Part shown: positions 1-64,000 of the stretch, in pieces
How positions within the stretch are numbered: the first letter of the stretch is position 1
Layout of the letters: the number at the start of each line of letters is the position of its first letter
Assembly (NCBI GenBank): GCA_028289465.1
Contig: JANQPM010000030.1
Coordinates: 1 to 64,000, forward strand
Direction: 5' to 3'
Origin: Lysobacterales bacterium
GTDB lineage: Bacteria; Pseudomonadota; Gammaproteobacteria; Xanthomonadales; SZUA-36
DNA length: 64,000 bases
The notes under the pieces: model-generated
Databases searched by the model: none
What the model was told of the DNA's origin: nothing
The model's input: the letters and a program-made list of their open reading frames with translations, nothing else
Translations under genes and position numbers: made by a program

Positions 1-32
1 GTAGATGCGCCGGGGCCTTGAATGCCGGCTAT

Positions 33-570
33 AAAGGTGTCTCGCGCCCGCTTCTTTCGTAGCGCAGGTGGAGTCAGACGGCGGTTTCGCTATAGCGAAG
101 AAGCCTTCTGACGAAACCGTTAAGCGCGTGCAGGTGGAGTCAGACGTGCTTAACGGCGCCTGCTGGTCGGCTTCTTTGCCGCTGGCAAAACCGCCGACCA
201 AGTCACCTGCGCTGCGGTTTCGCGATAGCGAAGCCTTCTGGCGCAGCCGTTAAGCGCGTGTGGACGAAAACCGCAACCGCACACCCCCCAAGTTATCCAT
301 TTCGGACTTCCCAGTCTGGCTTCTTTCCTTTCGGAAAACCGCCAGACTGTCCAGCCGGGGTTACGACGTGCAACTAACGCACGACCCCTCTGGTGTCGCT
401 CGCCCTCTGGTATCGCTCGCGTTGCTCGCTCACCCAACCAGGAGAGCAAGCCAGTGAAAGCATGGCGGCTTGCGCAACGCGCAAGAAGCCGTGCTTCACC
501 GCGCCCGCTCCGGCGGGTCGCCTGCGGCTCCTTCAGCCGGGTTTTGCACCCGGTATCCTGCTGTTTCATG
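33..570. repeat. Mosaic of nested palindromic intergenic repeats
   Basis: This stretch has no convincing gene; the short reading frames in it lack ribosome sites and family resemblance. It is built of hairpins inside hairpins. 73-112 has arms GTCAGA/TCTGAC around TTCGC-TATA-GCGAA. 148-255 has a 10-bp outer stem and two inner branches. 312-349 has arms CAGTCTGGC/GCCAGACTG around TTTCC/GGAAA. The direct repeat GCAGGTGGAGTCAGACG occurs twice, at about 64 and 130. The unit beginning GGTGTCT near 36 and the CCCGCTCCGGCGGG hairpin near 506 recur elsewhere in the window (1837, 2703, 24598, 25440, 29778, 53704). This is a repeat family of unknown function; whether it acts as DNA or RNA structure is not known. 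Confidence 0.75.
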
Positions 571-649
571 GTGCTGCGCCAGCGGCTTGACAACCCGGTC
601 ATCGCGACCGATGATCGGCGAACCGCGATGCAGACGAACGGAGTCAACG

Positions 650-1000
650 ATGGATTGGAAATTTATACTCACCTCGCTGGACGGCCGGATCGGCAAGAAG
701 ACCTACTGGATTGCGATGCTCGGCATGATTGCGGTCAATCTGGTGGTTGCGGTGCTGACCGGCGATGCGAACTGGCAGCCGGGGCAGCCGCTGTTCAGTA
801 CCGCCAGCACCGTCGTTGCGCTGGTGCTACTGTGGCCGATGCTGGCGGTGGCCGGCAAGCGCTGGCACGATCAGGACAAATCCGCATGGTTCAATCTACT
901 CTATTTTATTCCGCTGGTGAATCTGGTCGCATTGATCTGGAACGGGGTTGCGGATGGTACGCCGGGGAATAACCGTTTCGGGGGTATTCCCCCTTATTGA
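650..1000 (+). CDS. DUF805 family inner-membrane protein
   Basis: A 116-residue membrane protein of the DUF805 (YhaH-like) family, whose function is not established. The sequence shows the usual pattern: an N-terminal W-K-F, the G-R-I-G-K-K-x-Y-W motif near residue 15, then three or four hydrophobic segments, with K-R-W-H-D-Q-D-K-S-x-W-F near residue 75 between two of them, and a terminal G-T-P-G-x-N-R-F-G. The ATG at 650 is chosen because it starts exactly at the family N-terminus and follows an ACGGAG ribosome site; longer upstream frames run through repeat sequence. It is followed by a REP pair and then convergent coq7, so it is probably transcribed alone. Confidence 0.88.
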   Translation: MDWKFILTSLDGRIGKKTYWIAMLGMIAVNLVVAVLTGDANWQPGQPLFSTASTVVALVLLWPMLAVAGKRWHDQDKSAWFNLLYFIPLVNLVALIWNGVADGTPGNNRFGGIPPY

Positions 1001-1061
1001 GCGGGGCTTGCGGCGGTATGAGCGCCGACTCTGACTTCCTGCCGGACCGAACCGCAGGAAT

Positions 1062-1153
1062 TGTAGTAGCGCCTTTAGGCGCGAATATCTTTTGCTTAAT
1101 GTAAGGCGCCGTTACCAATACCTTTGACCATCGCGCCTAAAGGCGTTCCTACA
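1062..1153. repeat. REP doublet, inverted pair
   Basis: Two copies of a REP-like unit face each other between the convergent DUF805 and coq7 genes. The left copy (1062-1084) reads TGTAGTAGCGCCTTTAGGCG and ends GA; the right copy (1131-1153) is its near reverse complement, ending CGTTCCTACA. Each unit has its own small palindrome GCGCCTTTAGGCGC. Similar pairs lie at 53916-54024, 57588-57679 and 62461-62523. The position between two 3' ends suggests a role in transcript ends, as inferred for other REP elements. No REP-associated transposase (RAYT) gene is in the window. Confidence 0.85.
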
Positions 1154-1160
1154 CGGGCGG

Positions 1161-1805
1161 TTAGAAGCGGTATACGATGGTCTTCATCAGATTGGAACTG
1201 AACCGCATCGCGGCCCTGACCGCCTGCGGCAACTCCCTGGCGCCGGCTGCTTCGGCCATGGCTGCGTGCTGCGCTTCGTCGATTTTCATCTGTTCCAGAA
1301 TGGCATGGCTGCGGCGGTCGCTTTCCGGCAACCGGCCCCGATGCTCTTCCAGGTGCGCCTCGACCTGATTCTCGGTTTCTTTCACAAAGCCGAGACTCCA
1401 ATCGTCCCCGGCCAGACCCGCCGCCGCGCCCAGCGCCCATGAACCGGCATACCACAGACCATTGAGATAACTGGGCTGGCTGTCCAGCTCCTTAAGCCGC
1501 GCTTCGCACCAGGCCAGATGGTCGATTTCCTCATCCGCCGCCTGTTGCATTTCGTGGCGTACCGCAGCGCTGCGGGCCGCTGCGGCCTGGCCGGCATACA
1601 GCGCCTGCGCGCAAATCTCGCCGGTGTGATTGATTCGCATCAGTCCGGCCACATGCCGTCGTTCAGATTCGCTGAGCTCCGCCGGTGGCAGGTCGCCTGC
1701 CGGATTTTCCCGTTCTGGCGGCGGCGCATTGGCAGTTGCAATGCGCAGGGCCTGATCGGCACCGGCTAAAATTCGGTCGAGGCGGGAGAATTGTCGATCT
1801 GTCAT
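1161..1805 (-). CDS. coq7: Coq7-type ubiquinone biosynthesis di-iron hydroxylase
   Basis: 2-polyprenyl-3-methyl-6-methoxy-1,4-benzoquinone monooxygenase, which catalyses the penultimate hydroxylation in ubiquinone synthesis at the inner membrane. The 214-residue protein has the typical Coq7 di-iron ferritin-like core: N-H-T-G-E-I-C-A-Q-A-L-Y near residue 60, D-E-E-I-D-H-L near 90, the E-x-x-V-E-x-H-L-x-x-H stretch near 145 and K-I-D-E-A-Q-H near 173. These supply the expected Glu and His iron ligands. Some bacteria use Coq7 where E. coli uses the flavoprotein UbiF. The ubiH and ubiI flavoproteins for the other ring hydroxylations are found at 39.8-42.3 kb, so the three hydroxylation steps are all represented here. 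Confidence 0.95.
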   Translation of the reverse strand: MTDRQFSRLDRILAGADQALRIATANAPPPERENPAGDLPPAELSESERRHVAGLMRINHTGEICAQALYAGQAAAARSAAVRHEMQQAADEEIDHLAWCEARLKELDSQPSYLNGLWYAGSWALGAAAGLAGDDWSLGFVKETENQVEAHLEEHRGRLPESDRRSHAILEQMKIDEAQHAAMAEAAGARELPQAVRAAMRFSSNLMKTIVYRF

Positions 1806-1836
1806 CAGCTTAGTAGGTCGGATCCGTGAATTGGGA

Positions 1837-1878
1837 AGGAGTCTTGCGCCCGCTCCGGCGGGTCACCTGCTTCCAGAG
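1837..1878. repeat. GGAGTCT/CCCGCTCCGGCGGG dispersed repeat
   Basis: A short copy of the dispersed intergenic repeat: a GGAGTCTTGCG lead followed by the perfect small hairpin CCCGCTCCGGCGGG and a C-C-T-G-C rich end. The same string appears near 500, 24598, 25440 and 29778. It sits between divergent coq7 and the DUF481 gene, upstream of both. The rest of the gap to 1981 holds two copies of TGTAACAC, at about 1886 and 1918; no promoter could be assigned with confidence. Confidence 0.6.
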
Positions 1879-1981
1879 TGGAAATGTAACACATCATCAC
1901 CATATCAGGGTGTTCATGTGTAACACGGATTCATACACTGCGTTTCATTCCTAACAGGATTAGCGAAAGAGGACTTTACTG

Positions 1982-2698
1982 ATGAAGCAGCTAACTTCAG
2001 GTGTAATATTATTGCTGGCCGCAAGTATCGTATCGGCGGACGAGGAGACGCCGACCGGCTGGTTCGGCAAGGGCGAATTCGGGCTGGTTGCGACCAGCGG
2101 TAACACGGATACCACCAGCATCAACCTGGGTCTGGAATTCATCCGCGAATTGGACAAATGGCGTCACCGGTTCGCGGTAGACGCGCTGAAAGCGGAAGAA
2201 AACGACAACGATACCGCTGATCGCCGGGCGGCCGAATGGCAGAGCGATTATAAACTCAGCGATATCAGTCACTTACTGGGTGTCGCGCGGCACGAAGCGG
2301 ACGATTTCAGCGGCTTTGACTATCAACAGAGCATCGCGCTGGGTTACGGTCGCCAGCTCATTGATTCGGAAGCGCACAAGCTGAAAGGAGAAATCGGCCC
2401 CGGCGTGCGGCGGATCAAAGATGCGGTAACCCGCGAAACCAGCACCGATGGCATCGTCCGCGGCTTGCTGGACTATGCATGGACCGTTACCGACACCACC
2501 AGTTTTACCAACCGCTTTTTGGTTGAGGCCGGCAGTGACAATACGTTTGTTGAGAATGACGCGGCGGTTGCAGTGGCTATCAACGACCGTTTTGCGCTGA
2601 AGTTCGGCGTGGCCGTGCGTCATAATACCGATGCACCGGCCGGGACCGATGAAACCGATACCGTGACCAGCGCCAATTTAGTGTATAACTTCAAGTAA
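1982..2698 (+). CDS. DUF481 outer-membrane beta-barrel protein
   Basis: A 238-residue exported protein of the DUF481 (YdiY-like) family, thought to form a small outer-membrane beta-barrel. A signal peptide is visible (residues 1-19, ending S-I-V-S-A-D). The mature part opens with G-W-F-G-K-G-E-F-G-L-V-A-T-S-G-N-T-D-T-T-S-I-N, the family hallmark. It then has alternating hydrophobic/polar strands and ends in a C-terminal strand closing with Y-N-F-K, in which the penultimate Phe fits an outer-membrane assembly signal. The ATG follows a GAGG site. No substrate can be inferred. It stands alone, with a repeat element directly after the stop codon. Confidence 0.85.
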   Translation: MKQLTSGVILLLAASIVSADEETPTGWFGKGEFGLVATSGNTDTTSINLGLEFIRELDKWRHRFAVDALKAEENDNDTADRRAAEWQSDYKLSDISHLLGVARHEADDFSGFDYQQSIALGYGRQLIDSEAHKLKGEIGPGVRRIKDAVTRETSTDGIVRGLLDYAWTVTDTTSFTNRFLVEAGSDNTFVENDAAVAVAINDRFALKFGVAVRHNTDAPAGTDETDTVTSANLVYNFK

Positions 2699-2850
2699 CT
2701 AAGGTGTCTTGCAGCCGCTTTTTTCGCCTGACGGCGAAAACCGCAACCGCAAGACTTCATTAGTTCATAGATTCCAGCCTCTGATTCGCTGCGCGAACCA
2801 ACCGGCTGCAATCGGCGCAGTCTTGCAGCCGCTTCTTTGGCCTGTGGATC
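2699..2850. repeat. Nested hairpin repeat downstream of the DUF481 gene
   Basis: Starts at the stop codon of the upstream gene. Outer arms GTCTTGC (2706-2712) and GCAAGAC (2749-2755) enclose an inner perfect hairpin, TTTTCGCC (2721-2728) and GGCGAAAA (2733-2740) around TGAC. The following part (about 2770-2800, with CTCTGATTCGCTGCGC) is nearly the same as 53838-53853, and a second GTCTTGCAGCCGCTTCTTT copy lies at about 2819-2837. The outer hairpin with downstream T-poor sequence is not a classical terminator, though it may end transcripts. It belongs to the family described at 33-570. Confidence 0.7.
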
Positions 2851-2936
2851 GTTGTGCGGTTCTGGCGGCGGAAGCCGGATAGCGTTCCAGGGCTGTTGGG
2901 CCCATAGTATTATCGGCAGCTTTGGATCAGGGAATA

Positions 2937-3251
2937 ATGTCTTACTATCAACGACATATCTTTTTTTGTACCAATCAGCGGGATGCCTCGGCCGAGCGTC
3001 CGTGCTGTGCCAATTGCGGCTCGCCGGCGATGCGGGACTACGTGAAAAAGCGCATCAAGGCGCTGGACCTGGCCGGGGAAGGCAGGGTTCGGGTGAACAA
3101 GGCCGGCTGCCTGGATCGCTGCGAGGAAGGTCCGGTCTGCGTGGTTTACCCGGATGGCGTCTGGTACACCTACGTCGATGAGGAGGATCTCGACGAGATT
3201 ATCGAATCGCATCTGGTCGACGGCCGTCCGGTGGAACGGCTGAAAATCTGA
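2937..3251 (+). CDS. Thioredoxin-like [2Fe-2S] ferredoxin
   Basis: A 104-residue cytoplasmic protein of the thioredoxin-fold [2Fe-2S] ferredoxin family. The cluster cysteines are visible as C11 and C23/C24/C27 in the N-terminal half, and the pair in [11 protein letters not shown] near residue 58. The C-terminal [17 protein letters not shown]-x-H is the typical end of the family. The ATG at 2937 follows AGGGA; an in-frame ATG 15 bases earlier lacks a site. It lies directly upstream of rplM-rpsI but has its own transcription unit, since a strong promoter precedes rplM. The electron-transfer partner is unknown. Confidence 0.85.
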
Positions 3252-3405
3252 CCGCTATATTGAGCCGTCTCCAGGTCCGATTTCGCCGATAGAATTACTT
3301 TTCGTGCCGAAAGCGCTTCGCAAGAGGCGAAAATCAGCCTTGGAGAACAGTTTTTCCGGCCGGATTGCCGGCCGTAAATATTCCGTTTTACCGGTGTTTA
3401 TGGGG

Positions 3406-3434
3406 TTGAACCTGCGGACACATACCGGTAGAAT
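3406..3434 (+). promoter_or_regulatory. Sigma-70 promoter for rplM-rpsI
   Basis: TTGAAC (3406-3411) and TAGAAT (3429-3434) are separated by exactly 17 bases, a near-consensus vegetative promoter. Transcription would start near 3441 and leave a leader of about 50 bases before the rplM ATG. This fits the constant high expression expected of ribosomal proteins. Confidence 0.75.
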
Positions 3435-3489
3435 TCCCGCTCTTTTCTGCCACGTTTTTAGCAGAGCTACTTTTTGTAGAGTAAAAACC

Positions 3490-3918
3490 ATGAAAACGTT
3501 TACTGCAACGCCACAGACCATCAAGCAGGATTGGTATCTTGTGGACGCTGAGAACAAGACTCTGGGCAGGCTGGCCAGCGAACTGGCGCGCCGTCTGCGC
3601 GGAAAGCACAAGCCGGAATATACTCCGCATATGGATACGGGTGACTACATCGTGGTCATCAATGCCGATAAAATTGCGGTTACCGGCAAGAAGCTGAAAG
3701 ATAAGATGTATTACCGGCATACCGGTTACATCGGTAACCTGAAATCGACCAATTTGGAGAAACTGCTGGCCGAACACCCCGAACGGGTGATTCAAAATGC
3801 GGTGAAAGGCATGCTGCCGAAGAACCCGCTGGGTCGCGCGATGTTCCGTAAGCTGAAAGTTTACGCCGGCGCTGCGCACCCGCACGAAGCACAGCAGCCT
3901 CAGACGCTTGAGCTGTAG
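3490..3918 (+). CDS. rplM: 50S ribosomal protein L13
   Basis: Large-subunit ribosomal protein L13, 142 residues, the same length as in E. coli. The start M-K-T-F-T-A-T-P matches the family N-terminus, so the ATG at 3490 is preferred over a longer in-frame extension from 3304 that runs back through the promoter. Family motifs: [16 protein letters not shown], then [17 protein letters not shown], and [21 protein letters not shown] near the end. It is co-transcribed with rpsI 32 bases downstream. Confidence 0.98.
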
Positions 3919-3950
3919 GCCGCTCGAGCTGTCAGGAAACGGATAAGATT

Positions 3951-4343
3951 ATGGCAAACCAAGAATACTACGGAACCGGTCGACGCAAGTCCTCTACCGC
4001 GCGGGTCTATCTGCGCAAGGGCAGCGGCCAGATTATCGTCAACCAGAAGCCACTGGACGAATTCTTTGGCCGCGAAACGGCCCGCATGGTGGTCCGTCAG
4101 CCGCTGGAGCTGACCGAGTTCACCGAAAAATTCGATGTTCATGCCACCGTTACCGGCGGCGGCATGACCGGCCAGGCCGGCGCGATCCGAATGGGCCTGA
4201 CCCGCGCGCTGATGGAATACGACGAGGAACTGCGCAAACCGCTGCGCGCCGCCGGTTATGTCACCCGCGACGCCCGCGAAGTAGAACGCAAGAAGGTTGG
4301 CCTGCGTAAGGCACGTAAGGCGACGCAATACTCGAAACGCTAA
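3951..4343 (+). CDS. rpsI: 30S ribosomal protein S9
   Basis: Small-subunit ribosomal protein S9, 130 residues. It has the diagnostic [15 protein letters not shown]-terminus. The basic C-terminal tail, ending [17 protein letters not shown], reaches the decoding site, and the terminal S-K-R is invariant in the family. It is the second gene of the rplM-rpsI operon and is followed 20 bases later by a strong terminator. Confidence 0.98.
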
Positions 4344-4364
4344 TTCGAGCGCCTTGTTTGATTA

Positions 4365-4396
4365 AAAAAACCGGCGACTCAAACCGCCGGTTTTTT
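4365..4396 (+). terminator. Rho-independent terminator of rplM-rpsI
   Basis: A 12-bp stem, AAAAAACCGGCG (4365-4376) with CGCCGGTTTTTT (4385-4396), around an 8-base loop. The A-rich left arm and T-run right arm make it able to work in both directions. Confidence 0.92.
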
Positions 4397-4446
4397 GTTT
4401 CAAGAGGGATGTTATTTTTAAGAATTTAGGGTAATTTGGTCTTATA

Positions 4447-4620
4447 GATCCTGCGGATCGCATCGCTTCAGCATCCATGCTGAACGATGCACTCGGCACC
4501 TCGATGTGCCTCGGGTTCGAAAGAATTGTCGGGAACAATTCTGACCGACTTTGCGCAGCAAAGTGGCCCGAAGGGCGGCGGGCAGGACGCCCGGCGTCAT
4601 TCCCTCTCGCAATGAGAGGG
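4447..4620. repeat. Ladder of eight consecutive small hairpins
   Basis: Between the rpsI terminator and tRNA-Gln the sequence is almost wholly made of short hairpins, end to end. They are GATC/GATC (4447-4459); GCATCG-CAGCAT/ATGCTG-CGATGC (4460-4490); GGCAC/GTGCC (4495-4510); AGAATTGT/ACAATTCT (4522-4542); ACTTTGC/GCAAAGT (4548-4564); GCCC/GGGC (4566-4576); GGGC/GCCC (4580-4592); and CCCTCTC/GAGAGGG (4602-4620). No open reading frame in it looks real. It may be a structured leader upstream of the tRNA or a palindromic repeat element; function unknown. Confidence 0.6.
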
Positions 4621-4646
4621 GCGAGAAACAAGCTAACAGATTCCAT

Positions 4647-4720
4647 TGGGGGATCGTCTAACGGTAGGACAGCGGACTCTGACTCCGCCAGTGGGGGTTC
4701 GAGTCCCTCTCCCCCAGCCA
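4647..4720 (+). tRNA. tRNA-Gln (anticodon CTG)
   Basis: A complete cloverleaf. The acceptor stem TGGGGGA/TCCCCCA is followed by an encoded GCCA end. The D arm contains AACGGTAGG. The anticodon stem GCGGA/TCCGC frames the loop CTCTGAC, giving anticodon CTG. The T arm is GGGGG-TTCGAGT-CCCTC. The T1 start of the acceptor stem, as in other tRNA-Gln, supports the identity. CCA is encoded in the gene. Confidence 0.96.
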
Positions 4721-4728
4721 AACTAATG

Positions 4729-4755
4729 AAAACCCCGCCCAGTGCGGGGTTTTTT
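4729..4755 (+). terminator. Terminator after tRNA-Gln
   Basis: Stem CCCCGC (4733-4738) with GCGGGG (4744-4749), flanked by AAAA on the left and six T on the right, 9 bases after the tRNA CCA end. Confidence 0.9.
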
Positions 4756-4836
4756 ACAGTGATAGAAAACCGCCTGTGCTGACAGTTGTAGAGAAACGAC
4801 CATGTTGGCGTTTTTGAAACCTAGGGGGGTTCTATC

Positions 4837-5589
4837 ATGTTTAACAAAGTTGCGGCCCTGTTTATGGGGCTGCTTATATCCAATCATATTTCTGCGGCCG
4901 AACTGTTGGCCGAGCACATCGAAGACTACAGCTCATCGCCATCGTCCAATCTGCCCGGCTGCGACAACACCACCGATCGACTATGGGATGAATTCGGCAA
5001 CGCCGGCGGCTGGGATCGCAAGCGCTGGTCGGATAACAATGCCTGGGAAGGCGACTGGAAAAGCGAGCATCTGGCCGGCGGCGATGATGGCGACTGGTCC
5101 GATGACCGCGATTTCTCGTATTTCTGCGGCCATGGGAACGTCGGTCTGGTGGAGTTTACCACCTCCAATCCGGGTACGATTTTCACCAGTACCGAAGGCC
5201 GCTGGGGCGATGAGGATGCCGAGTGGGTCACTTTCGATACGTCGATGACGTTTCGCGACACCGGTTCGAATGTGGCTACCTGGTACACCAATGCGTTTCG
5301 TGAACTTCACCTGTTGATCGGCTGGCATGATTCGCCGCTGGACGGCGATACCGGTGGTGAATTTGCCGATTCGCTGATCGACTGGGGTTTCTTCGACGGT
5401 GGCGGCAAGACGGTTAAAGATGCCTGGTTTTCCAATTCAGGGGGTTGCACCGATCAGAACAACGGCACCACCCAGCTAATCATTGCGGAAGTTCAGGCGC
5501 ACTACAACGATCGTATCCACGGCGAGGGAAGCAACGCCGGGGACCAGCCGTTCAATAATACCGGCTGGAAATGGTCACATGATTGTTAA
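4837..5589 (+). CDS. Exported DUF6345-like protein with a C-G-H-G motif
   Basis: A 250-residue exported protein. A signal peptide ends at about residue 20 (I-S-A-A-E). The mature part starts H-I-E-D-Y-S-S-S-P-S-S-N-L-P-G-C-D-N-T, followed by W-D-E-F-G-N-A-G-G-W, N-A-W-E-x-D-W and D-x-D-F-S-Y-F-C-G-H-G-N. I recall this pattern from the uncharacterised DUF6345 family; the assignment is from memory. The His-Gly after a predicted strand recalls the His of caspase-like folds, but no clear catalytic Cys follows in the L-L-I-G-W-H-D segment, so peptidase activity is not claimed. It overlaps nothing and is followed at 12 bases by another exported protein, probably in one operon. Confidence 0.7.
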   Translation: MFNKVAALFMGLLISNHISAAELLAEHIEDYSSSPSSNLPGCDNTTDRLWDEFGNAGGWDRKRWSDNNAWEGDWKSEHLAGGDDGDWSDDRDFSYFCGHGNVGLVEFTTSNPGTIFTSTEGRWGDEDAEWVTFDTSMTFRDTGSNVATWYTNAFRELHLLIGWHDSPLDGDTGGEFADSLIDWGFFDGGGKTVKDAWFSNSGGCTDQNNGTTQLIIAEVQAHYNDRIHGEGSNAGDQPFNNTGWKWSHDC

Positions 5590-5600
5590 GGGGGGATGTC

Positions 5601-6620
5601 ATGACTAAACCATCACTACAGTGTTGCGTTATTTTCTCGCTGTTTTTCGGATCAGTTGTCTATGCCCACCATCCCGGTGAACAGGCAGACCATCTGATGC
5701 CCAATATTCCAGCCTACCGGACATCGGCACCCAGCGAGGCGCCGGCAATCCGGTTTGAGGTCGAGTTGCCGAAAGTCTCCAAGCGGCTGCCGGTGATGCT
5801 GGTCTCAGCGCCCGATATCGGGAACCAGGTAGAAAGCCTGCAGAAAAAGCTGCGCTTGCATAATAAGCCGATCGAAACCCGAAGCGGCAAAATTATTCTG
5901 AGTAACAGCCGCGAAAACGAGGTTCAGCAGAAAAGCCTGATCTTGTACGCTGCCTCCGGCGGTTTCTATTTCGAACATGAAGGCAAGGTCGATCCGGTGA
6001 CGGAAAAGGCGCTGGATTTGCCGGACGATAAGAACGCTTATGAAATCGCCCATGACTACCTCAAACGGCATGAGCTGTTGTCTGACGATATCGAAACCGA
6101 TATCGGGCAGGTACAGTTTTCGCGGGCAGTGCTGTCGGAGTTCGACGGCAGAACCGGCCGCACGCTGAGGTCGTTCGATACCGGTATCGACGTGCGTTTT
6201 CCACAACGCTGGGAAGGCTATCGGGTGACCGGTCCCGGATCGAAGCTGTATGTTTCCATTGGCGACGGCGGTGAAGTGGTTGCGCTGACGTCGATGCATC
6301 GCAAAGCCAAGGCATCCGGTTCCAGCCTGCCAGCTATAGACCCGGAGTCAGCGGTGGATCTGCTGAAAAAAGGCTATGGCAGGATGTCGGTAACGCCGGA
6401 ATGCAAAACCGCAGTCGTTACCGATATGACGCTAGCCTACTGGTCAGAAAGTCCGAAATCCGAACAGCGAATGGCCTTGCCGGTCTACCAGATCAGCGGC
6501 TATTGCGACAATCCGGAAGACCTGCAAAGCTTTGAAGCCTTTGCGCCGGCTGTTCGCAATGCGGCATTCGATATTCGCACTGTCGGCGAATCCAAGCCGC
6601 GGCGGGATGATGAAGCTTAA
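5601..6620 (+). CDS. Exported protein of unknown function, partner of the DUF6345-like protein
   Basis: A 339-residue protein that I do not recognise. It has a clear signal peptide (about residues 1-22, V-V-Y-A-H-H), a Pro-rich start, then an alpha/beta pattern with A-Y-E-I-A-H-D-Y-L-K-R-H near residue 140 and V-R-F-P-Q-R-W-E-G-Y-R-V-T-G-P-G-S-K-L-Y-V near 195, which reads like a PepSY/FTP-type propeptide fold. The ATG at 5601 follows AAGGGGGG; a TTG 18 bases earlier is less likely. It ends in a charged tail. In other species DUF6345 proteins may carry such a region on the same chain, so this could be a split version; this is inference. Confidence 0.6.
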   Translation: MTKPSLQCCVIFSLFFGSVVYAHHPGEQADHLMPNIPAYRTSAPSEAPAIRFEVELPKVSKRLPVMLVSAPDIGNQVESLQKKLRLHNKPIETRSGKIILSNSRENEVQQKSLILYAASGGFYFEHEGKVDPVTEKALDLPDDKNAYEIAHDYLKRHELLSDDIETDIGQVQFSRAVLSEFDGRTGRTLRSFDTGIDVRFPQRWEGYRVTGPGSKLYVSIGDGGEVVALTSMHRKAKASGSSLPAIDPESAVDLLKKGYGRMSVTPECKTAVVTDMTLAYWSESPKSEQRMALPVYQISGYCDNPEDLQSFEAFAPAVRNAAFDIRTVGESKPRRDDEA

Positions 6621-6751
6621 TTAAACTGAAAGGCACGCGGTGGCGAAACGCACGTTTTTCCCGGCCCGCCCAAGTTCGCCATATTGATGACCTGATTTTC
6701 CAGGCGGTATTTGATTCACTGTCCGATATCACAATCAATCGGTGTCATTCG

Positions 6752-8053
6752 GTGAAAACATTGACTCAGAGTGTCAGCCTCAAACTGGCTTTTGTATTGT
6801 TTCTCAGTTTTCTGATGCTGGTGCCGCTGGTGCTGGTGCAGGATTTGATCTCCGAGCGGGAAGGCCGGCAGCACGAAGCGAAGCACCGCATCGCATCACG
6901 CTGGGGACACCAGCAGAGTATCGCCGGGCCGGTCTTGCTGTTTCCACGCATGTATGAGCAAAAGACCGAACGCGGGCTCCGTTCGCGTGAACGCCTGATG
7001 GCTCTGGTACCCGACGTGCTGGATATTCGGGTCACGCAACAGACGGAAGTCCGCTATCTGGGCATGTACGAAGCACCGGTCTATCTAACCGACATCAATA
7101 TCAGCGGCGAGCTGGACTGGCGACTGCTGCGGCAGTACCAACCGGTCGGCCCGATTCGTTTCTGGGTACCGGTAACCGACGTGCGCGGATTGCGCGCGGC
7201 CGGCCATCTACGCATCGGACAGCAAGAGCTGCCAGCGGAGCCGCTGGCTGCGGCCGGCGAAAGCTATAGCGGGCTGCAATTCAGTCTGCCCGACCCGGAC
7301 GGGGCGGACGGAAAGCAGGCCTTTTCGCTGTCGCTGCGCCTGGCGGGCAGCGAAGCATTGTATTTTCTGCCTTTGGCCGAGCGCATTTCCGCTGCGGTTG
7401 ACAGTGACTGGCAGGATCCCGAATTCGTCGGCGAGTATCTGCCGGTCCATCGGCAGATCGGCGCTGACGGCACCCAGGCAAGTTGGCAGTTGCTGGGGCT
7501 GAACCGGTCTTTTGCCAGCCACTGGTGGGTGGATGAGATGCCGATGGCGCGTCTGCAGCAATCCGCATTCGGTATGCGGCTGGAGATTCCGGTGGATATC
7601 TATCAGCAAAACGAACGCAGCGCCAAATACGGTGTGCTGTTTATCGCGTTGACCTTTCTGGGGCTGTTTTTATTCGAAGTGATCTACCGTAGTCCACTGC
7701 ACCCGATTCAATACGGCCTGTGCGGCGCGGCGCTGGCGATTTTCTATGTGTTGCTGCTGGCCTTGTCGGAACACCTGGGCTTCGGTTCGGCCTACCTGAT
7801 CGCCGCCGCGGCGTTGGTTTCGATACTTGGCGGCTACTGCAAAGTGGTGTTGAAATCCGCAGCCAAGGGGTTGACTGTCGCCGGCCTGATCGGCGCGACC
7901 TACGCGCTGCTCTATTTCCTGATTGTCGCCGAGCAGTATTCGCTGTTATTCGGCTCGATTGCGCTGTTGGCCGTGATTGCCGCGATTATGTATTTTACCC
8001 GGGATATCAACTGGTACCGTTATGACCAGCGGGGTAACGCGGCGGATACATGA
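6752..8053 (+). CDS. creD: CreD-family inner-membrane protein
   Basis: A 433-residue membrane protein of the CreD family (E. coli CreD has 450 residues), associated with envelope stress and, in some species, beta-lactam or colicin response. It has one N-terminal transmembrane helix (residues 10-30), a large periplasmic region of about 260 residues that includes L-G-x-Y-E-A-P-V-Y and F-R-x-S-F-A-S-H-W-W-V-D-E-M-like motifs, and five to six C-terminal helices, with F-L-G-L-F-L-F-E-V-I-Y and P-L-H-P-I-Q-Y-G-L-C-G typical of the family. It starts with GTG. No creABC genes lie nearby, so control by CreBC cannot be inferred. Confidence 0.9.
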   Translation: MKTLTQSVSLKLAFVLFLSFLMLVPLVLVQDLISEREGRQHEAKHRIASRWGHQQSIAGPVLLFPRMYEQKTERGLRSRERLMALVPDVLDIRVTQQTEVRYLGMYEAPVYLTDINISGELDWRLLRQYQPVGPIRFWVPVTDVRGLRAAGHLRIGQQELPAEPLAAAGESYSGLQFSLPDPDGADGKQAFSLSLRLAGSEALYFLPLAERISAAVDSDWQDPEFVGEYLPVHRQIGADGTQASWQLLGLNRSFASHWWVDEMPMARLQQSAFGMRLEIPVDIYQQNERSAKYGVLFIALTFLGLFLFEVIYRSPLHPIQYGLCGAALAIFYVLLLALSEHLGFGSAYLIAAAALVSILGGYCKVVLKSAAKGLTVAGLIGATYALLYFLIVAEQYSLLFGSIALLAVIAAIMYFTRDINWYRYDQRGNAADT

Positions 8054-8113
8054 TTAAATCGCGAGGGCGTTGCTGGTCCGGGGCGTAAAACTTGAGACGG
8101 TAGACTGGAAGGT

Positions 8114-8758
8114 TCAGCCCCGGCAAAGCGCCTGCTGGGTCGGCATATCGTCCACTGCGGGATCCACTGCCGCACAAGCCTGACGGCAACGGGCCTGTTT
8201 CAGCGCATGCGCATACCAGTCAAACTCATCCAGAAACTTGGTGATGCGGCGCTCGTAAGCTGTCTCCAATGCGTTACCGTCATCGTCAAACGCGTTTTGT
8301 ACCTGGGAGATCGGGAATGCGCTCGGAATGCTGGGCGTGCCCAGTTCGGCCAGAATGGCCCGCAGTGTAATCAGTGCCCGAACGCCACCGAACGGGCCAG
8401 CCGAATAGGTCACGATGCCGCTGGGCTTGTAGTGATATTCGCTTTGGTAATGGTCGAGCAGGTTTTTCAGTACCGGCGGTTCGCTGTGGTTGTATTCGCC
8501 GCTGACGATAATAAAGCCGTCTGCGTCGTCCAGAATCCGACCAATGGTTTCCATCGCGCCCGGCGCTGTGCCCGGTTCGTATTCCTTGTACATTAGGTCC
8601 AGAAATGGCAGCGGATATTCCAACGGGTCGATCAATGTGGCCTGATGGCCGCGTTGCGCCAGTTTGCGCATCACGAAACGCGCCGCTTTGATACCGGCGC
8701 GGTGACGGCGTGCGCTGCCGTAGATGACCGCGGTATTGAGTGTTGGCTGATCGTTCAC
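8114..8758 (-). CDS. NADPH-dependent FMN reductase family protein
   Basis: A flavodoxin-fold oxidoreductase of the NADPH-dependent FMN/quinone/azo reductase family. The protein begins N-D-Q-P-T-L-N-T-A-V-I-Y-G-S-A-R-R-H-R-A-G, the phosphate-binding loop for FMN. G-F-I-I-V-S-G-E-Y-N-H-S-E-P-P-V-L-K-N-L-L-D-H near residue 80 is the second FMN contact, followed by Y-S-A-G-P-F-G-G-V-R-A. I start it at the GTG at 8758 (214 residues), after GGGAAG. The frame stays open to an ATG at 8839, but those 27 residues do not look like the family and have no ribosome site. The physiological acceptor is unknown. It is divergent from the VOC gene. Confidence 0.85.
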   Translation of the reverse strand: MNDQPTLNTAVIYGSARRHRAGIKAARFVMRKLAQRGHQATLIDPLEYPLPFLDLMYKEYEPGTAPGAMETIGRILDDADGFIIVSGEYNHSEPPVLKNLLDHYQSEYHYKPSGIVTYSAGPFGGVRALITLRAILAELGTPSIPSAFPISQVQNAFDDDGNALETAYERRITKFLDEFDWYAHALKQARCRQACAAVDPAVDDMPTQQALCRG

Positions 8759-8873
8759 CGTCTTCCCGTCAATAGCATGGATATCGGTTTTGGAGTATAG
8801 CAGCCCGGTTCTGGGAATCGGCGCACGGCTGCAGTACATTAATACCCAAAGCCACAGTCGATAGGAGGTAGCA

Positions 8874-9224
8874 GTGATCAGCGGAGCGCATGCGGTTATT
8901 TATAGTCAGGACCCGGACGCCGACCGGGCGTTTTTCCAGCAAATATTGAAACTTCCGAATGTCGATGCCGGTGGCGGCTGGCTGATTTTCGGATTGCCGC
9001 CGTCCGAGGTCGCGGTCCATCCGGCAGATTCAAGCGGCAAACATGAACTGATTCTGATGTCCGATGATATTCACGCGTTTGCCGCGGCTATGGCGAATCA
9101 GAATGTTCCGTGTGAGCCGGTACAGGACCAGCCATGGGGTATGCTGACGCAGATCACGCTGCCCGGCGGCGGCCAGCTTGGTGTTTATGAGCCGAAACAT
9201 GAGAGACCGGAAAATCCCGACTGA
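8874..9224 (+). CDS. VOC (glyoxalase/bleomycin-resistance) fold protein
   Basis: A 116-residue single vicinal-oxygen-chelate domain: A-V-I-Y-S-Q-D-P-D-A-D-R-A-F-F-Q-Q-I-L-K-L-P at the N-terminus, G-W-L-I-F-G-L-P-P-S-E-V-A-V-H-P in the middle, and the closing strand T-L-P-G-G-G-Q-L-G-V-Y-E-P. Start at GTG 8874 behind a perfect AGGAGG. Such proteins are dimeric metal enzymes or binding proteins; the substrate cannot be read from sequence. It shares a divergent promoter region with the flavin reductase. Confidence 0.82.
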   Translation: MISGAHAVIYSQDPDADRAFFQQILKLPNVDAGGGWLIFGLPPSEVAVHPADSSGKHELILMSDDIHAFAAAMANQNVPCEPVQDQPWGMLTQITLPGGGQLGVYEPKHERPENPD

Positions 9225-9231
9225 CCGGCGG

Positions 9232-9459
9232 TCAGCCATGCGGTTCGGTCTGGCTTTCCTTTAACGAGAAAATCTCTTCCACCGGCACGCCGAAATGCCG
9301 GGCGATCTTTAGTGCGATAATTGTCGAGGGTACGAACCGACCGACTTCGATGGTGCTGATGGTCTTTCGGGAAACGCCGATCGAACTGGCCAGATCGGCC
9401 TGGCTCAACCGGTGCTCCGCACGGAAAACGCGAATGCGGTTTTCCAGCCGTGCGTTCAT
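9232..9459 (-). CDS. XRE-family small transcription regulator
   Basis: A 75-residue helix-turn-helix protein of the XRE/Cro type, close to the YozG/Rgg-like short regulators: R-x-F-R-A-E-H-R-L-S-Q-A-D-L-A-S-S-I-G-V-S-R-K-T-I-S-T-I-E-V-G-R-F-V-P-S-T-I-I-A-L-K-I-A-R-H-F-G-V-P-V-E-E-I-F. It overlaps by 4 bases (ATGA) with the membrane-protein gene upstream, so both come from one mRNA. The pairing with a small membrane protein is repeated at 24656-25305. Autoregulation through the palindrome at 9990-10007 is inferred, not shown. Confidence 0.88.
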   Translation of the reverse strand: MNARLENRIRVFRAEHRLSQADLASSIGVSRKTISTIEVGRFVPSTIIALKIARHFGVPVEEIFSLKESQTEPHG

Positions 9460-9944
9460 TCACAGACTCCTTGTTCCGCGGCACCGGCGCTGTCCGCCTG
9501 ATTCAGCACAAAGAAACTGATACCGAATGTGCCGAGCAATATGGCTCTGATCAGGTCCAGCGTGAACATCACCGGCATCCCGGCAATGAAATCTTCGGTG
9601 ACCGAATCCATGACCACCATGGCCAGAAACGTCACTGCCCAGGATGTGGCAAACGACTGTCTGGCGATATCATTGAAAAAGCTTTCCGGCTGGCCCGAGG
9701 GGTGCTGCCGGTTCAGAGACAGTTTTTTGACGAGCAACGGAACCGTGAACAGGGCAATGACAAGCACCAGTACTGCCAGACCCGTTTCCAGCATTCCGAG
9801 ATAGGCAGCCAGCGTTTCGCCGACCAGGTATTCGATTGCGGAAACCGCGTATAACACGGCCAATATGGCGATAAGGATAGCCGTGGCCAGCATCATTTTG
9901 TCCATAATCTCGGCCCTCGATAGGGGCTGTTTATCAGTGCTCAT
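9456..9944 (-). CDS. Four-helix membrane protein paired with an XRE regulator
   Basis: A 162-residue integral membrane protein with four hydrophobic segments (about residues 15-40, 48-72, 97-118 and 130-150). I do not recognise a named family with certainty; the topology resembles the DUF2178-like proteins that sit beside XRE regulators. The ATG at 9944 follows GAGGAA. It is transcribed before, and overlaps, the XRE gene. A role in regulating the transcription factor, or as the gene it controls, is suggested only by the arrangement. Confidence 0.65.
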   Translation of the reverse strand: MSTDKQPLSRAEIMDKMMLATAILIAILAVLYAVSAIEYLVGETLAAYLGMLETGLAVLVLVIALFTVPLLVKKLSLNRQHPSGQPESFFNDIARQSFATSWAVTFLAMVVMDSVTEDFIAGMPVMFTLDLIRAILLGTFGISFFVLNQADSAGAAEQGVCE

Positions 9945-9989
9945 GTGCGTTTCCTCAAATATTAATGAGAGTATATATAGGTATCTAGA

Positions 9990-10007
9990 AGATAACTATA
10001 ATTATCT
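9990..10007 (-). promoter_or_regulatory. AT-rich palindrome upstream of the XRE/membrane-protein operon
   Basis: AGATAA (9990-9995) and TTATCT (10002-10007) form an inverted repeat 6 bases apart, in a very AT-rich stretch (9960-10040) just before the operon. It is a reasonable operator candidate for the XRE protein encoded by the second gene; there is no experimental support. Confidence 0.4.
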
Positions 10008-10123
10008 ATATGTAACCTCAAGGTATCATTATAGCTAAAAAACTGACCCGGTCAATCATCGCGTTTCAGTTTAAAAAAAACGCCCGTAACCACTCGCGGA
10101 TTCGGGATGGTATGGCCGATACG

Positions 10124-10723
10124 CTATCGAAGCAGCGTTTGGACCCGTTTTTGCAGTGCCGGCACGATCTCGGCCTCAAAGAAAGGATTGCGTGACAGCC
10201 AGCGGTTATTTCTCGGGCTGGGGTGGGGCAGCGGTAGCACCTGGGGCCAGAACGCACGCCAGTCCGATACAAGCTGCGTTACGCTCTGCGCCGCTTGGTC
10301 CGGCATATGCCAGCGCTGGGCATACCGGCCGATGACCAGTGTCAGCCGGATGTTTCGGAGACGGTTCAACAGGGGTTCCCGCCAGGTCTCAGCGCATTCG
10401 GAGCGGGGCGGCAGGTCACCGCCGCTACCGGTGCCGGGATAGCAAAACCCCATCGGCACGATAGCCATTTTTGTTGCATCGTAGAACACGTCGCGGCTAA
10501 TGCCCAGCCAGCTCCTCAGGCGCTTGCCGGATGCATCATCGAACGGCATGCCGCGCTGGTGAGTGATTCTTCCCGGCGCCTGGCCGGCGATCAAGATGCG
10601 GGCGGAGCGATGGGCTTGGAAGATCGGCCTGGGGCCCAGCGGCAGCCCGGCACAAAGCGTGCAAGCCTTGATGGAATCCCGCAGCCTGCTGAAACTCTGA
10701 ATATCCGCCGGGTCGGTACTCAT
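10124..10723 (-). CDS. Uracil-DNA glycosylase family protein
   Basis: A 199-residue protein of the uracil-DNA-glycosylase-like superfamily (YcdM/YqfB-type single-domain members). The N-terminal C-T-L-C-A-G-L-P-L-G-P-R-P-I-F-Q is followed by R-I-L-I-A-G-Q-A-P-G-R-I-T-H-Q-R-G-M-P-F-D-D-A-S-G-K-R-L-R-x-W-L-G, the G-Q-A-P-G motif equivalent to motif A. The C-terminal L-P-L-P-H-P-S-P-R-N-N-R-W matches motif B. The ATG at 10723, after AAGGACC, fits the family N-terminus better than a 30-residue extension. Only two Cys occur in the N-terminal pair, so an iron-sulfur cluster is not certain. Glycosylase activity is inferred from the fold. Confidence 0.85.
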   Translation of the reverse strand: MSTDPADIQSFSRLRDSIKACTLCAGLPLGPRPIFQAHRSARILIAGQAPGRITHQRGMPFDDASGKRLRSWLGISRDVFYDATKMAIVPMGFCYPGTGSGGDLPPRSECAETWREPLLNRLRNIRLTLVIGRYAQRWHMPDQAAQSVTQLVSDWRAFWPQVLPLPHPSPRNNRWLSRNPFFEAEIVPALQKRVQTLLR

Positions 10724-10820
10724 ATTTCGGTCCTTAGATGAAATAAAGGCATCTGACACCGCTCGCCGCGATCTCGCAATACCACCCGCCGTTGGAAGTG
10801 CCTTCAGGCGCAATCAGAAC

Positions 10821-10865
10821 AGGAATACGCTCAGGCGGGCTTTTGCGCCCATAGGCATTCCTGCA
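10821..10865. repeat. Diverged REP-like hairpin
   Basis: AGGAATACGC and the distant GGCATTCCTGCA frame a hairpin GGGC-TTTT-GCGCCC. This resembles the REP units of this window, with several mismatches. It lies between the glycosylase-family gene and the next minus-strand gene; the rest of the 180-base gap shows nothing else. Confidence 0.4.
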
Positions 10866-10905
10866 ACCAGCGGAGAGTCAAATGCCGTCAATATGCACAA
10901 GACCG

Positions 10906-11355
10906 TTATTGTTGCGTACTGACTTCACCTGTTACCGCATCGACGAAGTAGTAGCTGTTGCTGCCCACGCTGGGCGAGAAGTTGTACAGCGCATTCGGCG
11001 GCTGCGGATGTGTGACCGGCTGCAACAATCCGCCGAACACCAGCGGTCCATCGTAGCCGTAGGCGCGGATATAGCCCACCGCCGCGGAAACGCCGTGTTC
11101 TATCGCGAGCAAGTCATTGCCCAGTGCACCGAGAATCGGCTGATCGGAGGTCGTGATCGACGACCATTCGCCGTCGGTGTAGCTGATGAAAGCGGATCGG
11201 GTATTCGGTATACCGAGCCCTTGAAGATTAAACCAGTATTTAAAGTCGGACGGCTGCTCCACCGCCTGCGGACTGCTTACCTGAATCAGCGTTGCACCGA
11301 TGTATTCCGCCTGCATACGGCGAACCGCCGCGCGCATTAAAGCCAGTGAACTCAT
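10906..11355 (-). CDS. Hypothetical protein, 149 residues
   Basis: A protein I do not recognise. It has no signal peptide or membrane segment. The N-terminal half is helical (A-L-M-R-A-A-V-R-R-M-Q-A-E-Y-I-G-A-T-L-I-Q-V). A Y-W-F-N-L-Q-G-L-G motif follows near residue 40. The C-terminal N-A-L-Y-N-F-S-P-S-V-G-S-N-S-Y-Y-F-V-D-A-V-T-G-E-V reads like a beta-hairpin ending. The ATG follows AAGGGGGC at a good distance, which supports expression. It is monocistronic or distal to the binding-protein-like gene 73 bases upstream. Confidence 0.6.
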   Translation of the reverse strand: MSSLALMRAAVRRMQAEYIGATLIQVSSPQAVEQPSDFKYWFNLQGLGIPNTRSAFISYTDGEWSSITTSDQPILGALGNDLLAIEHGVSAAVGYIRAYGYDGPLVFGGLLQPVTHPQPPNALYNFSPSVGSNSYYFVDAVTGEVSTQQ

Positions 11356-11428
11356 AAATGCCCCCTTTGCGATTTGAAAACCTGGTCCACTAAGCTTAGC
11401 ATTTTGGACCGGCTTTGCCAGATTGGGG

Positions 11429-12313
11429 CTAACAGAACTCCGTTAATGCACTGGCGCAGTCATCGGGCGTTATCGGGCGCTGCAACAGGCCCAGCGAACT
11501 CAAGGTGTCAACGATTTCCTGAAGGCGTCCCCGGCTCATTTGACGGCTGTCGCTCCATTCGGTCAGCGACAGCCATTGGTCCACTTGTGCGACATCCAGC
11601 CGGTAGCGGCCGGCAATGGTCCGGTTGATGCCTTCGCGATCCTTAAAATTTTTGCAGACCTTCAGCATCACATCCCATAGCTTCCTAATGAGCGAGGCAT
11701 GGTTTTGCAGCGCGGATTCCGAAGCGGCCAGTACAAAGGCCGGCCAGGGAGTCGGGATTTCACCCACCCGGCGCAGGTCGCCGGAATCGACGAGCGGCTG
11801 GGTGGTGAAGCGCTCCCACAGAAAACCGTCGGCCTGCCAGATCGAAAAGGCTTTTACCGCACCCTCCAGCGTACCGATCTCGAGGAACTTCAGATCGACG
11901 GTACTCCAGCCCATTTGCTGGGCCAGTACATAGGTCATCAGATGCGACCCCGAACCCTGGCGGCTGATCGCAAAGCGGTGCCGGTGCAGGTGTTCGGCCC
12001 GGGCGAAGCCGGAATCGGCCGGCACATGAATGCCCCAGATCAGCGGCGAGAAAACGTACCAGCCCAGTATTTTTATCGGCAGCCCTTTGGCGATGGCCGC
12101 CACCGTACCCTGGCTCAGGGTCAGTGCGAGGTCGATCCCGCCGGCGGCCAGCGAACGTGTCATTGCACCGGTACCGTCGGGAAAGTCTCGCCACTTGAGG
12201 TCGATGCCGATATCGGCGAACCGGCCTTCTTCCTGCGCCAGATGCCACGGCAGATTGAAATGTTCCGGCACTCCGCCGATGGTGATCGCAGTCCGTTGCA
12301 CGACGCGCTCCAT
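11429..12313 (-). CDS. Periplasmic-binding-protein-like (type 2 PBP) protein without signal peptide
   Basis: A 294-residue protein of the NMT1/SsuA/TauA-like type 2 binding fold: I-T-I-G-G-V-P-E-H-F-N-L-P-W-H-L-A-Q-E-E-G-R-F-A-D-I-G-I-D-L-K-W at the start, G-T-G-A-M-T-R-S-L-A-A-G-G-I-D-L-A-L-T-L in the first lobe, then G-S-G-S-H-L-M-T-Y-V-L-A. No signal peptide precedes the fold and no ABC permease or ATPase is adjacent, so it is probably cytoplasmic and not a transporter component. This fits the Ca3427-like subgroup, a family I know from fungi and bacteria whose ligand is not settled. The two-lobed structure implies small-molecule binding. Confidence 0.78.
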   Translation of the reverse strand: MERVVQRTAITIGGVPEHFNLPWHLAQEEGRFADIGIDLKWRDFPDGTGAMTRSLAAGGIDLALTLSQGTVAAIAKGLPIKILGWYVFSPLIWGIHVPADSGFARAEHLHRHRFAISRQGSGSHLMTYVLAQQMGWSTVDLKFLEIGTLEGAVKAFSIWQADGFLWERFTTQPLVDSGDLRRVGEIPTPWPAFVLAASESALQNHASLIRKLWDVMLKVCKNFKDREGINRTIAGRYRLDVAQVDQWLSLTEWSDSRQMSRGRLQEIVDTLSSLGLLQRPITPDDCASALTEFC

Positions 12314-12458
12314 AGGATTTGTCAGAATCGAGGTTGTCAGTAGGGAATATGCAGCCTGGGACGCCGGAGTGCAATACGGAAAAGTGCCTACCGCCCTCCC
12401 AAAACGACGACGGTCGTAACAGCGCAGTCTTATGCCGTTCCCGTGAGCTATTCGAAGC

Positions 12459-12851
12459 TCATATCAGCCACTGTATCAGGCCTGTTGGCGAGTGCAGGCG
12501 GGCGACGCTGACAATCCACAGGAAAACCGCCAGCGCCGATATAAACGCAGCGATCCGGGTCGTGCGCGTGGAGCCCCGCTTCAATGCCATTGAACCCAGA
12601 ATGATATAGGCCAATAGGCCGAAGATTTTGGCGGTCAGCCAGCCATTTACAAACGGATACTGGTGGATCAGCGCGGCAAGCGCCAAACCGGAAATCAAAA
12701 AGACCGTATCGACAATGTGCGGCAAAGTCCGGGTGACCGGATGATGCAGCAGCGGCGAGCGCCGCATCATCCAGATGCCGCGCAACAGAAAGCCGCTGAC
12801 CGTCAGCAAGGCCAGCATGACGTGGATCTGCTTGAGCAGAGAATATGCCAT
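12459..12851 (-). CDS. SirB2-family membrane protein
   Basis: A 130-residue inner-membrane protein of the SirB2 family. It has four predicted helices and the family pattern K-Q-I-H-V-M-L-A-L-L-T-V-S-G-F-L-L-R-G near the N-terminus, with H-I-V-D-T-V-F-L-I-S-G in the middle, and conserved His residues suggestive of haem or redox association. The molecular function is unknown. It starts 4 bases after fnr and is the last gene of the nsrR-fnr-sirB2 unit, which hints at a role in respiratory or NO physiology. Confidence 0.85.
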   Translation of the reverse strand: MAYSLLKQIHVMLALLTVSGFLLRGIWMMRRSPLLHHPVTRTLPHIVDTVFLISGLALAALIHQYPFVNGWLTAKIFGLLAYIILGSMALKRGSTRTTRIAAFISALAVFLWIVSVARLHSPTGLIQWLI

Positions 12852-12855
12852 CGGA

Positions 12856-13614
12856 TCAGTGCAATCCGTATTTCAGCGTTAGCTGCTCCGGGCTGCACAG
12901 CTCGATGCGCTTACCGCGAACGCGGATCAAGCCGGCCTTTTGCAATGCGGTGATGCTGCGACTGACGGTTTCCATCTGGATGCCAAGGTAGCTGGCGATA
13001 TCGCTGCGCGCCATCGAAAGGCGAAAGCGCAACCTGCCGTCATCGCCGCGCCGCAGGCGGCGAGCCATGCTGAGGATAAAGCTGGCCACGCGGCGGGTTG
13101 CATCGGACTGTGAAATCAGCGTTACCAGATCACGGTACTGGTGAACCTTGCGGGTTGTCAGGGACAGCATTTCCCGGCACAGGGAAGGCCGGCGCAGCAT
13201 CAGATCCCGTAGTTGCACCAGCGGAATTTCGCAGATTTCACTGTCTTCCAGCGCGACCGCAAAGCAGCCATGGACCGACGCATCCAAATCTTCCATGCCG
13301 ATAACTTCACCGGCCAGGTGAAAGTCGCAGACCCGTTCCTTGCCGTTGATATTCAGGTCATAGCATTTTATCGACCCGCTGCGCACGACATGGGCATACT
13401 TGCGCGGCTGTCCGGCGAGAAACAGCAGACCGCCTTTGTGGATCATCCTGTGTTGCTTGACGCTCTGCCGCAGCTCCGACAAATCGCCGCCGGCGATGGC
13501 GGGCGTCAGGCAGCGGTCGCTGGCCGTACAGCTACGGCACGCGAGAGACGGCAGTGCGGCATTGGCCGGCAACGCGCCGTTTCTGGTGACAGGTAGCTGG
13601 GTCAGGCTTGCCAT
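12856..13614 (-). CDS. fnr: FNR/ANR-type oxygen-sensing transcription regulator
   Basis: A 252-residue Crp/Fnr-family regulator. Four cluster cysteines are at the FNR positions: C26, C29 and C35 (C-x2-C-x5-C) and C128 in S-E-I-C-E-I-P, so it can carry an oxygen-labile [4Fe-4S] cluster. The sensor barrel is followed by the dimer helix and a C-terminal helix-turn-helix, R-S-D-I-A-S-Y-L-G-I-Q-M-E-T-V-S-R-S-I, which keeps the Glu and Ser-Arg that in FNR read TTGAT-N4-ATCAA. Matching boxes occur at 17111-17124 and 19415-19428. It lies 5 bases after nsrR. It is expected to activate the haem receptor, nirS and probably the nor genes without oxygen. Confidence 0.95.
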   Translation of the reverse strand: MASLTQLPVTRNGALPANAALPSLACRSCTASDRCLTPAIAGGDLSELRQSVKQHRMIHKGGLLFLAGQPRKYAHVVRSGSIKCYDLNINGKERVCDFHLAGEVIGMEDLDASVHGCFAVALEDSEICEIPLVQLRDLMLRRPSLCREMLSLTTRKVHQYRDLVTLISQSDATRRVASFILSMARRLRRGDDGRLRFRLSMARSDIASYLGIQMETVSRSITALQKAGLIRVRGKRIELCSPEQLTLKYGLH

Positions 13615-13619
13615 AGCGG

Positions 13620-14051
13620 TTACGCGGTTTTCAACAGTACTTTCAGCTGTTCGGATTCAGTCAGCATATCTTGCAGGGTATAGCTGTCGAGAACGGTGAG
13701 AAACGCCCCCAGCGCTTCGCTCAGCACATTCTTGATTCGACAGGCCGGCGTGATCACGCAGCGGGTCTCGTCCTCGAAGCACTCCACTAATGCAAGATCT
13801 TCCTCGGTTTCGCGGATGACGGTGCCGAGAGAAATATCTGCCGGTCGCCGCCCGAGCCGCAGTCCGCCGCCCGGACCGCGCTGGGCGATGACATAGTTCA
13901 GCCGGGTGAGCAGGTTTACAACCTTCATCAGGTGGTTCTTGGATACGCCGTAGGCGTCCGAAATTTCCTGGATGGTCGTCAATTCTCCGTCCCGCAGCGC
14001 GAGGTAAGTGAGCACCCGTAGCGAATAATCGGTAAATCTGGTCAGTCGCAT
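13620..14051 (-). CDS. nsrR: NsrR nitric-oxide-sensing Rrf2 repressor
   Basis: A 143-residue Rrf2-family regulator (E. coli NsrR has 141). The start M-R-L-T-R-F-T-D-Y-S-L-R-V-L and the winged helix containing D-A-Y-G-V-S-K-N-H-L-M-K-V-V-N-x-L match NsrR. The three cluster cysteines C91, C98 and C104 lie in C-F-E-D-E-T-R-C-V-I-T-P-A-C-R-I-K. The [4Fe-4S] form represses NO-detoxification genes and is released by NO. A near-perfect NsrR palindrome lies 28 bases upstream of its ATG, so it probably represses its own operon (nsrR-fnr-sirB2). A 16-residue in-frame extension from 14099 would run through this operator and is rejected. Confidence 0.95.
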   Translation of the reverse strand: MRLTRFTDYSLRVLTYLALRDGELTTIQEISDAYGVSKNHLMKVVNLLTRLNYVIAQRGPGGGLRLGRRPADISLGTVIRETEEDLALVECFEDETRCVITPACRIKNVLSEALGAFLTVLDSYTLQDMLTESEQLKVLLKTA

Positions 14052-14079
14052 AAATAAATGTATCTGTTTTGCATCTTTT

Positions 14080-14102
14080 AAGATGTATTTTAGATACATC
14101 TT
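14080..14102 (-). promoter_or_regulatory. NsrR operator upstream of nsrR
   Basis: An 11-1-11 palindrome with arms AAGATGTATTT (14080-14090) and AGATACATCTT (14092-14102) around a single T. It matches the NsrR consensus (GATGYATTT-N-AAATRCATC) at all but one position. This points to NO-relieved autorepression of the nsrR-fnr-sirB2 operon. Confidence 0.85.
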
Positions 14103-14130
14103 TTATGAAAATCAAGCGCTGACAGCGAAG

Positions 14131-14215
14131 CGAGCCTTCCGCCGCGGAAGGCTCGGTCAAGTGCTACCCGGCCGGGTACTCGTTTGGGAACAGGTCCGGC
14201 ACCGGAAAGGTGCCG
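14131..14215. terminator. Hairpin cluster between the nor operon and nsrR
   Basis: Three perfect hairpins follow the last nor-operon gene (read on the minus strand): CGGCACC/GGTGCCG (14197-14215), the palindrome TACCCGGCCGGGTA (14165-14178) and a 10-bp stem CGAGCCTTCC/GGAAGGCTCG (14131-14155). None is followed by a T-run, so these are not classical terminators, but their location at the end of the nor transcript and before the nsrR promoter suits transcript termination or 3' protection. Confidence 0.5.
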
Positions 14216-14222
14216 AACGGGT

Positions 14223-14531
14223 TTATTCCGCCTTTAGCTGGCTGTAGTAGGCCGCCATATCGGCGATATCCTGATCGCTCAAGCCTTGCGCCATCGGCGC
14301 CATCACTGGATCCGTACGATTGCCGTCGCGAAAGTCCTTCATCTGCTTGATCAGGTACTGATCTTTCTGGCCGGCGAGGTTCGGCCACAGCGGATTGGCG
14401 CTGATGCCGTCCGGGCCGTGGCAGCCGGCGCAGGTCGTGGATTTGGCTTTTCCGGCTTCCGCATCAGCCGCCAGGGCCGGTCCGGCAACCAGGAACGTAG
14501 CCAACAAAGCGGTGAGAAGGGTACATCTCAT
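14223..14531 (-). CDS. Small class I cytochrome c, nor operon
   Basis: A 102-residue periplasmic cytochrome c. It has a signal peptide (residues 1-21, G-P-A-L-A-A-D), the haem attachment motif C34-A-G-C-H38 followed by G-P-D-G-I-S, and a methionine ligand candidate in D-P-V-M-A-P-M-A-Q-G-L-S. The form is that of cytochrome c4/c5-type single domains (K-D-F-R-D-G-N-R-T-D-P-V-M-x-x-M). It starts 25 bases after norB and so probably is the last gene of the operon. It is a good candidate for the electron donor to NorC or to NirS; this is inference from position. Confidence 0.88.
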   Translation of the reverse strand: MRCTLLTALLATFLVAGPALAADAEAGKAKSTTCAGCHGPDGISANPLWPNLAGQKDQYLIKQMKDFRDGNRTDPVMAPMAQGLSDQDIADMAAYYSQLKAE

Positions 14532-14556
14532 TTATTTTTCTCCTGTGCTGTAATGC

Positions 14557-16053
14557 TCAGGCGGCTTGTGCCTGAGCCTGGTGTTCGGTCGGTTTCTCGG
14601 CCGGCCGGGTTTCGCCCTTGCCGATGGTGATCAGGTCCCATACCAGCAACAGTGTACCTGCCGCGGTGACGTAGCCGAATATCTGCCGCCAGAACATGCC
14701 CTGAACAAACCACTCGCCGCGCTGCGCTTCAAAATAACCGGCCCAGGTCGACCCTTGCAAGGCCCGTTCCACGAACGACTGTTCATAGCCGGAGACCAAT
14801 AACGCGACCGTCATGCCGACAACGCCGATGTTCAACAGGGCCAGTGCCCATTTCCAGCGCCATGCATGCCTGATACCGGCGCCCATAAACACATCGCCGC
14901 GCCATTTCTGAATCGCGATATAGAACATCGCAATATTGATCGTCGCATACGCGCCGAAAAATGCCAGGTGTCCGTGCGAGGCCGACCACTGCGTACCGTG
15001 CGTATACAAATTGATCTGCGGCAGGGTATGCATAAAGCCCCAGACACCGGCACCGAAGAAGTTGCCAAAGGCATGGGCGATCAGCCAGGCCAATGCCGGG
15101 TGATTGGAATTCTTGAACCGGTGTACCCCGGAGTCGTAAACCGCGTGTACGACCATCGCGACCAGCGGAATCGGTTCTAACGCTGAGAAAAAGCCGCCGA
15201 TGCTGAGCCAGTACTCAGGCGTGCCGATCCAGAAGTAGTGGTGTCCCAGGCCGAGGATTCCGGAACCGAACATCAATGCCACTTCGATGTACAGCCAGGT
15301 AGTCACGATCTTGCGTCGGGCGCCTAGCGTTTTGATCAGACCCCAGGCCATGATACAGCCGACCAGAACTTCCCAGGTGGCTTCCACCCACATGTGAATC
15401 ACCCACCACCACCAGTACTGGTCCATGGAAATGTTCGGCGAATAGAACATGCCGGCAAGGTACAGGCCGGCCAGCGCGATCAAATCCAGAACCAGCACGC
15501 CGGAAATACCGCTCCAGCGGCCCTTCATAAAGGTTGCGGCAACGTTATAGAAGAATACCAGCACCACCGCGACGATACCGAAGTCGGCCCAGCGCGGCGC
15601 TTCGATGTATTCACGGCCTTCGTTGATCAGCCACAGGGATTTCTGTTCGCCGGGGCCCGTCTGGACAAGCAGGTAGACAATAACTACGACAGTAACTGCC
15701 GCGGTAAGCACCCAGAATGCGAGGTTGGCCAGTTTGGCGCCGACCAGTTCGGTACCGGATTCGTCTTCCACCAGCCAATAGACCGAGCCGATAAAACCGT
15801 ACAGCATCCAGACGATCATCGCGTTGATGTGTACCATCCGGTTGACGTTGAAATCCAGCACGTTGTAGAGAAATTCCGGCATCAGATACTGCAACCCGGC
15901 CAGCAGGCCGAACAGAATCTGTGCGCCGAACAAGATGATCGCGACGCTGAAATACTTGACGGCCAGTCGCTGGCCGGCGTTCAGTTCGGCGCTATTTAAT
16001 TTTCCGCGCATGGCCGTTTGGGACATGGGTTGATTTACTGCTTGTGCCATCAT
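14557..16053 (-). CDS. norB: Nitric oxide reductase large subunit NorB (cNOR)
   Basis: Catalytic subunit of cytochrome-c-dependent nitric oxide reductase, 2 NO to N2O at the inner membrane. The 498-residue protein has about 12 transmembrane helices. Key sites are visible: the first haem-b His in M-V-H-I-N-A-M-I-V-W, the FeB His and catalytic Glu segment in H-M-W-V-E-A-T-W-E-V, the double His in G-L-G-H-H-Y-F-W-I-G, and the haem ligands in A-S-H-G-H-L-A-F-F-G-A-Y. It is about 25 residues longer at the N-terminus than I recall for Pseudomonas NorB and lacks the quinol-oxidising N-terminal extension of qNOR. Its start overlaps the norC stop; ATG at 16053 or 16050 cannot be distinguished. Confidence 0.97.
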   Translation of the reverse strand: MMAQAVNQPMSQTAMRGKLNSAELNAGQRLAVKYFSVAIILFGAQILFGLLAGLQYLMPEFLYNVLDFNVNRMVHINAMIVWMLYGFIGSVYWLVEDESGTELVGAKLANLAFWVLTAAVTVVVIVYLLVQTGPGEQKSLWLINEGREYIEAPRWADFGIVAVVLVFFYNVAATFMKGRWSGISGVLVLDLIALAGLYLAGMFYSPNISMDQYWWWWVIHMWVEATWEVLVGCIMAWGLIKTLGARRKIVTTWLYIEVALMFGSGILGLGHHYFWIGTPEYWLSIGGFFSALEPIPLVAMVVHAVYDSGVHRFKNSNHPALAWLIAHAFGNFFGAGVWGFMHTLPQINLYTHGTQWSASHGHLAFFGAYATINIAMFYIAIQKWRGDVFMGAGIRHAWRWKWALALLNIGVVGMTVALLVSGYEQSFVERALQGSTWAGYFEAQRGEWFVQGMFWRQIFGYVTAAGTLLLVWDLITIGKGETRPAEKPTEHQAQAQAA

Positions 16054-16649
16054 TCACCCTCCTGCGCAATCGGCTTGAAGTTCCGCGGAAAGCCATTGGT
16101 ATCAATCGCCGACATCCACTTCAGAAACGCGATAATGGCGCGTGCCTCTTCCTCGGTAATATCGAGGTCGGGCATTTTCCGCGTCGTGCCGTAGCCGCGT
16201 GCATTGGCCTCCGGATCCAGCAGGAAATTGACCATTAACTGTTCGCGCACAGCTTCCGCGCCCCAGCCCTGGTCGAGCCAGGCCTTGGTCAGGTCCGGTG
16301 CGTAGTACGCGCCGTTGCCGAGCAGGGTATGGCAGTTCATGCAGTTTTTCGCCTGTACCGTCATTTTGCCCTTGCTGACCATGGCTTGCGCCTGCTCTTC
16401 GCTGAGTACGGTGCCGAACAACGGTGCCTGGCCGCCGATCACCGGCACTTGCATATTCCTGTCGTTATCCATCTTGTAGTAAATGCGATGGTTGATAACG
16501 GAGTAGGCCGGCACGCGGTCGCTGCCGGCGGTGATTTTCGCGACGGAATCAAAGGTCAGCAAGATCAACGCGACCAGCATCAGGGCGGTCACCCAGATCG
16601 CGGTTTTACGCCAGACGTTTTCGTCCGCCCACCAAGGGGTTTTACTCAT
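16050..16649 (-). CDS. norC: Nitric oxide reductase cytochrome c subunit NorC
   Basis: Membrane-anchored cytochrome c subunit that passes electrons to NorB. 199 residues: one N-terminal helix (about 14-33), then a periplasmic c-type domain with C103-M-N-C-H107 followed by T-L-L-G-N-G-A-Y-Y-A-P-D-L-T-K, the family signature, and the Met ligand in T-R-K-M-P-D-L-D-I-T. The start M-S-K-T-P-W-W-A-D-E is chosen over a longer frame to 16742 because it matches the family and overlaps the upstream gene by 8 bases. The protein is longer than the usual 145-150 residues, mainly through a periplasmic insert (about 45-85) before the haem domain. Confidence 0.95.
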   Translation of the reverse strand: MSKTPWWADENVWRKTAIWVTALMLVALILLTFDSVAKITAGSDRVPAYSVINHRIYYKMDNDRNMQVPVIGGQAPLFGTVLSEEQAQAMVSKGKMTVQAKNCMNCHTLLGNGAYYAPDLTKAWLDQGWGAEAVREQLMVNFLLDPEANARGYGTTRKMPDLDITEEEARAIIAFLKWMSAIDTNGFPRNFKPIAQEGE

Positions 16650-16998
16650 TGGTTTGGCCTCCGTTAAGTGGATTGCGAGAATCGGTGTCGGCGGTCTTGT
16701 GAGCGGACTCGTGGGTGCCGACGCACAAATGCCAGATCGCATGTGGTGCCAGGAGGTAGCCGAACAGCATCACAAAGACCACCGTGGACCAGAAACCCGA
16801 CAGATGCAGCGACCGAGCCAGAACGATGGTTGCGACTGCCAGGCATAAATAGGCCAGATAAGCGGCCGGCATCCACGCGGGCCGCTTGCGCAGCCGCGAC
16901 CACGCAAACAAAGCCGCATAAATCGCCCCGAACATGACTACCAGAGCACCGGCCATAGTGGCCAGCATAATCTGTTGCGCTTCTACCGGGTCAGTCAT
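16642..16998 (-). CDS. Small membrane protein, first gene of the nor operon
   Basis: A 118-residue protein with three hydrophobic segments (about residues 11-33, 45-65 and 72-92) and a hydrophilic C-terminus with H-A-I-W-H-L-C-V-G-T-H-E-S-A-H-K. I do not recognise a named family. The conserved-looking His cluster could bind metal or haem. It overlaps norC by 8 bases, so translation is coupled. It could be an assembly factor for cNOR in the way that NorE or NorD proteins are, but it does not resemble those. The ATG at 16998 is chosen; the ribosome site is weak, and a GTG directly before it is an alternative. Confidence 0.7.
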   Translation of the reverse strand: MTDPVEAQQIMLATMAGALVVMFGAIYAALFAWSRLRKRPAWMPAAYLAYLCLAVATIVLARSLHLSGFWSTVVFVMLFGYLLAPHAIWHLCVGTHESAHKTADTDSRNPLNGGQTNE

Positions 16999-17110
16999 CA
17001 CCGGGCGGGCCCTGCATTGTAGGAATGCGCCGACCCTAGCACAGCGAATCACGGTGAAAATTGACATATCTCAAGTTCTTGCAGCCACCACAGTGGAGGC
17101 CTGCAAGGAT

Positions 17111-17159
17111 TTGATCCCGATCAAAAAACCGCTTTAGCGGGCTCGCTATGATGCGTTTG
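17111..17159 (+). promoter_or_regulatory. FNR-activated promoter of the TonB receptor gene
   Basis: TTGAT-CCCG-ATCAA (17111-17124) is a perfect FNR box. TATGAT (17147-17152) is a good -10 hexamer. If transcription begins near 17159, the box is centred at -41.5, the exact class II FNR geometry. This gives a 40-base leader before the ATG at 17199. The same box lies 119 bases upstream of the first nor-operon gene on the other strand. There I find no -10 at class II spacing; a weak TATGTC is placed for a class I site, so shared control is possible but less certain. Confidence 0.8.
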
Positions 17160-17198
17160 AAGGTCTTTTCTTCAGTCGCCTTTCATGAGGAAATCGCT

Positions 17199-19400
17199 AT
17201 GAAACGCTGGCTTACCCGTTACGCGCTATCAGTGGTCCTGATGCCCTTGCTCATACCGGCCGCCGCGGCAGAGCAGGATGCCGATGCCAGCGAACTCAGC
17301 CCGTTGGTCGTGGTTGCGAACAAAATACCCCGGCCGATCCGGGATGTAGCCGGAACCGTTCATGTCATTGACGCCGATGATCAGCGACGCTCACTGACGC
17401 AGAATCTGGACCAGATGCTGCGCTACCAGCCGGCAATAAATGCCGAACGGGCGGGGACGCGTTTCGGCATGACCGGCATCAACATTCGGGGTATCGGCAA
17501 TAATCGCGTCGCGATCGAGGTGGACGGCGTACCCCAGCGCGATCAATTCGACATCGGCAGCTTTTCCAATGCCGGCAGGGATTTGGTAGAAAGCAGCCTG
17601 ATCCGGCGCGTGGAAGTGCTGAACGGACCGGCGTCCACGCTGTACGGGTCCGACGCCATCGGCGGCGTGGTTGCGATTACCACCTGGGACGCGCAATCAC
17701 TGCTTGCCCGCACCCGGCGGTCCTGGCACGCCCGGCTTGACGGCGCCTATCACGGTGAAGACAGCAGCCAGTCATGGTCCGCGACCGCTGCCGCTGGAAA
17801 TCGCAACTTCGGCCTGCTGGCCGCGGTGACCACGCGCCGTGGCAGCGAGCTGGATAATCAGGCTGCCGACACGCTGGTAGGCGATCTGCAGGACTGGGAT
17901 TCCCGCCATGGCCATTTGCAGGCGTCCTGGTATCAGCACAATGGTAATCAGTTGCACCTGACCGCCAATACTTATCGCAGAGACCGCAGCAGCGACATAC
18001 ATTCACTGCTGGGCAGAGGACGTTTCCGCTCGACCACCGCACTGCACGGCGATGATACCGATGAGCAGCGCGGCGTTTCGCTGCGCTATGAGTTCGGTGC
18101 GCTGGCCGGTTTCGATTCCGGCCGGCTGATAGCGCATTATCAGGCTTCCGATACGGTGCAACGCTCGCGGGAAACGCGCGCCGCCGCCCGCACTCCGGTC
18201 GCGCTGCAGCGCGATTTCTACTATTCGCAGGACACGGCCGGGCTGGAGCTGAATCTGTTTCGTGGCCTGGCCTGGGGCGATACCGACCATCAACTGGGCC
18301 TGGGCCTGGAATACCGCGACGCCCGTACTCGGGAGTTGCGCGACGCGCTGCAAACGACGCTGGCAACCGGTGCGGTGACCAACCATATCCTGAGCGAGAC
18401 GTTTCCGCTGCGAGATTTTCCGATCAGCGACAGCACTGAATGGGGTCTGTTTGTGCATGACGAGATTCGCTGGGGTTCGCAGCGCTGGACGTTGATTCCG
18501 GCGCTGCGTATCGATCACTATTCCCTGAGTCCGCGTGTGGACCGGATTTACCGGGAAGATCACCCGGACGGCGCGGTGGTATCGCTATCCGACCTGGCGG
18601 TTTCGCCAAAGCTCGGTCTGGTCTACCGAATCAGCGACCAGTGGAGCGGTTTCGCCCAGTACGCCCGCGGCTTTCGCGCACCACCGTTCGAGGACGCCAA
18701 CATCGGCCTGGATATTCCATTGTTCAACATTCGGGCCATTCCCAACCCCGATCTGAAATCGGAAACCTCGAATGGGCTGGAGCTTGGCATCCGCCGCTGG
18801 CACTCAGGCGGGCACTTCAGCCTGTCCGCTTTTGCTACCGAGTACGATGACTTCATCGAAACCAAGGCGCGCATCGGCCTGGATCCCGATACCGGCACGC
18901 TGCTGTTTCAATCACGCAATATCGACCAGGCCCGTATCTATGGCCTGGAATTGAATTGGTCGCAGCAGCTAGATACCTGGAGCGAACGGCTGGACGGCTG
19001 GCGTCTTCAGGTGGCCGCGCACTGGGCTCGGGGCGATAACCGGGTCAGCGATGTGCCGCTGAATACGGTATCGCCGCCGCAAGCCATCGCCGGTCTGCAC
19101 TGGCAATCGGCCGACGGCCGCTTCGATACCGGCCTGGTCGGCACGTTTACCCGTGCCCAGACGCGGATTGACCAGACGGACGGCGAGCGCTTTGCCAGTC
19201 CCGGCTACGGCATTGTCGACTGGCTGTGGGGCTGGCAGTCCGGTGAACGGGTAGCGTTGCGCGGCGGGATATTCAATCTCACGGACAGAAAGTACTGGCG
19301 CTGGCAGGATGTGTCGGCGTTCTCGCCGGACGATCCTGCGGTCGAGATTCTGTCGCGTCCGGGCCGGCACGCGGCGGTCGATCTGACCGTCAATTTCTAA
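17199..19400 (+). CDS. TonB-dependent receptor, haem/haemoglobin type
   Basis: A 733-residue outer-membrane receptor. Signal peptide 1-24 (P-A-A-A-A-E), TonB box region near E-L-S-P-L-V-V-V-A-N-K, a plug domain with I-N-I-R-G-I-G-N-N-R-V-A-I-E-V-D-G-V-P-Q and L-N-G-P-A-S-T-L-Y-G-S-D-A-I-G-G-V-V, then a 22-strand barrel ending in V-N-F. F-A-Q-Y-A-R-G-F-R-A-P-P-F-E-D-A-N-I-G and N-P-D-L-K-S-E-T-S-N-G-L-E-L-G match the haemoglobin/transferrin/lactoferrin receptor family; the F-R-A-P and N-P-D-L boxes occur in haem receptors. The ATG at 17199 follows GAGGAAA; an ATG at 17148 lies inside the -10 element and is rejected. FNR control next to NirS and Nor suggests haem or iron supply for respiration without oxygen. 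Confidence 0.9.
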   Translation: MKRWLTRYALSVVLMPLLIPAAAAEQDADASELSPLVVVANKIPRPIRDVAGTVHVIDADDQRRSLTQNLDQMLRYQPAINAERAGTRFGMTGINIRGIGNNRVAIEVDGVPQRDQFDIGSFSNAGRDLVESSLIRRVEVLNGPASTLYGSDAIGGVVAITTWDAQSLLARTRRSWHARLDGAYHGEDSSQSWSATAAAGNRNFGLLAAVTTRRGSELDNQAADTLVGDLQDWDSRHGHLQASWYQHNGNQLHLTANTYRRDRSSDIHSLLGRGRFRSTTALHGDDTDEQRGVSLRYEFGALAGFDSGRLIAHYQASDTVQRSRETRAAARTPVALQRDFYYSQDTAGLELNLFRGLAWGDTDHQLGLGLEYRDARTRELRDALQTTLATGAVTNHILSETFPLRDFPISDSTEWGLFVHDEIRWGSQRWTLIPALRIDHYSLSPRVDRIYREDHPDGAVVSLSDLAVSPKLGLVYRISDQWSGFAQYARGFRAPPFEDANIGLDIPLFNIRAIPNPDLKSETSNGLELGIRRWHSGGHFSLSAFATEYDDFIETKARIGLDPDTGTLLFQSRNIDQARIYGLELNWSQQLDTWSERLDGWRLQVAAHWARGDNRVSDVPLNTVSPPQAIAGLHWQSADGRFDTGLVGTFTRAQTRIDQTDGERFASPGYGIVDWLWGWQSGERVALRGGIFNLTDRKYWRWQDVSAFSPDDPAVEILSRPGRHAAVDLTVNF

Positions 19401-19405
19401 AATAT

Positions 19406-19428
19406 TTGATGTATCTGATTTACATCAA
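19406..19428 (+). promoter_or_regulatory. Overlapping FNR-like and NsrR-like sites upstream of nirS
   Basis: CTGAT-TTAC-ATCAA (19415-19428) matches the FNR box at 9 of 10 defined positions. The overlapping stretch from 19408 (GATGTATCT) to 19426 (ATTTACATC) matches the NsrR consensus with three mismatches and has the right 19-base dyad. The site ends 82 bases before the nirS ATG. I infer activation by FNR without oxygen, possibly with NsrR repression lifted by NO. An NNR/DNR-type factor would recognise the same box. Confidence 0.6.
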
Positions 19429-19494
19429 TTGTCGAAACGCCCCGCTTTCGTATGCTGGTGGCGAGGCGGGTTCGGCAGTCATTCGAACGATTGA

Positions 19495-21663
<2,169 letters not shown>

Positions 21664-21734
21664 CATTTCGCTGGTCCACTGTGGCGGCGCCCAACCCCGT
21701 GACTGATTGGGGCGCCGCCGTTAAGGAGACGGTA

Positions 21735-22949
21735 ATGACTGTACAGCGCATCGGTTTCTTCTTTGCGATGGTTCTGACGGCCTGCACGTCGTTTGCAGAA
21801 CCCCTAGGTGATGCTATTGCGAGTGGCGAATTCGGCCTCGACTTACGCTACCGTTTCGAATATGTCGATCAAACCGGTTTCGATGCCGAAGCAAAGGCGT
21901 CGACCCTGCGCACACGGCTTAACTACCTGACCAAAGACTGGCAGGGCTGGCGCTTGTTTGTCGAAGCGGACAATGTCACCGAGCTGGGCCCGGACGACTT
22001 TAACAGCGGTGCCGGAACCAGCGGTCCGGATCGGGCGCGCTTTCCGGTGGTTGCCGACCCGGACGGTACGGAAATCAACCAGGCCTGGGTGAACTACGCG
22101 TTCTCCGACAATGCCGGTATCAAGTTCGGCCGCCAGCGCATTCTGCTGGACAATCAGCGGTTTGTCGGCGGCGTCGGCTGGCGCCAGAACGAACAGACCT
22201 ATGACGGGCTGTCGCTGACGGCCACGCCGGCCGGCAATGGAAAACTGTTTCTGGCCTATATTCAAAACGTCAATCGCATTTTCGGCGATGACGTCGCCGC
22301 GGGCGATCACGACCAGGACACACTGCTGGCCAATATGTCCTGGCCGTTTTCGGAACAGGTGAAACTAACCGCTTACTACTACGATATCGACAACGACGAT
22401 GCGGCTGCGTTTTCCACCCGTACCGCCGGTCTGCGGCTGGCAGGAACCTATCCGTGGCAAGAGCGCGCTGTGACCTGGGGTCTGGAATGGGCCGACCAAT
22501 CCGACACCGGTAACAATCCGGTGGACTATTCGGCCAACTACTGGCGGGCGGATGCCGGCATCGGGTTCTCGACGTTTAAGCTCAGTGTGGGCTGGGAAGT
22601 ACTGGAAGGCGACGGGACCCGGCCCGGCGCCGCGTTTCGTACGCCACTGGCTACCCTGCATGCATTCAACGGCTGGGCCGACCAATTCCTCGCGACCCCG
22701 GCAGACGGTCTGGAAGACCGGTTTCTGGGTTTGTCAGGTAAAGCCGGCGCGTACCAATGGAAGCTGCTGTGGCACGATTTTTCGGCCCAGAGCGGCAACC
22801 GCGATTTCGGCAGCGAACTGGATATGTCGCTTAGCCGTAAACTCGGGCAACGCTATGGCCTGTTGTTAAAGGCGGCGCTGTTCGACGCCAGTCACAGCGC
22901 ATTCAGGGATACGGACAAGCTCTGGCTGATGCTGACTGCCAAATACTAA
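21735..22949 (+). CDS. Alginate-export-like outer-membrane porin
   Basis: A 404-residue outer-membrane beta-barrel, 71 bases after nirS. Signal peptide 1-21 (C-T-S-F-A-E-P). The mature protein starts G-E-F-G-L-D-L-R-Y-R-F-E-Y-V-D-Q-T-G-F-D-A-E-A-K-A-S-T-L-R-T-R-L-N-Y, then G-I-K-F-G-R-Q-R-I-L-L-D-N-Q-R-F-V-G-G-V-G-W-R-Q-N-E-Q-T-Y-D-G, and ends in a strand closing L-T-A-K-Y. This is the pattern of the alginate-export/OprD-like porin group. The ATG at 21735 follows AAGGAG; an upstream frame to 21681 is not part of the family. Its location suggests passage of nitrite or another anion, or a haem-related ligand; the substrate is not known. Confidence 0.85.
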   Translation: MTVQRIGFFFAMVLTACTSFAEPLGDAIASGEFGLDLRYRFEYVDQTGFDAEAKASTLRTRLNYLTKDWQGWRLFVEADNVTELGPDDFNSGAGTSGPDRARFPVVADPDGTEINQAWVNYAFSDNAGIKFGRQRILLDNQRFVGGVGWRQNEQTYDGLSLTATPAGNGKLFLAYIQNVNRIFGDDVAAGDHDQDTLLANMSWPFSEQVKLTAYYYDIDNDDAAAFSTRTAGLRLAGTYPWQERAVTWGLEWADQSDTGNNPVDYSANYWRADAGIGFSTFKLSVGWEVLEGDGTRPGAAFRTPLATLHAFNGWADQFLATPADGLEDRFLGLSGKAGAYQWKLLWHDFSAQSGNRDFGSELDMSLSRKLGQRYGLLLKAALFDASHSAFRDTDKLWLMLTAKY

Positions 22950-23142
22950 CCGCGCCCCGGTCGAACGCCGGACACCAGGTTCATACCGACGATCTACTAT
23001 TGCGTTTGAAACTCTAGGCTGGCCAGCCGTGAACGCAGCCATCGTATCTGATTTGCAGCGGTCGCTTGGCATACTATAAGATCAGTCGATCATAAGGCTG
23101 GCATATACACCGTTTCCGCATGCGCTTGTATAGTATTAGACA

Positions 23143-24597
23143 ATGACAAATTTTACGGCCGGTTCCCTCCGTTTACTTAGCTGCTTTATCGGCCTCTGTT
23201 TTATAGCAGGGTGTACCAGCATTCCTGATCCTCGCATCACCGTGATGGGTTCGCTGCACGGCGAAGACGGCGCCTATATGCCTGTTGAATCCGTCGATTT
23301 GTTTGTCACTCACCAACCGGATGTGCCGTTACCGCGTGTCGACACAGAACTTCATGGAATGCAGGATTTGAAATCGGTCTCGATGAGCGTCAGTGAAAGC
23401 CAGGGGTTTCCGTTCGACAACGAAGAATTCGCCTTTCTAAGCCTGTCCCGCGGCGTGCCTCGGGTTGGAGAAGAAGAATCGGTTGTCGTGGAGTTGACAG
23501 CAGACAATCTGTGGGTTCGCCGCCATCGAGGGGACCTCGCAGTCCTGCGGCTGCGCAAGGATGATGTGTCGCTTCCTACAACGGAGTTTGATGATTTCGA
23601 CGCGGCAGGCATGCGACCGGCAGGCGCGTCGTGGCTTGCCCGGCTGGAATCGGATGATCGACGAATACCCTGGATAATCGAACCCGCCGCAGGTAACTGT
23701 ACGGCGGTTCCGCTGGTTGCGTCACTCTCCGCTCCGACAGCCGGGCAAACGGTGGACTGCTTCGACCTCAGTACTCTTGCCAATATGTTCTTCGCCAACC
23801 TGGCCGTTACTGTTGTCGAGGAACTCGATAAGGCAGACCTTCCCGTACCTGTGTCGGCCGGTCAGCACCGCTTCTATCTCGTACCTCATCTTGAGCTTGA
23901 GGGCGAAAACGATACGTATTTAGGATTCGGCTTTCTCTACGAGGCTCGTATCTCGCTCAATATGATCGGTGCGGCTTTGGCGACCATAAAGGCAACGGTT
24001 CCGATAAGCATTCATTTCGTTCCGGTTGACCCTCCCGGTGCCAATCCCCCGCGCCTCGAACTGCTGATCGACCCCGTCGGGGCGCCCGCATCGACAATCC
24101 CTTGGGCAAACATCGACCGGGTGACCGTTGAATACGAGGACGGCCCGATTAACGGCTTTCTGGCCGAACAAGTACGCCAGACAGTCGTTGATGCGCTTTC
24201 CGGTTTCGTTTTACCGCCCGTTGCGGTTGCAAGCACGGAGTTGACAGCCGGAGAAGCCCTTTCTCTGCTGATTTCAATGACGGCACCTCGGCCCGCTATC
24301 GTTTCTCCTTATCCCGACGATTTCAACGTCATAGCGCTTCCAGAGCAGCGTGTCACCCTTGACGCTACGCTGTCAAATCAAGTGCTGTCGTATGGAAGCG
24401 TAACCACGAGCGTCACATACGATAACCTGGCCGGCCCCGCTGCACCGGATATGACAGGAACCGTGGTCACCGCGGTTGACGCCGCCGGACGAGTCACCAA
24501 GACCACGATGATTAACAACACCGGCACGATCAGAAGAGTCACTACATTATTCCCGGTCAACCGTCATACACCCTTCGAACTCGTCTTTTTGGAATAA
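23143..24597 (+). CDS. Lipoprotein of unknown function, 484 residues
   Basis: I do not recognise a family. A lipobox at C24 (F-I-A-G-C-T-S) marks a lipoprotein. The rest is rich in beta-strand patterns, with several Asp/Glu-rich turns, a pair of central Cys residues (G-N-C-T-A-V-P and V-D-C-F-D-L, about 187 and 206) that could form a disulfide, and a hydrophobic stretch L-N-M-I-G-A-A-L-A-T-I-K near 275. The region around 375-480 reads like an Ig-like or fibronectin-like beta domain. It stands alone; a dispersed repeat starts on its stop codon. Base composition is slightly lower in GC than the neighbouring nir genes. Confidence 0.6.
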   Translation: MTNFTAGSLRLLSCFIGLCFIAGCTSIPDPRITVMGSLHGEDGAYMPVESVDLFVTHQPDVPLPRVDTELHGMQDLKSVSMSVSESQGFPFDNEEFAFLSLSRGVPRVGEEESVVVELTADNLWVRRHRGDLAVLRLRKDDVSLPTTEFDDFDAAGMRPAGASWLARLESDDRRIPWIIEPAAGNCTAVPLVASLSAPTAGQTVDCFDLSTLANMFFANLAVTVVEELDKADLPVPVSAGQHRFYLVPHLELEGENDTYLGFGFLYEARISLNMIGAALATIKATVPISIHFVPVDPPGANPPRLELLIDPVGAPASTIPWANIDRVTVEYEDGPINGFLAEQVRQTVVDALSGFVLPPVAVASTELTAGEALSLLISMTAPRPAIVSPYPDDFNVIALPEQRVTLDATLSNQVLSYGSVTTSVTYDNLAGPAAPDMTGTVVTAVDAAGRVTKTTMINNTGTIRRVTTLFPVNRHTPFELVFLE

Positions 24598-24650
24598 GGT
24601 GTCTCGCGCCCGCTCCGGCGGGTTGCCGGCTGCTCCAGCACAGTTCGCCG
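24596..24650. repeat. GGTGTCT/CCCGCTCCGGCGGG dispersed repeat
   Basis: Begins on the TAA of the lipoprotein gene: TAAGGTGTCTCGCG followed by the hairpin CCCGCTCCGGCGGG and the CCGGCTGCTCCAGC end. It is nearly identical to the copies at about 500 and 29776. It lies between two convergent genes. Confidence 0.65.
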
Positions 24651-24655
24651 GGCGT

Positions 24656-24877
24656 TCAGCCGTCCTGCGCAACGTATTGGAAAACCTCTTCCAGCGGCAC
24701 TTCAAATACCCGTGCGATCTTAAAGGCCGCTTCCAGAGACGGGGAGTACTTGCCGCCTTCAATGGCGATCACCGTCTGCCGCGTGACGCCGATCCGGTCG
24801 GCCAGCGTCTGCTGAGTCATTTCCCCGGCATGAAACCGCAGCGTGCGGATCTGATTTTTGATATGACTCCTGGCCAT
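24656..24877 (-). CDS. XRE-family small transcription regulator
   Basis: A 73-residue XRE protein of the same short type as the one at 9232: K-N-Q-I-R-T-L-R-F-H-A-G-E-M-T-Q-Q-T-L-A-D-R-I-G-V-T-R-Q-T-V-I-A-I-E-G-G-K-Y-S-P-S-L-E-A-A-F-K-I-A-R-V-F-E-V-P-L-E-E-V-F-Q-Y. This is the YgzD/YozG-like pattern with the I-E-x-G-K-Y-x-P-S-L turn. Its start codon overlaps the stop of the membrane-protein gene by one base, so the two are co-translated. The likely operator lies upstream at 25318-25376. Confidence 0.9.
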   Translation of the reverse strand: MARSHIKNQIRTLRFHAGEMTQQTLADRIGVTRQTVIAIEGGKYSPSLEAAFKIARVFEVPLEEVFQYVAQDG

Positions 24878-25305
24878 CAGACCCCTCGCCGATAGTGGTA
24901 GATCTGGGTGATATAACCCACGATCTGTGACAATACGAATGCCGCCAGCGCAAGATGAATAATCACGGCTGTGGATGTGTGAAAAAAGGCATAGGCGCCG
25001 ACGTGAAACAGGCCGAAGATAAGCGCAAAGTAGGCGTTGCGGAACGCCTTTAACTCGATCAGCTTATCTCTTTCGTCTGCGCCGGCAGCCGCTTCCTTAT
25101 GCTTGTGGATGGCCAGCACGCTATGCAGCACCGCGCTGATCAGAATGTACAGGATTGTCATACCCACGAATAACTTCACCAGCCCGACAGGGTTTCCCGG
25201 TTCCAGCTTGAGGATCGGATAGACCTTGGAGAAATAGATCGCGGAAACCACCACGGTGGTCACCAAGGATACCCAAGTGCTTTTTTCCTGAAAAGAAAGA
25301 TTCAT
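24877..25305 (-). CDS. Membrane protein paired with an XRE regulator
   Basis: A 142-residue integral membrane protein with four hydrophobic segments (about residues 9-29, 44-65, 88-108 and 113-133) and a charged cytoplasmic loop, H-K-H-K-E-A-A-A-G-A-D-E-R-D-K-L-I-E-L-K-A-F-R-N. This D-E-R-D-x-x-I-E-x-x-x-x-R-x-x-Y pattern occurs in DUF2178-like small membrane proteins encoded with XRE regulators. The ATG at 25305 follows GGGTGAG and is preferred to a TTG at 25323, which would overlap the operator palindrome. It is the first gene of a two-gene unit. Confidence 0.75.
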   Translation of the reverse strand: MNLSFQEKSTWVSLVTTVVVSAIYFSKVYPILKLEPGNPVGLVKLFVGMTILYILISAVLHSVLAIHKHKEAAAGADERDKLIELKAFRNAYFALIFGLFHVGAYAFFHTSTAVIIHLALAAFVLSQIVGYITQIYHYRRGV

Positions 25306-25317
25306 TGACTCACCCAA

Positions 25318-25376
25318 TGTCAAATATTTTTGACATATAGTATTTAGTTAATGACTACATGTCAAATATTTTTTAC
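25318..25376 (-). promoter_or_regulatory. Palindromic operator repeats of the XRE/membrane-protein operon
   Basis: TGTCAAATATTTTTGACA (25318-25335) is a perfect 7-4-7 palindrome. A second copy of TGTCAAATATTTTT begins at 25360 with a degenerate right arm. TGACAT (25331) and ATGTCA (25359) make a further dyad between them. The block sits directly upstream of the operon in an AT-rich stretch, as expected for cooperative autorepression by the XRE protein; binding is inferred. Confidence 0.65.
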
Positions 25377-25436
25377 TTTTGGCGGTGAAATTAATGGCTG
25401 GGATTCATCAGTCAGTGTAGTACCATGATAAGCAAC

Positions 25437-25480
25437 CAAAGGAGTCTCGCACGCTCCGACGGGTCGCTGCGGCTGCCTAG
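25437..25480. repeat. Dispersed repeat copy (diverged)
   Basis: AAAGGAGTCTCGCACGCTCC followed by GACGGGTCGCTGCGGCTGCC, a diverged copy of the GGTGTCT/CCCGCTCCGGCGGG family in which the hairpin is imperfect. It lies between the divergent XRE operon and the OmpA-like gene. Confidence 0.5.
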
Positions 25481-25523
25481 AGAATGGCGTTGCTTTCTAT
25501 TGCGGATAAAAAGGAGAATGCAT

Positions 25524-26507
25524 ATGAGCGCGTTATCCGGTCCCCGAAAACTGGTTTGTGCAGTCATATTGCTGCTGCTCGCACCGCCCCTGTCTGCCCA
25601 GGACGTCGAAGGCAGCAAAGACCACCCGATGTTTTCCCGGTATGAGGGCTCCCGCATTGTTGCCTATCAACATCGGGCGTTTGACGAATATGACGCGGTT
25701 CTCGGGCCTGTCAAAGGACCGTACTATGAAGTGGAGTGGGAAAAGCGGCAGGATTTTGAAGGCAGGATCACCCGGATTCTGTACCGCGTTCCTGACGGCC
25801 GCTCGTCGCTGGAAGTATTTCGCAACTACGAAACCGAGCTGAACAACAACGGGTTCGACGCGCTGTTTCAGTGCAAAAAGGAAGCGTGCGGCGAGTCGTT
25901 TTTCTTAATGCCCCAGCCGGCCTGGAAAGATAGTGGCTGGGTGCGCGACGTTTTTGCGACCAACGTCGGCAATCAGCGCTATCTGGCCTCCAGACTGCAG
26001 CGCGATGAAGGGGATGTTTACGCGTTTATCTATGTATCCGAGCACGGCTTCCTGAATTCCCTGGCCGGGACCTATGTGCATTTGGATGTGGTCGAAATGC
26101 AGCCGATGGAAACGGCAATGGTCAAGGTGGGCGCCGCGGCCATGCATAAGGATATTACCAATACCGGACGCGTTGCGGTTTACGGCATCCATTTCGATAC
26201 CGACAGTTCGAATATCAAACCCGAGTCCAAGCCGGCCATCGATGAGATCGCAAGACTGCTGGAAGACCAGCCGGAACTGAAGATTTTTGTCGTTGGCCAT
26301 ACCGATAACCAGGGCGGAGTGCAGTACAACATGGACCTTTCGCATCGCCGCGCGACGGCCGTCAGAGATGCATTGGTGAGTGACTACGCTGTCGATATCG
26401 AACGCCTGGGTGCGGTCGGTATGGGTTTCTTCGGGCCGGTGGCCAGCAACCGTACCGAGGAAGGCCGGGCGTTGAACCGCCGTGTCGAACTGGTTGAACA
26501 GCCATAG
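25524..26507 (+). CDS. OmpA-domain protein with N-terminal DUF4892-like region
   Basis: A 327-residue exported protein. It has a signal peptide (about 1-24, P-P-L-S-A-Q-D). The N-terminal region, about 165 residues with the pair C-K-K-E-A-C-G-E-S-F-F and the motif R-I-T-R-I-L-Y-R-V-P-D-G-R-S-S-L-E-V-F-R-N-Y, resembles DUF4892 proteins. The C-terminal OmpA/MotB domain has G-I-H-F-D-T-D-S-S-N-I-K-P-E-S, V-V-G-H-T-D-N-Q-G and the N-R-R-V-E-L end, so it should bind peptidoglycan non-covalently. The ATG at 25524 has proper spacing from AAGGAG; the ATG 6 bases earlier is too close. It stands 29 bases before the giant lipoprotein gene, probably in one operon. Confidence 0.88.
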   Translation: MSALSGPRKLVCAVILLLLAPPLSAQDVEGSKDHPMFSRYEGSRIVAYQHRAFDEYDAVLGPVKGPYYEVEWEKRQDFEGRITRILYRVPDGRSSLEVFRNYETELNNNGFDALFQCKKEACGESFFLMPQPAWKDSGWVRDVFATNVGNQRYLASRLQRDEGDVYAFIYVSEHGFLNSLAGTYVHLDVVEMQPMETAMVKVGAAAMHKDITNTGRVAVYGIHFDTDSSNIKPESKPAIDEIARLLEDQPELKIFVVGHTDNQGGVQYNMDLSHRRATAVRDALVSDYAVDIERLGAVGMGFFGPVASNRTEEGRALNRRVELVEQP

Positions 26508-26536
26508 TCGGATCATTCCATTAGCCGGTATTAGCG

Positions 26537-29500
26537 ATGCCCGGAATGGCGGACGATATTTTCAGTCGATTTAGGCTTTGCAGCCTGTTGATTTGCGCCG
26601 CGGCGCTGCTGTCCGCATGCGGTAAAAATGATACGGGATCTGATGTGGCCCAGCATTCGCTCGAAGCCACAACGCAGAAAGAAGCGCCAAACCGGCCCGA
26701 GCTTGCTTCCGCGGACTGCCTAAGCGGCTGTGACAAGATAAAACAGGAAGAAACGGAAAAGCTCAAGGCCATACACCGGCAGCAGAGAACGACATTGCTG
26801 GAGTCTTATCGACAGCAGGAAACCGCGCTACTGAGCCAGGAGCAGGAACTGCAGCAGGCGCAGAAGCAGGCTTACCGGCAACTACTCGATCCCGATTCGG
26901 AACAGCGCGCGGAGTGTCAGGCCCTGTACGACCAAGTGCTGCAGAGCCAAAAGTCCATCTCGCAGGCCATCGAGAAATTGAGCCTGCCGGAAACCGACTA
27001 CGATAAGCAGCGCCAGGCAATAGAGACGCTGAAAGACCAGTCGAAGGGTATCGAGGCGGAATGGCGCCGGTGCCGCGATAAACGGATTGCGGAAACGCCG
27101 AAATACGGCGAACGCCAAAGGCGTTTTATTGAAAGCTCAAAACAATGGGCGATTGCTTCCACCCGCATCAGCGAACTTAAAGATGAGCGGCGTTGGTCTC
27201 TGGATGCGCAGCAGCGAAGCCAGGACCAGGACTTCGAATGGCTGGATAAGGTCTATGCGCAATGCAAGGATACCGGCCGGTGGTCTGCGCGTATCGCCGA
27301 GAATCCGCCTCAGGAATGTGCCTGCGAAATAAAAGCCGCACTGGATGCTTTGCTCGATAGCATGCAGCAGCGGCAGCGCGCCGAAAAGGACTTCTATGCG
27401 TCGAGCAAAGCGCTGGATCACGCCTGGCAGGCACTCAACGCCGTTCTTAAGGAAAAAGCGGACGAAATGACGCCGGCGGTTTCGGACTGGGTAAGTGACG
27501 GCGTCAGCCTGGCGCTTGACGCGAACCTGACGCTTTTCGATATTGCCGCTGCGCGAAATGTCGCGAAAACCAGGGTCACCGCCGGGCCCGGAGAAATATT
27601 GAATATTGTCGGGAATAAGGACTGGCTCGATATTCGCGAGGCGGGTCGGCGCCTGGCCAAAGCTTACTACAGCGCCGACAAGTCCCTGATTACCGCAAGC
27701 GGCAAGGCGGCCAAGCTTATCACTCCGCTGGTGACGAAGTTCGGTCAGGCAAGCGCAAAGAACAAGGGTTTTATGGTCAGCAGCTATAAAAATCTGAGTG
27801 GCCTGCCGGGTAATGCACCGGCGCGGATTCAGGGCGATCTGCTCGACATCAGCGACTTGCAACTGATTATCGCCAATCGCCTGCAAGCGCTGGTTGAGCT
27901 TCAAGACGAAGAAGGCCGCGCATGGCAGGCGCTGATGTCATCCCCGTGCATGGCCGCCGCGTGCGGCAAGCGGCTTACAGGGATAGACGAGCTCCGGGAC
28001 CTTTCAGAATCCCTCTACAGTGCGACCGATCAGGCTGCCCGGCAGGAATTCGTCCAGCGGGCATTCAGCGAAGCCGGGCCCTACAATCAGGCTCTGCTGG
28101 CCACGGGACGGTTTTGCGATCTCTGTGCCGGCCTGTCGCATTTGTTGAAGCTGCAAGCCTTTTCAAGTTATTCCCGCTCGGTTGTTGGCCGCATAGAAGT
28201 ACAGATCACAGAATACCAGCAGGCTTATACGCATGCCATAAACAACCTGTCTCGGTACCTCGATGGCAATAAGGGGGTAATGGAAAAAGCGCTTGGCGAT
28301 TACCATATTTACTACACACTGGCCACAACCGCCGCCAGCTTCTGGTTTCCATGGCCGATGCTGGCTGTGTCGGTCACCGAAGCCGCTGTTAACAACTGGG
28401 ACAACGCGACGAATAAAGTGCCGTTTGCCACGGAGACAGAACAGAAGCTGAGGTCGCTGGCAACGCAGTTGGACGATAAACGCGTCGATATCATTTACTG
28501 GCGTAACTATGCGTCCAGCCTGGATAAGCAGCTTGGCTATCTGATAGAGCGGATCAACAAATGCGCAGCGCGCGAATGCGAAAATCCGACTGAACCGATA
28601 GATATTCCCCGGGATGAAGGCGCGCAGTGCGAAGTCCCGAATGCTCAATTTACCGCACAAGGCTGCTGGCGTATCGAGCAGCCCGGTTTCGTCGGCGATG
28701 TGCTTTTTGGAAAGCGCGGTGAACGGATGACGGCGCAGGTCAGTCACGGTCTTATCGAACCGGCGCCTGAGTCGCACGCCAACCAGGCCGCGATCGATCC
28801 GAATAAAGTACTGGAATTTGACGGCGTGATGAACAGCGACGGGCTTCACCTGGAACATACCTATAGCAGGGAAAAACTACGTGAAGTCGTCAGCGATACA
28901 TACCCTGACCACTTGGTCGACAAGATGATCGAACTGGGCGCGAAAGCAACCATTCGGGGTACGGTCAGGAAAGACGTCGACTACTATGAAGCCGGGTTTC
29001 AGAAATGGGATGTCTTGGAAGGCCGTTATATCGTGTTGAACTTCGCGGTCGAGAATTACGATTACGGTCGCGACCAATGCCCCGAACCGGGTATCAAGAT
29101 CGACAACTTCGGCGATGGCGAAGTGGTTTATACGCTCGCCTACAATGATGAAGCTTATTGTCTGTACCGTACGGGAAACAGGAACGACGTCTACCTTATC
29201 AGCGACGATTACTACCCGGTCAGCGACCAGGGCGAGCTGACCTGGCTCAAGCTTGATCCGATTGCCGGAAAAGTGACCGCGATGAATGTCAGAAACACAC
29301 CATTTGACAACGCGGCAATGATGGACGGCAATCCCATCCATATCGGTGACCGCATATGGCTTGAAGCCTATGGGCAGCAGGATAATTGCCGGTTCCGGCA
29401 GGACAGTCTGACCGTACGGCTAACGCCGCAGAAAAGCCCCGCCAAGGCGTTTACCGCGACCCTGAAGGAAACCTCGGAATCGTCCGGGCTTTACCGGTCC

Positions 29501-29644
29501 GATATAAATGGCATCGGCCTTGAATTCGCGGAAAAAGATGTACTGGAGAACGGTGACTACGGCAATGTTCAGATCATTATTGACGGCGCGCCGCTTTACA
29601 ATAATTTGCCGGCACACGGTTTCGTTAATATCCAGAAAAAATAG
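26537..29644 (+). CDS. Giant coiled-coil lipoprotein of unknown function, 1035 residues
   Basis: I recognise no family. A lipobox at C28 (L-L-S-A-C-G-K) marks a lipoprotein. Residues about 70-310 are helical, with long Gln/Glu/Lys heptad-like runs (S-Y-R-Q-Q-E-T-A-L-L-S-Q-E-Q-E-L-Q-Q-A-Q-K-Q) and scattered Cys. The middle (about 320-700) is helical with a hydrophobic patch near 600 (A-A-S-F-W-F-P-W-P-M-L-A-V-S-V). The C-terminal 330 residues are beta-rich with D-Y-Y, N-Y-D-Y-G-R-D-Q-C and repeated Asp-Asn turns. Downstream of an OmpA-like protein, it could be a cell-surface or periplasmic scaffold. A role in colonisation or defence is conceivable but not supported by any motif. ATG at 26537 or 26546. 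Confidence 0.7.
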   Translation: MPGMADDIFSRFRLCSLLICAAALLSACGKNDTGSDVAQHSLEATTQKEAPNRPELASADCLSGCDKIKQEETEKLKAIHRQQRTTLLESYRQQETALLSQEQELQQAQKQAYRQLLDPDSEQRAECQALYDQVLQSQKSISQAIEKLSLPETDYDKQRQAIETLKDQSKGIEAEWRRCRDKRIAETPKYGERQRRFIESSKQWAIASTRISELKDERRWSLDAQQRSQDQDFEWLDKVYAQCKDTGRWSARIAENPPQECACEIKAALDALLDSMQQRQRAEKDFYASSKALDHAWQALNAVLKEKADEMTPAVSDWVSDGVSLALDANLTLFDIAAARNVAKTRVTAGPGEILNIVGNKDWLDIREAGRRLAKAYYSADKSLITASGKAAKLITPLVTKFGQASAKNKGFMVSSYKNLSGLPGNAPARIQGDLLDISDLQLIIANRLQALVELQDEEGRAWQALMSSPCMAAACGKRLTGIDELRDLSESLYSATDQAARQEFVQRAFSEAGPYNQALLATGRFCDLCAGLSHLLKLQAFSSYSRSVVGRIEVQITEYQQAYTHAINNLSRYLDGNKGVMEKALGDYHIYYTLATTAASFWFPWPMLAVSVTEAAVNNWDNATNKVPFATETEQKLRSLATQLDDKRVDIIYWRNYASSLDKQLGYLIERINKCAARECENPTEPIDIPRDEGAQCEVPNAQFTAQGCWRIEQPGFVGDVLFGKRGERMTAQVSHGLIEPAPESHANQAAIDPNKVLEFDGVMNSDGLHLEHTYSREKLREVVSDTYPDHLVDKMIELGAKATIRGTVRKDVDYYEAGFQKWDVLEGRYIVLNFAVENYDYGRDQCPEPGIKIDNFGDGEVVYTLAYNDEAYCLYRTGNRNDVYLISDDYYPVSDQGELTWLKLDPIAGKVTAMNVRNTPFDNAAMMDGNPIHIGDRIWLEAYGQQDNCRFRQDSLTVRLTPQKSPAKAFTATLKETSESSGLYRSDINGIGLEFAEKDVLENGDYGNVQIIIDGAPLYNNLPAHGFVNIQKK

Positions 29645-29775
29645 CGCTCGTTTCCGTTAGCTGAACGGAGCGGCTGTTGGGCCATTCCTCCGATGCCGGG
29701 AACGGAAAGCTGGCAATTTTCAGGCAATGAGAAACCAAAGGCGGTGTTTACCGGTCTGATGCATCATACAAGGTA

Positions 29776-29822
29776 AGGTGTCTTGGTCCCGCTCCGGCGG
29801 GTCGCCTGCCGCTCCTTCGCTG
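29776..29822. repeat. GGTGTCT/CCCGCTCCGGCGGG dispersed repeat
   Basis: TAAGGTGTCTTGGT, then CCCGCTCCGGCGGG and TCGCCTGCCGCTCCTTCGC, nearly the same as the copy at about 500-545. It is directly upstream of the TlpA-like gene and may be part of its leader. Confidence 0.65.
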
Positions 29823-29828
29823 TAGTCA

Positions 29829-31106
29829 ATGCGTTTTCGCTGGAATCTGATCGTTATGGAAAGAGTCACCAAATCTGTCGGTCTGCTGCTCGCCGGGGGC
29901 ATGATGGCCAGCCTTCTGAACGCCTGTAACGGCGGTTCGCAGTTGCCGGAGATCGGCTCCGGTGTCTGGCGGGTGGGTATCGAACTGCCCGGCGGCGAAC
30001 TGCCGGTAACCCTGGAAATGGTCGCGGGCGCGGATGGTATGCAGGCGAGTTTTATCAACGGCCGGGAACGGGTTGGCGTACCGGTGGTGAATTATTCTCC
30101 CGAACGGGTCGAGCTGGATTTTCCGGCCTTTAATAATCGTATGGTACTGTCCCTGGACGGGGGAGAGGTCACCGGACAACTGGACCTGACCAAGCGTGGC
30201 TACCGGCAGCATATGCCGGTCACCGCGCAATCCGATCTGGAGTACCGGTTCCTGGAAGCCACCGATCCGCAAATCGAGGTTACCGGTCGCTGGGAAGTGG
30301 TGTTTGTCGATGAGGAAGGCAACGAAACACCGGCCATTGCCGAATTCGACCAGCAGGACGGCATCATCCACGGTACGTTTCTGACCCCTACCGGTGACTA
30401 CCGCTATCTGGCCGGCAACGTCCATGGCAACGAACTCCGTCTGTCTACCTTTGACGGTGCGCATGCTTTTTTGTTTTCCGCGACAATGCTGGCGGACGGA
30501 AGCCTCAGCGGCGATTTCTGGTCGGGTACCCGATGGCATGAGACCTGGACTGCGAGCCGCAATTTCGATGCCCGCCTGCCCGATGCGTTCGAGGCGACCA
30601 AACTGGCCGGCGAAGAACCGCGCATTCGATTTAGTTTTCCGGATTTGGATGGAAACCCGGTATCGCTGGACGATCCGCAATTCCGGAACAAAGTGGTTTT
30701 AGTAACCCTGGCCGGCACCTGGTGTCCGAATTGTGCCGATGAGGCGGAATTCCTCGGGCCGTACTACCGCGCGAACAAGGACCGCGGTCTGGCCGTGATC
30801 GGTTTGCTGTTCGAGCATTTCGACGACTTTGAAACCGCAGCCCGCCAGGGCAAGCGCTGGCGGGAAAAACACGGTATCGAGTTCGACCTGCTGATTGCCG
30901 GTGTATCGGACAAGGCCGAGGCATCCAGGCAACTGCCGTTTTTGGACCGCGTGCGGGCTTACCCGACCATGCTGTTTATCGGCCGGGACGGCACGGTCCG
31001 AAAAATCCATACCGGTTTTGCCGGCCCCGGAACCGGCGAGCACTACCGGCGGTTCCAGACCGAGTTCAACCAGCTGATGGGCCAGCTATTGAACGAGGCC
31101 GGCTGA
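29829..31106 (+). CDS. TlpA-like thioredoxin-domain lipoprotein
   Basis: A 425-residue predicted lipoprotein (lipobox L-L-N-A-C33). Residues about 40-265 form a beta-rich region that I cannot name, with G-D-Y-R-Y-L-A-G-N-V-H-G-N-E-L-R-L-S-T-F-D-G-A-H-A-F-L-F typical of proteins with a lipocalin-like or DUF-type N-terminal module ahead of a TlpA domain. Residues 270-420 are the redoxin domain: L-V-T-L-A-G-T-W-C299-P-N-C302-A-D-E-A-E-F-L, then I-G-L-L-F-E-H-F-D and Y-P-T-M-L-F-I-G-R-D-G, the cis-Pro motif. Expected to act in periplasmic thiol-disulfide exchange, perhaps in cytochrome c maturation or envelope repair. ATG at 29829 or 29856; neither has a strong ribosome site. Confidence 0.82.
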   Translation: MRFRWNLIVMERVTKSVGLLLAGGMMASLLNACNGGSQLPEIGSGVWRVGIELPGGELPVTLEMVAGADGMQASFINGRERVGVPVVNYSPERVELDFPAFNNRMVLSLDGGEVTGQLDLTKRGYRQHMPVTAQSDLEYRFLEATDPQIEVTGRWEVVFVDEEGNETPAIAEFDQQDGIIHGTFLTPTGDYRYLAGNVHGNELRLSTFDGAHAFLFSATMLADGSLSGDFWSGTRWHETWTASRNFDARLPDAFEATKLAGEEPRIRFSFPDLDGNPVSLDDPQFRNKVVLVTLAGTWCPNCADEAEFLGPYYRANKDRGLAVIGLLFEHFDDFETAARQGKRWREKHGIEFDLLIAGVSDKAEASRQLPFLDRVRAYPTMLFIGRDGTVRKIHTGFAGPGTGEHYRRFQTEFNQLMGQLLNEAG

Positions 31107-31207
31107 CGTGCCACATCGCTCACTATGACTTGCTCACTATGACTTCTGGCCCGCTAGGCATCTATCTTTGCTAATGTCCTATATGTCAGACGATAGAGGG
31201 GGCGAGT

Positions 31208-32350
31208 ATGAAGCGATGGGCGGCACTATTCGTGCTGGCCGGCATGAGCTTGACCAAGGCGGAGGCTGTCGAAGACCTTAGTCCTCAGGTACAGGCCCAC
31301 CGACTATGGTCGGATGGATTCTGGGCCTATACCGAAACCCTGGGAACCCCATGGCTGGATGCATACAGCGCCAGCAAGCTGGCAGACTCCGAGGATATCG
31401 CTGAACTCGATAGCGCGAAGCGAATCATCCGTCAGCTCCTGTCCGCGCCGGCTGTGGACTACTCTACAGCGTACTTTATTAGCCGAAGCTGCCAGCAGGA
31501 TGGTCTCGCGCATTGGTGTGACGAAAATAACATACCGAACCGGCTCATCCGGCAGCACCCTGGTCGAATAATGATACCGATCAGCCTGATGACCGTGGAC
31601 TACGCGAGCAATGAATACGATACACCCAGAAATCGGCGCCTGCTGAGCGTGGCGGCGAAAGCGGGCGATCCTTCATTTCCATGGGGTTCGCTGTGGTTGG
31701 CGTTGGAACCGGTTGTCGAGCGGTATATTGAGCAGCATCTGCCGCCGGCATTGTCGGAAGATCAATTGAATGACTTCGCGATGCTGCATCCGTTGCTGCA
31801 TGCCTGGACCTTTGTCCAGCAACTGTCCTTCCCGTCGTACACCGGAGTTTTTCAACTCTGTAAATCCCGTGTGGCGGTGTCGGATAGAAAGGCCGAAGCG
31901 GCTTGTCTGCACATTGCCGGGCGCATGAGAAGCCAGTCGGATACATTGATTGGCCGAATGGTCGGGTACGCACTGGAAAGACGGGTGCTGCAACAAATCG
32001 ATCCCTATGATCCGGAAGTTCTGCGACTGTGGCGGCGGGAAAAGCTCGAAAGAGAGATATTCAATTGCTGGGCTGAAGATTACTTTCAGGACATTGACCC
32101 TATGACGCAAGTCGGTGAACAGGAATTGCTGGCTGCGTATCGGGATTTAGGTCGATACGGTGAAACAGAGGGAGTAAAACGCGTGGCAATACGCCTCTAT
32201 GAATCCAGGAACGACCCTGAAGCATTTGATCCGCGGAATTGCGACAAGGGCTTGGAACTGGACGAAGATTCCTGGGCCGAATTACTTGGCGAGCGCGATC
32301 CGAAGGCACGCTGGTTGAAGTCTATCGAAACACTGACAAACCCCGACTGA
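31208..32350 (+). CDS. Exported protein of unknown function, 380 residues
   Basis: A protein I do not recognise. It has a short signal peptide (M-K-R-W-A-A-L-F-V-L-A-G-M-S-L-T-K-A-E-A, cut near 20). The mature part is almost entirely helical, with several Cys (S-C-Q-Q-D, W-C-D-E-N, L-C-K-S-R, A-C-L-H-I, N-C-W-A-E and N-C-D-K-G) that could form disulfides in the periplasm, and Trp-rich helices. The pattern recalls helical-repeat proteins but shows no repeat I can align. The start follows AGAGGGGGCG. A 14-base tandem duplication (GCTCACTATGACTT at 31118 and 31132) lies upstream. Confidence 0.55.
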   Translation: MKRWAALFVLAGMSLTKAEAVEDLSPQVQAHRLWSDGFWAYTETLGTPWLDAYSASKLADSEDIAELDSAKRIIRQLLSAPAVDYSTAYFISRSCQQDGLAHWCDENNIPNRLIRQHPGRIMIPISLMTVDYASNEYDTPRNRRLLSVAAKAGDPSFPWGSLWLALEPVVERYIEQHLPPALSEDQLNDFAMLHPLLHAWTFVQQLSFPSYTGVFQLCKSRVAVSDRKAEAACLHIAGRMRSQSDTLIGRMVGYALERRVLQQIDPYDPEVLRLWRREKLEREIFNCWAEDYFQDIDPMTQVGEQELLAAYRDLGRYGETEGVKRVAIRLYESRNDPEAFDPRNCDKGLELDEDSWAELLGERDPKARWLKSIETLTNPD

Positions 32351-32435
32351 ACGCACACCAGACCGTTTGCGGCGAAGCGCACGGTCTTTGACCGGCGCCG
32401 CCCGCAAGGCGCTGGCGAGCGCCGGTTGCTATCAA

Positions 32436-34952
32436 CTAGTCGTCATCGTCGCCGTCACCGTCGTCGTCATCCCCATCGCCATCGTCGTCGTCCGGATCAA
32501 GGACGTCTTCGATAAAGTCTTCGATCGCGCCCCGGCTGCAGCCGAATTTGCGTTGGCCTTTGCCGAGCTCTTCGATCTCGATAATCTGCTCACAGGAGCA
32601 GCCGAAAGTGTCTGCGGTGGTAAATACCGCCTTTCCTCTCACGGTATCGAACACCGTATCGCCGTCAACCAGGGCATAGCGGTTCTTACCCAGCCTTCGG
32701 GTCGGAACGCTTTCCGGGATCATGGTGTCGGGACACAGATCATCGGCGTTGAACACACCGTCCATATCGTCATCGAGGTCAATTTCCAGCCGGGAAATGA
32801 CGGCATCCGAATCGCCGGCATTGGCCGCCTGGAATGGCAGAACCAGCGGGTAGTCGGCGCTGGAGCTGCTGCCGGCCAGGTAGACAATGCCGGTCGCCGG
32901 CGAGACCAGCCCGTTCGAAGCGCTGTCACCGTCGCTGCCGCCGAGGTAGGTTGAATATTCCAGCGTACCGGCCGCGGTGACTGCGGCGACGATAATGTCG
33001 TTGGCCCCGGCGTTGCTGGCTTGTATCGGGTTGACCGTCGGGAAATCGGCCGAATTGCTGAAACCACCCAGGTAGATACGGCCCTGCGCATCGATGGTCT
33101 CGGCCCAGGTGAAGTCATTGCCGCTGCCACCGATAAAACTGGAAAACACAAACGCTGTTCCATCCGGTGTCAGCTTGGTGATTACGCCGTCACCGCCGGT
33201 TTGCGTCGGGTCCACGATACCGCCGAAGGTGCCCTGGAAAGCGTTGAAGACCGGATAGCCGGCCGAGGCGGACTGGCCGGATACCGCTACATTGTCGCTG
33301 GCATCCACTACCAGGCTTTCGAGAAACTCCGGATCGGGGCCGCCCAGATAGGTCGCCCACAGAATACTGCTTGCACTGCCGTTCAGCTTTGCGACCCAGC
33401 CGTCCAGCCGTAGCGGAAAGACACCGATGCCGCCGGAGGCCGGCTGGACCACGCCGGCGGTGGTCGGAAAATCGGTGGACTCGGTCCAGCCCGCGACATA
33501 CAAATTGCCGCTGCTGTCCAGACCGACGCTGCGTCCGGAATCGCGGCCCGACCCGCCGAAGCACTGCAGAAAGATATTGCTGCCATCGGGTGCAAATTTG
33601 CCGACAGTCACTGCCGCTTCACGGATCGATGTCGGATCGACGCAAGTCGCAGCGCTGCCGATCACGCCGGTGGCCGGGTAGTCCGGCGATCCGGTATTGC
33701 CGATCACGTAGATATTGTCGGCCGCATCGAATTCGATACCGCGCAATTCATCGAACGGATGGGTCAGGTCGGTGCCACCGATATAGGTGGAAAAAATCAA
33801 TGTGCTGCCGTCATTGGACAGCTTGAACAGAAAGCCGTCTTCGGCAAAAGCGCCGCCGAAACGCAGCGGGTCCGAACCTTTGAAAACGGTTTGAAAAGCT
33901 CCGGCGGTGACCGGGAAGTCGCTGGAGCCGGTGCGGCCGGCGACCACGATATCGCCGTTGCCGTCGACGCGCATGCGCTGCGGGCCCTCGCTGTCCGAAC
34001 CACCGATATAGGTGGAAAAGAGCAATGCCTGCCCGTCCGGCGTGAATTTGCTGACGAAGACATCGCCGGTGAACACCGTCAGCGGAACGCCGGAGCCGTT
34101 GAAAGCCGCATCCAGCGCGTTGGCGACCGGGAAGTCAACCGAAGCGGTGGTGCCGGCGATAATGATATTGCCGGCCGCATCCAGACCGATATCTCGGCCG
34201 GAATCGCCCGCCGTACCGCCGAAATAGCTGGAATAGTCAAGAGTCGGGTCGATAACGACCGCGCGGTCCGGATCGTAGCCGGCGAGTTTAAAACCGACCG
34301 TGGTCTGATCCAGCAGCACAAAGCTGCCGTCGACCGGCTGTTTCTTGCCGTCGATCTCTTGGTAGACCAGCGGTGCCGCCTGGCGCAGCATACCGCCGGC
34401 GGTACGGATGTGCAGCTCGCCGTCGGCGGCAAGATCAATCGCCTCAATGCCGGCGAAGCTGATTTTGATCTGTTTGGTATCAGCACCCGGCGACAGCACC
34501 AGGTCATAGCGCAGGCGGCCCCGGTCTGCCTGATAGATCAGGTCGACTCCGGGATACAGTGCGGTGACTTTGACCTGCTCGAAATGCGGTGCGCGGATCG
34601 CCGCCTGACCTTGCCGAAGATAGTTTGAATGGGCCTTGCCCGGCCGAACGCCGGTCACTGTCGCCGTTGCGTTTGCACCGGTAAAGCGGATGCCGAAACG
34701 GTGCATCTGAGGGTCGTGTTGCCAGCGGTCTTCGAAGCGCGAGACGCTTTTTCCCTGCTTCATCGTCAGCAGCAGGCGGTCCGGAAAGACGTAGCCCGTG
34801 TAGCCGTCGGCACGGGCGATAAAGGCGACCTTGGCGTCGGTCTGGCCCAGATTTTGTTCGAACTGTGCCGCCGGCTTGCCAACAGCGGCCACAGCGATTA
34901 ACAGGCCTGCAGCCAGCGCTACAAACACTCGGGTGCGATGTGATTTACGCAT
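32436..34952 (-). CDS. Secreted beta-propeller (SBBP) repeat protein with Asp/Gly tail
   Basis: An 838-residue exported protein. After a signal peptide (about 1-28), an N-terminal region of about 210 residues with F-E-Q-N-L-G-Q-T-D-A-K-V-A-F and G-V-D-L-I-Y-Q matches the DUF7948-type domain that precedes SBBP repeats. There follow at least eight repeats of the form F-x-T-Y-I-G-G-S-x-x-D-x-x-x-x-I-x-x-D-x-x-G-N-I-x-V-A-G-x-T-x-S-x-D-F-P, the SBBP signature. The end is E-D-V-L-D-P followed by an alternating D-D-D-D-G-D-G tail of about 20 residues. Such proteins are surface or extracellular; the tail probably binds calcium. No sortase, rhombosortase or T9SS sorting motif follows it. Its function is unknown. 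Confidence 0.87.
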   Translation of the reverse strand: MRKSHRTRVFVALAAGLLIAVAAVGKPAAQFEQNLGQTDAKVAFIARADGYTGYVFPDRLLLTMKQGKSVSRFEDRWQHDPQMHRFGIRFTGANATATVTGVRPGKAHSNYLRQGQAAIRAPHFEQVKVTALYPGVDLIYQADRGRLRYDLVLSPGADTKQIKISFAGIEAIDLAADGELHIRTAGGMLRQAAPLVYQEIDGKKQPVDGSFVLLDQTTVGFKLAGYDPDRAVVIDPTLDYSSYFGGTAGDSGRDIGLDAAGNIIIAGTTASVDFPVANALDAAFNGSGVPLTVFTGDVFVSKFTPDGQALLFSTYIGGSDSEGPQRMRVDGNGDIVVAGRTGSSDFPVTAGAFQTVFKGSDPLRFGGAFAEDGFLFKLSNDGSTLIFSTYIGGTDLTHPFDELRGIEFDAADNIYVIGNTGSPDYPATGVIGSAATCVDPTSIREAAVTVGKFAPDGSNIFLQCFGGSGRDSGRSVGLDSSGNLYVAGWTESTDFPTTAGVVQPASGGIGVFPLRLDGWVAKLNGSASSILWATYLGGPDPEFLESLVVDASDNVAVSGQSASAGYPVFNAFQGTFGGIVDPTQTGGDGVITKLTPDGTAFVFSSFIGGSGNDFTWAETIDAQGRIYLGGFSNSADFPTVNPIQASNAGANDIIVAAVTAAGTLEYSTYLGGSDGDSASNGLVSPATGIVYLAGSSSSADYPLVLPFQAANAGDSDAVISRLEIDLDDDMDGVFNADDLCPDTMIPESVPTRRLGKNRYALVDGDTVFDTVRGKAVFTTADTFGCSCEQIIEIEELGKGQRKFGCSRGAIEDFIEDVLDPDDDDGDGDDDDGDGDDDD

Positions 34953-35177
34953 AATACTCCCCCGCGGAAATTGGATAATTAATCGAATAAAAACGCAGTG
35001 CGTTCCCGGACATATGTCCTGAGAAGAATTGAGGAGTCACCCTGCCAACACTGTGTATAAGCGGCGGACCGCACGCCACGGTCAGCCTTTTTGCAACATT
35101 TTGAGTATAGGAAAGATTTGCCGATCCCGCCGCGAAGACGTTCAGGCGGGCTGAACAAAGGCGGCTCGCCGCAAACT

Positions 35178-35831
35178 TCAGAAGCGTTCGATGCCGTTCT
35201 CCGTGGCCATCAGCACCACATCGGCCTTGCGTATCGCAAACAGGCCGCAGGTAACGACCCCGGCCAGTTCGTTGATAGATTTTTCCATGCTAACCGGGTC
35301 GACCAAATCCAGGTTGTGAACATCCAGTATCCAGTTGCCGTTATCGGTCACAAATCCTTCGCGCCACTCCGGCTGGCCGCCAAGGCGGATCATCTCGCGC
35401 GCGACATAGCTTCTGGCCATCGGGATCACTTCAATCGGCAGTGGAAATTTGCCGAGTACGGAGACCTGTTTGCTTTGGTCCACAATACAGACGAAGCGCC
35501 GAGACGCCGCGGCGACAATTTTTTCCCGTGTCAGCGCCCCGCCGCCGCCTTTGACCAGCCGCCGGTGGGGGTCGAATTCATCGGCGCCGTCCACATATAG
35601 ATCCAGGCTTCCGGTCGTGTTCAGATCCACCGCCCTTACACCGATGGTCTGCAGTTTCGCCGTGGTCGCCTCAGAACTGGAGACCGCGGCATCAATCCGA
35701 ATGCCGCTGGCAGCCAGTGCGTCGATAAAGGCGTTGACCGTACTGCCGGTACCGACGCCGATCACGGCATCGTCGTCGACAAATGACAGCGTGGCCTCGG
35801 CGACCTGTTGTTTCAGCCGGTTCTGGTTCAC
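35178..35831 (-). CDS. rpiA: Ribose-5-phosphate isomerase A
   Basis: Interconverts ribose-5-phosphate and ribulose-5-phosphate in the pentose phosphate pathway. 217 residues, as in E. coli (219). Family motifs: [17 protein letters not shown], the [10 protein letters not shown] substrate loop, [14 protein letters not shown] and [12 protein letters not shown]. It overlaps the upstream EVE-domain gene by 4 bases (ATGA), so the two form a unit. The 225-base gap between rpiA and the SBBP gene shows no further gene. Confidence 0.97.
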
Positions 35832-36301
35832 CGTTTGCGCTTTTCCAGTCTCAGGATGTAATCCCAGTGTGCCTTATCCACCGGCATGATGGACAGCCGC
35901 ATACCGCGCTGGATCAGGCGCAAGCCGTCCAGCGCATCGGCATGCTGCTTGAGTTCTTCCAGCGAAATCATGCGTTTCAGATGCCGCACCAATTGAATAT
36001 CCACCATGATCCAGCGTGGATTGTCCGGGTCGCTTTTCGCGTCATAGTATTTTTCGTTCGAATCAAAGGCCGTGTGATCCGGGTACGGCTTGCTCGCGAC
36101 CCGCGCAATGCCGACGATGCCTGGTGGCTTGCAGTTGGAATGATAGAAAAATACCTTGTCGCCAATCTTCATATCGTCGCGCATGAAGTTCCTGGCCTGG
36201 TAGTTTCGAATGCCGTCCCAGTGGTCGGTCTGATTCGGGCAGGCGGCCAGATCGTCGATGCTGAACGCATCCGGTTCGCTTTTTACCAGCCAATACTGCA
36301 T
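35828..36301 (-). CDS. EVE-domain protein
   Basis: A 157-residue EVE (PUA-like) domain protein: [57 protein letters not shown] and W-I-M-V-D-I-Q are the family blocks. EVE domains are thought to bind modified nucleotides; the cellular role of this stand-alone type is not settled. The ATG at 36301 follows CAGGAG and gives the family N-terminus; the frame extends 20 residues further without support. It is cotranscribed with rpiA. Confidence 0.93.
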
Positions 36302-36382
36302 ACCGAACTCCTGAATACCTGTTTGGAATAGCGGATGTCTGGAATAACGGGGCTCTTCCATCCGCGCTGCGATTGTCGCGGA

Positions 36383-36988
36383 TTAGTGTTCAAAGGTAAA
36401 CCAGCCGTTCTCAGTGATCACGTGGTGCATTGTAATATCCCACGGCTCGCGGTGTACCCGTTCCACCTCCTGCAAAGCGTACGCAATGCCGACCCGAACC
36501 GGGCTTGCGGCCGCGGCTGGTTGCCCGAAACAGCGGTCGTAGTAACCGCCGCCCATACCCAGCCGCTCACCGCCGACGGTAAACCCGACCAGTGGCATCA
36601 GCACGCAGTCCAGATCAGACAGATGAACCGGCGGGGTCGCCACCGGCTCCGGAATACCGAAGCGGTTATGCGTCATCGGCACCTCCGGGCTCCATTGGCA
36701 AAACTGCATATGACCATCCCGCAGCGGGTCGATCACCGGCAGATAGACGACCATGCCTTGCTGATGGATTTCGTGCAATGCGGCGGTGATATCCACCTCG
36801 CCGTCGGTCGCCATATAGGCGGCGACCGCATCGAACTCCTGTTGCGACAGCCACTGCAGCAAATGGGCGCAAATTCGAATATTGAATAAGCGTCGGTCGG
36901 CGCTTGGCAGATGACGGCGGCGCCGGCGTATGGATTGTCGCAGGGAATGTTTCGGAGTCGGTGGTGGTGGCGTATCAGCGGGCATCAC
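36383..36988 (-). CDS. ygfA: 5-formyltetrahydrofolate cyclo-ligase
   Basis: ATP-dependent conversion of 5-formyl-THF to 5,10-methenyl-THF. 201 residues: R-Q-S-I-R-R-R-R-R-H-L-P at the N-terminus, A-A-Y-M-A-T-D-G-E-V-D, N-R-F-G-I-P-E-P and the ATP-binding loop L-V-G-F-T-V-G-G-E-R-L-G-M-G-G-G-Y-Y-D-R. In gammaproteobacteria this gene follows the 6S RNA gene, often on the same transcript, and the arrangement is conserved here (zapA - ssrS - ygfA, all on the minus strand). Confidence 0.95.
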   Translation of the reverse strand: MMPADTPPPPTPKHSLRQSIRRRRRHLPSADRRLFNIRICAHLLQWLSQQEFDAVAAYMATDGEVDITAALHEIHQQGMVVYLPVIDPLRDGHMQFCQWSPEVPMTHNRFGIPEPVATPPVHLSDLDCVLMPLVGFTVGGERLGMGGGYYDRCFGQPAAAASPVRVGIAYALQEVERVHREPWDITMHHVITENGWFTFEH

Positions 36989-36993
36989 AATAA

Positions 36994-37180
36994 GACCCTC
37001 CGCGAATGCCGCTGCCGGATCGGTGACCTTGAACCAAAGGTTCAGGTGGGACGGCTCTCAGTGCCTCAGGCTTTTCGCTCACTTGCGAACATGCACACTG
37101 GCATCAGATCTGCCACCCCGAGGTCGAAAAATAGGGACAAGGCATTTTTCGAGCCGACTGGCTAACACCGCAGAGGGCAA
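36994..37180 (-). ncRNA. ssrS: 6S RNA
   Basis: The interval between zapA and ygfA, read on the minus strand, has the features of 6S RNA. The end sequences CCCTCTGCGGTG and CATTCGCGGAGGG pair as the closing stem. A 5' segment contains GTTCGCAAGTGAGCG. The 3' segment carries CCTGAACCTTTGGTTCAAGG followed by GCAGCGGCATTCGCGGAGG, close to the E. coli 3' half. The middle is open and GC-poor, as required for binding RNA polymerase. Ends are estimated from the closing stem and may shift by several bases. It globally down-regulates sigma-70 promoters in stationary phase. Confidence 0.88.
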
Positions 37181-37187
37181 TATCAGT

Positions 37188-37493
37188 TTAATCCATTGCG
37201 GCCGATAACGCACCATCGAGCTTGTCGGCCAGGTGCCGAATCCGGCTGTCGATCTTGTCCCGGCGTGCGGTATCATGCTTTTTGATCGTCAGCAGTTCGT
37301 CGGTCAGGTTCAGTGCGGCCATGACCGCGATTCGCTCCAGCGCCATCAGACGTCCGCTGTTGCGGATTTCCCGCATCTGCATGTCCAACTGGTGCGCTGC
37401 CTCCAGCAATTGCTGCCGCTCTTCGGGCTCGCAGGCGAAGCGGTATTCGCGATCCAGAATCATGACGGTGATCGGTTCAGCGTTGTTCGTCAT
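37188..37493 (-). CDS. zapA: Cell division protein ZapA
   Basis: A 101-residue ZapA protein that stabilises FtsZ protofilament bundles. The N-terminal I-T-V-M-I-L-D-R-E-Y-R-F-A-C-E-P-E-E-R-Q-Q-L-L-E-A-A-H-Q-L-D is the family domain, followed by the R-I-A-V-M-A-A-L-N-L-T-D-E-L-L coiled-coil helix. Its 3' end lies next to the 6S RNA gene. It is probably co-transcribed with the small coiled-coil gene 59 bases upstream. Confidence 0.95.
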   Translation of the reverse strand: MTNNAEPITVMILDREYRFACEPEERQQLLEAAHQLDMQMREIRNSGRLMALERIAVMAALNLTDELLTIKKHDTARRDKIDSRIRHLADKLDGALSAAMD

Positions 37494-37552
37494 AGTGGTT
37501 TCTAATGCCGCGTTTCGGTGTGCTGTTCAGGCGCTGCGGACAGGCGTGAGTG

Positions 37553-37774
37553 TCACGCTTGCTCAAGCGATTTGAGCCGGTTGATCATGGCTTCCACCCT
37601 TGACCGGGCCTCGTCATTCTTAGCCACCAGCGTTGCCCTTTCCGCGACCAGGGCTTCCTGACGCTGCTGCAGCGAGTGATTTTCTTCGCGCAGGCGGTCG
37701 GCCATGGACAACAATTGTTGTATATGCGATTCCAGGCGTTCTAGGTCTTCGCTGGTTTGTACTAAAGAATCCAT
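37553..37774 (-). CDS. ZapB-like small coiled-coil protein (TIGR02449 type)
   Basis: A 73-residue, wholly helical protein: L-E-R-L-E-S-H-I-Q-Q-L-L-S-M-A-D-R-L-R-E-E-N-H-S-L-Q-Q-R-Q-E-A-L-V-A-E-R-A-T-L-V-A-K-N-D-E-A-R-S-R-V-E-A-M-I-N-R-L-K-S-L-E, a continuous coiled coil. This is the TIGR02449 family, which usually accompanies zapA and is likely a cell-division partner similar to ZapB. The ATG at 37774 gives the family start; a frame extending to 37870 crosses the divergent promoter region with ygfB. Confidence 0.88.
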   Translation of the reverse strand: MDSLVQTSEDLERLESHIQQLLSMADRLREENHSLQQRQEALVAERATLVAKNDEARSRVEAMINRLKSLEQA

Positions 37775-37924
37775 GACAACACTATAATTTGTAAAAGAAT
37801 TTCGGTCAATTTTTTCACTGAAAATACCTGTAAAATCGATGGTGATCAATATCGTCGCGGTGGTCGCCACGGCCTGTCAGTGGCCGCTGGCCAATGATAA
37901 AATGAAGCTTTTGTGTAGTAGCCG

Positions 37925-38482
37925 ATGCCGAAAAAAGAACTGCCCCGTTTCGAACTGGCTGTTGAAGGCGCTGAAGGTGTGCTGGCCATGGATGAGCTGA
38001 GCGAATGTCACGGCCTTGTCTGCGGCCTGCTGAGCGCAGCACCGGACACCGATGAGGCCCGCTTTCGAGTGGCATTGCGCCAATCGGAACTGCTCGCGTC
38101 GAGCGCCCCGCTGGTCGATGAGCTGATGGACGGCCTGCTGCGTATCAGCCGCGATCAGCTCGACGATGCCGAAATGGGCTTTGAACTGTGGCTGCCTGAC
38201 GACAATGAAACGCTCGGCAACCGGACGCGCTGCCTGGCGCAGTGGTGTTCCGGCTATCTGACTGGGCTGGCGGAGATTCATGGCGCGCGGCTGGCCGATC
38301 TGTCCGAGCAGGTCAGCGAAGTGATTCAGGACTTATCGCAGATTTCCACAGCCAATGTGGAAGGCGGTGACGATGACGCGGAGGAAGATGCGCTGATGGA
38401 AATTACCGAATACGTCAGGGTTGGCGTCTTGCTCATTCGCGAAGAGCTCAGAACGCCCGATAAACAAGACACCATCCACTAG
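37925..38482 (+). CDS. ygfB: UPF0149 (YgfB/YecA) family protein
   Basis: A 185-residue helical cytoplasmic protein of the UPF0149 family: E-L-S-E-C-H-G-L-V-C-G-L-L, then W-L-P-D-D-N-E-T-L-G-N-R-T-R-C-L-A-Q-W-C-S-G-Y-L-T-G-L, and the acidic G-G-D-D-D-A-E-E-D-A-L-M-E-I-T-E-Y-V-R-V-G end. YgfB has been linked to regulation of peptidoglycan-recycling genes in Pseudomonas. It is the first gene of the conserved ygfB-pepP-ubiH-ubiI unit. Confidence 0.93.
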   Translation: MPKKELPRFELAVEGAEGVLAMDELSECHGLVCGLLSAAPDTDEARFRVALRQSELLASSAPLVDELMDGLLRISRDQLDDAEMGFELWLPDDNETLGNRTRCLAQWCSGYLTGLAEIHGARLADLSEQVSEVIQDLSQISTANVEGGDDDAEEDALMEITEYVRVGVLLIREELRTPDKQDTIH

Positions 38483-38550
38483 CGCTCAGTGGCCCGGATC
38501 AATGTCCGACGACAATGTATATGACAACAGTTCAGCACAATTAGACCCGC

Positions 38551-39852
38551 ATGATTAAACTCGCAGAATATGCCAAGCGCCGTCGCCACCTGCTGCAAAT
38601 GGCCGGGCCCGACGCCGTTGTCGTGCTGGCCGCGGCCAGCGAAAAGATTCGCAACCACGACGTCTACCACCCGTATCGCCAGGACAGCGATTTTCTGTAC
38701 CTGACCGGATTCAGCGAGCCCGACGCGGTGCTGGTGCTGACGCCTCAGGGGAAGCACGGCACCTGCACCATGTTCTGCCGTCCGCGCGATCCGAAGCGGG
38801 AAATGTGGGACGGCCCGATGGCCGGTACGGAAGGCGTGGTAGCGGATTTCGGTATGGACAAGGCTTATCCGATTGCCGAATTGGACCGGCGGCTGCCTGA
38901 ACTGATCGCCGGCCATGAAAAAATCATCTACAACATGGGCCGGGATACGGTATTCGATCAGAAGATTCTGGCCTGCATCAACGAGCTGCGGCAGCGCAAA
39001 GGCGTGCATGCACCGGATGAACTGGTGGCCGTCGACCACGATCTGCATGAGATGCGAATGGTGAAATCCAAGGCCGAGCTGACCGCGATGCGCCGGTCGG
39101 CCAAGGTCGCTGTCGAAGCGCATGAGCGCGCCATTCAGGCCTGCAATGTCCAGTTAAACGAAGCGGATATAGAGGCGGAAATCCAGCATACCTTCATTCG
39201 GCATCATTGCCAGCCATCCTATCTGCCGATCGTCGGTGCCGGCGCGAATGCATGCATATTGCACTACATTGCAAACAATCAGCCCCTGCAGGACGGCCAG
39301 TTGTTGCTGATCGACGCCGGCGCGGAATATCAGGGCTATGCATCGGATGTCACGCGCACCTTTCCGGTCAACGGGCGTTTCAGCGCGGAGCAGAAAGCGC
39401 TTTACGACGTGGTGCTGGCTTCGCAACTCGCGGCGATCGACCAGATTCGCCCGGGCAAGCAGTGGCAGGATGTGCAGGATGCATCGGTGCGCGTGATTAC
39501 CGAGGGACTGATCGACCTGGGTCTGCTGTCCGGCGAACTGGATGAACAGATCGAAAACCAGGGCTACAAACAGTTCTACGTGCACAATGTCGGGCACTGG
39601 CTGGGCCTGGATGTGCACGATGTTGGCGACTACCAGGTGGACGGGCACTCGCGCGCGCTGGAACCCGGCATGGTGATGACGGTCGAGCCGGGTATTTATA
39701 TTCCGCCCGACTGCGAGGCGGTGGACAAAGTCTGGCGCGGCATCGGCATTCGTATCGAAGACGACGTGGCAGTAACCAAAGAGCAGCCCGATGTGCTCAG
39801 CGGTGCGCTGATCAAAACAGTCGACGACATCGAGGCGGCGATGGCAGCATGA
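38551..39852 (+). CDS. pepP: Xaa-Pro aminopeptidase
   Basis: Aminopeptidase P, which releases an N-terminal residue linked to proline; cytoplasmic, two-metal pita-bread fold. 433 residues (E. coli 441). The metal ligands are visible as D-A-G-A-E-Y-Q-G-Y-A-S-D-V-T-R-T-F-P (two Asp), H-N-V-G-H-W-L-G-L-D-V-H-D (His), V-E-P-G-I-Y-I-P (Glu) and G-I-G-I-R-I-E-D-D-V (Glu). It overlaps ubiH by 4 bases (ATGA). Confidence 0.97.
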   Translation: MIKLAEYAKRRRHLLQMAGPDAVVVLAAASEKIRNHDVYHPYRQDSDFLYLTGFSEPDAVLVLTPQGKHGTCTMFCRPRDPKREMWDGPMAGTEGVVADFGMDKAYPIAELDRRLPELIAGHEKIIYNMGRDTVFDQKILACINELRQRKGVHAPDELVAVDHDLHEMRMVKSKAELTAMRRSAKVAVEAHERAIQACNVQLNEADIEAEIQHTFIRHHCQPSYLPIVGAGANACILHYIANNQPLQDGQLLLIDAGAEYQGYASDVTRTFPVNGRFSAEQKALYDVVLASQLAAIDQIRPGKQWQDVQDASVRVITEGLIDLGLLSGELDEQIENQGYKQFYVHNVGHWLGLDVHDVGDYQVDGHSRALEPGMVMTVEPGIYIPPDCEAVDKVWRGIGIRIEDDVAVTKEQPDVLSGALIKTVDDIEAAMAA

Positions 39853-41093
39853 GTGCTGGACCTTATCAAGTAGCCATCGTCGGCGGCGGCCTGGTCGGTG
39901 CCAGCCTGGCCTGCGCATTGGGCCAGCTTGGCGTTCGGACCGCGCTGGTCGAAGCCGTCACGCCGAAAGCGGACCAGCAGCCGAGCTACGACGACCGCAC
40001 GCTGGTATTGAGCCATACGTCCTGCCAGATTCTGAAAGGATTGAATCTATGGCCGCGTATCGCGACCGACCTGACGCCGGTAAAAACCATCCTGGTTTCA
40101 GAACTCGGACGGCCGGGCAGGGTGGAGCTGAACGCCGAAGCGCACGATCTGGACGCGTTCGGCCAGGTGGTCGAAGCGCGGCATTTCGGCCACGGTGCAC
40201 TGGGTCTGTTGTCTGAATTGGAAGCGGTGGACGTGCTGTGCCCGGCCAAGGTCAGCGGCCTGACGCAGCATGAAGGCCACGCCAGCCTGACCATCGACGG
40301 CCTGATCATCGACACCGGGCAAGGCAGCCGGCAGATCGACGCCCGGCTGGTGGTCGCAGCCGACGGCGCACGCTCAACCGTCCGAGAATTGCTCGGCGTG
40401 CAGCCGGTGATCCACGACTACCGGCAAACGGCGGTAATCGCCAACGTCACGCCGGAGATCTTTCACGACTACCGCGCGTTCGAGCGGTTGACGCCGACCG
40501 GTCCGCTCGCGATATTGCCGCATATCGGCCAGCGCTGCGGCCTGGTCTGGACTGCGCCGAGCGACGAAGCGGAAGACTTGCAGAATGCGGACGAACAGGA
40601 TTTTCTGCGCGGCCTGCAACGGCGTTTCGGCTACCGGCTTGGGAATTTCCGCAAACTGGGCGCGCGCAGCCGCTATCCGCTGTATCGGGTCGAAGCCAAG
40701 GAGCAGGTCAGCGGGCGCGTAGTTATCATCGGCAACGCGGCGCATACCATTCATCCGATTTCGGCCCAGGGCTTCAATCTGGGGCTGCGGGATGTTGCGG
40801 TACTGGCCGAACTGCTGGCACGGCCCGGTGTGGATCCGGGCGATGCACAGCAACTCGACGCCTACCGGCAGCGGCGGGCGCAGGATCAGCAGAACACCAT
40901 TCGCTATACTGACAGCCTGGTCAGATTATTCGCGAACCCGTCTTTGATCGTACAGAAACTTCGCACCCTGGGGCTGGCGGCGCATGAACTCCTGCCGCCG
41001 CTGAAACGCCGCCTTGCCTTGTCGGCCATGGGTTATCGCGGGCCGGTATCGCGTTTGGCGCAGGGTGAGTCCATCACCGATATTGCAGGCTGA
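39849..41093 (+). CDS. ubiH: 2-octaprenyl-6-methoxyphenol hydroxylase
   Basis: FAD-dependent monooxygenase of ubiquinone synthesis, 414 residues. The N-terminal V-A-I-V-G-G-G-L-V-G-A-S-L-A-C-A-L FAD-binding motif, the middle L-V-V-A-A-D-G-A-R-S-T-V-R, the G-N-A-A-H-T-I-H-P-I-S-A-Q-G-F-N-L-G-L-R-D motif (UbiH hallmark) and the arrangement pepP-ubiH-ubiI support the call. It is coupled to pepP by a 4-base overlap. Confidence 0.95.
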   Translation: MSAGPYQVAIVGGGLVGASLACALGQLGVRTALVEAVTPKADQQPSYDDRTLVLSHTSCQILKGLNLWPRIATDLTPVKTILVSELGRPGRVELNAEAHDLDAFGQVVEARHFGHGALGLLSELEAVDVLCPAKVSGLTQHEGHASLTIDGLIIDTGQGSRQIDARLVVAADGARSTVRELLGVQPVIHDYRQTAVIANVTPEIFHDYRAFERLTPTGPLAILPHIGQRCGLVWTAPSDEAEDLQNADEQDFLRGLQRRFGYRLGNFRKLGARSRYPLYRVEAKEQVSGRVVIIGNAAHTIHPISAQGFNLGLRDVAVLAELLARPGVDPGDAQQLDAYRQRRAQDQQNTIRYTDSLVRLFANPSLIVQKLRTLGLAAHELLPPLKRRLALSAMGYRGPVSRLAQGESITDIAG

Positions 41094-41104
41094 AGGAGGT
41101 GGCG

Positions 41105-42331
41105 ATGGATTTTGAGCTGGCAGTCATCGGCGGCGGTATGGTCGGTGCGGCAACTGCCGCGCTGGCTGCGCGGTCCGGTTTCGAGGTGGCACTGGTCGAG
41201 GCTCACCGGCCGGCCCAGTTCGACCCGGACCAGCCGTACGATCTGCGGGTATCTGCGCTGTCGCCGGGCTCGCGCGCCATATTGCAAGAGGCCGGTGCCT
41301 GGCGGCTGGTCGAGCGCCAGCGTTACGCGCCGTATCACCGAATGCATGTGGAAGAAGAGCAGGGCCGTGGCAGTATTGACTTCGACGCGGACCGGTTCGG
41401 CTGGTCGGAACTGGGTTTTATCGTCGAGAATCAATTGACCCAATGGGCGCTGTGGCAGAGCCTGGAAGCCGGCGGCCAGGCAGAGCTGTTTGCGTCGCAA
41501 AAGCTGGACCGGATCGAACGCCGCAAAGCCGGTGTCGAAGTCCATCTCCGGGACGGCAGCCGGTTCAGCGCCGCGCTGGCGATCGGTGCGGACGGTGCCG
41601 CGTCCCGGGTTCGCCGGTTCTGCGATACCGATCCGGCGCGCTGGGATTACAATCAGAAAGGACTGGTTGCGCATGTGGACACCGCGCAGCAGAACGACGG
41701 CATCGCCTGGCAGCGGTTTTTGGATACCGGCCCGCTGGCCTTTCTGCCACTGTCCGATGGCCGTTCTTCGATTGTCTGGACGCTACCGCTGGCGTTGGCC
41801 GAGCAAATGCTGGAACTGGACGACGATGCGTTTTTGGCCGAGCTGAACGCGGTGGCCGGGGATGCCTTCGGCGAGATTCAGGCTTCCAGCGCGCGCGCGG
41901 CATTTCCGCTGCGCATGCAATTGGCCGACCGCTATGTCGACGACGGTATCGTGCTGCTGGGCGATGCCGCGCATGTGGTTCATCCGATGGCCGGGCAGGG
42001 AGTCAACCTCGGGCTGCTGGATGCGGCGGCCTTGATAGAAACCCTGATTCGCGGCCGTCAGCGGGGACTCGCGCCGAACCATTCGGCGCCGCTGCGCCGG
42101 TTTGAGCGCTGGCGCAAAAGCGACAACGCATTGATGGCCGGCGGCATCCATGCGATCAAGCAGCTCTATGCGTTGCCGGCCGGTCCGCTGGGGCTGATTC
42201 GGCGGTTCGGCGCCGGGCTGGTCAACCGCGCCTGGCCGGTGAAGGAACGTTTTCTGGTGCATGCTGCCGGGCAGCATGCGGATGCACCGCAGATCGCGCG
42301 CGGGTCCCGTCTGAAGGATATTTCGGCTTAG
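41105..42331 (+). CDS. ubiI: 2-octaprenylphenol hydroxylase (UbiI/VisC type)
   Basis: A second FAD monooxygenase for ubiquinone ring hydroxylation (C5 position in E. coli), 408 residues. It has E-L-A-V-I-G-G-G-M-V-G-A-A-T-A-A-L-A, the DG motif G-A-D-G-A-A-S-R-V-R-R and G-D-A-A-H-V-V-H-P-M-A-G-Q-G-V-N-L-G-L-L-D. The start is the ATG at 41105 behind a strong AAGGAGG rather than a GTG six bases earlier. It is the last ubiquinone gene here, and the stop overlaps the transporter start by one base. Confidence 0.93.
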   Translation: MDFELAVIGGGMVGAATAALAARSGFEVALVEAHRPAQFDPDQPYDLRVSALSPGSRAILQEAGAWRLVERQRYAPYHRMHVEEEQGRGSIDFDADRFGWSELGFIVENQLTQWALWQSLEAGGQAELFASQKLDRIERRKAGVEVHLRDGSRFSAALAIGADGAASRVRRFCDTDPARWDYNQKGLVAHVDTAQQNDGIAWQRFLDTGPLAFLPLSDGRSSIVWTLPLALAEQMLELDDDAFLAELNAVAGDAFGEIQASSARAAFPLRMQLADRYVDDGIVLLGDAAHVVHPMAGQGVNLGLLDAAALIETLIRGRQRGLAPNHSAPLRRFERWRKSDNALMAGGIHAIKQLYALPAGPLGLIRRFGAGLVNRAWPVKERFLVHAAGQHADAPQIARGSRLKDISA

Positions 42332-43272
42332 TGTCCGGGCGTATCGCCCATTCAAGAATGCCGGAATCCGGACCAGATTCTGGGCCGGATTCCGGACTAC
42401 ATTCCGGGGCGGCCCTCAGCGTTGCAGCCGGTGCTTTCTGCATCAGTTTTGCCGCACCCTTTGTCGCCTGGGCCGGCGTCGAGCCAACCGTTTCAGCGTT
42501 CTACCGGGTGTTCTTCGGCGCGCTGTTTCTGGGCCTGTGGCTGGCAGTTCGTCAGCGCCGGTTTTCGAGCGCGGGCTGGCCGGGTTCTTTGCTGGCCGGG
42601 TTTTTCTTTGCGCTGGATCTATGGTTCTGGCACCGCAGCATACTCTGGGTCAGTCCGGGCGTCGCAACGCTGCTGGCCAATCTGCAGGTGGTTCTGATGG
42701 GCGTGATCGGCGTGCTGATCTATCGCGAAGCGGCCGGCTGGCGCCTGATTGCGGCCCTGCTGGCAGCGCTGACCGGCCTGTGGCTGCTGGTCGGTGCGGA
42801 CTGGGGTCTGCTGGAGCCGCGCTATCGTATAGGTGTGGTGTACGGCGCGTTGACCGCGTTCGCCTACGCCGCGTATTTGATGACCTGGAAGCTTAGTCAG
42901 GCCGGCAATGCCGGTCTGGCGCCGGTCGAAAGGCTGTTCCAGGTGTCGCTATGTTGTGCGGCAGTTCTATGGCTGTTCGGTGTGCTGGAAGGCAACGCTG
43001 TCAGCCTGCCGTCACAACAGTCGTTGATGGTGCTGGCGGCCTGCGGCCTGTTCTGCCAGGTGCTCGGCTGGCTGCTGATCGGCCGCGGCATTCCGAGCCT
43101 GCCGGCTTCGATGATCGGCCTGCTGCTGCTGTTGCAACCTTCGCTGTCCCTGCTTTGGGACAAGTGGTTTTTCGGCTTGCAGGCCAGTCTGTCGCAATGG
43201 CTTGGAGCCGGGCTGGTATTGGTTGGCATCTATATCGGCGTAATTGCACGCAGACCGCGTGGCCGACCCTAG
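42331..43272 (+). CDS. DMT-superfamily (EamA) transporter
   Basis: A 313-residue inner-membrane protein with ten hydrophobic segments in two EamA repeats. The E-P-T-V-S-A-F-Y-R-V-F-F-G-A-L-F-L-G-L-W signature is in the first repeat, and W-F-W-H-R-S-I-L-W-V-S-P-G-V-A-T-L-L-A-N-L-Q-V-V-L-M follows. Such proteins export metabolites or amino acids; the substrate is not known. The GTG at 42331 overlaps the ubiI stop by one base. The first 26 residues carry a small P-D-S-G repeat and may be untranslated if the ATG at 42358 is used. Confidence 0.88.
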   Translation: MSGRIAHSRMPESGPDSGPDSGLHSGAALSVAAGAFCISFAAPFVAWAGVEPTVSAFYRVFFGALFLGLWLAVRQRRFSSAGWPGSLLAGFFFALDLWFWHRSILWVSPGVATLLANLQVVLMGVIGVLIYREAAGWRLIAALLAALTGLWLLVGADWGLLEPRYRIGVVYGALTAFAYAAYLMTWKLSQAGNAGLAPVERLFQVSLCCAAVLWLFGVLEGNAVSLPSQQSLMVLAACGLFCQVLGWLLIGRGIPSLPASMIGLLLLLQPSLSLLWDKWFFGLQASLSQWLGAGLVLVGIYIGVIARRPRGRP

Positions 43273-43323
43273 CGATTTTCACCGCGCGGGTAACAGCGGG
43301 ATTAAACGCCGAAGCGGCGATCT

Positions 43324-44439
43324 TCAGTCGACACGCACCAAGGTGCCGAATTCGCCGCCACCGGTAACGATCGGACCATTGGTTTCGAAGATTAGGGTGT
43401 CCGGGGACAGAATGCCGATCTGATATTCATTGCCGTTTACATTCAGAACGCAGGGCCTGTCGGACGTTATCGGTGCGAAGAAGAAACAGCTCAGCTCGCC
43501 AATGAGTTTGCCACCAGCGGTCGTGGCTTCATACTGAAGCGGACCGTCAACCGGCCTGAGATCGTTTTTGATCGTCAGCGTAAACGCTTCGCCGAGGCCT
43601 GGTTCACTAATAAAATTGCTATTGAATTCCGCTACCGCCCAGCGTCCTTCCAACTCAATGTAGCCAAAGTTTACCGGCCGGTATTCAATGAAATCGCTGT
43701 CGTTGATTTTGACCTGCAACGTACCCGGGCCATCGACCAGGGCCGAGATATGGCCGACGGGTTTCAGCATCGGCGACTGACCGGCCGGCGGACAATCAAG
43801 GCATCGGCCGCCGCTGAGCTCAAATAGTTCGGCAAAATAGGCATCGTTGCGGTATTGCGACCCGGCGAAGTACCAGATGGCCTTGCCGTTTTCATCGTAG
43901 ATCATCGGGTACAAGGCCATGGCTTTGTGTTGCCTGACCACTTGCAGACCCTGTTTTTCCAGCGTATCGGCGCTAAACAGCCCGCTGTCCACGCGTTGAT
44001 AGTGTTTGGCGCGAAGCCGGCATTCTTGCCTTTTGCCAGGGGTCGACAGTGCTCGGCACCGGAACACCAACTCCGCTTCCAGGCCGGGCCCGCCGAGGTC
44101 GGCCCGAATCCGGACGAGGTCATCAAAACTGGCTCCACCAGCCACGATATCGTACATATCGATCAGCAGGCGGTACGGGGAAACATCCGCGGTACAGGCA
44201 TCGGGCGGTTCGGAAAAGCGCAATTCGATCTCGTTCGAGCTTTTCACATCGACGCCGGCAAAGCGGGTTGCCGGGCTGCAGCTCGAGCTGTCTTCGCCGG
44301 CGAGTTGGATAATGAATGGGCCGTCGCCGGGCGCCACAGGGTGAATGGAAATTTCGTTGGCGGCTACGCCGCCGGTATTGAACGCCAGGGCGAAAAAGCC
44401 GATCAGCGCCGAGATTGCCGGGTAGGTCAGTGCTTGCAT
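43324..44439 (-). CDS. Exported protein of unknown function, 371 residues
   Basis: A protein I do not recognise. The ATG at 44439 gives a clean signal peptide (about 1-28, G-G-V-A-A-N-E); the frame is open to 44496 but those residues are hydrophilic. The mature part is beta-rich, with four to six Cys (C-S-P, C-T-A, C-R-A, C-R-L, R-C-L-D-C-P-P, S-C-F-F and P-C-V-L) that probably form disulfides. Domain breaks fall near residues 100-130 and 215-230; the second half has W-Y-F-A-G-S-Q-Y-R-N-D-A-Y-F-A-E-L-F-E-L-S-G-G-R-C, similar to beta-sandwich modules in extracellular proteins. It is convergent with the transporter. Confidence 0.6.
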   Translation of the reverse strand: MQALTYPAISALIGFFALAFNTGGVAANEISIHPVAPGDGPFIIQLAGEDSSSCSPATRFAGVDVKSSNEIELRFSEPPDACTADVSPYRLLIDMYDIVAGGASFDDLVRIRADLGGPGLEAELVFRCRALSTPGKRQECRLRAKHYQRVDSGLFSADTLEKQGLQVVRQHKAMALYPMIYDENGKAIWYFAGSQYRNDAYFAELFELSGGRCLDCPPAGQSPMLKPVGHISALVDGPGTLQVKINDSDFIEYRPVNFGYIELEGRWAVAEFNSNFISEPGLGEAFTLTIKNDLRPVDGPLQYEATTAGGKLIGELSCFFFAPITSDRPCVLNVNGNEYQIGILSPDTLIFETNGPIVTGGGEFGTLVRVD

Positions 44440-44710
44440 GGTATTTTCCACCGCGCTTTCGTACGGCGGGTACTCTGTCCAAAGCATCAAGCCCATACTA
44501 TTACAGCGCCCCGTGGGTATCGAGTCGCAATTACAAAATGATACAAAATGCCGGTTAGCGGCAATCCAGGTACATATTCAAATTGGTTATTAACACATAG
44601 CAATAAATTCGTTCTCCTGAGTAACGCGCACGCCTAAGCTGCCTCAGTCAATATTCGATGACGTAAAGGTGACCGGAAAAGTCACCGTAAAAGTCACATG
44701 GAGCAGACCG

Positions 44711-46525
44711 GTGCTACAGGCGCTTAAATCCGATAATTCGCCGTTTACCGAACAGCAATTGCAGCGGCTGCGCGACGGTATGACCGGCATCAATGCGGTT
44801 CAGGCAGCCTGGTTGTCCGGTTATCTGGCCGGTCAGGCACTGGCTCAACCGAGTCCGGCTGACACACCGGCGAACGGCCCGGCCGCCGCTTCCCAGTCGA
44901 TGCCCCGGGCTGCCGTTCTCTATGCCTCCCAGACCGGCAATGGGGAAACCATAGCCAGGCAGTTGCAGTCTGCGTTGCAGGCCGGGAATGTGGCGGTCAA
45001 TCTGGCCTCGGTGGCGGACTATTCGGCCAAGCGCCTGAAGAATCTGGACTGGGCGGTATTCGTGATCAGCACGCATGGAGAAGGAGATCCGCCGGACGAC
45101 GCGGTGAGTTTCTTTAGTGCGTTGCAGCGCCAGAAAGAAGGGGCTCTAGCCGGTTTGAATTACGCCATCCTCGCGCTGGGCGACAGCAGCTATGCAGAAT
45201 TCTGCGCGGCCGGTCAGCAATTGGAAAGCCATCTGGAACGCCTTGGCGCCAGCGCGTTTTCCGCCCGGGTCGACTGCGACATCGACTATGAGCAGCCGGC
45301 CGAGGAGTGGTCCGAGCGGATATCGAAGCGGCTGTCGGAGGAACTGAAACCCGCCGATATGGCGGCCAAGCCCCCATTGGCGCCCACACTGTCCATTGTT
45401 TCCAGGGAAGGCGCGACGCCGTGGACCCGGCAGAATCCCTACGCTGCCGAAGTGCTGCAGGTACAGCGCATCACTGGCCGCGGCTCGGACAAGGATGTCC
45501 GCCATATCGAACTCTCGCTGGAAGATTCGGGCATTCAATATCAGCCAGGCGACGCACTGGCAGTCTGGGCGCCGAACGATCCGGCGTTGATTGACGCGGT
45601 ATTGCAGAAAGCCGGCTTGGATGGTTCTGAGAATGTACGCATCAAGGACCGGCAGCTAAGCCTGGCCAAAGCCCTCGGCGAACGTCTGGAACTGACCCGC
45701 CTGGCGTTGCCGCAACTGGATAAGCTGCTGGCATCGGCGCCGGAACTGGCTACACGGCTGCGGCTGGCTGATGCAGACACAGCCGCCAAACAGGCCTTTA
45801 TTCAACGCCACCAGGTCATCGACCTGCTGCAGGAAGGTCACGGATTTAACGATGCGCAGTCCTTTGCCGACTGGCTGCGACCGGTCACGCCGCGCTCTTA
45901 TTCCATCGCGTCCAGCCAAGCCTGGGCAGAGGATGAAGTTCATTTGACCGTGGTGCTGGAACAACACATGGTCGATACATCGCCGCGGCTCGGTCTGGCC
46001 AGCGACTATCTGACCGGGCGCGTGGCCGAGGGCGACCGCGTCAAGGTGTTTCTGGAGCCGAATCCACGCTTTCGGCTGCCCGACGACGGGTCGACGCCGT
46101 TGATCTTCATCGGTGCCGGCACCGGTGTCGCACCCTATCGCGCGTTCCTGCAGGAACTGGAAGAACGTGGCGACTCCCCGAATACCTGGTTGTTTTTCGG
46201 CAATCCGCATTTTCAGACCGATTTTCTGTACCAGCAGGATTGGCTGCGCTACCGTCGCGAAGGTCTACTGAATCACATTACCGTGGCTTTTTCCCGCGAC
46301 CAGGCGGAGAAAATCTATCTGCAGCACCGCGTGCGGGAGCAGGCTGACAGGTTGTTTGAGTGGCTGGAGTCCGGCGCAGTAATTTATCTCTGCGGCAGCC
46401 ATGCGATGGGCCGTGCGGTCGAAGACGAACTGCAAGCGGTGATCGCGGCCAAACGACCCGGGCCAGCGTCCGATTATTGGTCAGAACTGGTTCAGACCAA
46501 ACGTATTCGGCGGGACTTGTACTGA
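44711..46525 (+). CDS. cysJ: Sulfite reductase flavoprotein subunit
   Basis: NADPH-sulfite reductase alpha subunit, which passes electrons from NADPH through FAD and FMN to CysI. 604 residues (E. coli 599): FMN domain with L-Y-A-S-Q-T-G-N-G-E-T-I-A, FAD domain with R-S-Y-S-I-A-S-S, and NADPH domain with G-A-G-T-G-V-A-P-Y-R-A-F-L-Q and Y-L-C-G. I start at the GTG at 44711, behind TGGAG with 7-base spacing. A GTG at 44669 lies inside a GTGAC/GTCAC dyad and has no ribosome site. It is the first gene of cysJIH, next to a convergent cysB. Confidence 0.95.
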   Translation: MLQALKSDNSPFTEQQLQRLRDGMTGINAVQAAWLSGYLAGQALAQPSPADTPANGPAAASQSMPRAAVLYASQTGNGETIARQLQSALQAGNVAVNLASVADYSAKRLKNLDWAVFVISTHGEGDPPDDAVSFFSALQRQKEGALAGLNYAILALGDSSYAEFCAAGQQLESHLERLGASAFSARVDCDIDYEQPAEEWSERISKRLSEELKPADMAAKPPLAPTLSIVSREGATPWTRQNPYAAEVLQVQRITGRGSDKDVRHIELSLEDSGIQYQPGDALAVWAPNDPALIDAVLQKAGLDGSENVRIKDRQLSLAKALGERLELTRLALPQLDKLLASAPELATRLRLADADTAAKQAFIQRHQVIDLLQEGHGFNDAQSFADWLRPVTPRSYSIASSQAWAEDEVHLTVVLEQHMVDTSPRLGLASDYLTGRVAEGDRVKVFLEPNPRFRLPDDGSTPLIFIGAGTGVAPYRAFLQELEERGDSPNTWLFFGNPHFQTDFLYQQDWLRYRREGLLNHITVAFSRDQAEKIYLQHRVREQADRLFEWLESGAVIYLCGSHAMGRAVEDELQAVIAAKRPGPASDYWSELVQTKRIRRDLY

Positions 46526-46537
46526 GGCGGGCCGGCA

Positions 46538-48256
46538 ATGAGCGTCGCGAAACTCAGTCCGGTTGTGCGCATCAAGGCAGACAGCGATTTCCTGCGCGGA
46601 ACGATTGTCCAGGGCCTGGCCGACGATGCGACCGGCGCGCTGGCCGACGACGATACCCAGCTCACCAAGTTCCACGGCATCTATCAGCAGGATGACCGCG
46701 ATTTGCGGCTGGAGCGCCAACAGCAGCGGCTGGAGCCGGCGTACCAGTTTATGGTACGCGTCCGCGTGCCGGGTGGCCGCTGCAGCGCCGCGCAGTGGCT
46801 GATGATGGACGATATCGTGCGCCGCTTCGGCAACGGTTCGATTCGGCTGACCACCCGCCAGGCTTTCCAACTGCACGGTGTGATCAAGCCCCGCCTGCGG
46901 CCGGTGCTGCAACACATCAACGATGAACTGATGGATACCATTGCGGCCTGCGGCGATGTGAACCGCAATGTGATGTGCTCACCGTTGCCGGAAACCTCGG
47001 CAGTTCACCGGCAGGTATTCGCGCTGGCGTCTGAACTGAGCGACGCGCTGACGCCGGCGACCAGGGCCTATTCGCAAATCTGGCTGGATGGGCGCAAGCT
47101 GGCTGACGGCGACGAAACGGACGAAGCACATCGGGATAAAGAACCGATTTACGGCGCCACCTACCTGCCGAGAAAATTCAAGATCGGTTTCGCGATTCCG
47201 CCGCGCAACGATGTGGACGTGTTTTCGCAGGATCTGGCTTTTGTCGCGGTCATCGAGCAGGGCGAATTGGCCGGGTTCAATGTGACCGCCGGCGGCGGCA
47301 TGGGTATGACCCACGGCGATCCCGAGACCTATCCGCGGCTGGCCGATACGATCGGTTTTTGCCGCCCGGAGCAAGTGCTTGCCGTGGCGACCGCCATCGT
47401 GACCATTCAGCGCGATTTCGGTGACCGCAGCGATCGCAAGCATGCGCGCTTCAAATACACCATTGCCGACCGCGGCCTGGACTGGCTGTCGGCCGAACTA
47501 CAGCAGCGTCTGGGCTTTGCGCTGGCCGAAGCCAGGCCGGTTACGTTCACCCATACCGGCGATCGTTTCGGCTGGCAGCAGACCGACGACGGCCTCTGGC
47601 ATCTGACCCTGTTTGTCGAAAACGGGCGCATCGCGGACAGCGAAGCCGGTCAACCGCTGACCGGGCTGCGCGAAATCATCCGGCAAATCGAGCCGGAACT
47701 CAGGCTGACGCCGAACCAGAATCTGATCCTGAGCGAGATTCCGCCGGAGAAGAAGGCCGCGGTCGACGAACTGACCGGCCGCTATGGCCTGGACCGGTAC
47801 CGCCGGGCCAGCCCGCTGCGGCTGAACAGCATGGCCTGCGTCGGCCTGCCGACCTGCGGGCTGGCGATGGCCGAAAGCGAACGCTACCTGCCGGATTTTA
47901 TCGACCGGCTCGACGGATTGATGCAGCAGCATCGGCTGGAACAGCAGGCGGTGACCCTGCGCATGACCGGCTGTCCCAATGGCTGCGCCCGCCCCTATAT
48001 TTCCGAAATCGGACTGGTCGGCAAAGCGCCCGGGCGCTATAACCTGTACGTCGGCGGCTCCGCCGGCGGCCAGCGGCTCAGCCAGCAAGTGCTCGACAAC
48101 GCCGACGAGGCGGAAATACTGGCCACCCTGAATCAATGGCTTGCGCAGTATTCGGCAGAAAAGAACCCGGACGAAAGTTTTGGCGATTTCGCGCTGCGTG
48201 CCATTGTTCTGCAAAAAGCCGTTGTTCCGCCAGAAAATGAGGCCGATGCGTCATGA
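46538..48256 (+). CDS. cysI: Sulfite reductase hemoprotein subunit
   Basis: Assimilatory sulfite reductase beta subunit, six-electron reduction of sulfite to sulfide on siroheme and a [4Fe-4S] cluster. 572 residues. The cluster/siroheme cysteines are C434, C440, C479 and C483 (C-x5-C ... C-x3-C), in the same numbers as in E. coli CysI. Family blocks include [12 protein letters not shown] and [18 protein letters not shown]. It lies 12 bases after cysJ and overlaps cysH by 4 bases. Siroheme would come from CysG encoded at 54157. Confidence 0.97.
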
Positions 48257-48984
48257 ACCAGCTGGCCTTGCAACCCTGCACATCCGCCCGCTGTGTCGAT
48301 GAAATCGACCGCTGGCTGACGCCGATGTCGGCGGCCGGGCGCGTCGACTGGGCACTGAGCCACTTGCCGGGCGCGTTTATCCTGAGTTCCAGCTTCGGTA
48401 TTCAGTCTGCGGTGATGCTGCATCTGGCCGTACGCCGCGCTCCGGAACTGCCGGTGGTGCTGGTCGATACCGGTTATCTGTTCCCGGAAACCTATCATTT
48501 CATCGACCGAATGACCGAACGACTGAAGTTGAATTTGCAGGTCTTCCGGCCAGCCGTCAGCGCCGTCTGGCAAGAGGCCCGCTATGGCCGGTTGTGGGAG
48601 CAGGGTGTGGACGGCATTCGGCGCTACAACCAGATGAACAAGGTGGAGCCGATGCAGCGGGCATTGCAACAGTTGAAGGTCAATACCTGGTTCAGCGGCC
48701 GACGTCGCGAACAGTCGCGTTCGCGTGCCGACCTGCCGTTTGCGGAAGCACACGGTGACATTTATAAAATCAACCCGATTGCGGACTGGAGCAACCGGGA
48801 CGTGCACCGGTATTTGAAGCTCCACGATCTGCCCTATCACCCGCTATGGGAATCCGGTTATCTGTCGGTCGGCGACAGTCACAGCAGCCGGCCGATAAGT
48901 GCCGGCATGCTGGAGGAAGAATCCCGTTTCAACGGCCTGCTGCGCGAATGCGGGCTGCACGAACCCGAACGCTACTCCGAATAG
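48253..48984 (+). CDS. cysH: Phosphoadenylyl-sulfate (PAPS) reductase
   Basis: Reduces PAPS to sulfite with thioredoxin or glutaredoxin. 243 residues: [17 protein letters not shown] (P-loop-like PP motif), [25 protein letters not shown] and the catalytic E-C233-G-L-H. It lacks the two Cys-Cys pairs that bind the [4Fe-4S] cluster of APS reductases, so PAPS is the likely substrate. The genes making PAPS (cysDNC) are not in the window. Confidence 0.95.
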
Positions 48985-49014
48985 TTGGATTGCTGAGGTT
49001 GCTATAGTCGAGTA

Positions 49015-50034
49015 CTAGCCGCAGCACTCGCTGAAACCGCCGCCGAGTGCGGGGTGCTGATGCAGTGGCGCGTACTCATGCTCGGCCGGCAGGCTCAGCG
49101 GTTTGCCTTCATGCGCCTGCTGAATCAAGTCGTTAATTTCGCGGCGGGACAGCCCCGGTACCAACTGGGCCAGGAAATCGACCATATAGTCGCTGAGAAA
49201 GCGGTCTTTGCGAAAGCCGATCCAGGTCGTGCAGGTCGGAAACAACTGCGCCGCGCTGCGGGCGGTCAGGTCGCTGTCCAGTGCGGCGTCGTAGGCCATG
49301 CACGCGACGATGCCGATTCCCATGCCCTTGCGGACCACGGTCTTGATTACATCCGGGTCGTGCGAGGTGAACACCACATTCGGCTCGATGCCGGCGTCGG
49401 CGAAAGACTGGGTCAGCGAAGAATCTTCATTAAAACTATAGGTGTAGCTGACCAGCGGATACTGCGCCAGATCCTTGAGGTCCAGTGCCTTCTTGCCGGT
49501 CAGCGGATGATCCGGTGGCAGCAGAATGATCCGTTCCCAGCGGTAGATCGGGAAAGTCACCAGATCGTTGAACAGCCGGCTTTCGCCGGATGCGATCGCA
49601 AAGTCAACCTCTTGCTGCTGTACCGCCTCGGCGATCTGTTCGGACGTGCCTTCATGCAGCCTCAGCGATACTTTGCGGTGCTTTTTCTGAAACGACTCGA
49701 ACAGACCCGGCAATACATACCGCGCCTGGGTATGGGTGGTGGCCAGCGCCAGTTCGCCGCTAACTTGGCCGGCCAGCGTTTGCGACAGCTTGCGAATATT
49801 GTCCACTTCGCGAAGGATGTTGCGCGCCCGTTCGGTTACTTTTTGTCCAGCCTCGGTCAGCCGGGTCAGGCTTTTACCCTTGCGCTGAAACAGCGTGAGC
49901 TGCAGCTCGTCTTCCAGCAGACGAAGTTGCTTGCTGATGCCGGGTTGAGAGGTAAACAATGCTTCCGATGCCGCAGTGATATTCATTCCGTTGTCTACCA
50001 CGGCGATCAAATAGCGCAACTGCTGTAATTTCAT
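49015..50034 (-). CDS. cysB: CysB-type LysR regulator
   Basis: LysR-family regulator of sulfur assimilation, 339 residues. The N-terminal helix-turn-helix M-K-L-Q-Q-L-R-Y-L-I-A-V-V-D-N-G-M-N-I-T-A-A-S-E-A-L-F-T-S-Q-P-G-I-S-K-Q matches CysB and Cbl. The effector domain includes the acetylserine/sulfate pocket stretch T-T-H-T-Q-A-R-Y-V-L-P and S-Y-T-Y-S-F-N-E-D-S-S-L. It is convergent with cysH (30-base gap). Expected to activate cysJIH when sulfur is limiting. The length is slightly greater than the usual 324. Confidence 0.93.
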   Translation of the reverse strand: MKLQQLRYLIAVVDNGMNITAASEALFTSQPGISKQLRLLEDELQLTLFQRKGKSLTRLTEAGQKVTERARNILREVDNIRKLSQTLAGQVSGELALATTHTQARYVLPGLFESFQKKHRKVSLRLHEGTSEQIAEAVQQQEVDFAIASGESRLFNDLVTFPIYRWERIILLPPDHPLTGKKALDLKDLAQYPLVSYTYSFNEDSSLTQSFADAGIEPNVVFTSHDPDVIKTVVRKGMGIGIVACMAYDAALDSDLTARSAAQLFPTCTTWIGFRKDRFLSDYMVDFLAQLVPGLSRREINDLIQQAHEGKPLSLPAEHEYAPLHQHPALGGGFSECCG

Positions 50035-50049
50035 GACGGTTCCATTGGC

Positions 50050-51237
50050 TCAGTTTGCCGCAGCATCGCTGCACAGATTAAGACCCTGAATACCCGCAAC
50101 CGGTTTCAAGCGATGGTGAATTTGCAGAATTTCGGCCAACAATCCGCTGGCGGTAACCTCCGGCCCGGCGCCGGGACCCTGAATGACCAGCGGGTTGTCG
50201 AGGTAGCGGCGGCTGCGGATTTCAATCACGTTGTCGCATGCCCGCGCTGTCGCAAACGGGCTGGTTGCCGCGACTTCCTGCAGGCCGATGCGAATACCGT
50301 GCCGGACCGAAATATCCGCCAGATACACCAACTGCCGGCCGTTTGCAGCGGCCTTTGCCGCGTTCTCTGTCAACTGCCGATTCAGTGCAGCCGCGGTGTC
50401 GCGATCGAACGGGTATGCTGACTGCGGCGGCAGATCCGCGACCGGCCGGCTGATCGCTTCGGCTGCATCGGTGTCCATACCGATTTCCCGCGCCAGGATA
50501 ATCGCCTTGCGTATCACATCCTGGCCCGACAGATCTTCCAGCGGATCGGGTTCGGTCAGGCCTTTGTGGCCGGCTTTCTCGATCAGTTCGCTGAAAGACA
50601 ATGGTGTGCCGGACGGTTGCTGGAAACGCTTCAGCAGCCAGCTTAGCGAGCCTGAAAGCAGGCCGCGGACACTGATGATCTCGTCTCCGGTTGCGATCAA
50701 TTGCCGCAGCGTGGAAATCACCGGAAGCGCCGCGCCGACCGTGGTTTCGTAGTACCAGCGGCCCTGGCCGCTTTGGCGAATATCCCGATAGCGCTTAAAG
50801 CAGCCCGAACCGGCCAGCTTGCTGGCTGTGACGACGTTGATACCTGCCCCCAGCCACTGTTCGTAGTGGTCGGCCAGCGAGGGTTCGGCGGATGCGTCAA
50901 TGATGATCTTCTGTTGTCCGGACGCTTTATCAAATAATCGTGCAATCGTACCCGCGTCTGATTGCAGCGGCGTTACCGACGGCGCTTTCAGCCAGGTGTC
51001 AGGGTCGATGCCGGCCGCCTGGTGGCAGAGTCCGCTGCGGCGCAGTATGCCCACCAATGTCGGTGCCTGCTGGCCGGCGCGCTGCAACGCACCGAGTTGC
51101 CGCAGCAATGCGCTGCCGACCTGGCCCGGGCCGATCAATACCATTTCCGTGCGCTCGCTCCCGGACTGCTTGCGTGGGTGCAGGTAGACAGTGGGTGAGA
51201 GCGCTTCGGACGCGTCGCGATGAGGTTCAAGCGGCAT
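50050..51237 (-). CDS. Homoserine dehydrogenase (no ACT domain)
   Basis: NAD(P)-dependent reduction of aspartate semialdehyde to homoserine, the branch to methionine and threonine. 395 residues from the ATG at 51237: nucleotide-binding loop L-I-G-P-G-Q-V-G-S-A-L-L, the T-A-S-K-L-A-G motif, Y-Y-E-T-T-V-G-A-A-L-P-V-I-S-T-L, and D-P-L-E-D-L-S-G-Q-D-V-I-R-K-A-I-I-L-A-R-E-I-G, the catalytic Asp-Lys region. There is no ACT regulatory domain and no aspartokinase fusion. It is the last gene of metX-metB-hom and overlaps metB by 11 bases, so it supplies homoserine directly to the methionine branch. Confidence 0.92.
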   Translation of the reverse strand: MPLEPHRDASEALSPTVYLHPRKQSGSERTEMVLIGPGQVGSALLRQLGALQRAGQQAPTLVGILRRSGLCHQAAGIDPDTWLKAPSVTPLQSDAGTIARLFDKASGQQKIIIDASAEPSLADHYEQWLGAGINVVTASKLAGSGCFKRYRDIRQSGQGRWYYETTVGAALPVISTLRQLIATGDEIISVRGLLSGSLSWLLKRFQQPSGTPLSFSELIEKAGHKGLTEPDPLEDLSGQDVIRKAIILAREIGMDTDAAEAISRPVADLPPQSAYPFDRDTAAALNRQLTENAAKAAANGRQLVYLADISVRHGIRIGLQEVAATSPFATARACDNVIEIRSRRYLDNPLVIQGPGAGPEVTASGLLAEILQIHHRLKPVAGIQGLNLCSDAAAN

Positions 51238-52420
51238 GGCCGATCTCGGTCGTTTTACGCTGGCGACCAACCGCCGCGAATGCCTGGTCCAGGTCGGCCA
51301 GCAGATCGTCCGGGTTTTCGACGCCGATCGACAGCCGCAGCAGGTTCGGGCCGATGCCGGCGATCCGCTGTTCGTCAGCAGTCATTGCGGCATGGGTCAT
51401 GCTGGCCGGGTGTGCAATCAGGCTTTCCACGCCACCCAGCGATTCGGCCAGTGTGAACAGTTTCAGCGCGGCCAGGAAATCGGCCAGCTCTGTCGCGCAG
51501 AAGTCCGTTTCAAGGCTGACAATGGCACCGAAGCCTTTCTGCTGCCGACAGGCCAGCTCGTGCCCCGGATGATGCGCCAGTCCGGGATAGTACACGGTGC
51601 TGACGCGGGCATGGCGGTCCAGAAACTTCGCCACGCTCCGTGCATTGTGTTCGTGCTGGCGAATGCGCAGCGGCAGCGTACGAACGCCGCGCAGCGTTTG
51701 GTAGGCGTCAAACGGCGAACCGGTCACTCCGGTACAGTTGCCCCACCATTGGATTTCCTCGGCCAGCTCCGTGCTGCCGCCGATCACCGCACCGCCGACC
51801 ACATCGCTGTGGCCGTTGATGTACTTGGTGGTCGAATGCAGCACGATATCCGCGCCCAGCGCCAGCGGGGTCTGCAACACCGGTGACAGGAAGGTGTTGT
51901 CGGCCACGACCAGCGCGTCGACCGCGTGCGCCGCATCGGCCACCGCCTCGATATCCGTCAGACGCAGCAGCGGATTGCTGGGCGTTTCGATCCACACCAT
52001 ACGGGGCCGGTGCCGCTCGATCGCTTCTATTACCTGTGCGGTGTCGCTGAACCGGCTGGTGATCAATTCCAGATTGGATTTTCGCTGCCGGGCATTAAAC
52101 AGCCGCCGGCAGCCGCCGTAGCAGTCGTCCGGCGCCAGCAGGGTATCGCCGGCCTGTAGCAATTCCAGAACCAGATTGCAGGCCGCCATGCCGGAACTGG
52201 TTACCGTAGTGCCGGCGCCGCCTTCCAGCGCCGACAGGCAATCGCCGAGTTGATCGCGGGTCGGATTACCCGAGCGCGAATAGTCATACTCGCGCTTGGC
52301 ATTCAGGCCGGCAAAGGAATATGTGGAGCTCAAGTGCAGCGGCGGTATCACCGCACCCCATTGCGTATCGGTATCGACGGCCTGCCTGGCGGCGATGGTC
52401 TGAGTGTCTAACTGGCTCAT
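51227..52420 (-). CDS. metB: Cystathionine gamma-synthase
   Basis: PLP enzyme that joins activated homoserine with cysteine to give cystathionine. 397 residues from the ATG at 52420. P-P-L-H-L-S-S-T-Y-S-F, Y-D-Y-S-R-S-G-N-P-T-R, V-T-S-S-G-M-A-A and the PLP lysine K199 in H-S-T-T-K-Y-I-N-G-H-S-D-V-V-G-G are visible, as in E. coli MetB (K198). It overlaps metX by 4 bases (ATGA), which fixes the start. MetB and cystathionine beta-lyase are close relatives; the operon favours synthase. Confidence 0.93.
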   Translation of the reverse strand: MSQLDTQTIAARQAVDTDTQWGAVIPPLHLSSTYSFAGLNAKREYDYSRSGNPTRDQLGDCLSALEGGAGTTVTSSGMAACNLVLELLQAGDTLLAPDDCYGGCRRLFNARQRKSNLELITSRFSDTAQVIEAIERHRPRMVWIETPSNPLLRLTDIEAVADAAHAVDALVVADNTFLSPVLQTPLALGADIVLHSTTKYINGHSDVVGGAVIGGSTELAEEIQWWGNCTGVTGSPFDAYQTLRGVRTLPLRIRQHEHNARSVAKFLDRHARVSTVYYPGLAHHPGHELACRQQKGFGAIVSLETDFCATELADFLAALKLFTLAESLGGVESLIAHPASMTHAAMTADEQRIAGIGPNLLRLSIGVENPDDLLADLDQAFAAVGRQRKTTEIGHAA

Positions 52421-53427
52421 AGGATGGTTTCCAAATGTTGTCTGACGTGGTGGCCGACACATCCGGTTTCTTTCAGGAATGCGTCGTGGCCGAATGTCGA
52501 GCGGGCGATATGAAAAAAGCCGCCGCCCGGCAGGCGGCTGTGAAATTCGCGGAGCTGCTCCGGTGGTGAGATCTGGTCGCTGTCAAAGCCGAGAACATCC
52601 AGCGGAACGGCGATATCGCGCGGGTCGATCTGGTGCTTATCAATGGAGCGCGACAATGTCAGATAGGCATACGGGTCGAACCGGTCGCAAAATTGCCGGC
52701 CGCAGTGTTCCAGATAGTCGGTCAGATCGCGAATACCGTCTGCCGTGCCGAAGCGTTCACAGAATTCCTGGCCTGAGCGGTAGGTGGTCATCGCGAGACT
52801 GCGTGCCAGCGCCAGCGTTTCGGTTTCCAGTTGATGCTCCAGACCGAGATGCACCAGGCGGCGCTGTACATGGCGCCAGGCCGAAGCCATCGGCCAGGGC
52901 TGGTTGGCTGCACCGATGACCAGTGCGCGGCGCAGCGTGTTCGGGTGATCGGCGGCCACCGCCTGAGTCACCATGCCGCCATAGGACGAGCCGATCACCG
53001 ACTGCCATTGATCGATCGCCAGATGTTCGCGCAGGCGGTCGATCGCGGATGCCTGGTCATGGGTTGTGACGGCCGGAAACTGCGGGCCGGCCAGGCGGCT
53101 GTTGCCCGGGCCTTCGCTGTCTCCGGCGCCGCCGATGTAATCCAGCGAGACGATCTGCAGCAGGTTCGGGTCCAGCGGCTTGCCGGGCCCGATCAATGCC
53201 TCCCACCAGCCCGTTTGGCCGGCGTCGGCAAAGGCCTGCCTGCCGGCGGAGATGCCGCCCAGTACCAGAACCGCCGGCAAATGCCGGTGGCCCCAGCGAC
53301 AGTAGGCCAGTCTGGCTCGCTTCAGACTGCCGCCATCGCGCAGCGGCAGATCCCGGTCGAGCGTAATAGTCGCATCGAACGGCACCGGTTGCGGCAGCCA
53401 GTCGTTTTTCCGTAGCGGATTGGTCAT
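52417..53427 (-). CDS. metX: Homoserine O-acyltransferase (MetX type)
   Basis: Activates homoserine with an acyl group for methionine synthesis; alpha/beta hydrolase fold. 336 residues: L-V-L-G-G-I-S-A-G-R-Q, D-Y-I-G-G-A-G-D-S-E-G-P, the nucleophile G-S-S138-Y-G-G-M-V, and the C-terminal Asp (L-G-F-D-S-D-Q-I) and His (S-T-F-G-H-D-A-F-L) of the triad. MetX homologues of xanthomonads and pseudomonads use succinyl-CoA; acetyl or succinyl cannot be told here. It is first in the metX-metB-hom operon, under a SAM riboswitch. Confidence 0.94.
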   Translation of the reverse strand: MTNPLRKNDWLPQPVPFDATITLDRDLPLRDGGSLKRARLAYCRWGHRHLPAVLVLGGISAGRQAFADAGQTGWWEALIGPGKPLDPNLLQIVSLDYIGGAGDSEGPGNSRLAGPQFPAVTTHDQASAIDRLREHLAIDQWQSVIGSSYGGMVTQAVAADHPNTLRRALVIGAANQPWPMASAWRHVQRRLVHLGLEHQLETETLALARSLAMTTYRSGQEFCERFGTADGIRDLTDYLEHCGRQFCDRFDPYAYLTLSRSIDKHQIDPRDIAVPLDVLGFDSDQISPPEQLREFHSRLPGGGFFHIARSTFGHDAFLKETGCVGHHVRQHLETIL

Positions 53428-53436
53428 CGGTCAAAG

Positions 53437-53463
53437 CCTCCAAATGTATTCAAGCTCATTTGG
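53437..53463 (-). promoter_or_regulatory. Hairpin overlapping the metX ribosome-binding site
   Basis: On the minus strand CCAAATG (53463-53457) pairs with CATTTGG (53446-53440), and the latter runs into the metX Shine-Dalgarno GGAGG (53441-53437), 9 bases before the ATG. A CTCC upstream (in AATCTCCTTCC) could also pair with the GGAG. No terminator with a T-run lies between riboswitch and gene, so control at translation start is the likelier outcome of SAM binding. Confidence 0.55.
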
Positions 53464-53516
53464 AAACTCTGTAATGGAAGGAGATTGACCAGACCCATCT
53501 GAACAGCTATCTGGCC

Positions 53517-53626
53517 ACTCATTTCCCGACGTTATGCCGCAGGAGTTGGCACCTTTATCCACCGGGTTAGGCTGGATGGTTGCCCCGGCGTCTTCGGGCC
53601 TGTCCCTCAGCCGGTCTAAATGAGTC
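53517..53626 (-). promoter_or_regulatory. SAM-I (S-box) riboswitch upstream of metX
   Basis: On the minus strand the leader shows the conserved S-box core. The P1 arms CTCATTT and AAATGAG are at the ends. Next come GGCTGAGGGACAGGCCC, then GAAG and CCGGGGCAACC, and, after a variable arm, AAGGTGCCAACTCCTGC, before GGGAAATGAG. These are the SAM-pocket and kink-turn segments of the class. It would shut off metX-metB-hom when S-adenosylmethionine is abundant. The variable P3 arm contains CCTAACCCGGTGG. Confidence 0.93.
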
Positions 53627-53699
53627 AGGCGGAGTATAGCCCCAGTGGATTTTCGATCGCAAGTACTGTTGGGGTTTCGCTTAGAACTTTTTCTTCTAA

Positions 53700-53900
53700 G
53701 GCATGTGTCTTGGGCCCGCTTCTTTCGAGCACAGGTGGAGTCAGACGTGCTTAACGGTGCCTGCTGGCCGGCTTCTTTCCTTCGGAAAACCACCGGACTG
53801 TCCAGCCTGGGCTACGACATTAGTTTATTGGATTCCAGTCTCTGATTCGCTGCGCAAGCCAACCGGTTGTCATCGGCAGCGTCTTTGGCCCGTTTTCACG
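53700..53900. repeat. Nested palindromic repeat (copy of the 33-350 family)
   Basis: Shares long stretches with the left end of the window: ACAGGTGGAGTCAGACGTGC and GCTTAACGG-GCCTGCTGG as at 130-165, and GGCTTCTTTCC...GGAAAACC as at 319-340. The part from about 53827 is like 2773-2812. The inner hairpin TTTCC-TTC-GGAAA is at 53776-53788. Apart from this, the stretch between metX and cysG (53428-54156) holds the riboswitch and a REP pair only. Confidence 0.75.
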
Positions 53901-53915
53901 AAAACCGAATTCTGG

Positions 53916-54024
53916 TGTAGGAGCGCCTTTAGGCGCGATAACCACAGCTATTCCCAACCGGGGCTGTTTCTAACCAGGGCTTTCGCCAGGCGAAAAAACG
54001 TTCGCGCCTGAAGGCCCTCCTACA
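53916..54024. repeat. REP doublet, inverted pair
   Basis: TGTAGGAGCGCCTTTAGGCG-CGATAA (53916-53941) faces TTCGCGCCTGAAGGCCCTCC-TACA (54001-54024). A small hairpin TTTCGCC-AG-GCGAAA lies between them at about 53981. The element is in the leader region of cysG. Confidence 0.85.
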
Positions 54025-54156
54025 AGCTGGTTTTTGGGAATGGCGGGCTGCTCCGCCCGGCTTATAACTTTTCACTATATGGGCAGGCGAAATGTGTATT
54101 TCTCATGTCTGTCTGCGCTGACTACCATCGCAATGCTGATACCTGCTGGATACTGC

Positions 54157-55590
54157 ATGGATTTTTTCCCGATTTTTCTGAAATTGACGAGCCAGCCCGT
54201 GTTGATTGTCGGCGGCGGCGCGGTGGCCGAACGGAAGGCCCGGCTGCTGCAGCGCGCCGGCGCGCAGATCACTGTCCTGGCGCCGTCGGTTTGCCCGTCG
54301 CTGGCACAATATATCCGGGCCCACGGGTTTGAGCGGATAACGGCCGACTATAGTGCACGCTCTCTGAGGGGCTACCGATTGGTGATAGCGGCTACCGACC
54401 GGCCCGCGGTCAACCGCCAGGTCTATCTGGATGCCGAGGCGCAGGGGGTTTTGGTCAACAGCGTGGATGATTTCGAACATTGTCGTTTCATAACGCCGGC
54501 GATCATCGACCGTTCGCCGGTTCAGGTCGCGATCTCCAGCGGCGGCCGCTCGCCGAGCCTGACCCGTATCCTGCGTCGCTGGATAGAGCAGCGGCTGCCA
54601 TCGGGTCTGGGCAAGGTCGCAATCGCGGCCGGTGCGCTGCGCCGCCGGTTGAAGGCTGCCGGGCAGGCGTTGCCGAACCTGCGCCGTCGCTGGGATCGTG
54701 CGTTGTCCGATCAGTCCATCGTGCACTGGGGTGCGGACGGTTCGGCGTCGATACAGGTCGGGCAGATCGAGGATGAATTGAGACAGCGGCTGCTCGGCCA
54801 GCAAACCTTGTCGGGCAGCGTTTCCCTGGTCGGCGCAGGACCGGGTAACCCGGACCTGCTGACCCTGAGGGCGCTGCAATTGCTGCAAACCGCGGATGTG
54901 GTGCTGCACGACCGGCTGATCGCGCCGGAAATCCTCGACCGCATACGGCGCGATGCAACCGTGATCGACGTTGGCAAACGCTGCGCCGGCCGGCGAACCG
55001 CGCAAAACCAAATTCACGCGCTATTATTGAAATACGCACGGGAAGGCCGGCAGGTCGTACGACTGAAAGGCGGCGACCCGTTTATTTTCGGCCGCGGGGG
55101 TGAAGAGCTGGAATTTCTACGCGAACACGGGGTACCGGTGGAAGTCGTTCCGGGTGTCACAGCGGCGCTGGGCTGTGCGGCCGCCAGTGGCATTCCGCTG
55201 ACCCATCGGGATATCTCGCATGGCGTGACCTTTCTCACCGGACATCGGGGGCTGCGCCAATTCGCCGGTTCGTGGATGAGTACACACCGGCCCGGACATA
55301 CTGCGGTGGTCTATATGGGCCTGCGGCAGGCGGCTGACATTCGTCGGCAATTGCTGGACGAGGCGGTGCCAGCAGATTTGCCGGTGGCCATCGTCAGCGG
55401 CGGCACTACGGCCAGGCAGCAAACACTGACCGGCTGTCTGAGCGAGTTGGATAAGCTGGCCTCAAGGGTGGCCGACCGGTCGCCTGCACTGCTGATTATC
55501 GGCGAGATCGCAGCGCTGGCCCGGGTACAGGAGAATACGCCATCAAAGCACCCCCGATCTGTACAACTTAACGGGCCTCTGGCAGCCTGA
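54157..55590 (+). CDS. cysG: Siroheme synthase CysG
   Basis: Trifunctional enzyme: methylation of uroporphyrinogen III, oxidation of precorrin-2 and iron insertion to give siroheme. 477 residues from the ATG at 54157, where M-D-F-F-P-I-F-L-K-L matches E. coli M-D-H-L-P-I-F. The N-terminal NAD site V-L-I-V-G-G-G-A-V-A-E-R-K-A-R-L-L and the ferrochelatase domain with F-I-T-P-A-I-I-D-R-S-P-V-Q-V-A-I-S-S-G-G-R-S-P are followed by the SUMT domain: L-V-G-A-G-P-G-N-P-D-L-L-T-L, R-L-K-G-G-D-P-F-I-F-G-R-G-G-E-E and G-I-P-L-T-H-R. It supplies siroheme to CysI. A haem d1 pathway would also draw on its precorrin-2/siroheme product, which links it to NirS. A frame extending to 54034 is not used. Confidence 0.96.
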   Translation: MDFFPIFLKLTSQPVLIVGGGAVAERKARLLQRAGAQITVLAPSVCPSLAQYIRAHGFERITADYSARSLRGYRLVIAATDRPAVNRQVYLDAEAQGVLVNSVDDFEHCRFITPAIIDRSPVQVAISSGGRSPSLTRILRRWIEQRLPSGLGKVAIAAGALRRRLKAAGQALPNLRRRWDRALSDQSIVHWGADGSASIQVGQIEDELRQRLLGQQTLSGSVSLVGAGPGNPDLLTLRALQLLQTADVVLHDRLIAPEILDRIRRDATVIDVGKRCAGRRTAQNQIHALLLKYAREGRQVVRLKGGDPFIFGRGGEELEFLREHGVPVEVVPGVTAALGCAAASGIPLTHRDISHGVTFLTGHRGLRQFAGSWMSTHRPGHTAVVYMGLRQAADIRRQLLDEAVPADLPVAIVSGGTTARQQTLTGCLSELDKLASRVADRSPALLIIGEIAALARVQENTPSKHPRSVQLNGPLAA

Positions 55591-55619
55591 CCCTGCCGGC
55601 CCGGCCAAGGAGAACAACA

Positions 55620-56582
55620 ATGATTCATCGAACGATCCTGGACACCATCGGCTATACGCCGGTGATCCGAGTTAACCGTCTGGCGCCGAGCCACGTGGAA
55701 ATGTTCGTTAAAGTAGAAGCCTTCAACCCGATGGCGTCGGTCAAGGACCGGCTGGCCATCGCGATCATCGAAGACGCCGAGCGCAGCGGGGAACTGCAGC
55801 CCGGGCAGACAGTTATCGAGGCGACTTCGGGTAATACCGGTATCGCACTGGCCATGGTCTGCGCGGCCAAGGGCTATCCGTTTGTCGGCGTGATGGCAGA
55901 GACTTTTTCCATAGAACGGCGCAAGCTGATGGTTGCGCTGGGCGCGAAACTGCTGATCACACCAAAAGAGTTGAGGAGCACCGGCATGGTCAGGCTGGCC
56001 GCGGAACTGGCGCAGAAAAACGGCTGGTTTCTGGCCCGGCAGTTTGAAAACCCTGCCAATCCGGCCTATCACCGGAATACCACCGCAGCGGAGATACTGC
56101 GCGACTTCGCCGGCCGCGATCTGGATTACTTCGTGTCCGGTTACGGTACCGGCGGCACTGCAACCGGCGTCGGTCAGATGTTGAAGCTGGCGCGTCCGGA
56201 TGTGCGTATTATCGGCACCGAGCCAGCCGGCGCGTCATTGCTGCACGGCAAGGAATGGGAACCGCATCTGATTCAGGGCTGGACGCCGGACTTCGTTCCG
56301 GAAGTGCTGGATCGCGACGTATTTGACGACGTGCTGCCGGTTACCGATCAAGAGGCCATCGAAACTGCCCGCATGCTGGCTCGGCAGGAAGGGGTTTTCT
56401 GCGGTATTTCGTCCGGCGGCACTTTTGCCGCTGCACTGAAGGCCGCGGAGAATGCGCCGCAGGGCAGCACGATTCTGGCGATGCTGCCGGATACCGGCGA
56501 ACGTTATCTGAGCACTGCGCTGTGCGAGGATCTGTCTACCGATTCCGATCCCGAACTGGCAGCCCAGGCCGGCCTCGCCTAG
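55620..56582 (+). CDS. cysK: Cysteine synthase (O-acetylserine sulfhydrylase)
   Basis: PLP enzyme that makes cysteine from O-acetylserine and sulfide. 320 residues: the PLP lysine is in N-P-M-A-S-V-K-D-R, the substrate loop is E-A-T-S-G-N-T-G-I-A-L-A, and the phosphate-binding loop G-T-G-G-T-A-T-G and the C-terminal G-I-S-S-G are present. The P-D-T-G-E-R-Y-L-S-T motif is typical of CysK/CysM. Residue pattern and length fit CysK slightly better than CysM. It follows cysG by 29 bases with AAGGAG before the ATG and closes the sulfur block. Confidence 0.92.
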   Translation: MIHRTILDTIGYTPVIRVNRLAPSHVEMFVKVEAFNPMASVKDRLAIAIIEDAERSGELQPGQTVIEATSGNTGIALAMVCAAKGYPFVGVMAETFSIERRKLMVALGAKLLITPKELRSTGMVRLAAELAQKNGWFLARQFENPANPAYHRNTTAAEILRDFAGRDLDYFVSGYGTGGTATGVGQMLKLARPDVRIIGTEPAGASLLHGKEWEPHLIQGWTPDFVPEVLDRDVFDDVLPVTDQEAIETARMLARQEGVFCGISSGGTFAAALKAAENAPQGSTILAMLPDTGERYLSTALCEDLSTDSDPELAAQAGLA

Positions 56583-56586
56583 CCGT

Positions 56587-57489
56587 TCAGGCGCGCAGCA
56601 GTTCAGTCGGCAATTCGCGAAAATGCGGCGCCAACTGATGCAGGAAGGATTTCAGCGCGGAGGACTTGCGCCAGTACAGCGCCAGCTTTCGCTTCGGCGG
56701 TTCGCCGTCGAACGGCTTGAGGATCAGATGCCGAGTATGCGGAATAGGAGGCTTGACCGACAGCATCGGCATTAAAGTCACCCCGACGTTCGCTGCAACC
56801 ATCTGCCGCAGCGTTTCCATGCTGGTCGCGTGGAAATCCACCTTCTCGTGCGCACCTGAAAGTTGGCAGACTTCCAATGCCTGATCGCGCAGGCAGTGGC
56901 CGTCTTCCAGCAACAGCAGTTCCTGTCCGCGCAGATCGTCCAGGGAAATGGCATCGCGTCCGGCCATCGGGTGTTCGTCGGGCAGCGCGACGACAAACGG
57001 TTCCTCGAACAGCGGTTCGAACTGCAGGCTGTCGTCGTCGATCGGTTCGGCCATGATGCCGGCATCCAGTTTGCCCTGGTGCAGCATGGTCAGAATATTG
57101 GCCGTCTTTTCTTCAAATAACTGCAGCTGCAGCTTTGGCAGTCGCTGCCGAATGCGTGGCACCACATGTGGCAGTAAATACGGCGCCAGTGTCGGGAAAA
57201 TGCCCAGTCGCAGAATACCGGCGCTGGGGTCTTTCGCGCGCCGTGCCAGTGCGTGGATTTGATCCAAGTCGCGCAGGACCGAACGCGCGCGTTCGGCGAC
57301 CTCCTCGCCGATCGGCGTCAGCATCACCTTTCGCGGTGCGCGTTCCACCAGTTGCACACCCAGCTCTTCTTCCAGTTTCTTAATCTGCGTCGACAGGGTT
57401 GGCTGGCTGACATAGCAGGCATCCGCCGCATGAGAGAAATGCCGCATTTCGGCCAGCGTGACGAAATATTTCAGCGCTCGTAGATTCAT
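56587..57489 (-). CDS. oxyR: OxyR peroxide-sensing LysR regulator
   Basis: LysR-family activator of the peroxide response, 300 residues. The redox cysteines C199 and C208 in D-G-H-C-L-R-D-Q-A-L-E-V-C are at exactly the E. coli positions. The helix-turn-helix M-N-L-R-A-L-K-Y-F-V-T-L-A-E-M-R-H-F-S-H-A-A-D-A-C-Y-V-S-Q-P-T-L-S and the sensor domain L-P-D-E-H-P-M-A-G agree. Convergent with cysK, 4 bases apart. Its 5' region holds a REP doublet before the next gene. Confidence 0.95.
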   Translation of the reverse strand: MNLRALKYFVTLAEMRHFSHAADACYVSQPTLSTQIKKLEEELGVQLVERAPRKVMLTPIGEEVAERARSVLRDLDQIHALARRAKDPSAGILRLGIFPTLAPYLLPHVVPRIRQRLPKLQLQLFEEKTANILTMLHQGKLDAGIMAEPIDDDSLQFEPLFEEPFVVALPDEHPMAGRDAISLDDLRGQELLLLEDGHCLRDQALEVCQLSGAHEKVDFHATSMETLRQMVAANVGVTLMPMLSVKPPIPHTRHLILKPFDGEPPKRKLALYWRKSSALKSFLHQLAPHFRELPTELLRA

Positions 57490-57587
57490 GCGCCTAATTA
57501 TAGCTTTTGGCTATAAAAAACCAAATTTGAGTTATCAATAGCGATGTTGTACGGATTGTGTTTACATTTTTTCAGTCCGCGCCACCC

Positions 57588-57679
57588 GTAGGAGCGCCTT
57601 TAGGCGCGAAATCATCGAATTTTTTCTGACGTTGAGCCTAAATCGGTTTAATTTAATCGTGCCTGAAGGCGCTCCTACA
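57588..57679. repeat. REP doublet, inverted pair
   Basis: GTAGGAGCGCCTTTAGGCGC-GAAA (57588-57611) faces TCGTGCCTGAAGGCGCTCC-TACA (57657-57679). It lies between the divergent oxyR and acyl-CoA thioesterase genes. The other bases of the gap show a TATAAT at 57723-57728 before the thioesterase gene. Confidence 0.85.
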
Positions 57680-57768
57680 CAATGGGCGTCGCAATGCGAT
57701 AGGCGCGCTATTGGCGGGTCGCTATAATGCCGCTTCTGCGCCAAAGAAATTCAACGGAAGGAAGCGCT

Positions 57769-58185
57769 TTGCCGGCGGCCTATCAAGCACGTATCGAAAA
57801 ATGCCGTACTCGGGTGACCAAGCTGGTCTTTCCGAATACCACCAATCACCACCAGACGCTGTTTGGCGGAACCGCGATGCAGTGGATGGATGAAGTAGCC
57901 TTCATTACCGCGACGCGTTTTACACGCCAGAAGATGGTCACCGTGTCGATGGACCGCATCGATTTTAAAACGCCGATTCCGGCCGGCAGCATGGTGGAAC
58001 TGGTCGGCGAAATCTCCAACGTCGGCAACACCAGCCTGACGGGAAGCGTGAATGTCTACAAGGAAGATATGTATGAAGGCGGGCGTGAGTTGGCCATGAG
58101 CGGCATTCTGACTTTTGTCGCGGTTGACGAGCACACCCGGCCGGTATCGCTATCAGTGCATCAGGCGTCGAATTATGCGGACTAG
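57769..58185 (+). CDS. yciA: Acyl-CoA thioesterase, YciA type
   Basis: A 138-residue hot-dog-fold thioesterase that hydrolyses acyl-CoAs. F-P-N-T-T-N-H-H-Q-T-L-F-G-G-T-A-M-Q-W-M-D-E-V-A-F-I-T-A contains the catalytic Asn/Asp region, and V-S-M-D-R-I-D-F-K-T-P-I-P-A-G-S-M-V-E-L-V-G follows. I place the start at the TTG at 57769 after GGAAGGAAG. The in-frame ATG at 57727 lies inside a consensus TATAAT (57723-57728), which is probably the -10 element. Overlaps the downstream peptidase gene by 11 bases. Confidence 0.88.
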   Translation: MPAAYQARIEKCRTRVTKLVFPNTTNHHQTLFGGTAMQWMDEVAFITATRFTRQKMVTVSMDRIDFKTPIPAGSMVELVGEISNVGNTSLTGSVNVYKEDMYEGGRELAMSGILTFVAVDEHTRPVSLSVHQASNYAD

Positions 58186-60109
58186 TACTGCACATCTGTC
58201 CGGCCTTGGCGTATTCTGCGCCGGCTTCCTCGCCCTGTTGCTCGTTATGTTCTGGGCAAGCCCGGCCGCAGCGCAACCGGGCCACTGGTCCGACCCGGTG
58301 GCCGTGCATACCCTGCGGCTGTCACCGGACGGTCAGCGGATGGCCGCGATTACCCAGAACCGCGACAGTTATGCATTGCGCATATCGGCTCCTGATCAAA
58401 AACCCGGTAAATCCGTTTTCAGCACGTCGGCGGCGATTCGGAATATCTACTGGCTGAGCGACCGGCGTCTGCTGCTCGCGCTTGATGCACCCGGTCGCTC
58501 GCCGTGGCTGCTGGCGCTGGAGCGGAACGGCCTCGCGCGGCAGCAACTGACGCCGGCGCTGTGGCCCAAAGACCGGCGCCAGGGTGCGCAACTGGTCGAT
58601 TTGCTGGCTGACGATCCGATGCACGTTCTGATCAGCCTGGACGCCGACCGGGCCTGGCAGCCGAATATTTACCGGATCAATGTCTTTACCGGCGAGCGGT
58701 CGCTGGTCGAGCGCAACAGCGGTGCGACTTACCATTGGATTACCGACCGCAGCGGCCGCGTCCGGGTACGCAGCGAGTTTGCCGCGATACGCGGGCAACT
58801 TATCTATTCGCATTATTGGCGCGCGGCCGGCAGCGACGACTGGCGGCCATTTTTCAGCCACCGGCTCGGCACGCCGGGCCTGATGCCGTTGATGTTCGAT
58901 CTGGACAACCGGAACCTGATTGTGGCATCCGATCAGCATGGCCCGACCCGGGCTATTTATCACTATGATCTGCAGCGCGCGCATCTGGGACAACTGATAT
59001 TCGGGCACCCGCAAGCCGATGTAGAGTCGCTGCTGTGGAGCGGCCTGCAGCGGCGGCCGGCGCTGGTGGCTTTCAACACCGCGATGCCGCAACAGGTTTT
59101 TCTGGACCAGGGCTGGCAGCAGTGGGGCGAGCGTTTGCAAGAGTTACTACCCCGGACCCACAACCGGCTGGTCAGCCTGGACGCAGCCGAGACGCAGGCC
59201 ATCGTCCTCGCCTATAGCGACCGCGATCCGGGCAGCTTCTACCATTTCAGGATTGCCGACGGCCGCCTGACACGAATCGCCCGGCGCCTGCCTGGTGTGG
59301 ATCCGCAGCAGTCGGCAACGACTCGGCCGGTGAACATTCCGGTTCGTGACGGCCTGCGGCTGGAAGGCTATCTGGTCAGGCCGAAAGACACGGCCGGGCC
59401 GACGCCGCTGGTCGTTCAGGTCCACGGTGGCCCGTGGACGCGTGACACCTGGGGTTACGATCCGCTGGTCCAGGAACTCGCGGCGCGCGGTATGAGCGTG
59501 CTGAAGGTGAATTACCGCGGCAGCCGGGGCCTCGGTCGCGATTTACTGATGGCCGGCGCGCGCGAATGGGGCAGGGCCATGCAAGACGATCTGGCCGATG
59601 CGGCCGATTGGGCAGTGAAGCAGCGTCTGGCCGAATCGGGCAAGATCTGCATCCTCGGCCAGAGCTATGGCGGCTATGCCGCGCTGATGGGCGTGCTGCG
59701 CGAACAGGACCCTTTCGTCTGCGCGGTGTCCTACGCTCCGGTGACCGATCTGGCGGCGCATATCGCGCGTTTTCGCGATAACGGCAATCTCAGGGGCTAT
59801 GCCGAATGGCAGGCGATGGTCGGTGATCCTGAACTGGATGCGTCCAGCCTGGCACAGATTTCGCCGCTGACCCATGCAGACGGGTTACGGCACCCGGTAT
59901 TGCTGGTGCACGGGCTGAAAGATCGCATCGTGCCGGCCGATAACAGCCGGCGTTTCGCCGAGGCGGCAGGCCAGCCGGAACGGCTGACCTATCTCAGACT
60001 GCCCGACAACGGGCACGATTTAAGCCATGCGAATGCGCGCCGCCGGTATTTTCAGGCTGCGGCCACTTTCCTGTCGGATCATTTGGTACCGAACAACCAG
60101 GCCCATTGA
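58175..60109 (+). CDS. S9-family prolyl oligopeptidase-like peptidase (exported)
   Basis: A 644-residue alpha/beta-hydrolase peptidase of the S9 family. The N-terminus holds a signal-like segment (about 10-35, F-C-A-G-F-L-A-L-L-L-V-M-F-W-A-S-P-A-A-A-Q), then a beta-propeller (about 40-380). The C-terminal catalytic domain has G-Q-S497-Y-G-G-Y-A-A, D583 in L-K-D-R-I-V-P-A-D-N and H614 in D-N-G-H-D-L-S, the Ser-Asp-His triad. It starts at ATG 58175, inside the end of yciA. Expected to cleave short peptides in the periplasm; specificity unknown. Confidence 0.9.
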   Translation: MRTSTAHLSGLGVFCAGFLALLLVMFWASPAAAQPGHWSDPVAVHTLRLSPDGQRMAAITQNRDSYALRISAPDQKPGKSVFSTSAAIRNIYWLSDRRLLLALDAPGRSPWLLALERNGLARQQLTPALWPKDRRQGAQLVDLLADDPMHVLISLDADRAWQPNIYRINVFTGERSLVERNSGATYHWITDRSGRVRVRSEFAAIRGQLIYSHYWRAAGSDDWRPFFSHRLGTPGLMPLMFDLDNRNLIVASDQHGPTRAIYHYDLQRAHLGQLIFGHPQADVESLLWSGLQRRPALVAFNTAMPQQVFLDQGWQQWGERLQELLPRTHNRLVSLDAAETQAIVLAYSDRDPGSFYHFRIADGRLTRIARRLPGVDPQQSATTRPVNIPVRDGLRLEGYLVRPKDTAGPTPLVVQVHGGPWTRDTWGYDPLVQELAARGMSVLKVNYRGSRGLGRDLLMAGAREWGRAMQDDLADAADWAVKQRLAESGKICILGQSYGGYAALMGVLREQDPFVCAVSYAPVTDLAAHIARFRDNGNLRGYAEWQAMVGDPELDASSLAQISPLTHADGLRHPVLLVHGLKDRIVPADNSRRFAEAAGQPERLTYLRLPDNGHDLSHANARRRYFQAAATFLSDHLVPNNQAH

Positions 60110-60355
60110 GTCCGGTGGCGTAGCCGGCACCCCGGATCGGCTGTGTCGGCCCAGGGGTAGTGGCCGGCGGCGGTTTGCAGAAAGACTAAATAATTTCTTC
60201 AATAACGTGAGGAATCTTCATTGATTCCGGCTACCGTAGTCACCGCTCGCGGGACGGTGAAAAAGCATCGTTGACGAAATGCCGGGGTTTGACACCCGGC
60301 GCGTCGGCGCGTTTTACTAGCGCACCGCTGACTGACACGGAAGAGGGTTTGCAGT

Positions 60356-62437
60356 ATGAATCAAAATGGCCTGACCACACACGCATATGCCAGATACGGA
60401 TATGTTCTCATTTTTCTTGCATCGCTGTTCGCCGGTACGTGCGTGGCCGACGACAGTGCATCGCGGCTGTTGCAGCCGATCGACGTCTTTCAACTGGAGT
60501 ATGCGGCCGATCCGCAGATTTCCGCCGACGGTTCGCAAATCGTTTATACCCGAACCTTTTTCGATGTGATGAAGGATCGCAAACGCTCCAATCTGTGGCT
60601 GATCAATGCGGATGGCAGCGGTCACCGGCCGATCACCTCGGGCAATACCAATGAGAGCGCTCCGCGCTGGTCGCCGGACGGCAAGCGCCTGCTGTACGTT
60701 TCCAACGAAGACGGCAGCAACCAGCTCTACGTGCGCTGGATGGACGATGGCCAGACCGCGAAGCTGACCCAGTTGCAGCGGCCGCCGGGCGGGCTTTCCT
60801 GGTCGCCGGACGGGCGCTGGGTTGCATTCAGCATGATGGTCGAGGAAAGCCGGAAACCCTATGCGCCACTGTCCGGCAAACCCAAGGGCGCCAAATGGGG
60901 CGAGCCGGCCAAAGTAATCGACAAGGTGACCTACCGCCAGGACGGCGGTGGCTATGTCGAGAACGGACACACTCAGATATTCGTAGTACCGGCCGAAGGC
61001 GGCACGCCGCGGCAGGTAAGCTCCGGACCGTACGATCAGGGCGGGGCTGTGGCCTGGAGCCGGGATGGCCGTTCTCTGTACTTCTCCGCCAACCGCAACG
61101 AAGACCGTGACTACGATCTGCTGAATTCGGAAATCTACCGCGTCGATATCGCGACCGGCGACGTTGCCGCATTGACCGACCGGCCGGGCCCGGACGCAAA
61201 CCCGGCGGTTTCGCCGGGCGGCAAGCGCATCGCCTACCTCGGCTTTGACGACCAGTTTATGGGGTATCAGATTACCCGGCTCTACGTGATGGATATCGAC
61301 GGCGGCAACAGCCGGGTACTGACCGCGGAACTGGACCGCGACGTCACCCAGCCGAAGTGGTCGGCCGACGGCAAAGGGCTGTATTTCCGCTATGACGACC
61401 AGGGCAATACCAAGATTGCCTATGTCTCGCTGGACGGCCGGCTGCGCGACCTGGCTGACAATGTCGGCGGCACTACCCTGGGCCGGCCGTACCCGTCGGG
61501 CAGTTATTCGGTCGCCGACAACGGCCGCTTTGTCTTCACCCAGACCCGGCCCGAGTACCCGGCCGACCTGGCGGTGGGCCGCCGGGGCAGCCAGGCACGC
61601 CGCATCACGCGTCTGAACGAAGACTTGTTTGCGTTTAAAGATATTGCGCCGGTTGAGGAGTTCCACTACCGGTCATCGTTCGACGGCCGGGACATCGAAG
61701 GCTGGATTGCGAAGCCGCCCGGTTTCGATCCGGACAAAAAGTATCCGCTGATCCTGGAGATTCACGGTGGGCCGTTCGCCAACTACGGCGACCGCTTTTC
61801 GCCGGAAGTCCAGCTTTATGCCGCCGCCGGCTATGTAGTGCTGTATACCAACCCGCGCGGCAGCACCAGCTACGGGGCAGAGTTCGGCAATCTGATCCAT
61901 CATGCCTATCCCGGCAACGATCACGACGATCTGATGTCCGGTGTCGATGCATTGATCGAGCAGGGTTATATCGACACTGACCGGCTGTATATCACCGGCG
62001 GCAGCGGCGGCGGCGTGCTGACCGCATGGGCTATCGGCAAGACCGATCGTTTTCGCGCGGCGGTGGTCGCCAAGCCGGTGATCAACTGGCACAGCTTTGT
62101 GCTGACCTCGGATTTCTATCCGTTTTTCACCCGCTACTGGTTTCCGGGACCGCCGTGGGAAATTCCGGAACATTACCACCAGCGCTCACCGTTGTCCCTG
62201 GTCGGCAATGTCAGCACGCCCACCATGCTGCTGACCGGCGAGGCGGATTTCCGCACGCCGATTTCTGAGAGCGAGCAGTACTATCAGGCGCTGAAACTGC
62301 GCAAGATCGAAACGGTGCTGGTGCGCGTGCCGGACGCGCCGCATGGCATTGCCGCATCCCGCCCGTCTGCACTAATGGCCAAGGTCACGCACATCCTCAA
62401 GTGGTTCGACGACCACGGCGGCAACGAACAGGATTAG
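60356..62437 (+). CDS. S9-family peptidase with WD40-like PD40 propeller (exported)
   Basis: A 693-residue exported peptidase related to acylaminoacyl peptidases. After a signal-like segment (about 15-31, A-G-T-C-V-A-D), a propeller of PD40 repeats (for example A-P-R-W-S-P-D-G-K-R-L-L-Y-V-S, L-S-W-S-P-D-G-R-W-V-A-F and A-V-S-P-G-G-K-R-I-A-Y) is followed by the hydrolase domain with G-G-S550-G-G-G, D631 in G-E-A-D-F-R-T-P and H663 in A-P-H-G-I. It lies downstream of another S9 gene and may act with it and with the Dcp-like peptidase in peptide degradation. The 246-base gap before it shows no gene; the ATG follows an AGAGGG. Confidence 0.93.
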   Translation: MNQNGLTTHAYARYGYVLIFLASLFAGTCVADDSASRLLQPIDVFQLEYAADPQISADGSQIVYTRTFFDVMKDRKRSNLWLINADGSGHRPITSGNTNESAPRWSPDGKRLLYVSNEDGSNQLYVRWMDDGQTAKLTQLQRPPGGLSWSPDGRWVAFSMMVEESRKPYAPLSGKPKGAKWGEPAKVIDKVTYRQDGGGYVENGHTQIFVVPAEGGTPRQVSSGPYDQGGAVAWSRDGRSLYFSANRNEDRDYDLLNSEIYRVDIATGDVAALTDRPGPDANPAVSPGGKRIAYLGFDDQFMGYQITRLYVMDIDGGNSRVLTAELDRDVTQPKWSADGKGLYFRYDDQGNTKIAYVSLDGRLRDLADNVGGTTLGRPYPSGSYSVADNGRFVFTQTRPEYPADLAVGRRGSQARRITRLNEDLFAFKDIAPVEEFHYRSSFDGRDIEGWIAKPPGFDPDKKYPLILEIHGGPFANYGDRFSPEVQLYAAAGYVVLYTNPRGSTSYGAEFGNLIHHAYPGNDHDDLMSGVDALIEQGYIDTDRLYITGGSGGGVLTAWAIGKTDRFRAAVVAKPVINWHSFVLTSDFYPFFTRYWFPGPPWEIPEHYHQRSPLSLVGNVSTPTMLLTGEADFRTPISESEQYYQALKLRKIETVLVRVPDAPHGIAASRPSALMAKVTHILKWFDDHGGNEQD

Positions 62438-62460
62438 GTGCTTATCAGGTCGACTATTTA

Positions 62461-62523
62461 TCGCGCCTGACGACGCTCCTACAGGCTTGGTTAAGGACTG
62501 TAGGAGCGCCTTTAGGCGCGATA
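62461..62523. repeat. REP doublet, tail-to-tail orientation
   Basis: TCGCGCCTGACGACGCTCC-TACA (62461-62483) and TGTAGGAGCGCCTTTAGGCG-CGATA (62499-62523) are joined by a 15-base spacer. The order is opposite to the other three pairs, whose TGTAG ends point outwards. It separates the convergent S9 and Dcp-like genes. Confidence 0.85.
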
Positions 62524-62545
62524 CTTCTGATTCGGTCTAAGCCGA

Positions 62546-64000
62546 TCAGGACTTGTCCGGTACCGGGAATCCCCGGTCCCGCATCAGTGCATCGATGGTC
62601 GCATCGCGGCCGCGAAACGCCCGGTACGCATCGGCCGGGTCCATCGAGTTTCTGGCCGCAAACAGGTATTTCACCAGCTTGGCGGCGACTTCCTTGTCGT
62701 AGAAGCCGCCCGGTGCTTCGGCAAACGCTTCAGCCGCGTCCGAGGTCAGCACATCGGCCCACAGGTAGCCGTAATAGCCGGCGGAATAGCCCTCACCGGA
62801 GAAAATATGGCCGAAATGCGGCGAGCGGTGGCGCATCACGATTTCTTCCGGCATGTTCAATTCGGCCAGGGTCTGGCGCTCGAACTGGTCCGGGTCGATA
62901 TCGCTTGCATCGGTGGTGTGATAGCGCATATCGACCAGCGCCGAAGCCAGGTATTCGGTGGTTGCGAAGCCTTCGTTGAAGGTCGCCGCCTTCTTGATTT
63001 TCGCGACCAGCTCATCCGGTATCGGCTCGCCGGTTTCGTGGTGCACCAGGTAGTTGTCGATCACCGCATCGGTGGACAGCCAGCGCTCCAGCAATTGCGA
63101 CTGGAATTCGGTGTAGTCGCGAATACCGCCGTTCAGGCTCGGGTAGGCGACATTGGACGACAGCGAATGCAGCGCGTGGCCGAATTCGTGGAAGAAGGTC
63201 TCGGCATCGTCCCAGGAAACCAGTACCGGCTCGCCGGGCGCACCCTTGATGAAGTTCGAGTTGTTCGAGGCCAGTACGTTTTTCTTGCCATCAAAGGTTT
63301 CATGCGAACGATAGCTGGTCGCCCATGCGCCGGAACGCTTGCCGGGCCGGGCGAACGGATCCAGGTACCACAGGCCGATATGGTCGCCGGAGGTCTTGTC
63401 GGTTACTTCCCAGACCTTGACGTCTCCGTGGAAAACCGGAACGCTGCCGGCAGGCACCGGCGAGAACTGGAAATTAAACAGTTCGCCGGCGACGAAAAAC
63501 ATCGCTTCGCGCAGCTTGTCCAGTTGCAGATACTGTTTGACTTCGTCGGAATCCAGATCGTATTTGGCCTTGCGGACTTTCTCAGCGTAGTAGCGGTAGT
63601 CCCACGGTGCGATCTTGAAGTCGGCGCCCCCGGCATCGGCCACGGCTTGCATGTCGGCCACTTCTTCTTTCACCCGGGCCAGTGCCGCTGGCCAGACCGC
63701 TTCCATCAGGTTCAGCGCGTTTTCGGGGTTTTTGGCCATTCGGTCTTCCAGACGCCACTGGGCGTAGTTGTCGTAGCCGAGCAGCGCGATCCGTTCGTCC
63801 CTGAGCTTCAGGATTTCGCTGATAATCGCGTTGTTGTCATGATCATCGCCGTTGTCGCCGCGGTCGTAGTAGGTGCGCCAGACTTTCTCGCGCAGGTCGC
63901 GTTCGTCGGAATAGGTCAGGAACGGGTCCATGGACGACCGGGTATTGGTGATCGCATATTCGCCTTCGCGCTCGCCGGCGGCTGCCGCGGCGGCGCTTTT
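62546..64000 (-). CDS. dcp: Peptidyl-dipeptidase Dcp-like M3 metallopeptidase (partial)
   Basis: A zinc metallopeptidase of the M3 (thimet oligopeptidase) family; its 3' end is in the window and the 5' end runs past position 64000. The frame stays open to the edge. The zinc motif H-E-F-G-H is in D-A-E-T-F-F-H-E-F-G-H-A-L-H, with the third-ligand region E-F-Q-S-Q-L-L-E-R-W following. N-T-R-S-S-M-D-P-F-L-T-Y-S-D and G-L-W-Y-L-D-P-F-A-R-P-G-K-R-S-G-A-W match Dcp. The first ATG within the window (63931) is internal and not the true start. It removes dipeptides from C-termini and is usually periplasmic or cytoplasmic. Confidence 0.93.
   Translation of the reverse strand, partial: KSAAAAAAGEREGEYAITNTRSSMDPFLTYSDERDLREKVWRTYYDRGDNGDDHDNNAIISEILKLRDERIALLGYDNYAQWRLEDRMAKNPENALNLMEAVWPAALARVKEEVADMQAVADAGGADFKIAPWDYRYYAEKVRKAKYDLDSDEVKQYLQLDKLREAMFFVAGELFNFQFSPVPAGSVPVFHGDVKVWEVTDKTSGDHIGLWYLDPFARPGKRSGAWATSYRSHETFDGKKNVLASNNSNFIKGAPGEPVLVSWDDAETFFHEFGHALHSLSSNVAYPSLNGGIRDYTEFQSQLLERWLSTDAVIDNYLVHHETGEPIPDELVAKIKKAATFNEGFATTEYLASALVDMRYHTTDASDIDPDQFERQTLAELNMPEEIVMRHRSPHFGHIFSGEGYSAGYYGYLWADVLTSDAAEAFAEAPGGFYDKEVAAKLVKYLFAARNSMDPADAYRAFRGRDATIDALMRDRGFPVPDKS

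Follow-up and report, generated by a model that had tools for sequence, protein, structure and literature searches.

Hairpin copies in the window

The DNA analysed here (the window) is a stretch of 64,000 nucleotides from a bacterium of the order Lysobacterales. The original prediction had listed six places in it that share a short frame, GCTTCTTT..AAAACCGC, around an inner palindrome, and all six hold the frame or part of it. A covariance model, R1, built from other genomes only, gave six matches in the window. Three of them are full-length copies of the element described below: element 1 (61–128, minus strand, folding strand plus; 68 nt, 41.5 bits, E 1.2e-8), element 3 (145–213, plus, folding strand minus; 69 nt, 41.6 bits, E 1.2e-8) and a copy at 443–507 (minus; 36.0 bits, E 3.9e-7) that had been missed in the predicted list. 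In a further copy (312–351, plus; 32.5 bits, E 3.4e-6; DNA fold z −6.2) the upper part, stems P3 and P4, is recognisable, and the copy at 53748–53813 (plus; 25.8 bits, E 2.1e-4) has a degraded base. The remaining match, at 2710–2751 (plus), is weak (16.1 bits only, E 0.09) and belongs to a stand-alone hairpin of a second architecture (2706–2755, plus; DNA fold z −5.2), which has the same apex as many copies in the genome, placed on a long basal stem without P1 and P2.

Positions 28–290 read as a three-level nest, in which the loop of a hairpin received element 1 and its tandem neighbour, element 2, and element 2 was in turn split by element 3. The outer hairpin is of the stand-alone type (plus strand), its left half at 38–60 (GGTGTCTCGCGCCC-GCTTCTTT type) and its right half at 259–283 (GGACGAAAACCGCAACCGCACAC), with element 1 sitting in the loop. 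When joined, the two halves give the intact hairpin found at two other loci (L041/L037), with two bases (CC) missing. Element 2 (minus strand) was delimited by comparison of joined flanks, with a left half at 129–144 and a right half at 214–258: segments 127–144 and 214–258, once joined, match element 1 minus a CG at the junction, plus a further 3-base gap, and uninterrupted copies are found in L051/L060. At each junction of these nested insertions two bases are thus missing. The nest explains the predicted copies at 73–112, 165–199 and 207–246, the last of which lies mostly in the right half of the split element 2. It also explains why the hairpins had been called nested; the word is literally right, but the nesting is due to insertion of one copy into another, which had been overlooked. 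The composite of about 330 bp is repeated across the genome at 76–97 % identity, often at contig ends.

A second repeat, of the classical REP type (GTAGGAGCGCCTTTAGGCGCGA), occurs in the window mostly as inverted pairs (1061–1084, 1131–1148(−), 53917–53938, 54002–54019(−), 57588–57609, 57657–57674(−), 62461–62478(−) and 62504–62521). Another hairpin repeat, CCTCTGATTCGCTGCGCGAACCAACCGG, is present at 2777–2806 and 53838–53867; its loop is likewise TGC, its joint a 3x3 TCT/AAC, and its variants adjoin elements in several families of the order. An Rfam search of the window detected a 6S RNA (36993–37179, minus) and a SAM riboswitch of the S box type (53516–53626, minus), which is not known to be common in gammaproteobacteria.

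Abundance and taxonomic range

The frame, searched as GCTTYTTT-N3..20-AAAACCGC, gave 119 exact matches in the 2.95 Mb host genome versus none for the reversed control pattern, so that the predicted repeat family is real and larger than described. A covariance-model search had been proposed as the check, with fewer than ten copies or a lack of covariation as the result that would speak against the family; it returned at least 134 matches in the host genome (150 candidates scored), with strong covariation. Among 300 genomes of the order, 62 hold the frame, concentrated in families f1 (that of the host), f8, f9 and f10, each of which has new inner stems. Model R1 finds the element in 63 of the 300, and it is common in three families. 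Elsewhere in the class, in a sample of about 360 genomes, R1 detected it in only 4. No copy was found in the viral contigs, plasmids and phages searched, nor in the Lysobacterales and Arenicella MAGs that one gene of the window identified as the closest named relatives, and the element has no match in Rfam at either threshold.

The element is a compound hairpin with covarying stems

The frame proved to be the apex of a compound hairpin of about 68 nt, in which four stems are separated by conserved unpaired joints, and whose length is nearly fixed among relatives. On the strand on which the frame was predicted (hereafter the frame strand) it reads C-P1(4)-YAC-P2(GGCA type)-TTC-P3(9 bp with a mismatch)-TTC-P4-TNC loop-P4'-ACC-P3'-TCAT-P2'-T-P1'-T. 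The complement reads A-P1-A-GGCA(P2)-ATGA-P3-GGT-P4-GNA loop-P4'-GAA-P3'-GAA-TGCC(P2')-GTN-P1'-G. The full unit is longer than the predicted one, and its folding strand, as shown below, is the opposite one.

Inner stem sequences are unrelated between copies (CC/GG, GCC/GGC, CGTCC/GGACG, CACACCC/GGGTGTG and others), and their flanks are fixed. In A1, the alignment of 23 gap-free copies from which R1 was built and which was not itself fitted to a model, two-sided changes were seen in 18 of 23 pairs. Two larger alignments were fitted to the model. For A2 (115 distinct copies from relatives), 21 of 23 pairs had compensatory changes, with 616 two-sided cells versus 185 after shuffling and 78–122 when partners were slid by 1–3 columns; one-sided intermediates were almost absent beside them. 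For A3 (98 distinct copies of the host genome), 457 two-sided changes were counted versus 171 in shuffles. Pairing of the inner arms is thus kept while their bases change, as had been predicted, and the structure of the element is conserved.

Mispairs designate the folding strand

Mispairs within stems were unevenly distributed. On the frame strand, A.C exceeded G.T by 75 to 24 in relatives and by 91 to 47 in the host. The excess was found in 23 of 25 informative genomes and reversed in 2 (sign test, p=2e-5); R1 had been built on the frame strand, so that any scoring bias is opposite to the observed asymmetry. It follows from this A.C excess that the folding strand is the complement of the frame strand, and the asymmetry suggests that the folded form is recognised strand-specifically. 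Wobble pairs make up 3.4 % of cells on the folding strand, a value like that of tRNA stems. Triloops on this strand are GNA in 74 of 93 cases with a closing pair that is mostly C-G, i.e. C(GNA)G, and a GNA triloop closed by C-G gives a DNA hairpin great stability. Purines predominate in the joints (GGT/GAA, ATGA/GAA), and the consensus folded as DNA on this strand gives the designed structure.

The element inserts precisely

Empty sites were sought by joining the flanks of copies and searching them against all fetched loci, and uninterrupted counterparts were found at many sites. Two filled sites lie in a gene encoding a divergent Y1 protein: GATCCA/CT/GGCG has become GATCCA[CGCATA..TATGCT]GGCG in one, and GCTCA/TG/ATGG has become GCTCA[CGCACG..TGTGCT]ATGG in the other. 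Altogether the element has entered this gene at about eight positions, near residues 28, 44, 67, 140, 168, 180, 191 and 269. A copy of tRNA-Ser(TGA) is likewise split at TGCA/CT/GGTC, with an intact paralogue adjoining. On the frame strand the element runs C..T and its left flank is CA (A in 98 of 102 sites, C in 82 of 102). Insertion is precise, without target duplication, and about two target bases are replaced; the empty counterparts are mostly homologues of 75–90 % identity, so the absence of duplication is better established than the exact count of bases replaced. The element is mobile, has precise ends and inserts into its own copies. Covariation, conserved joints, strand asymmetry and the pairs of filled and empty sites together support the original proposal of selection on the structure, or of its copying by a structure-dependent process.

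The element also forms tandem arrays with a period of 66 bp; one complete genome (L194) has two, at 6807–7006 and 12098–12495, about 5 kb apart. Upstream of intact tRNA-Ser(TGA) genes, several species carry tandem units, in each of which the 5' half of tRNA-Ser is combined with an element and with a fold-back copy of the anticodon arm (L062 847–1271, L065, L071, L122). In genus g2 (L109–L112, L129), the CCA of tRNA-Phe, Lys, Met and Leu is directly followed by a hairpin with the same apex, which always has the orientation of the tRNA and lies at about equal distance. Orientation of the element showed no replication-strand bias in three complete genomes (36 vs 46, p=0.32), and none relative to flanking ORFs on rough ORF calls (18 vs 20 between co-directional genes of the host genome).

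A candidate enzyme

Several of the interrupted genes encode a protein of about 315–340 aa with NHFH/NHYH (NHxH), FWE and YVDLNP motifs. This length and these motifs equal those reported for TnpA-Y1 subclass 2.3, and that subclass has been described as having no identifiable REP-like structures associated with it (PMC6006769). A linkage to RAYTs was also sought with the Pfam Y1_Tnp profile (PF01797), which gave no match in the host genome and did not track with the element; this result is misleading, because the profile matches the divergent protein weakly, at or below the cut-off.

Of the 99 distinct full-length sites in the relatives' set, 18 fall within the divergent Y1 gene or next to it, although this gene takes up well under 1 % of genomes, with the caveat that dispensable genes tolerate insertions better than others. 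In one genome (G036), 8 of 17 elements are inside copies of this gene. The host genome has two copies of a subclass 2.3-like gene, both cut off by contig ends. Outside the order, when matches of similar strength are compared, the gene is present in 3 of 4 element-bearing genomes versus 4 of the other 36 (our hypergeometric estimate, p ~0.01), one of the three (G614) having fragments only. Across 38 genomes gene and element did not correlate: at least nine element-bearing genomes were without the gene and ten element-poor ones had it. Nor was any intact subclass 2.3-like gene found flanked by elements; of 30 loci with such genes only three hold an element, each time interrupting a gene copy. 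TnpA-Y1 subclass 2.3 may nevertheless be regarded as the leading candidate mobiliser, still unproven.

Discussion

The repeats of the window belong to a previously undescribed family of mobile DNA hairpins of about 68 bases, with more than 100 copies in the host and further copies in related families. Elements of this kind are already known from TnpA-REP systems, which comprise high-copy mobile palindromes, strand-specific recognition and an essential unpaired region (PMC8266576). REPs of the GTAG super-family are short imperfect hairpins in high copy, mostly intergenic, arranged in pairs and arrays, with compensatory stem variants (PMC3733652, PMC8266576). The E. coli TnpA-REP acts on one strand specifically and depends on an unpaired region within the stem (PMC8266576), and for subclass 2.4 insertions of REPs into tnpA-REP genes have been described (PMC6006769). 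The element resembles GTAG REPs as a short imperfect hairpin in high copy number, in its mostly intergenic location, in its arrangement in pairs and arrays, and in its compensatory stem variants and strand-specific folded form. It differs in its size of about 68 nt with four stems and three conserved joints, as against 20–40 nt, and some copies lie inside genes. Also unlike GTAG REPs, it does not stand beside intact transposase genes, and one set of joints is common to three families of an order. GTAG/GTGG is absent from the 5' foot in 193 full-length copies, where the folding strand has A-P1 and the opposite one CA-C-P1. CGTC REPs are palindromic and abundant, and their dedicated transposase is unknown (PMC3733652); they have an 8–9 bp stem, a CGTC tag and a CCA tail, none of which the element has, and its size and joints are other (A1/A2, flank counts). 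As predicted, then, no named family fits: the element is neither a GTAG nor a CGTC REP by its tags (PMC3733652), is not in Rfam, and is not an attC site, the inverse core RYYYAAC / GTTRRRY not being seen at the conserved ends in A1.

With the ends of IS200/IS605 elements it shares the lack of target duplication and, probably, the folded single strand. Insertion without duplication beside a fixed short sequence, here the left flank CA, is as in IS200/IS605, and a strand-specific folded substrate is indicated indirectly by the A.C/G.T asymmetry. The guide pairing near the IS200/IS605 cleavage site may have its likeness in the variable stem P1. In contrast to IS200/IS605, the element has no transposase inside, replaces about two target bases, a loss that textbooks do not describe for IS200/IS605, and shows no replication-strand bias, unlike the fork-coupled insertion of the IS608 type.

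The explanation we favour, by somewhat more than even chances, is that the copies are miniature mobile elements of a REP-like kind, about 68 nt long, whose folded single strand is recognised and moved by an enzyme, most likely an HUH/Y1 single-strand transposase. The stems drift freely provided that pairing holds; the joints are fixed, as is the C(GNA)G loop, presumably as points of protein contact. Insertion takes place beside CA on the frame strand; no target sequence is duplicated, and about two of its bases are replaced. The enzyme may be the TnpA-Y1 of subclass 2.3, of about 320 aa, whose own genes are often hit; that the substrate is single-stranded DNA and the chemistry of the HUH type is likewise what we infer. 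This explanation is weakened by the two-base target loss and by the lack of GT[AG]G at the 5' foot. It is also weakened by gene presence not tracking the element, by intact genes being unflanked and by the absence of replication-strand bias, which our confidence takes into account.

About half as probable is a structured mobile element moved by another agent, such as a reverse transcriptase acting on folded RNA, an integron-type tyrosine recombinase acting on folded single strands, or another nuclease. Strand-specific folding would suit RNA or any enzyme of folded single-stranded DNA, element-bearing genomes without subclass 2.3 exist, several of them also without a PF01797 match (though this profile misses the subclass), and a two-base replacement is unusual for IS200/IS605. 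The missing attC motifs argue against the integron version, and the recurrent insertions in a single HUH gene family are best accounted for by cis action of the encoded protein. That the hairpin is a functional RNA, either a cis element or a small RNA, with selection on its structure at every site, seems to us improbable. Covariation with strand asymmetry is typical of RNA, the wobble frequency is that of tRNA stems, and some copies lie just after tRNA genes in one orientation, but copies are not biased relative to flanking ORFs, occur within transposase genes and within each other, and match nothing in Rfam. A last idea is that of neutral palindromes whose perfection is maintained by template-switch (quasi-palindrome) correction, in the absence of any recognition. 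This would yield two-sided changes with nearly no one-sided intermediates, but such correction would erase the conserved mismatched joints, could not produce the strand asymmetry of A.C and G.T and does not account for precise insertion at many sites; the present results thus make it very improbable.

A more specific form of the single-strand transposase explanation, which we put forward tentatively as having about one chance in three, is that the element is the missing substrate of TnpA-Y1 subclass 2.3 and a new type of REP, in which the terminal four-base stem P1 would be the guide/cleavage-site duplex, free to covary, and only the unpaired purine joints would be recognised. If this is true, one subclass 2.3 enzyme moves copies whose stems share no sequence. 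The single-strand transposases of this subclass had no known DNA partner, and the present family is a candidate; with its precise ends, its empty sites and natural variants in the hundreds, the question can be tested directly. It offers an unusually clear case in which recognition rests on unpaired joints and compensatory changes let every stem drift, probably at the level of DNA and not of RNA. The family accounts for the mosaic intergenic clusters and the contig breaks in these genomes.
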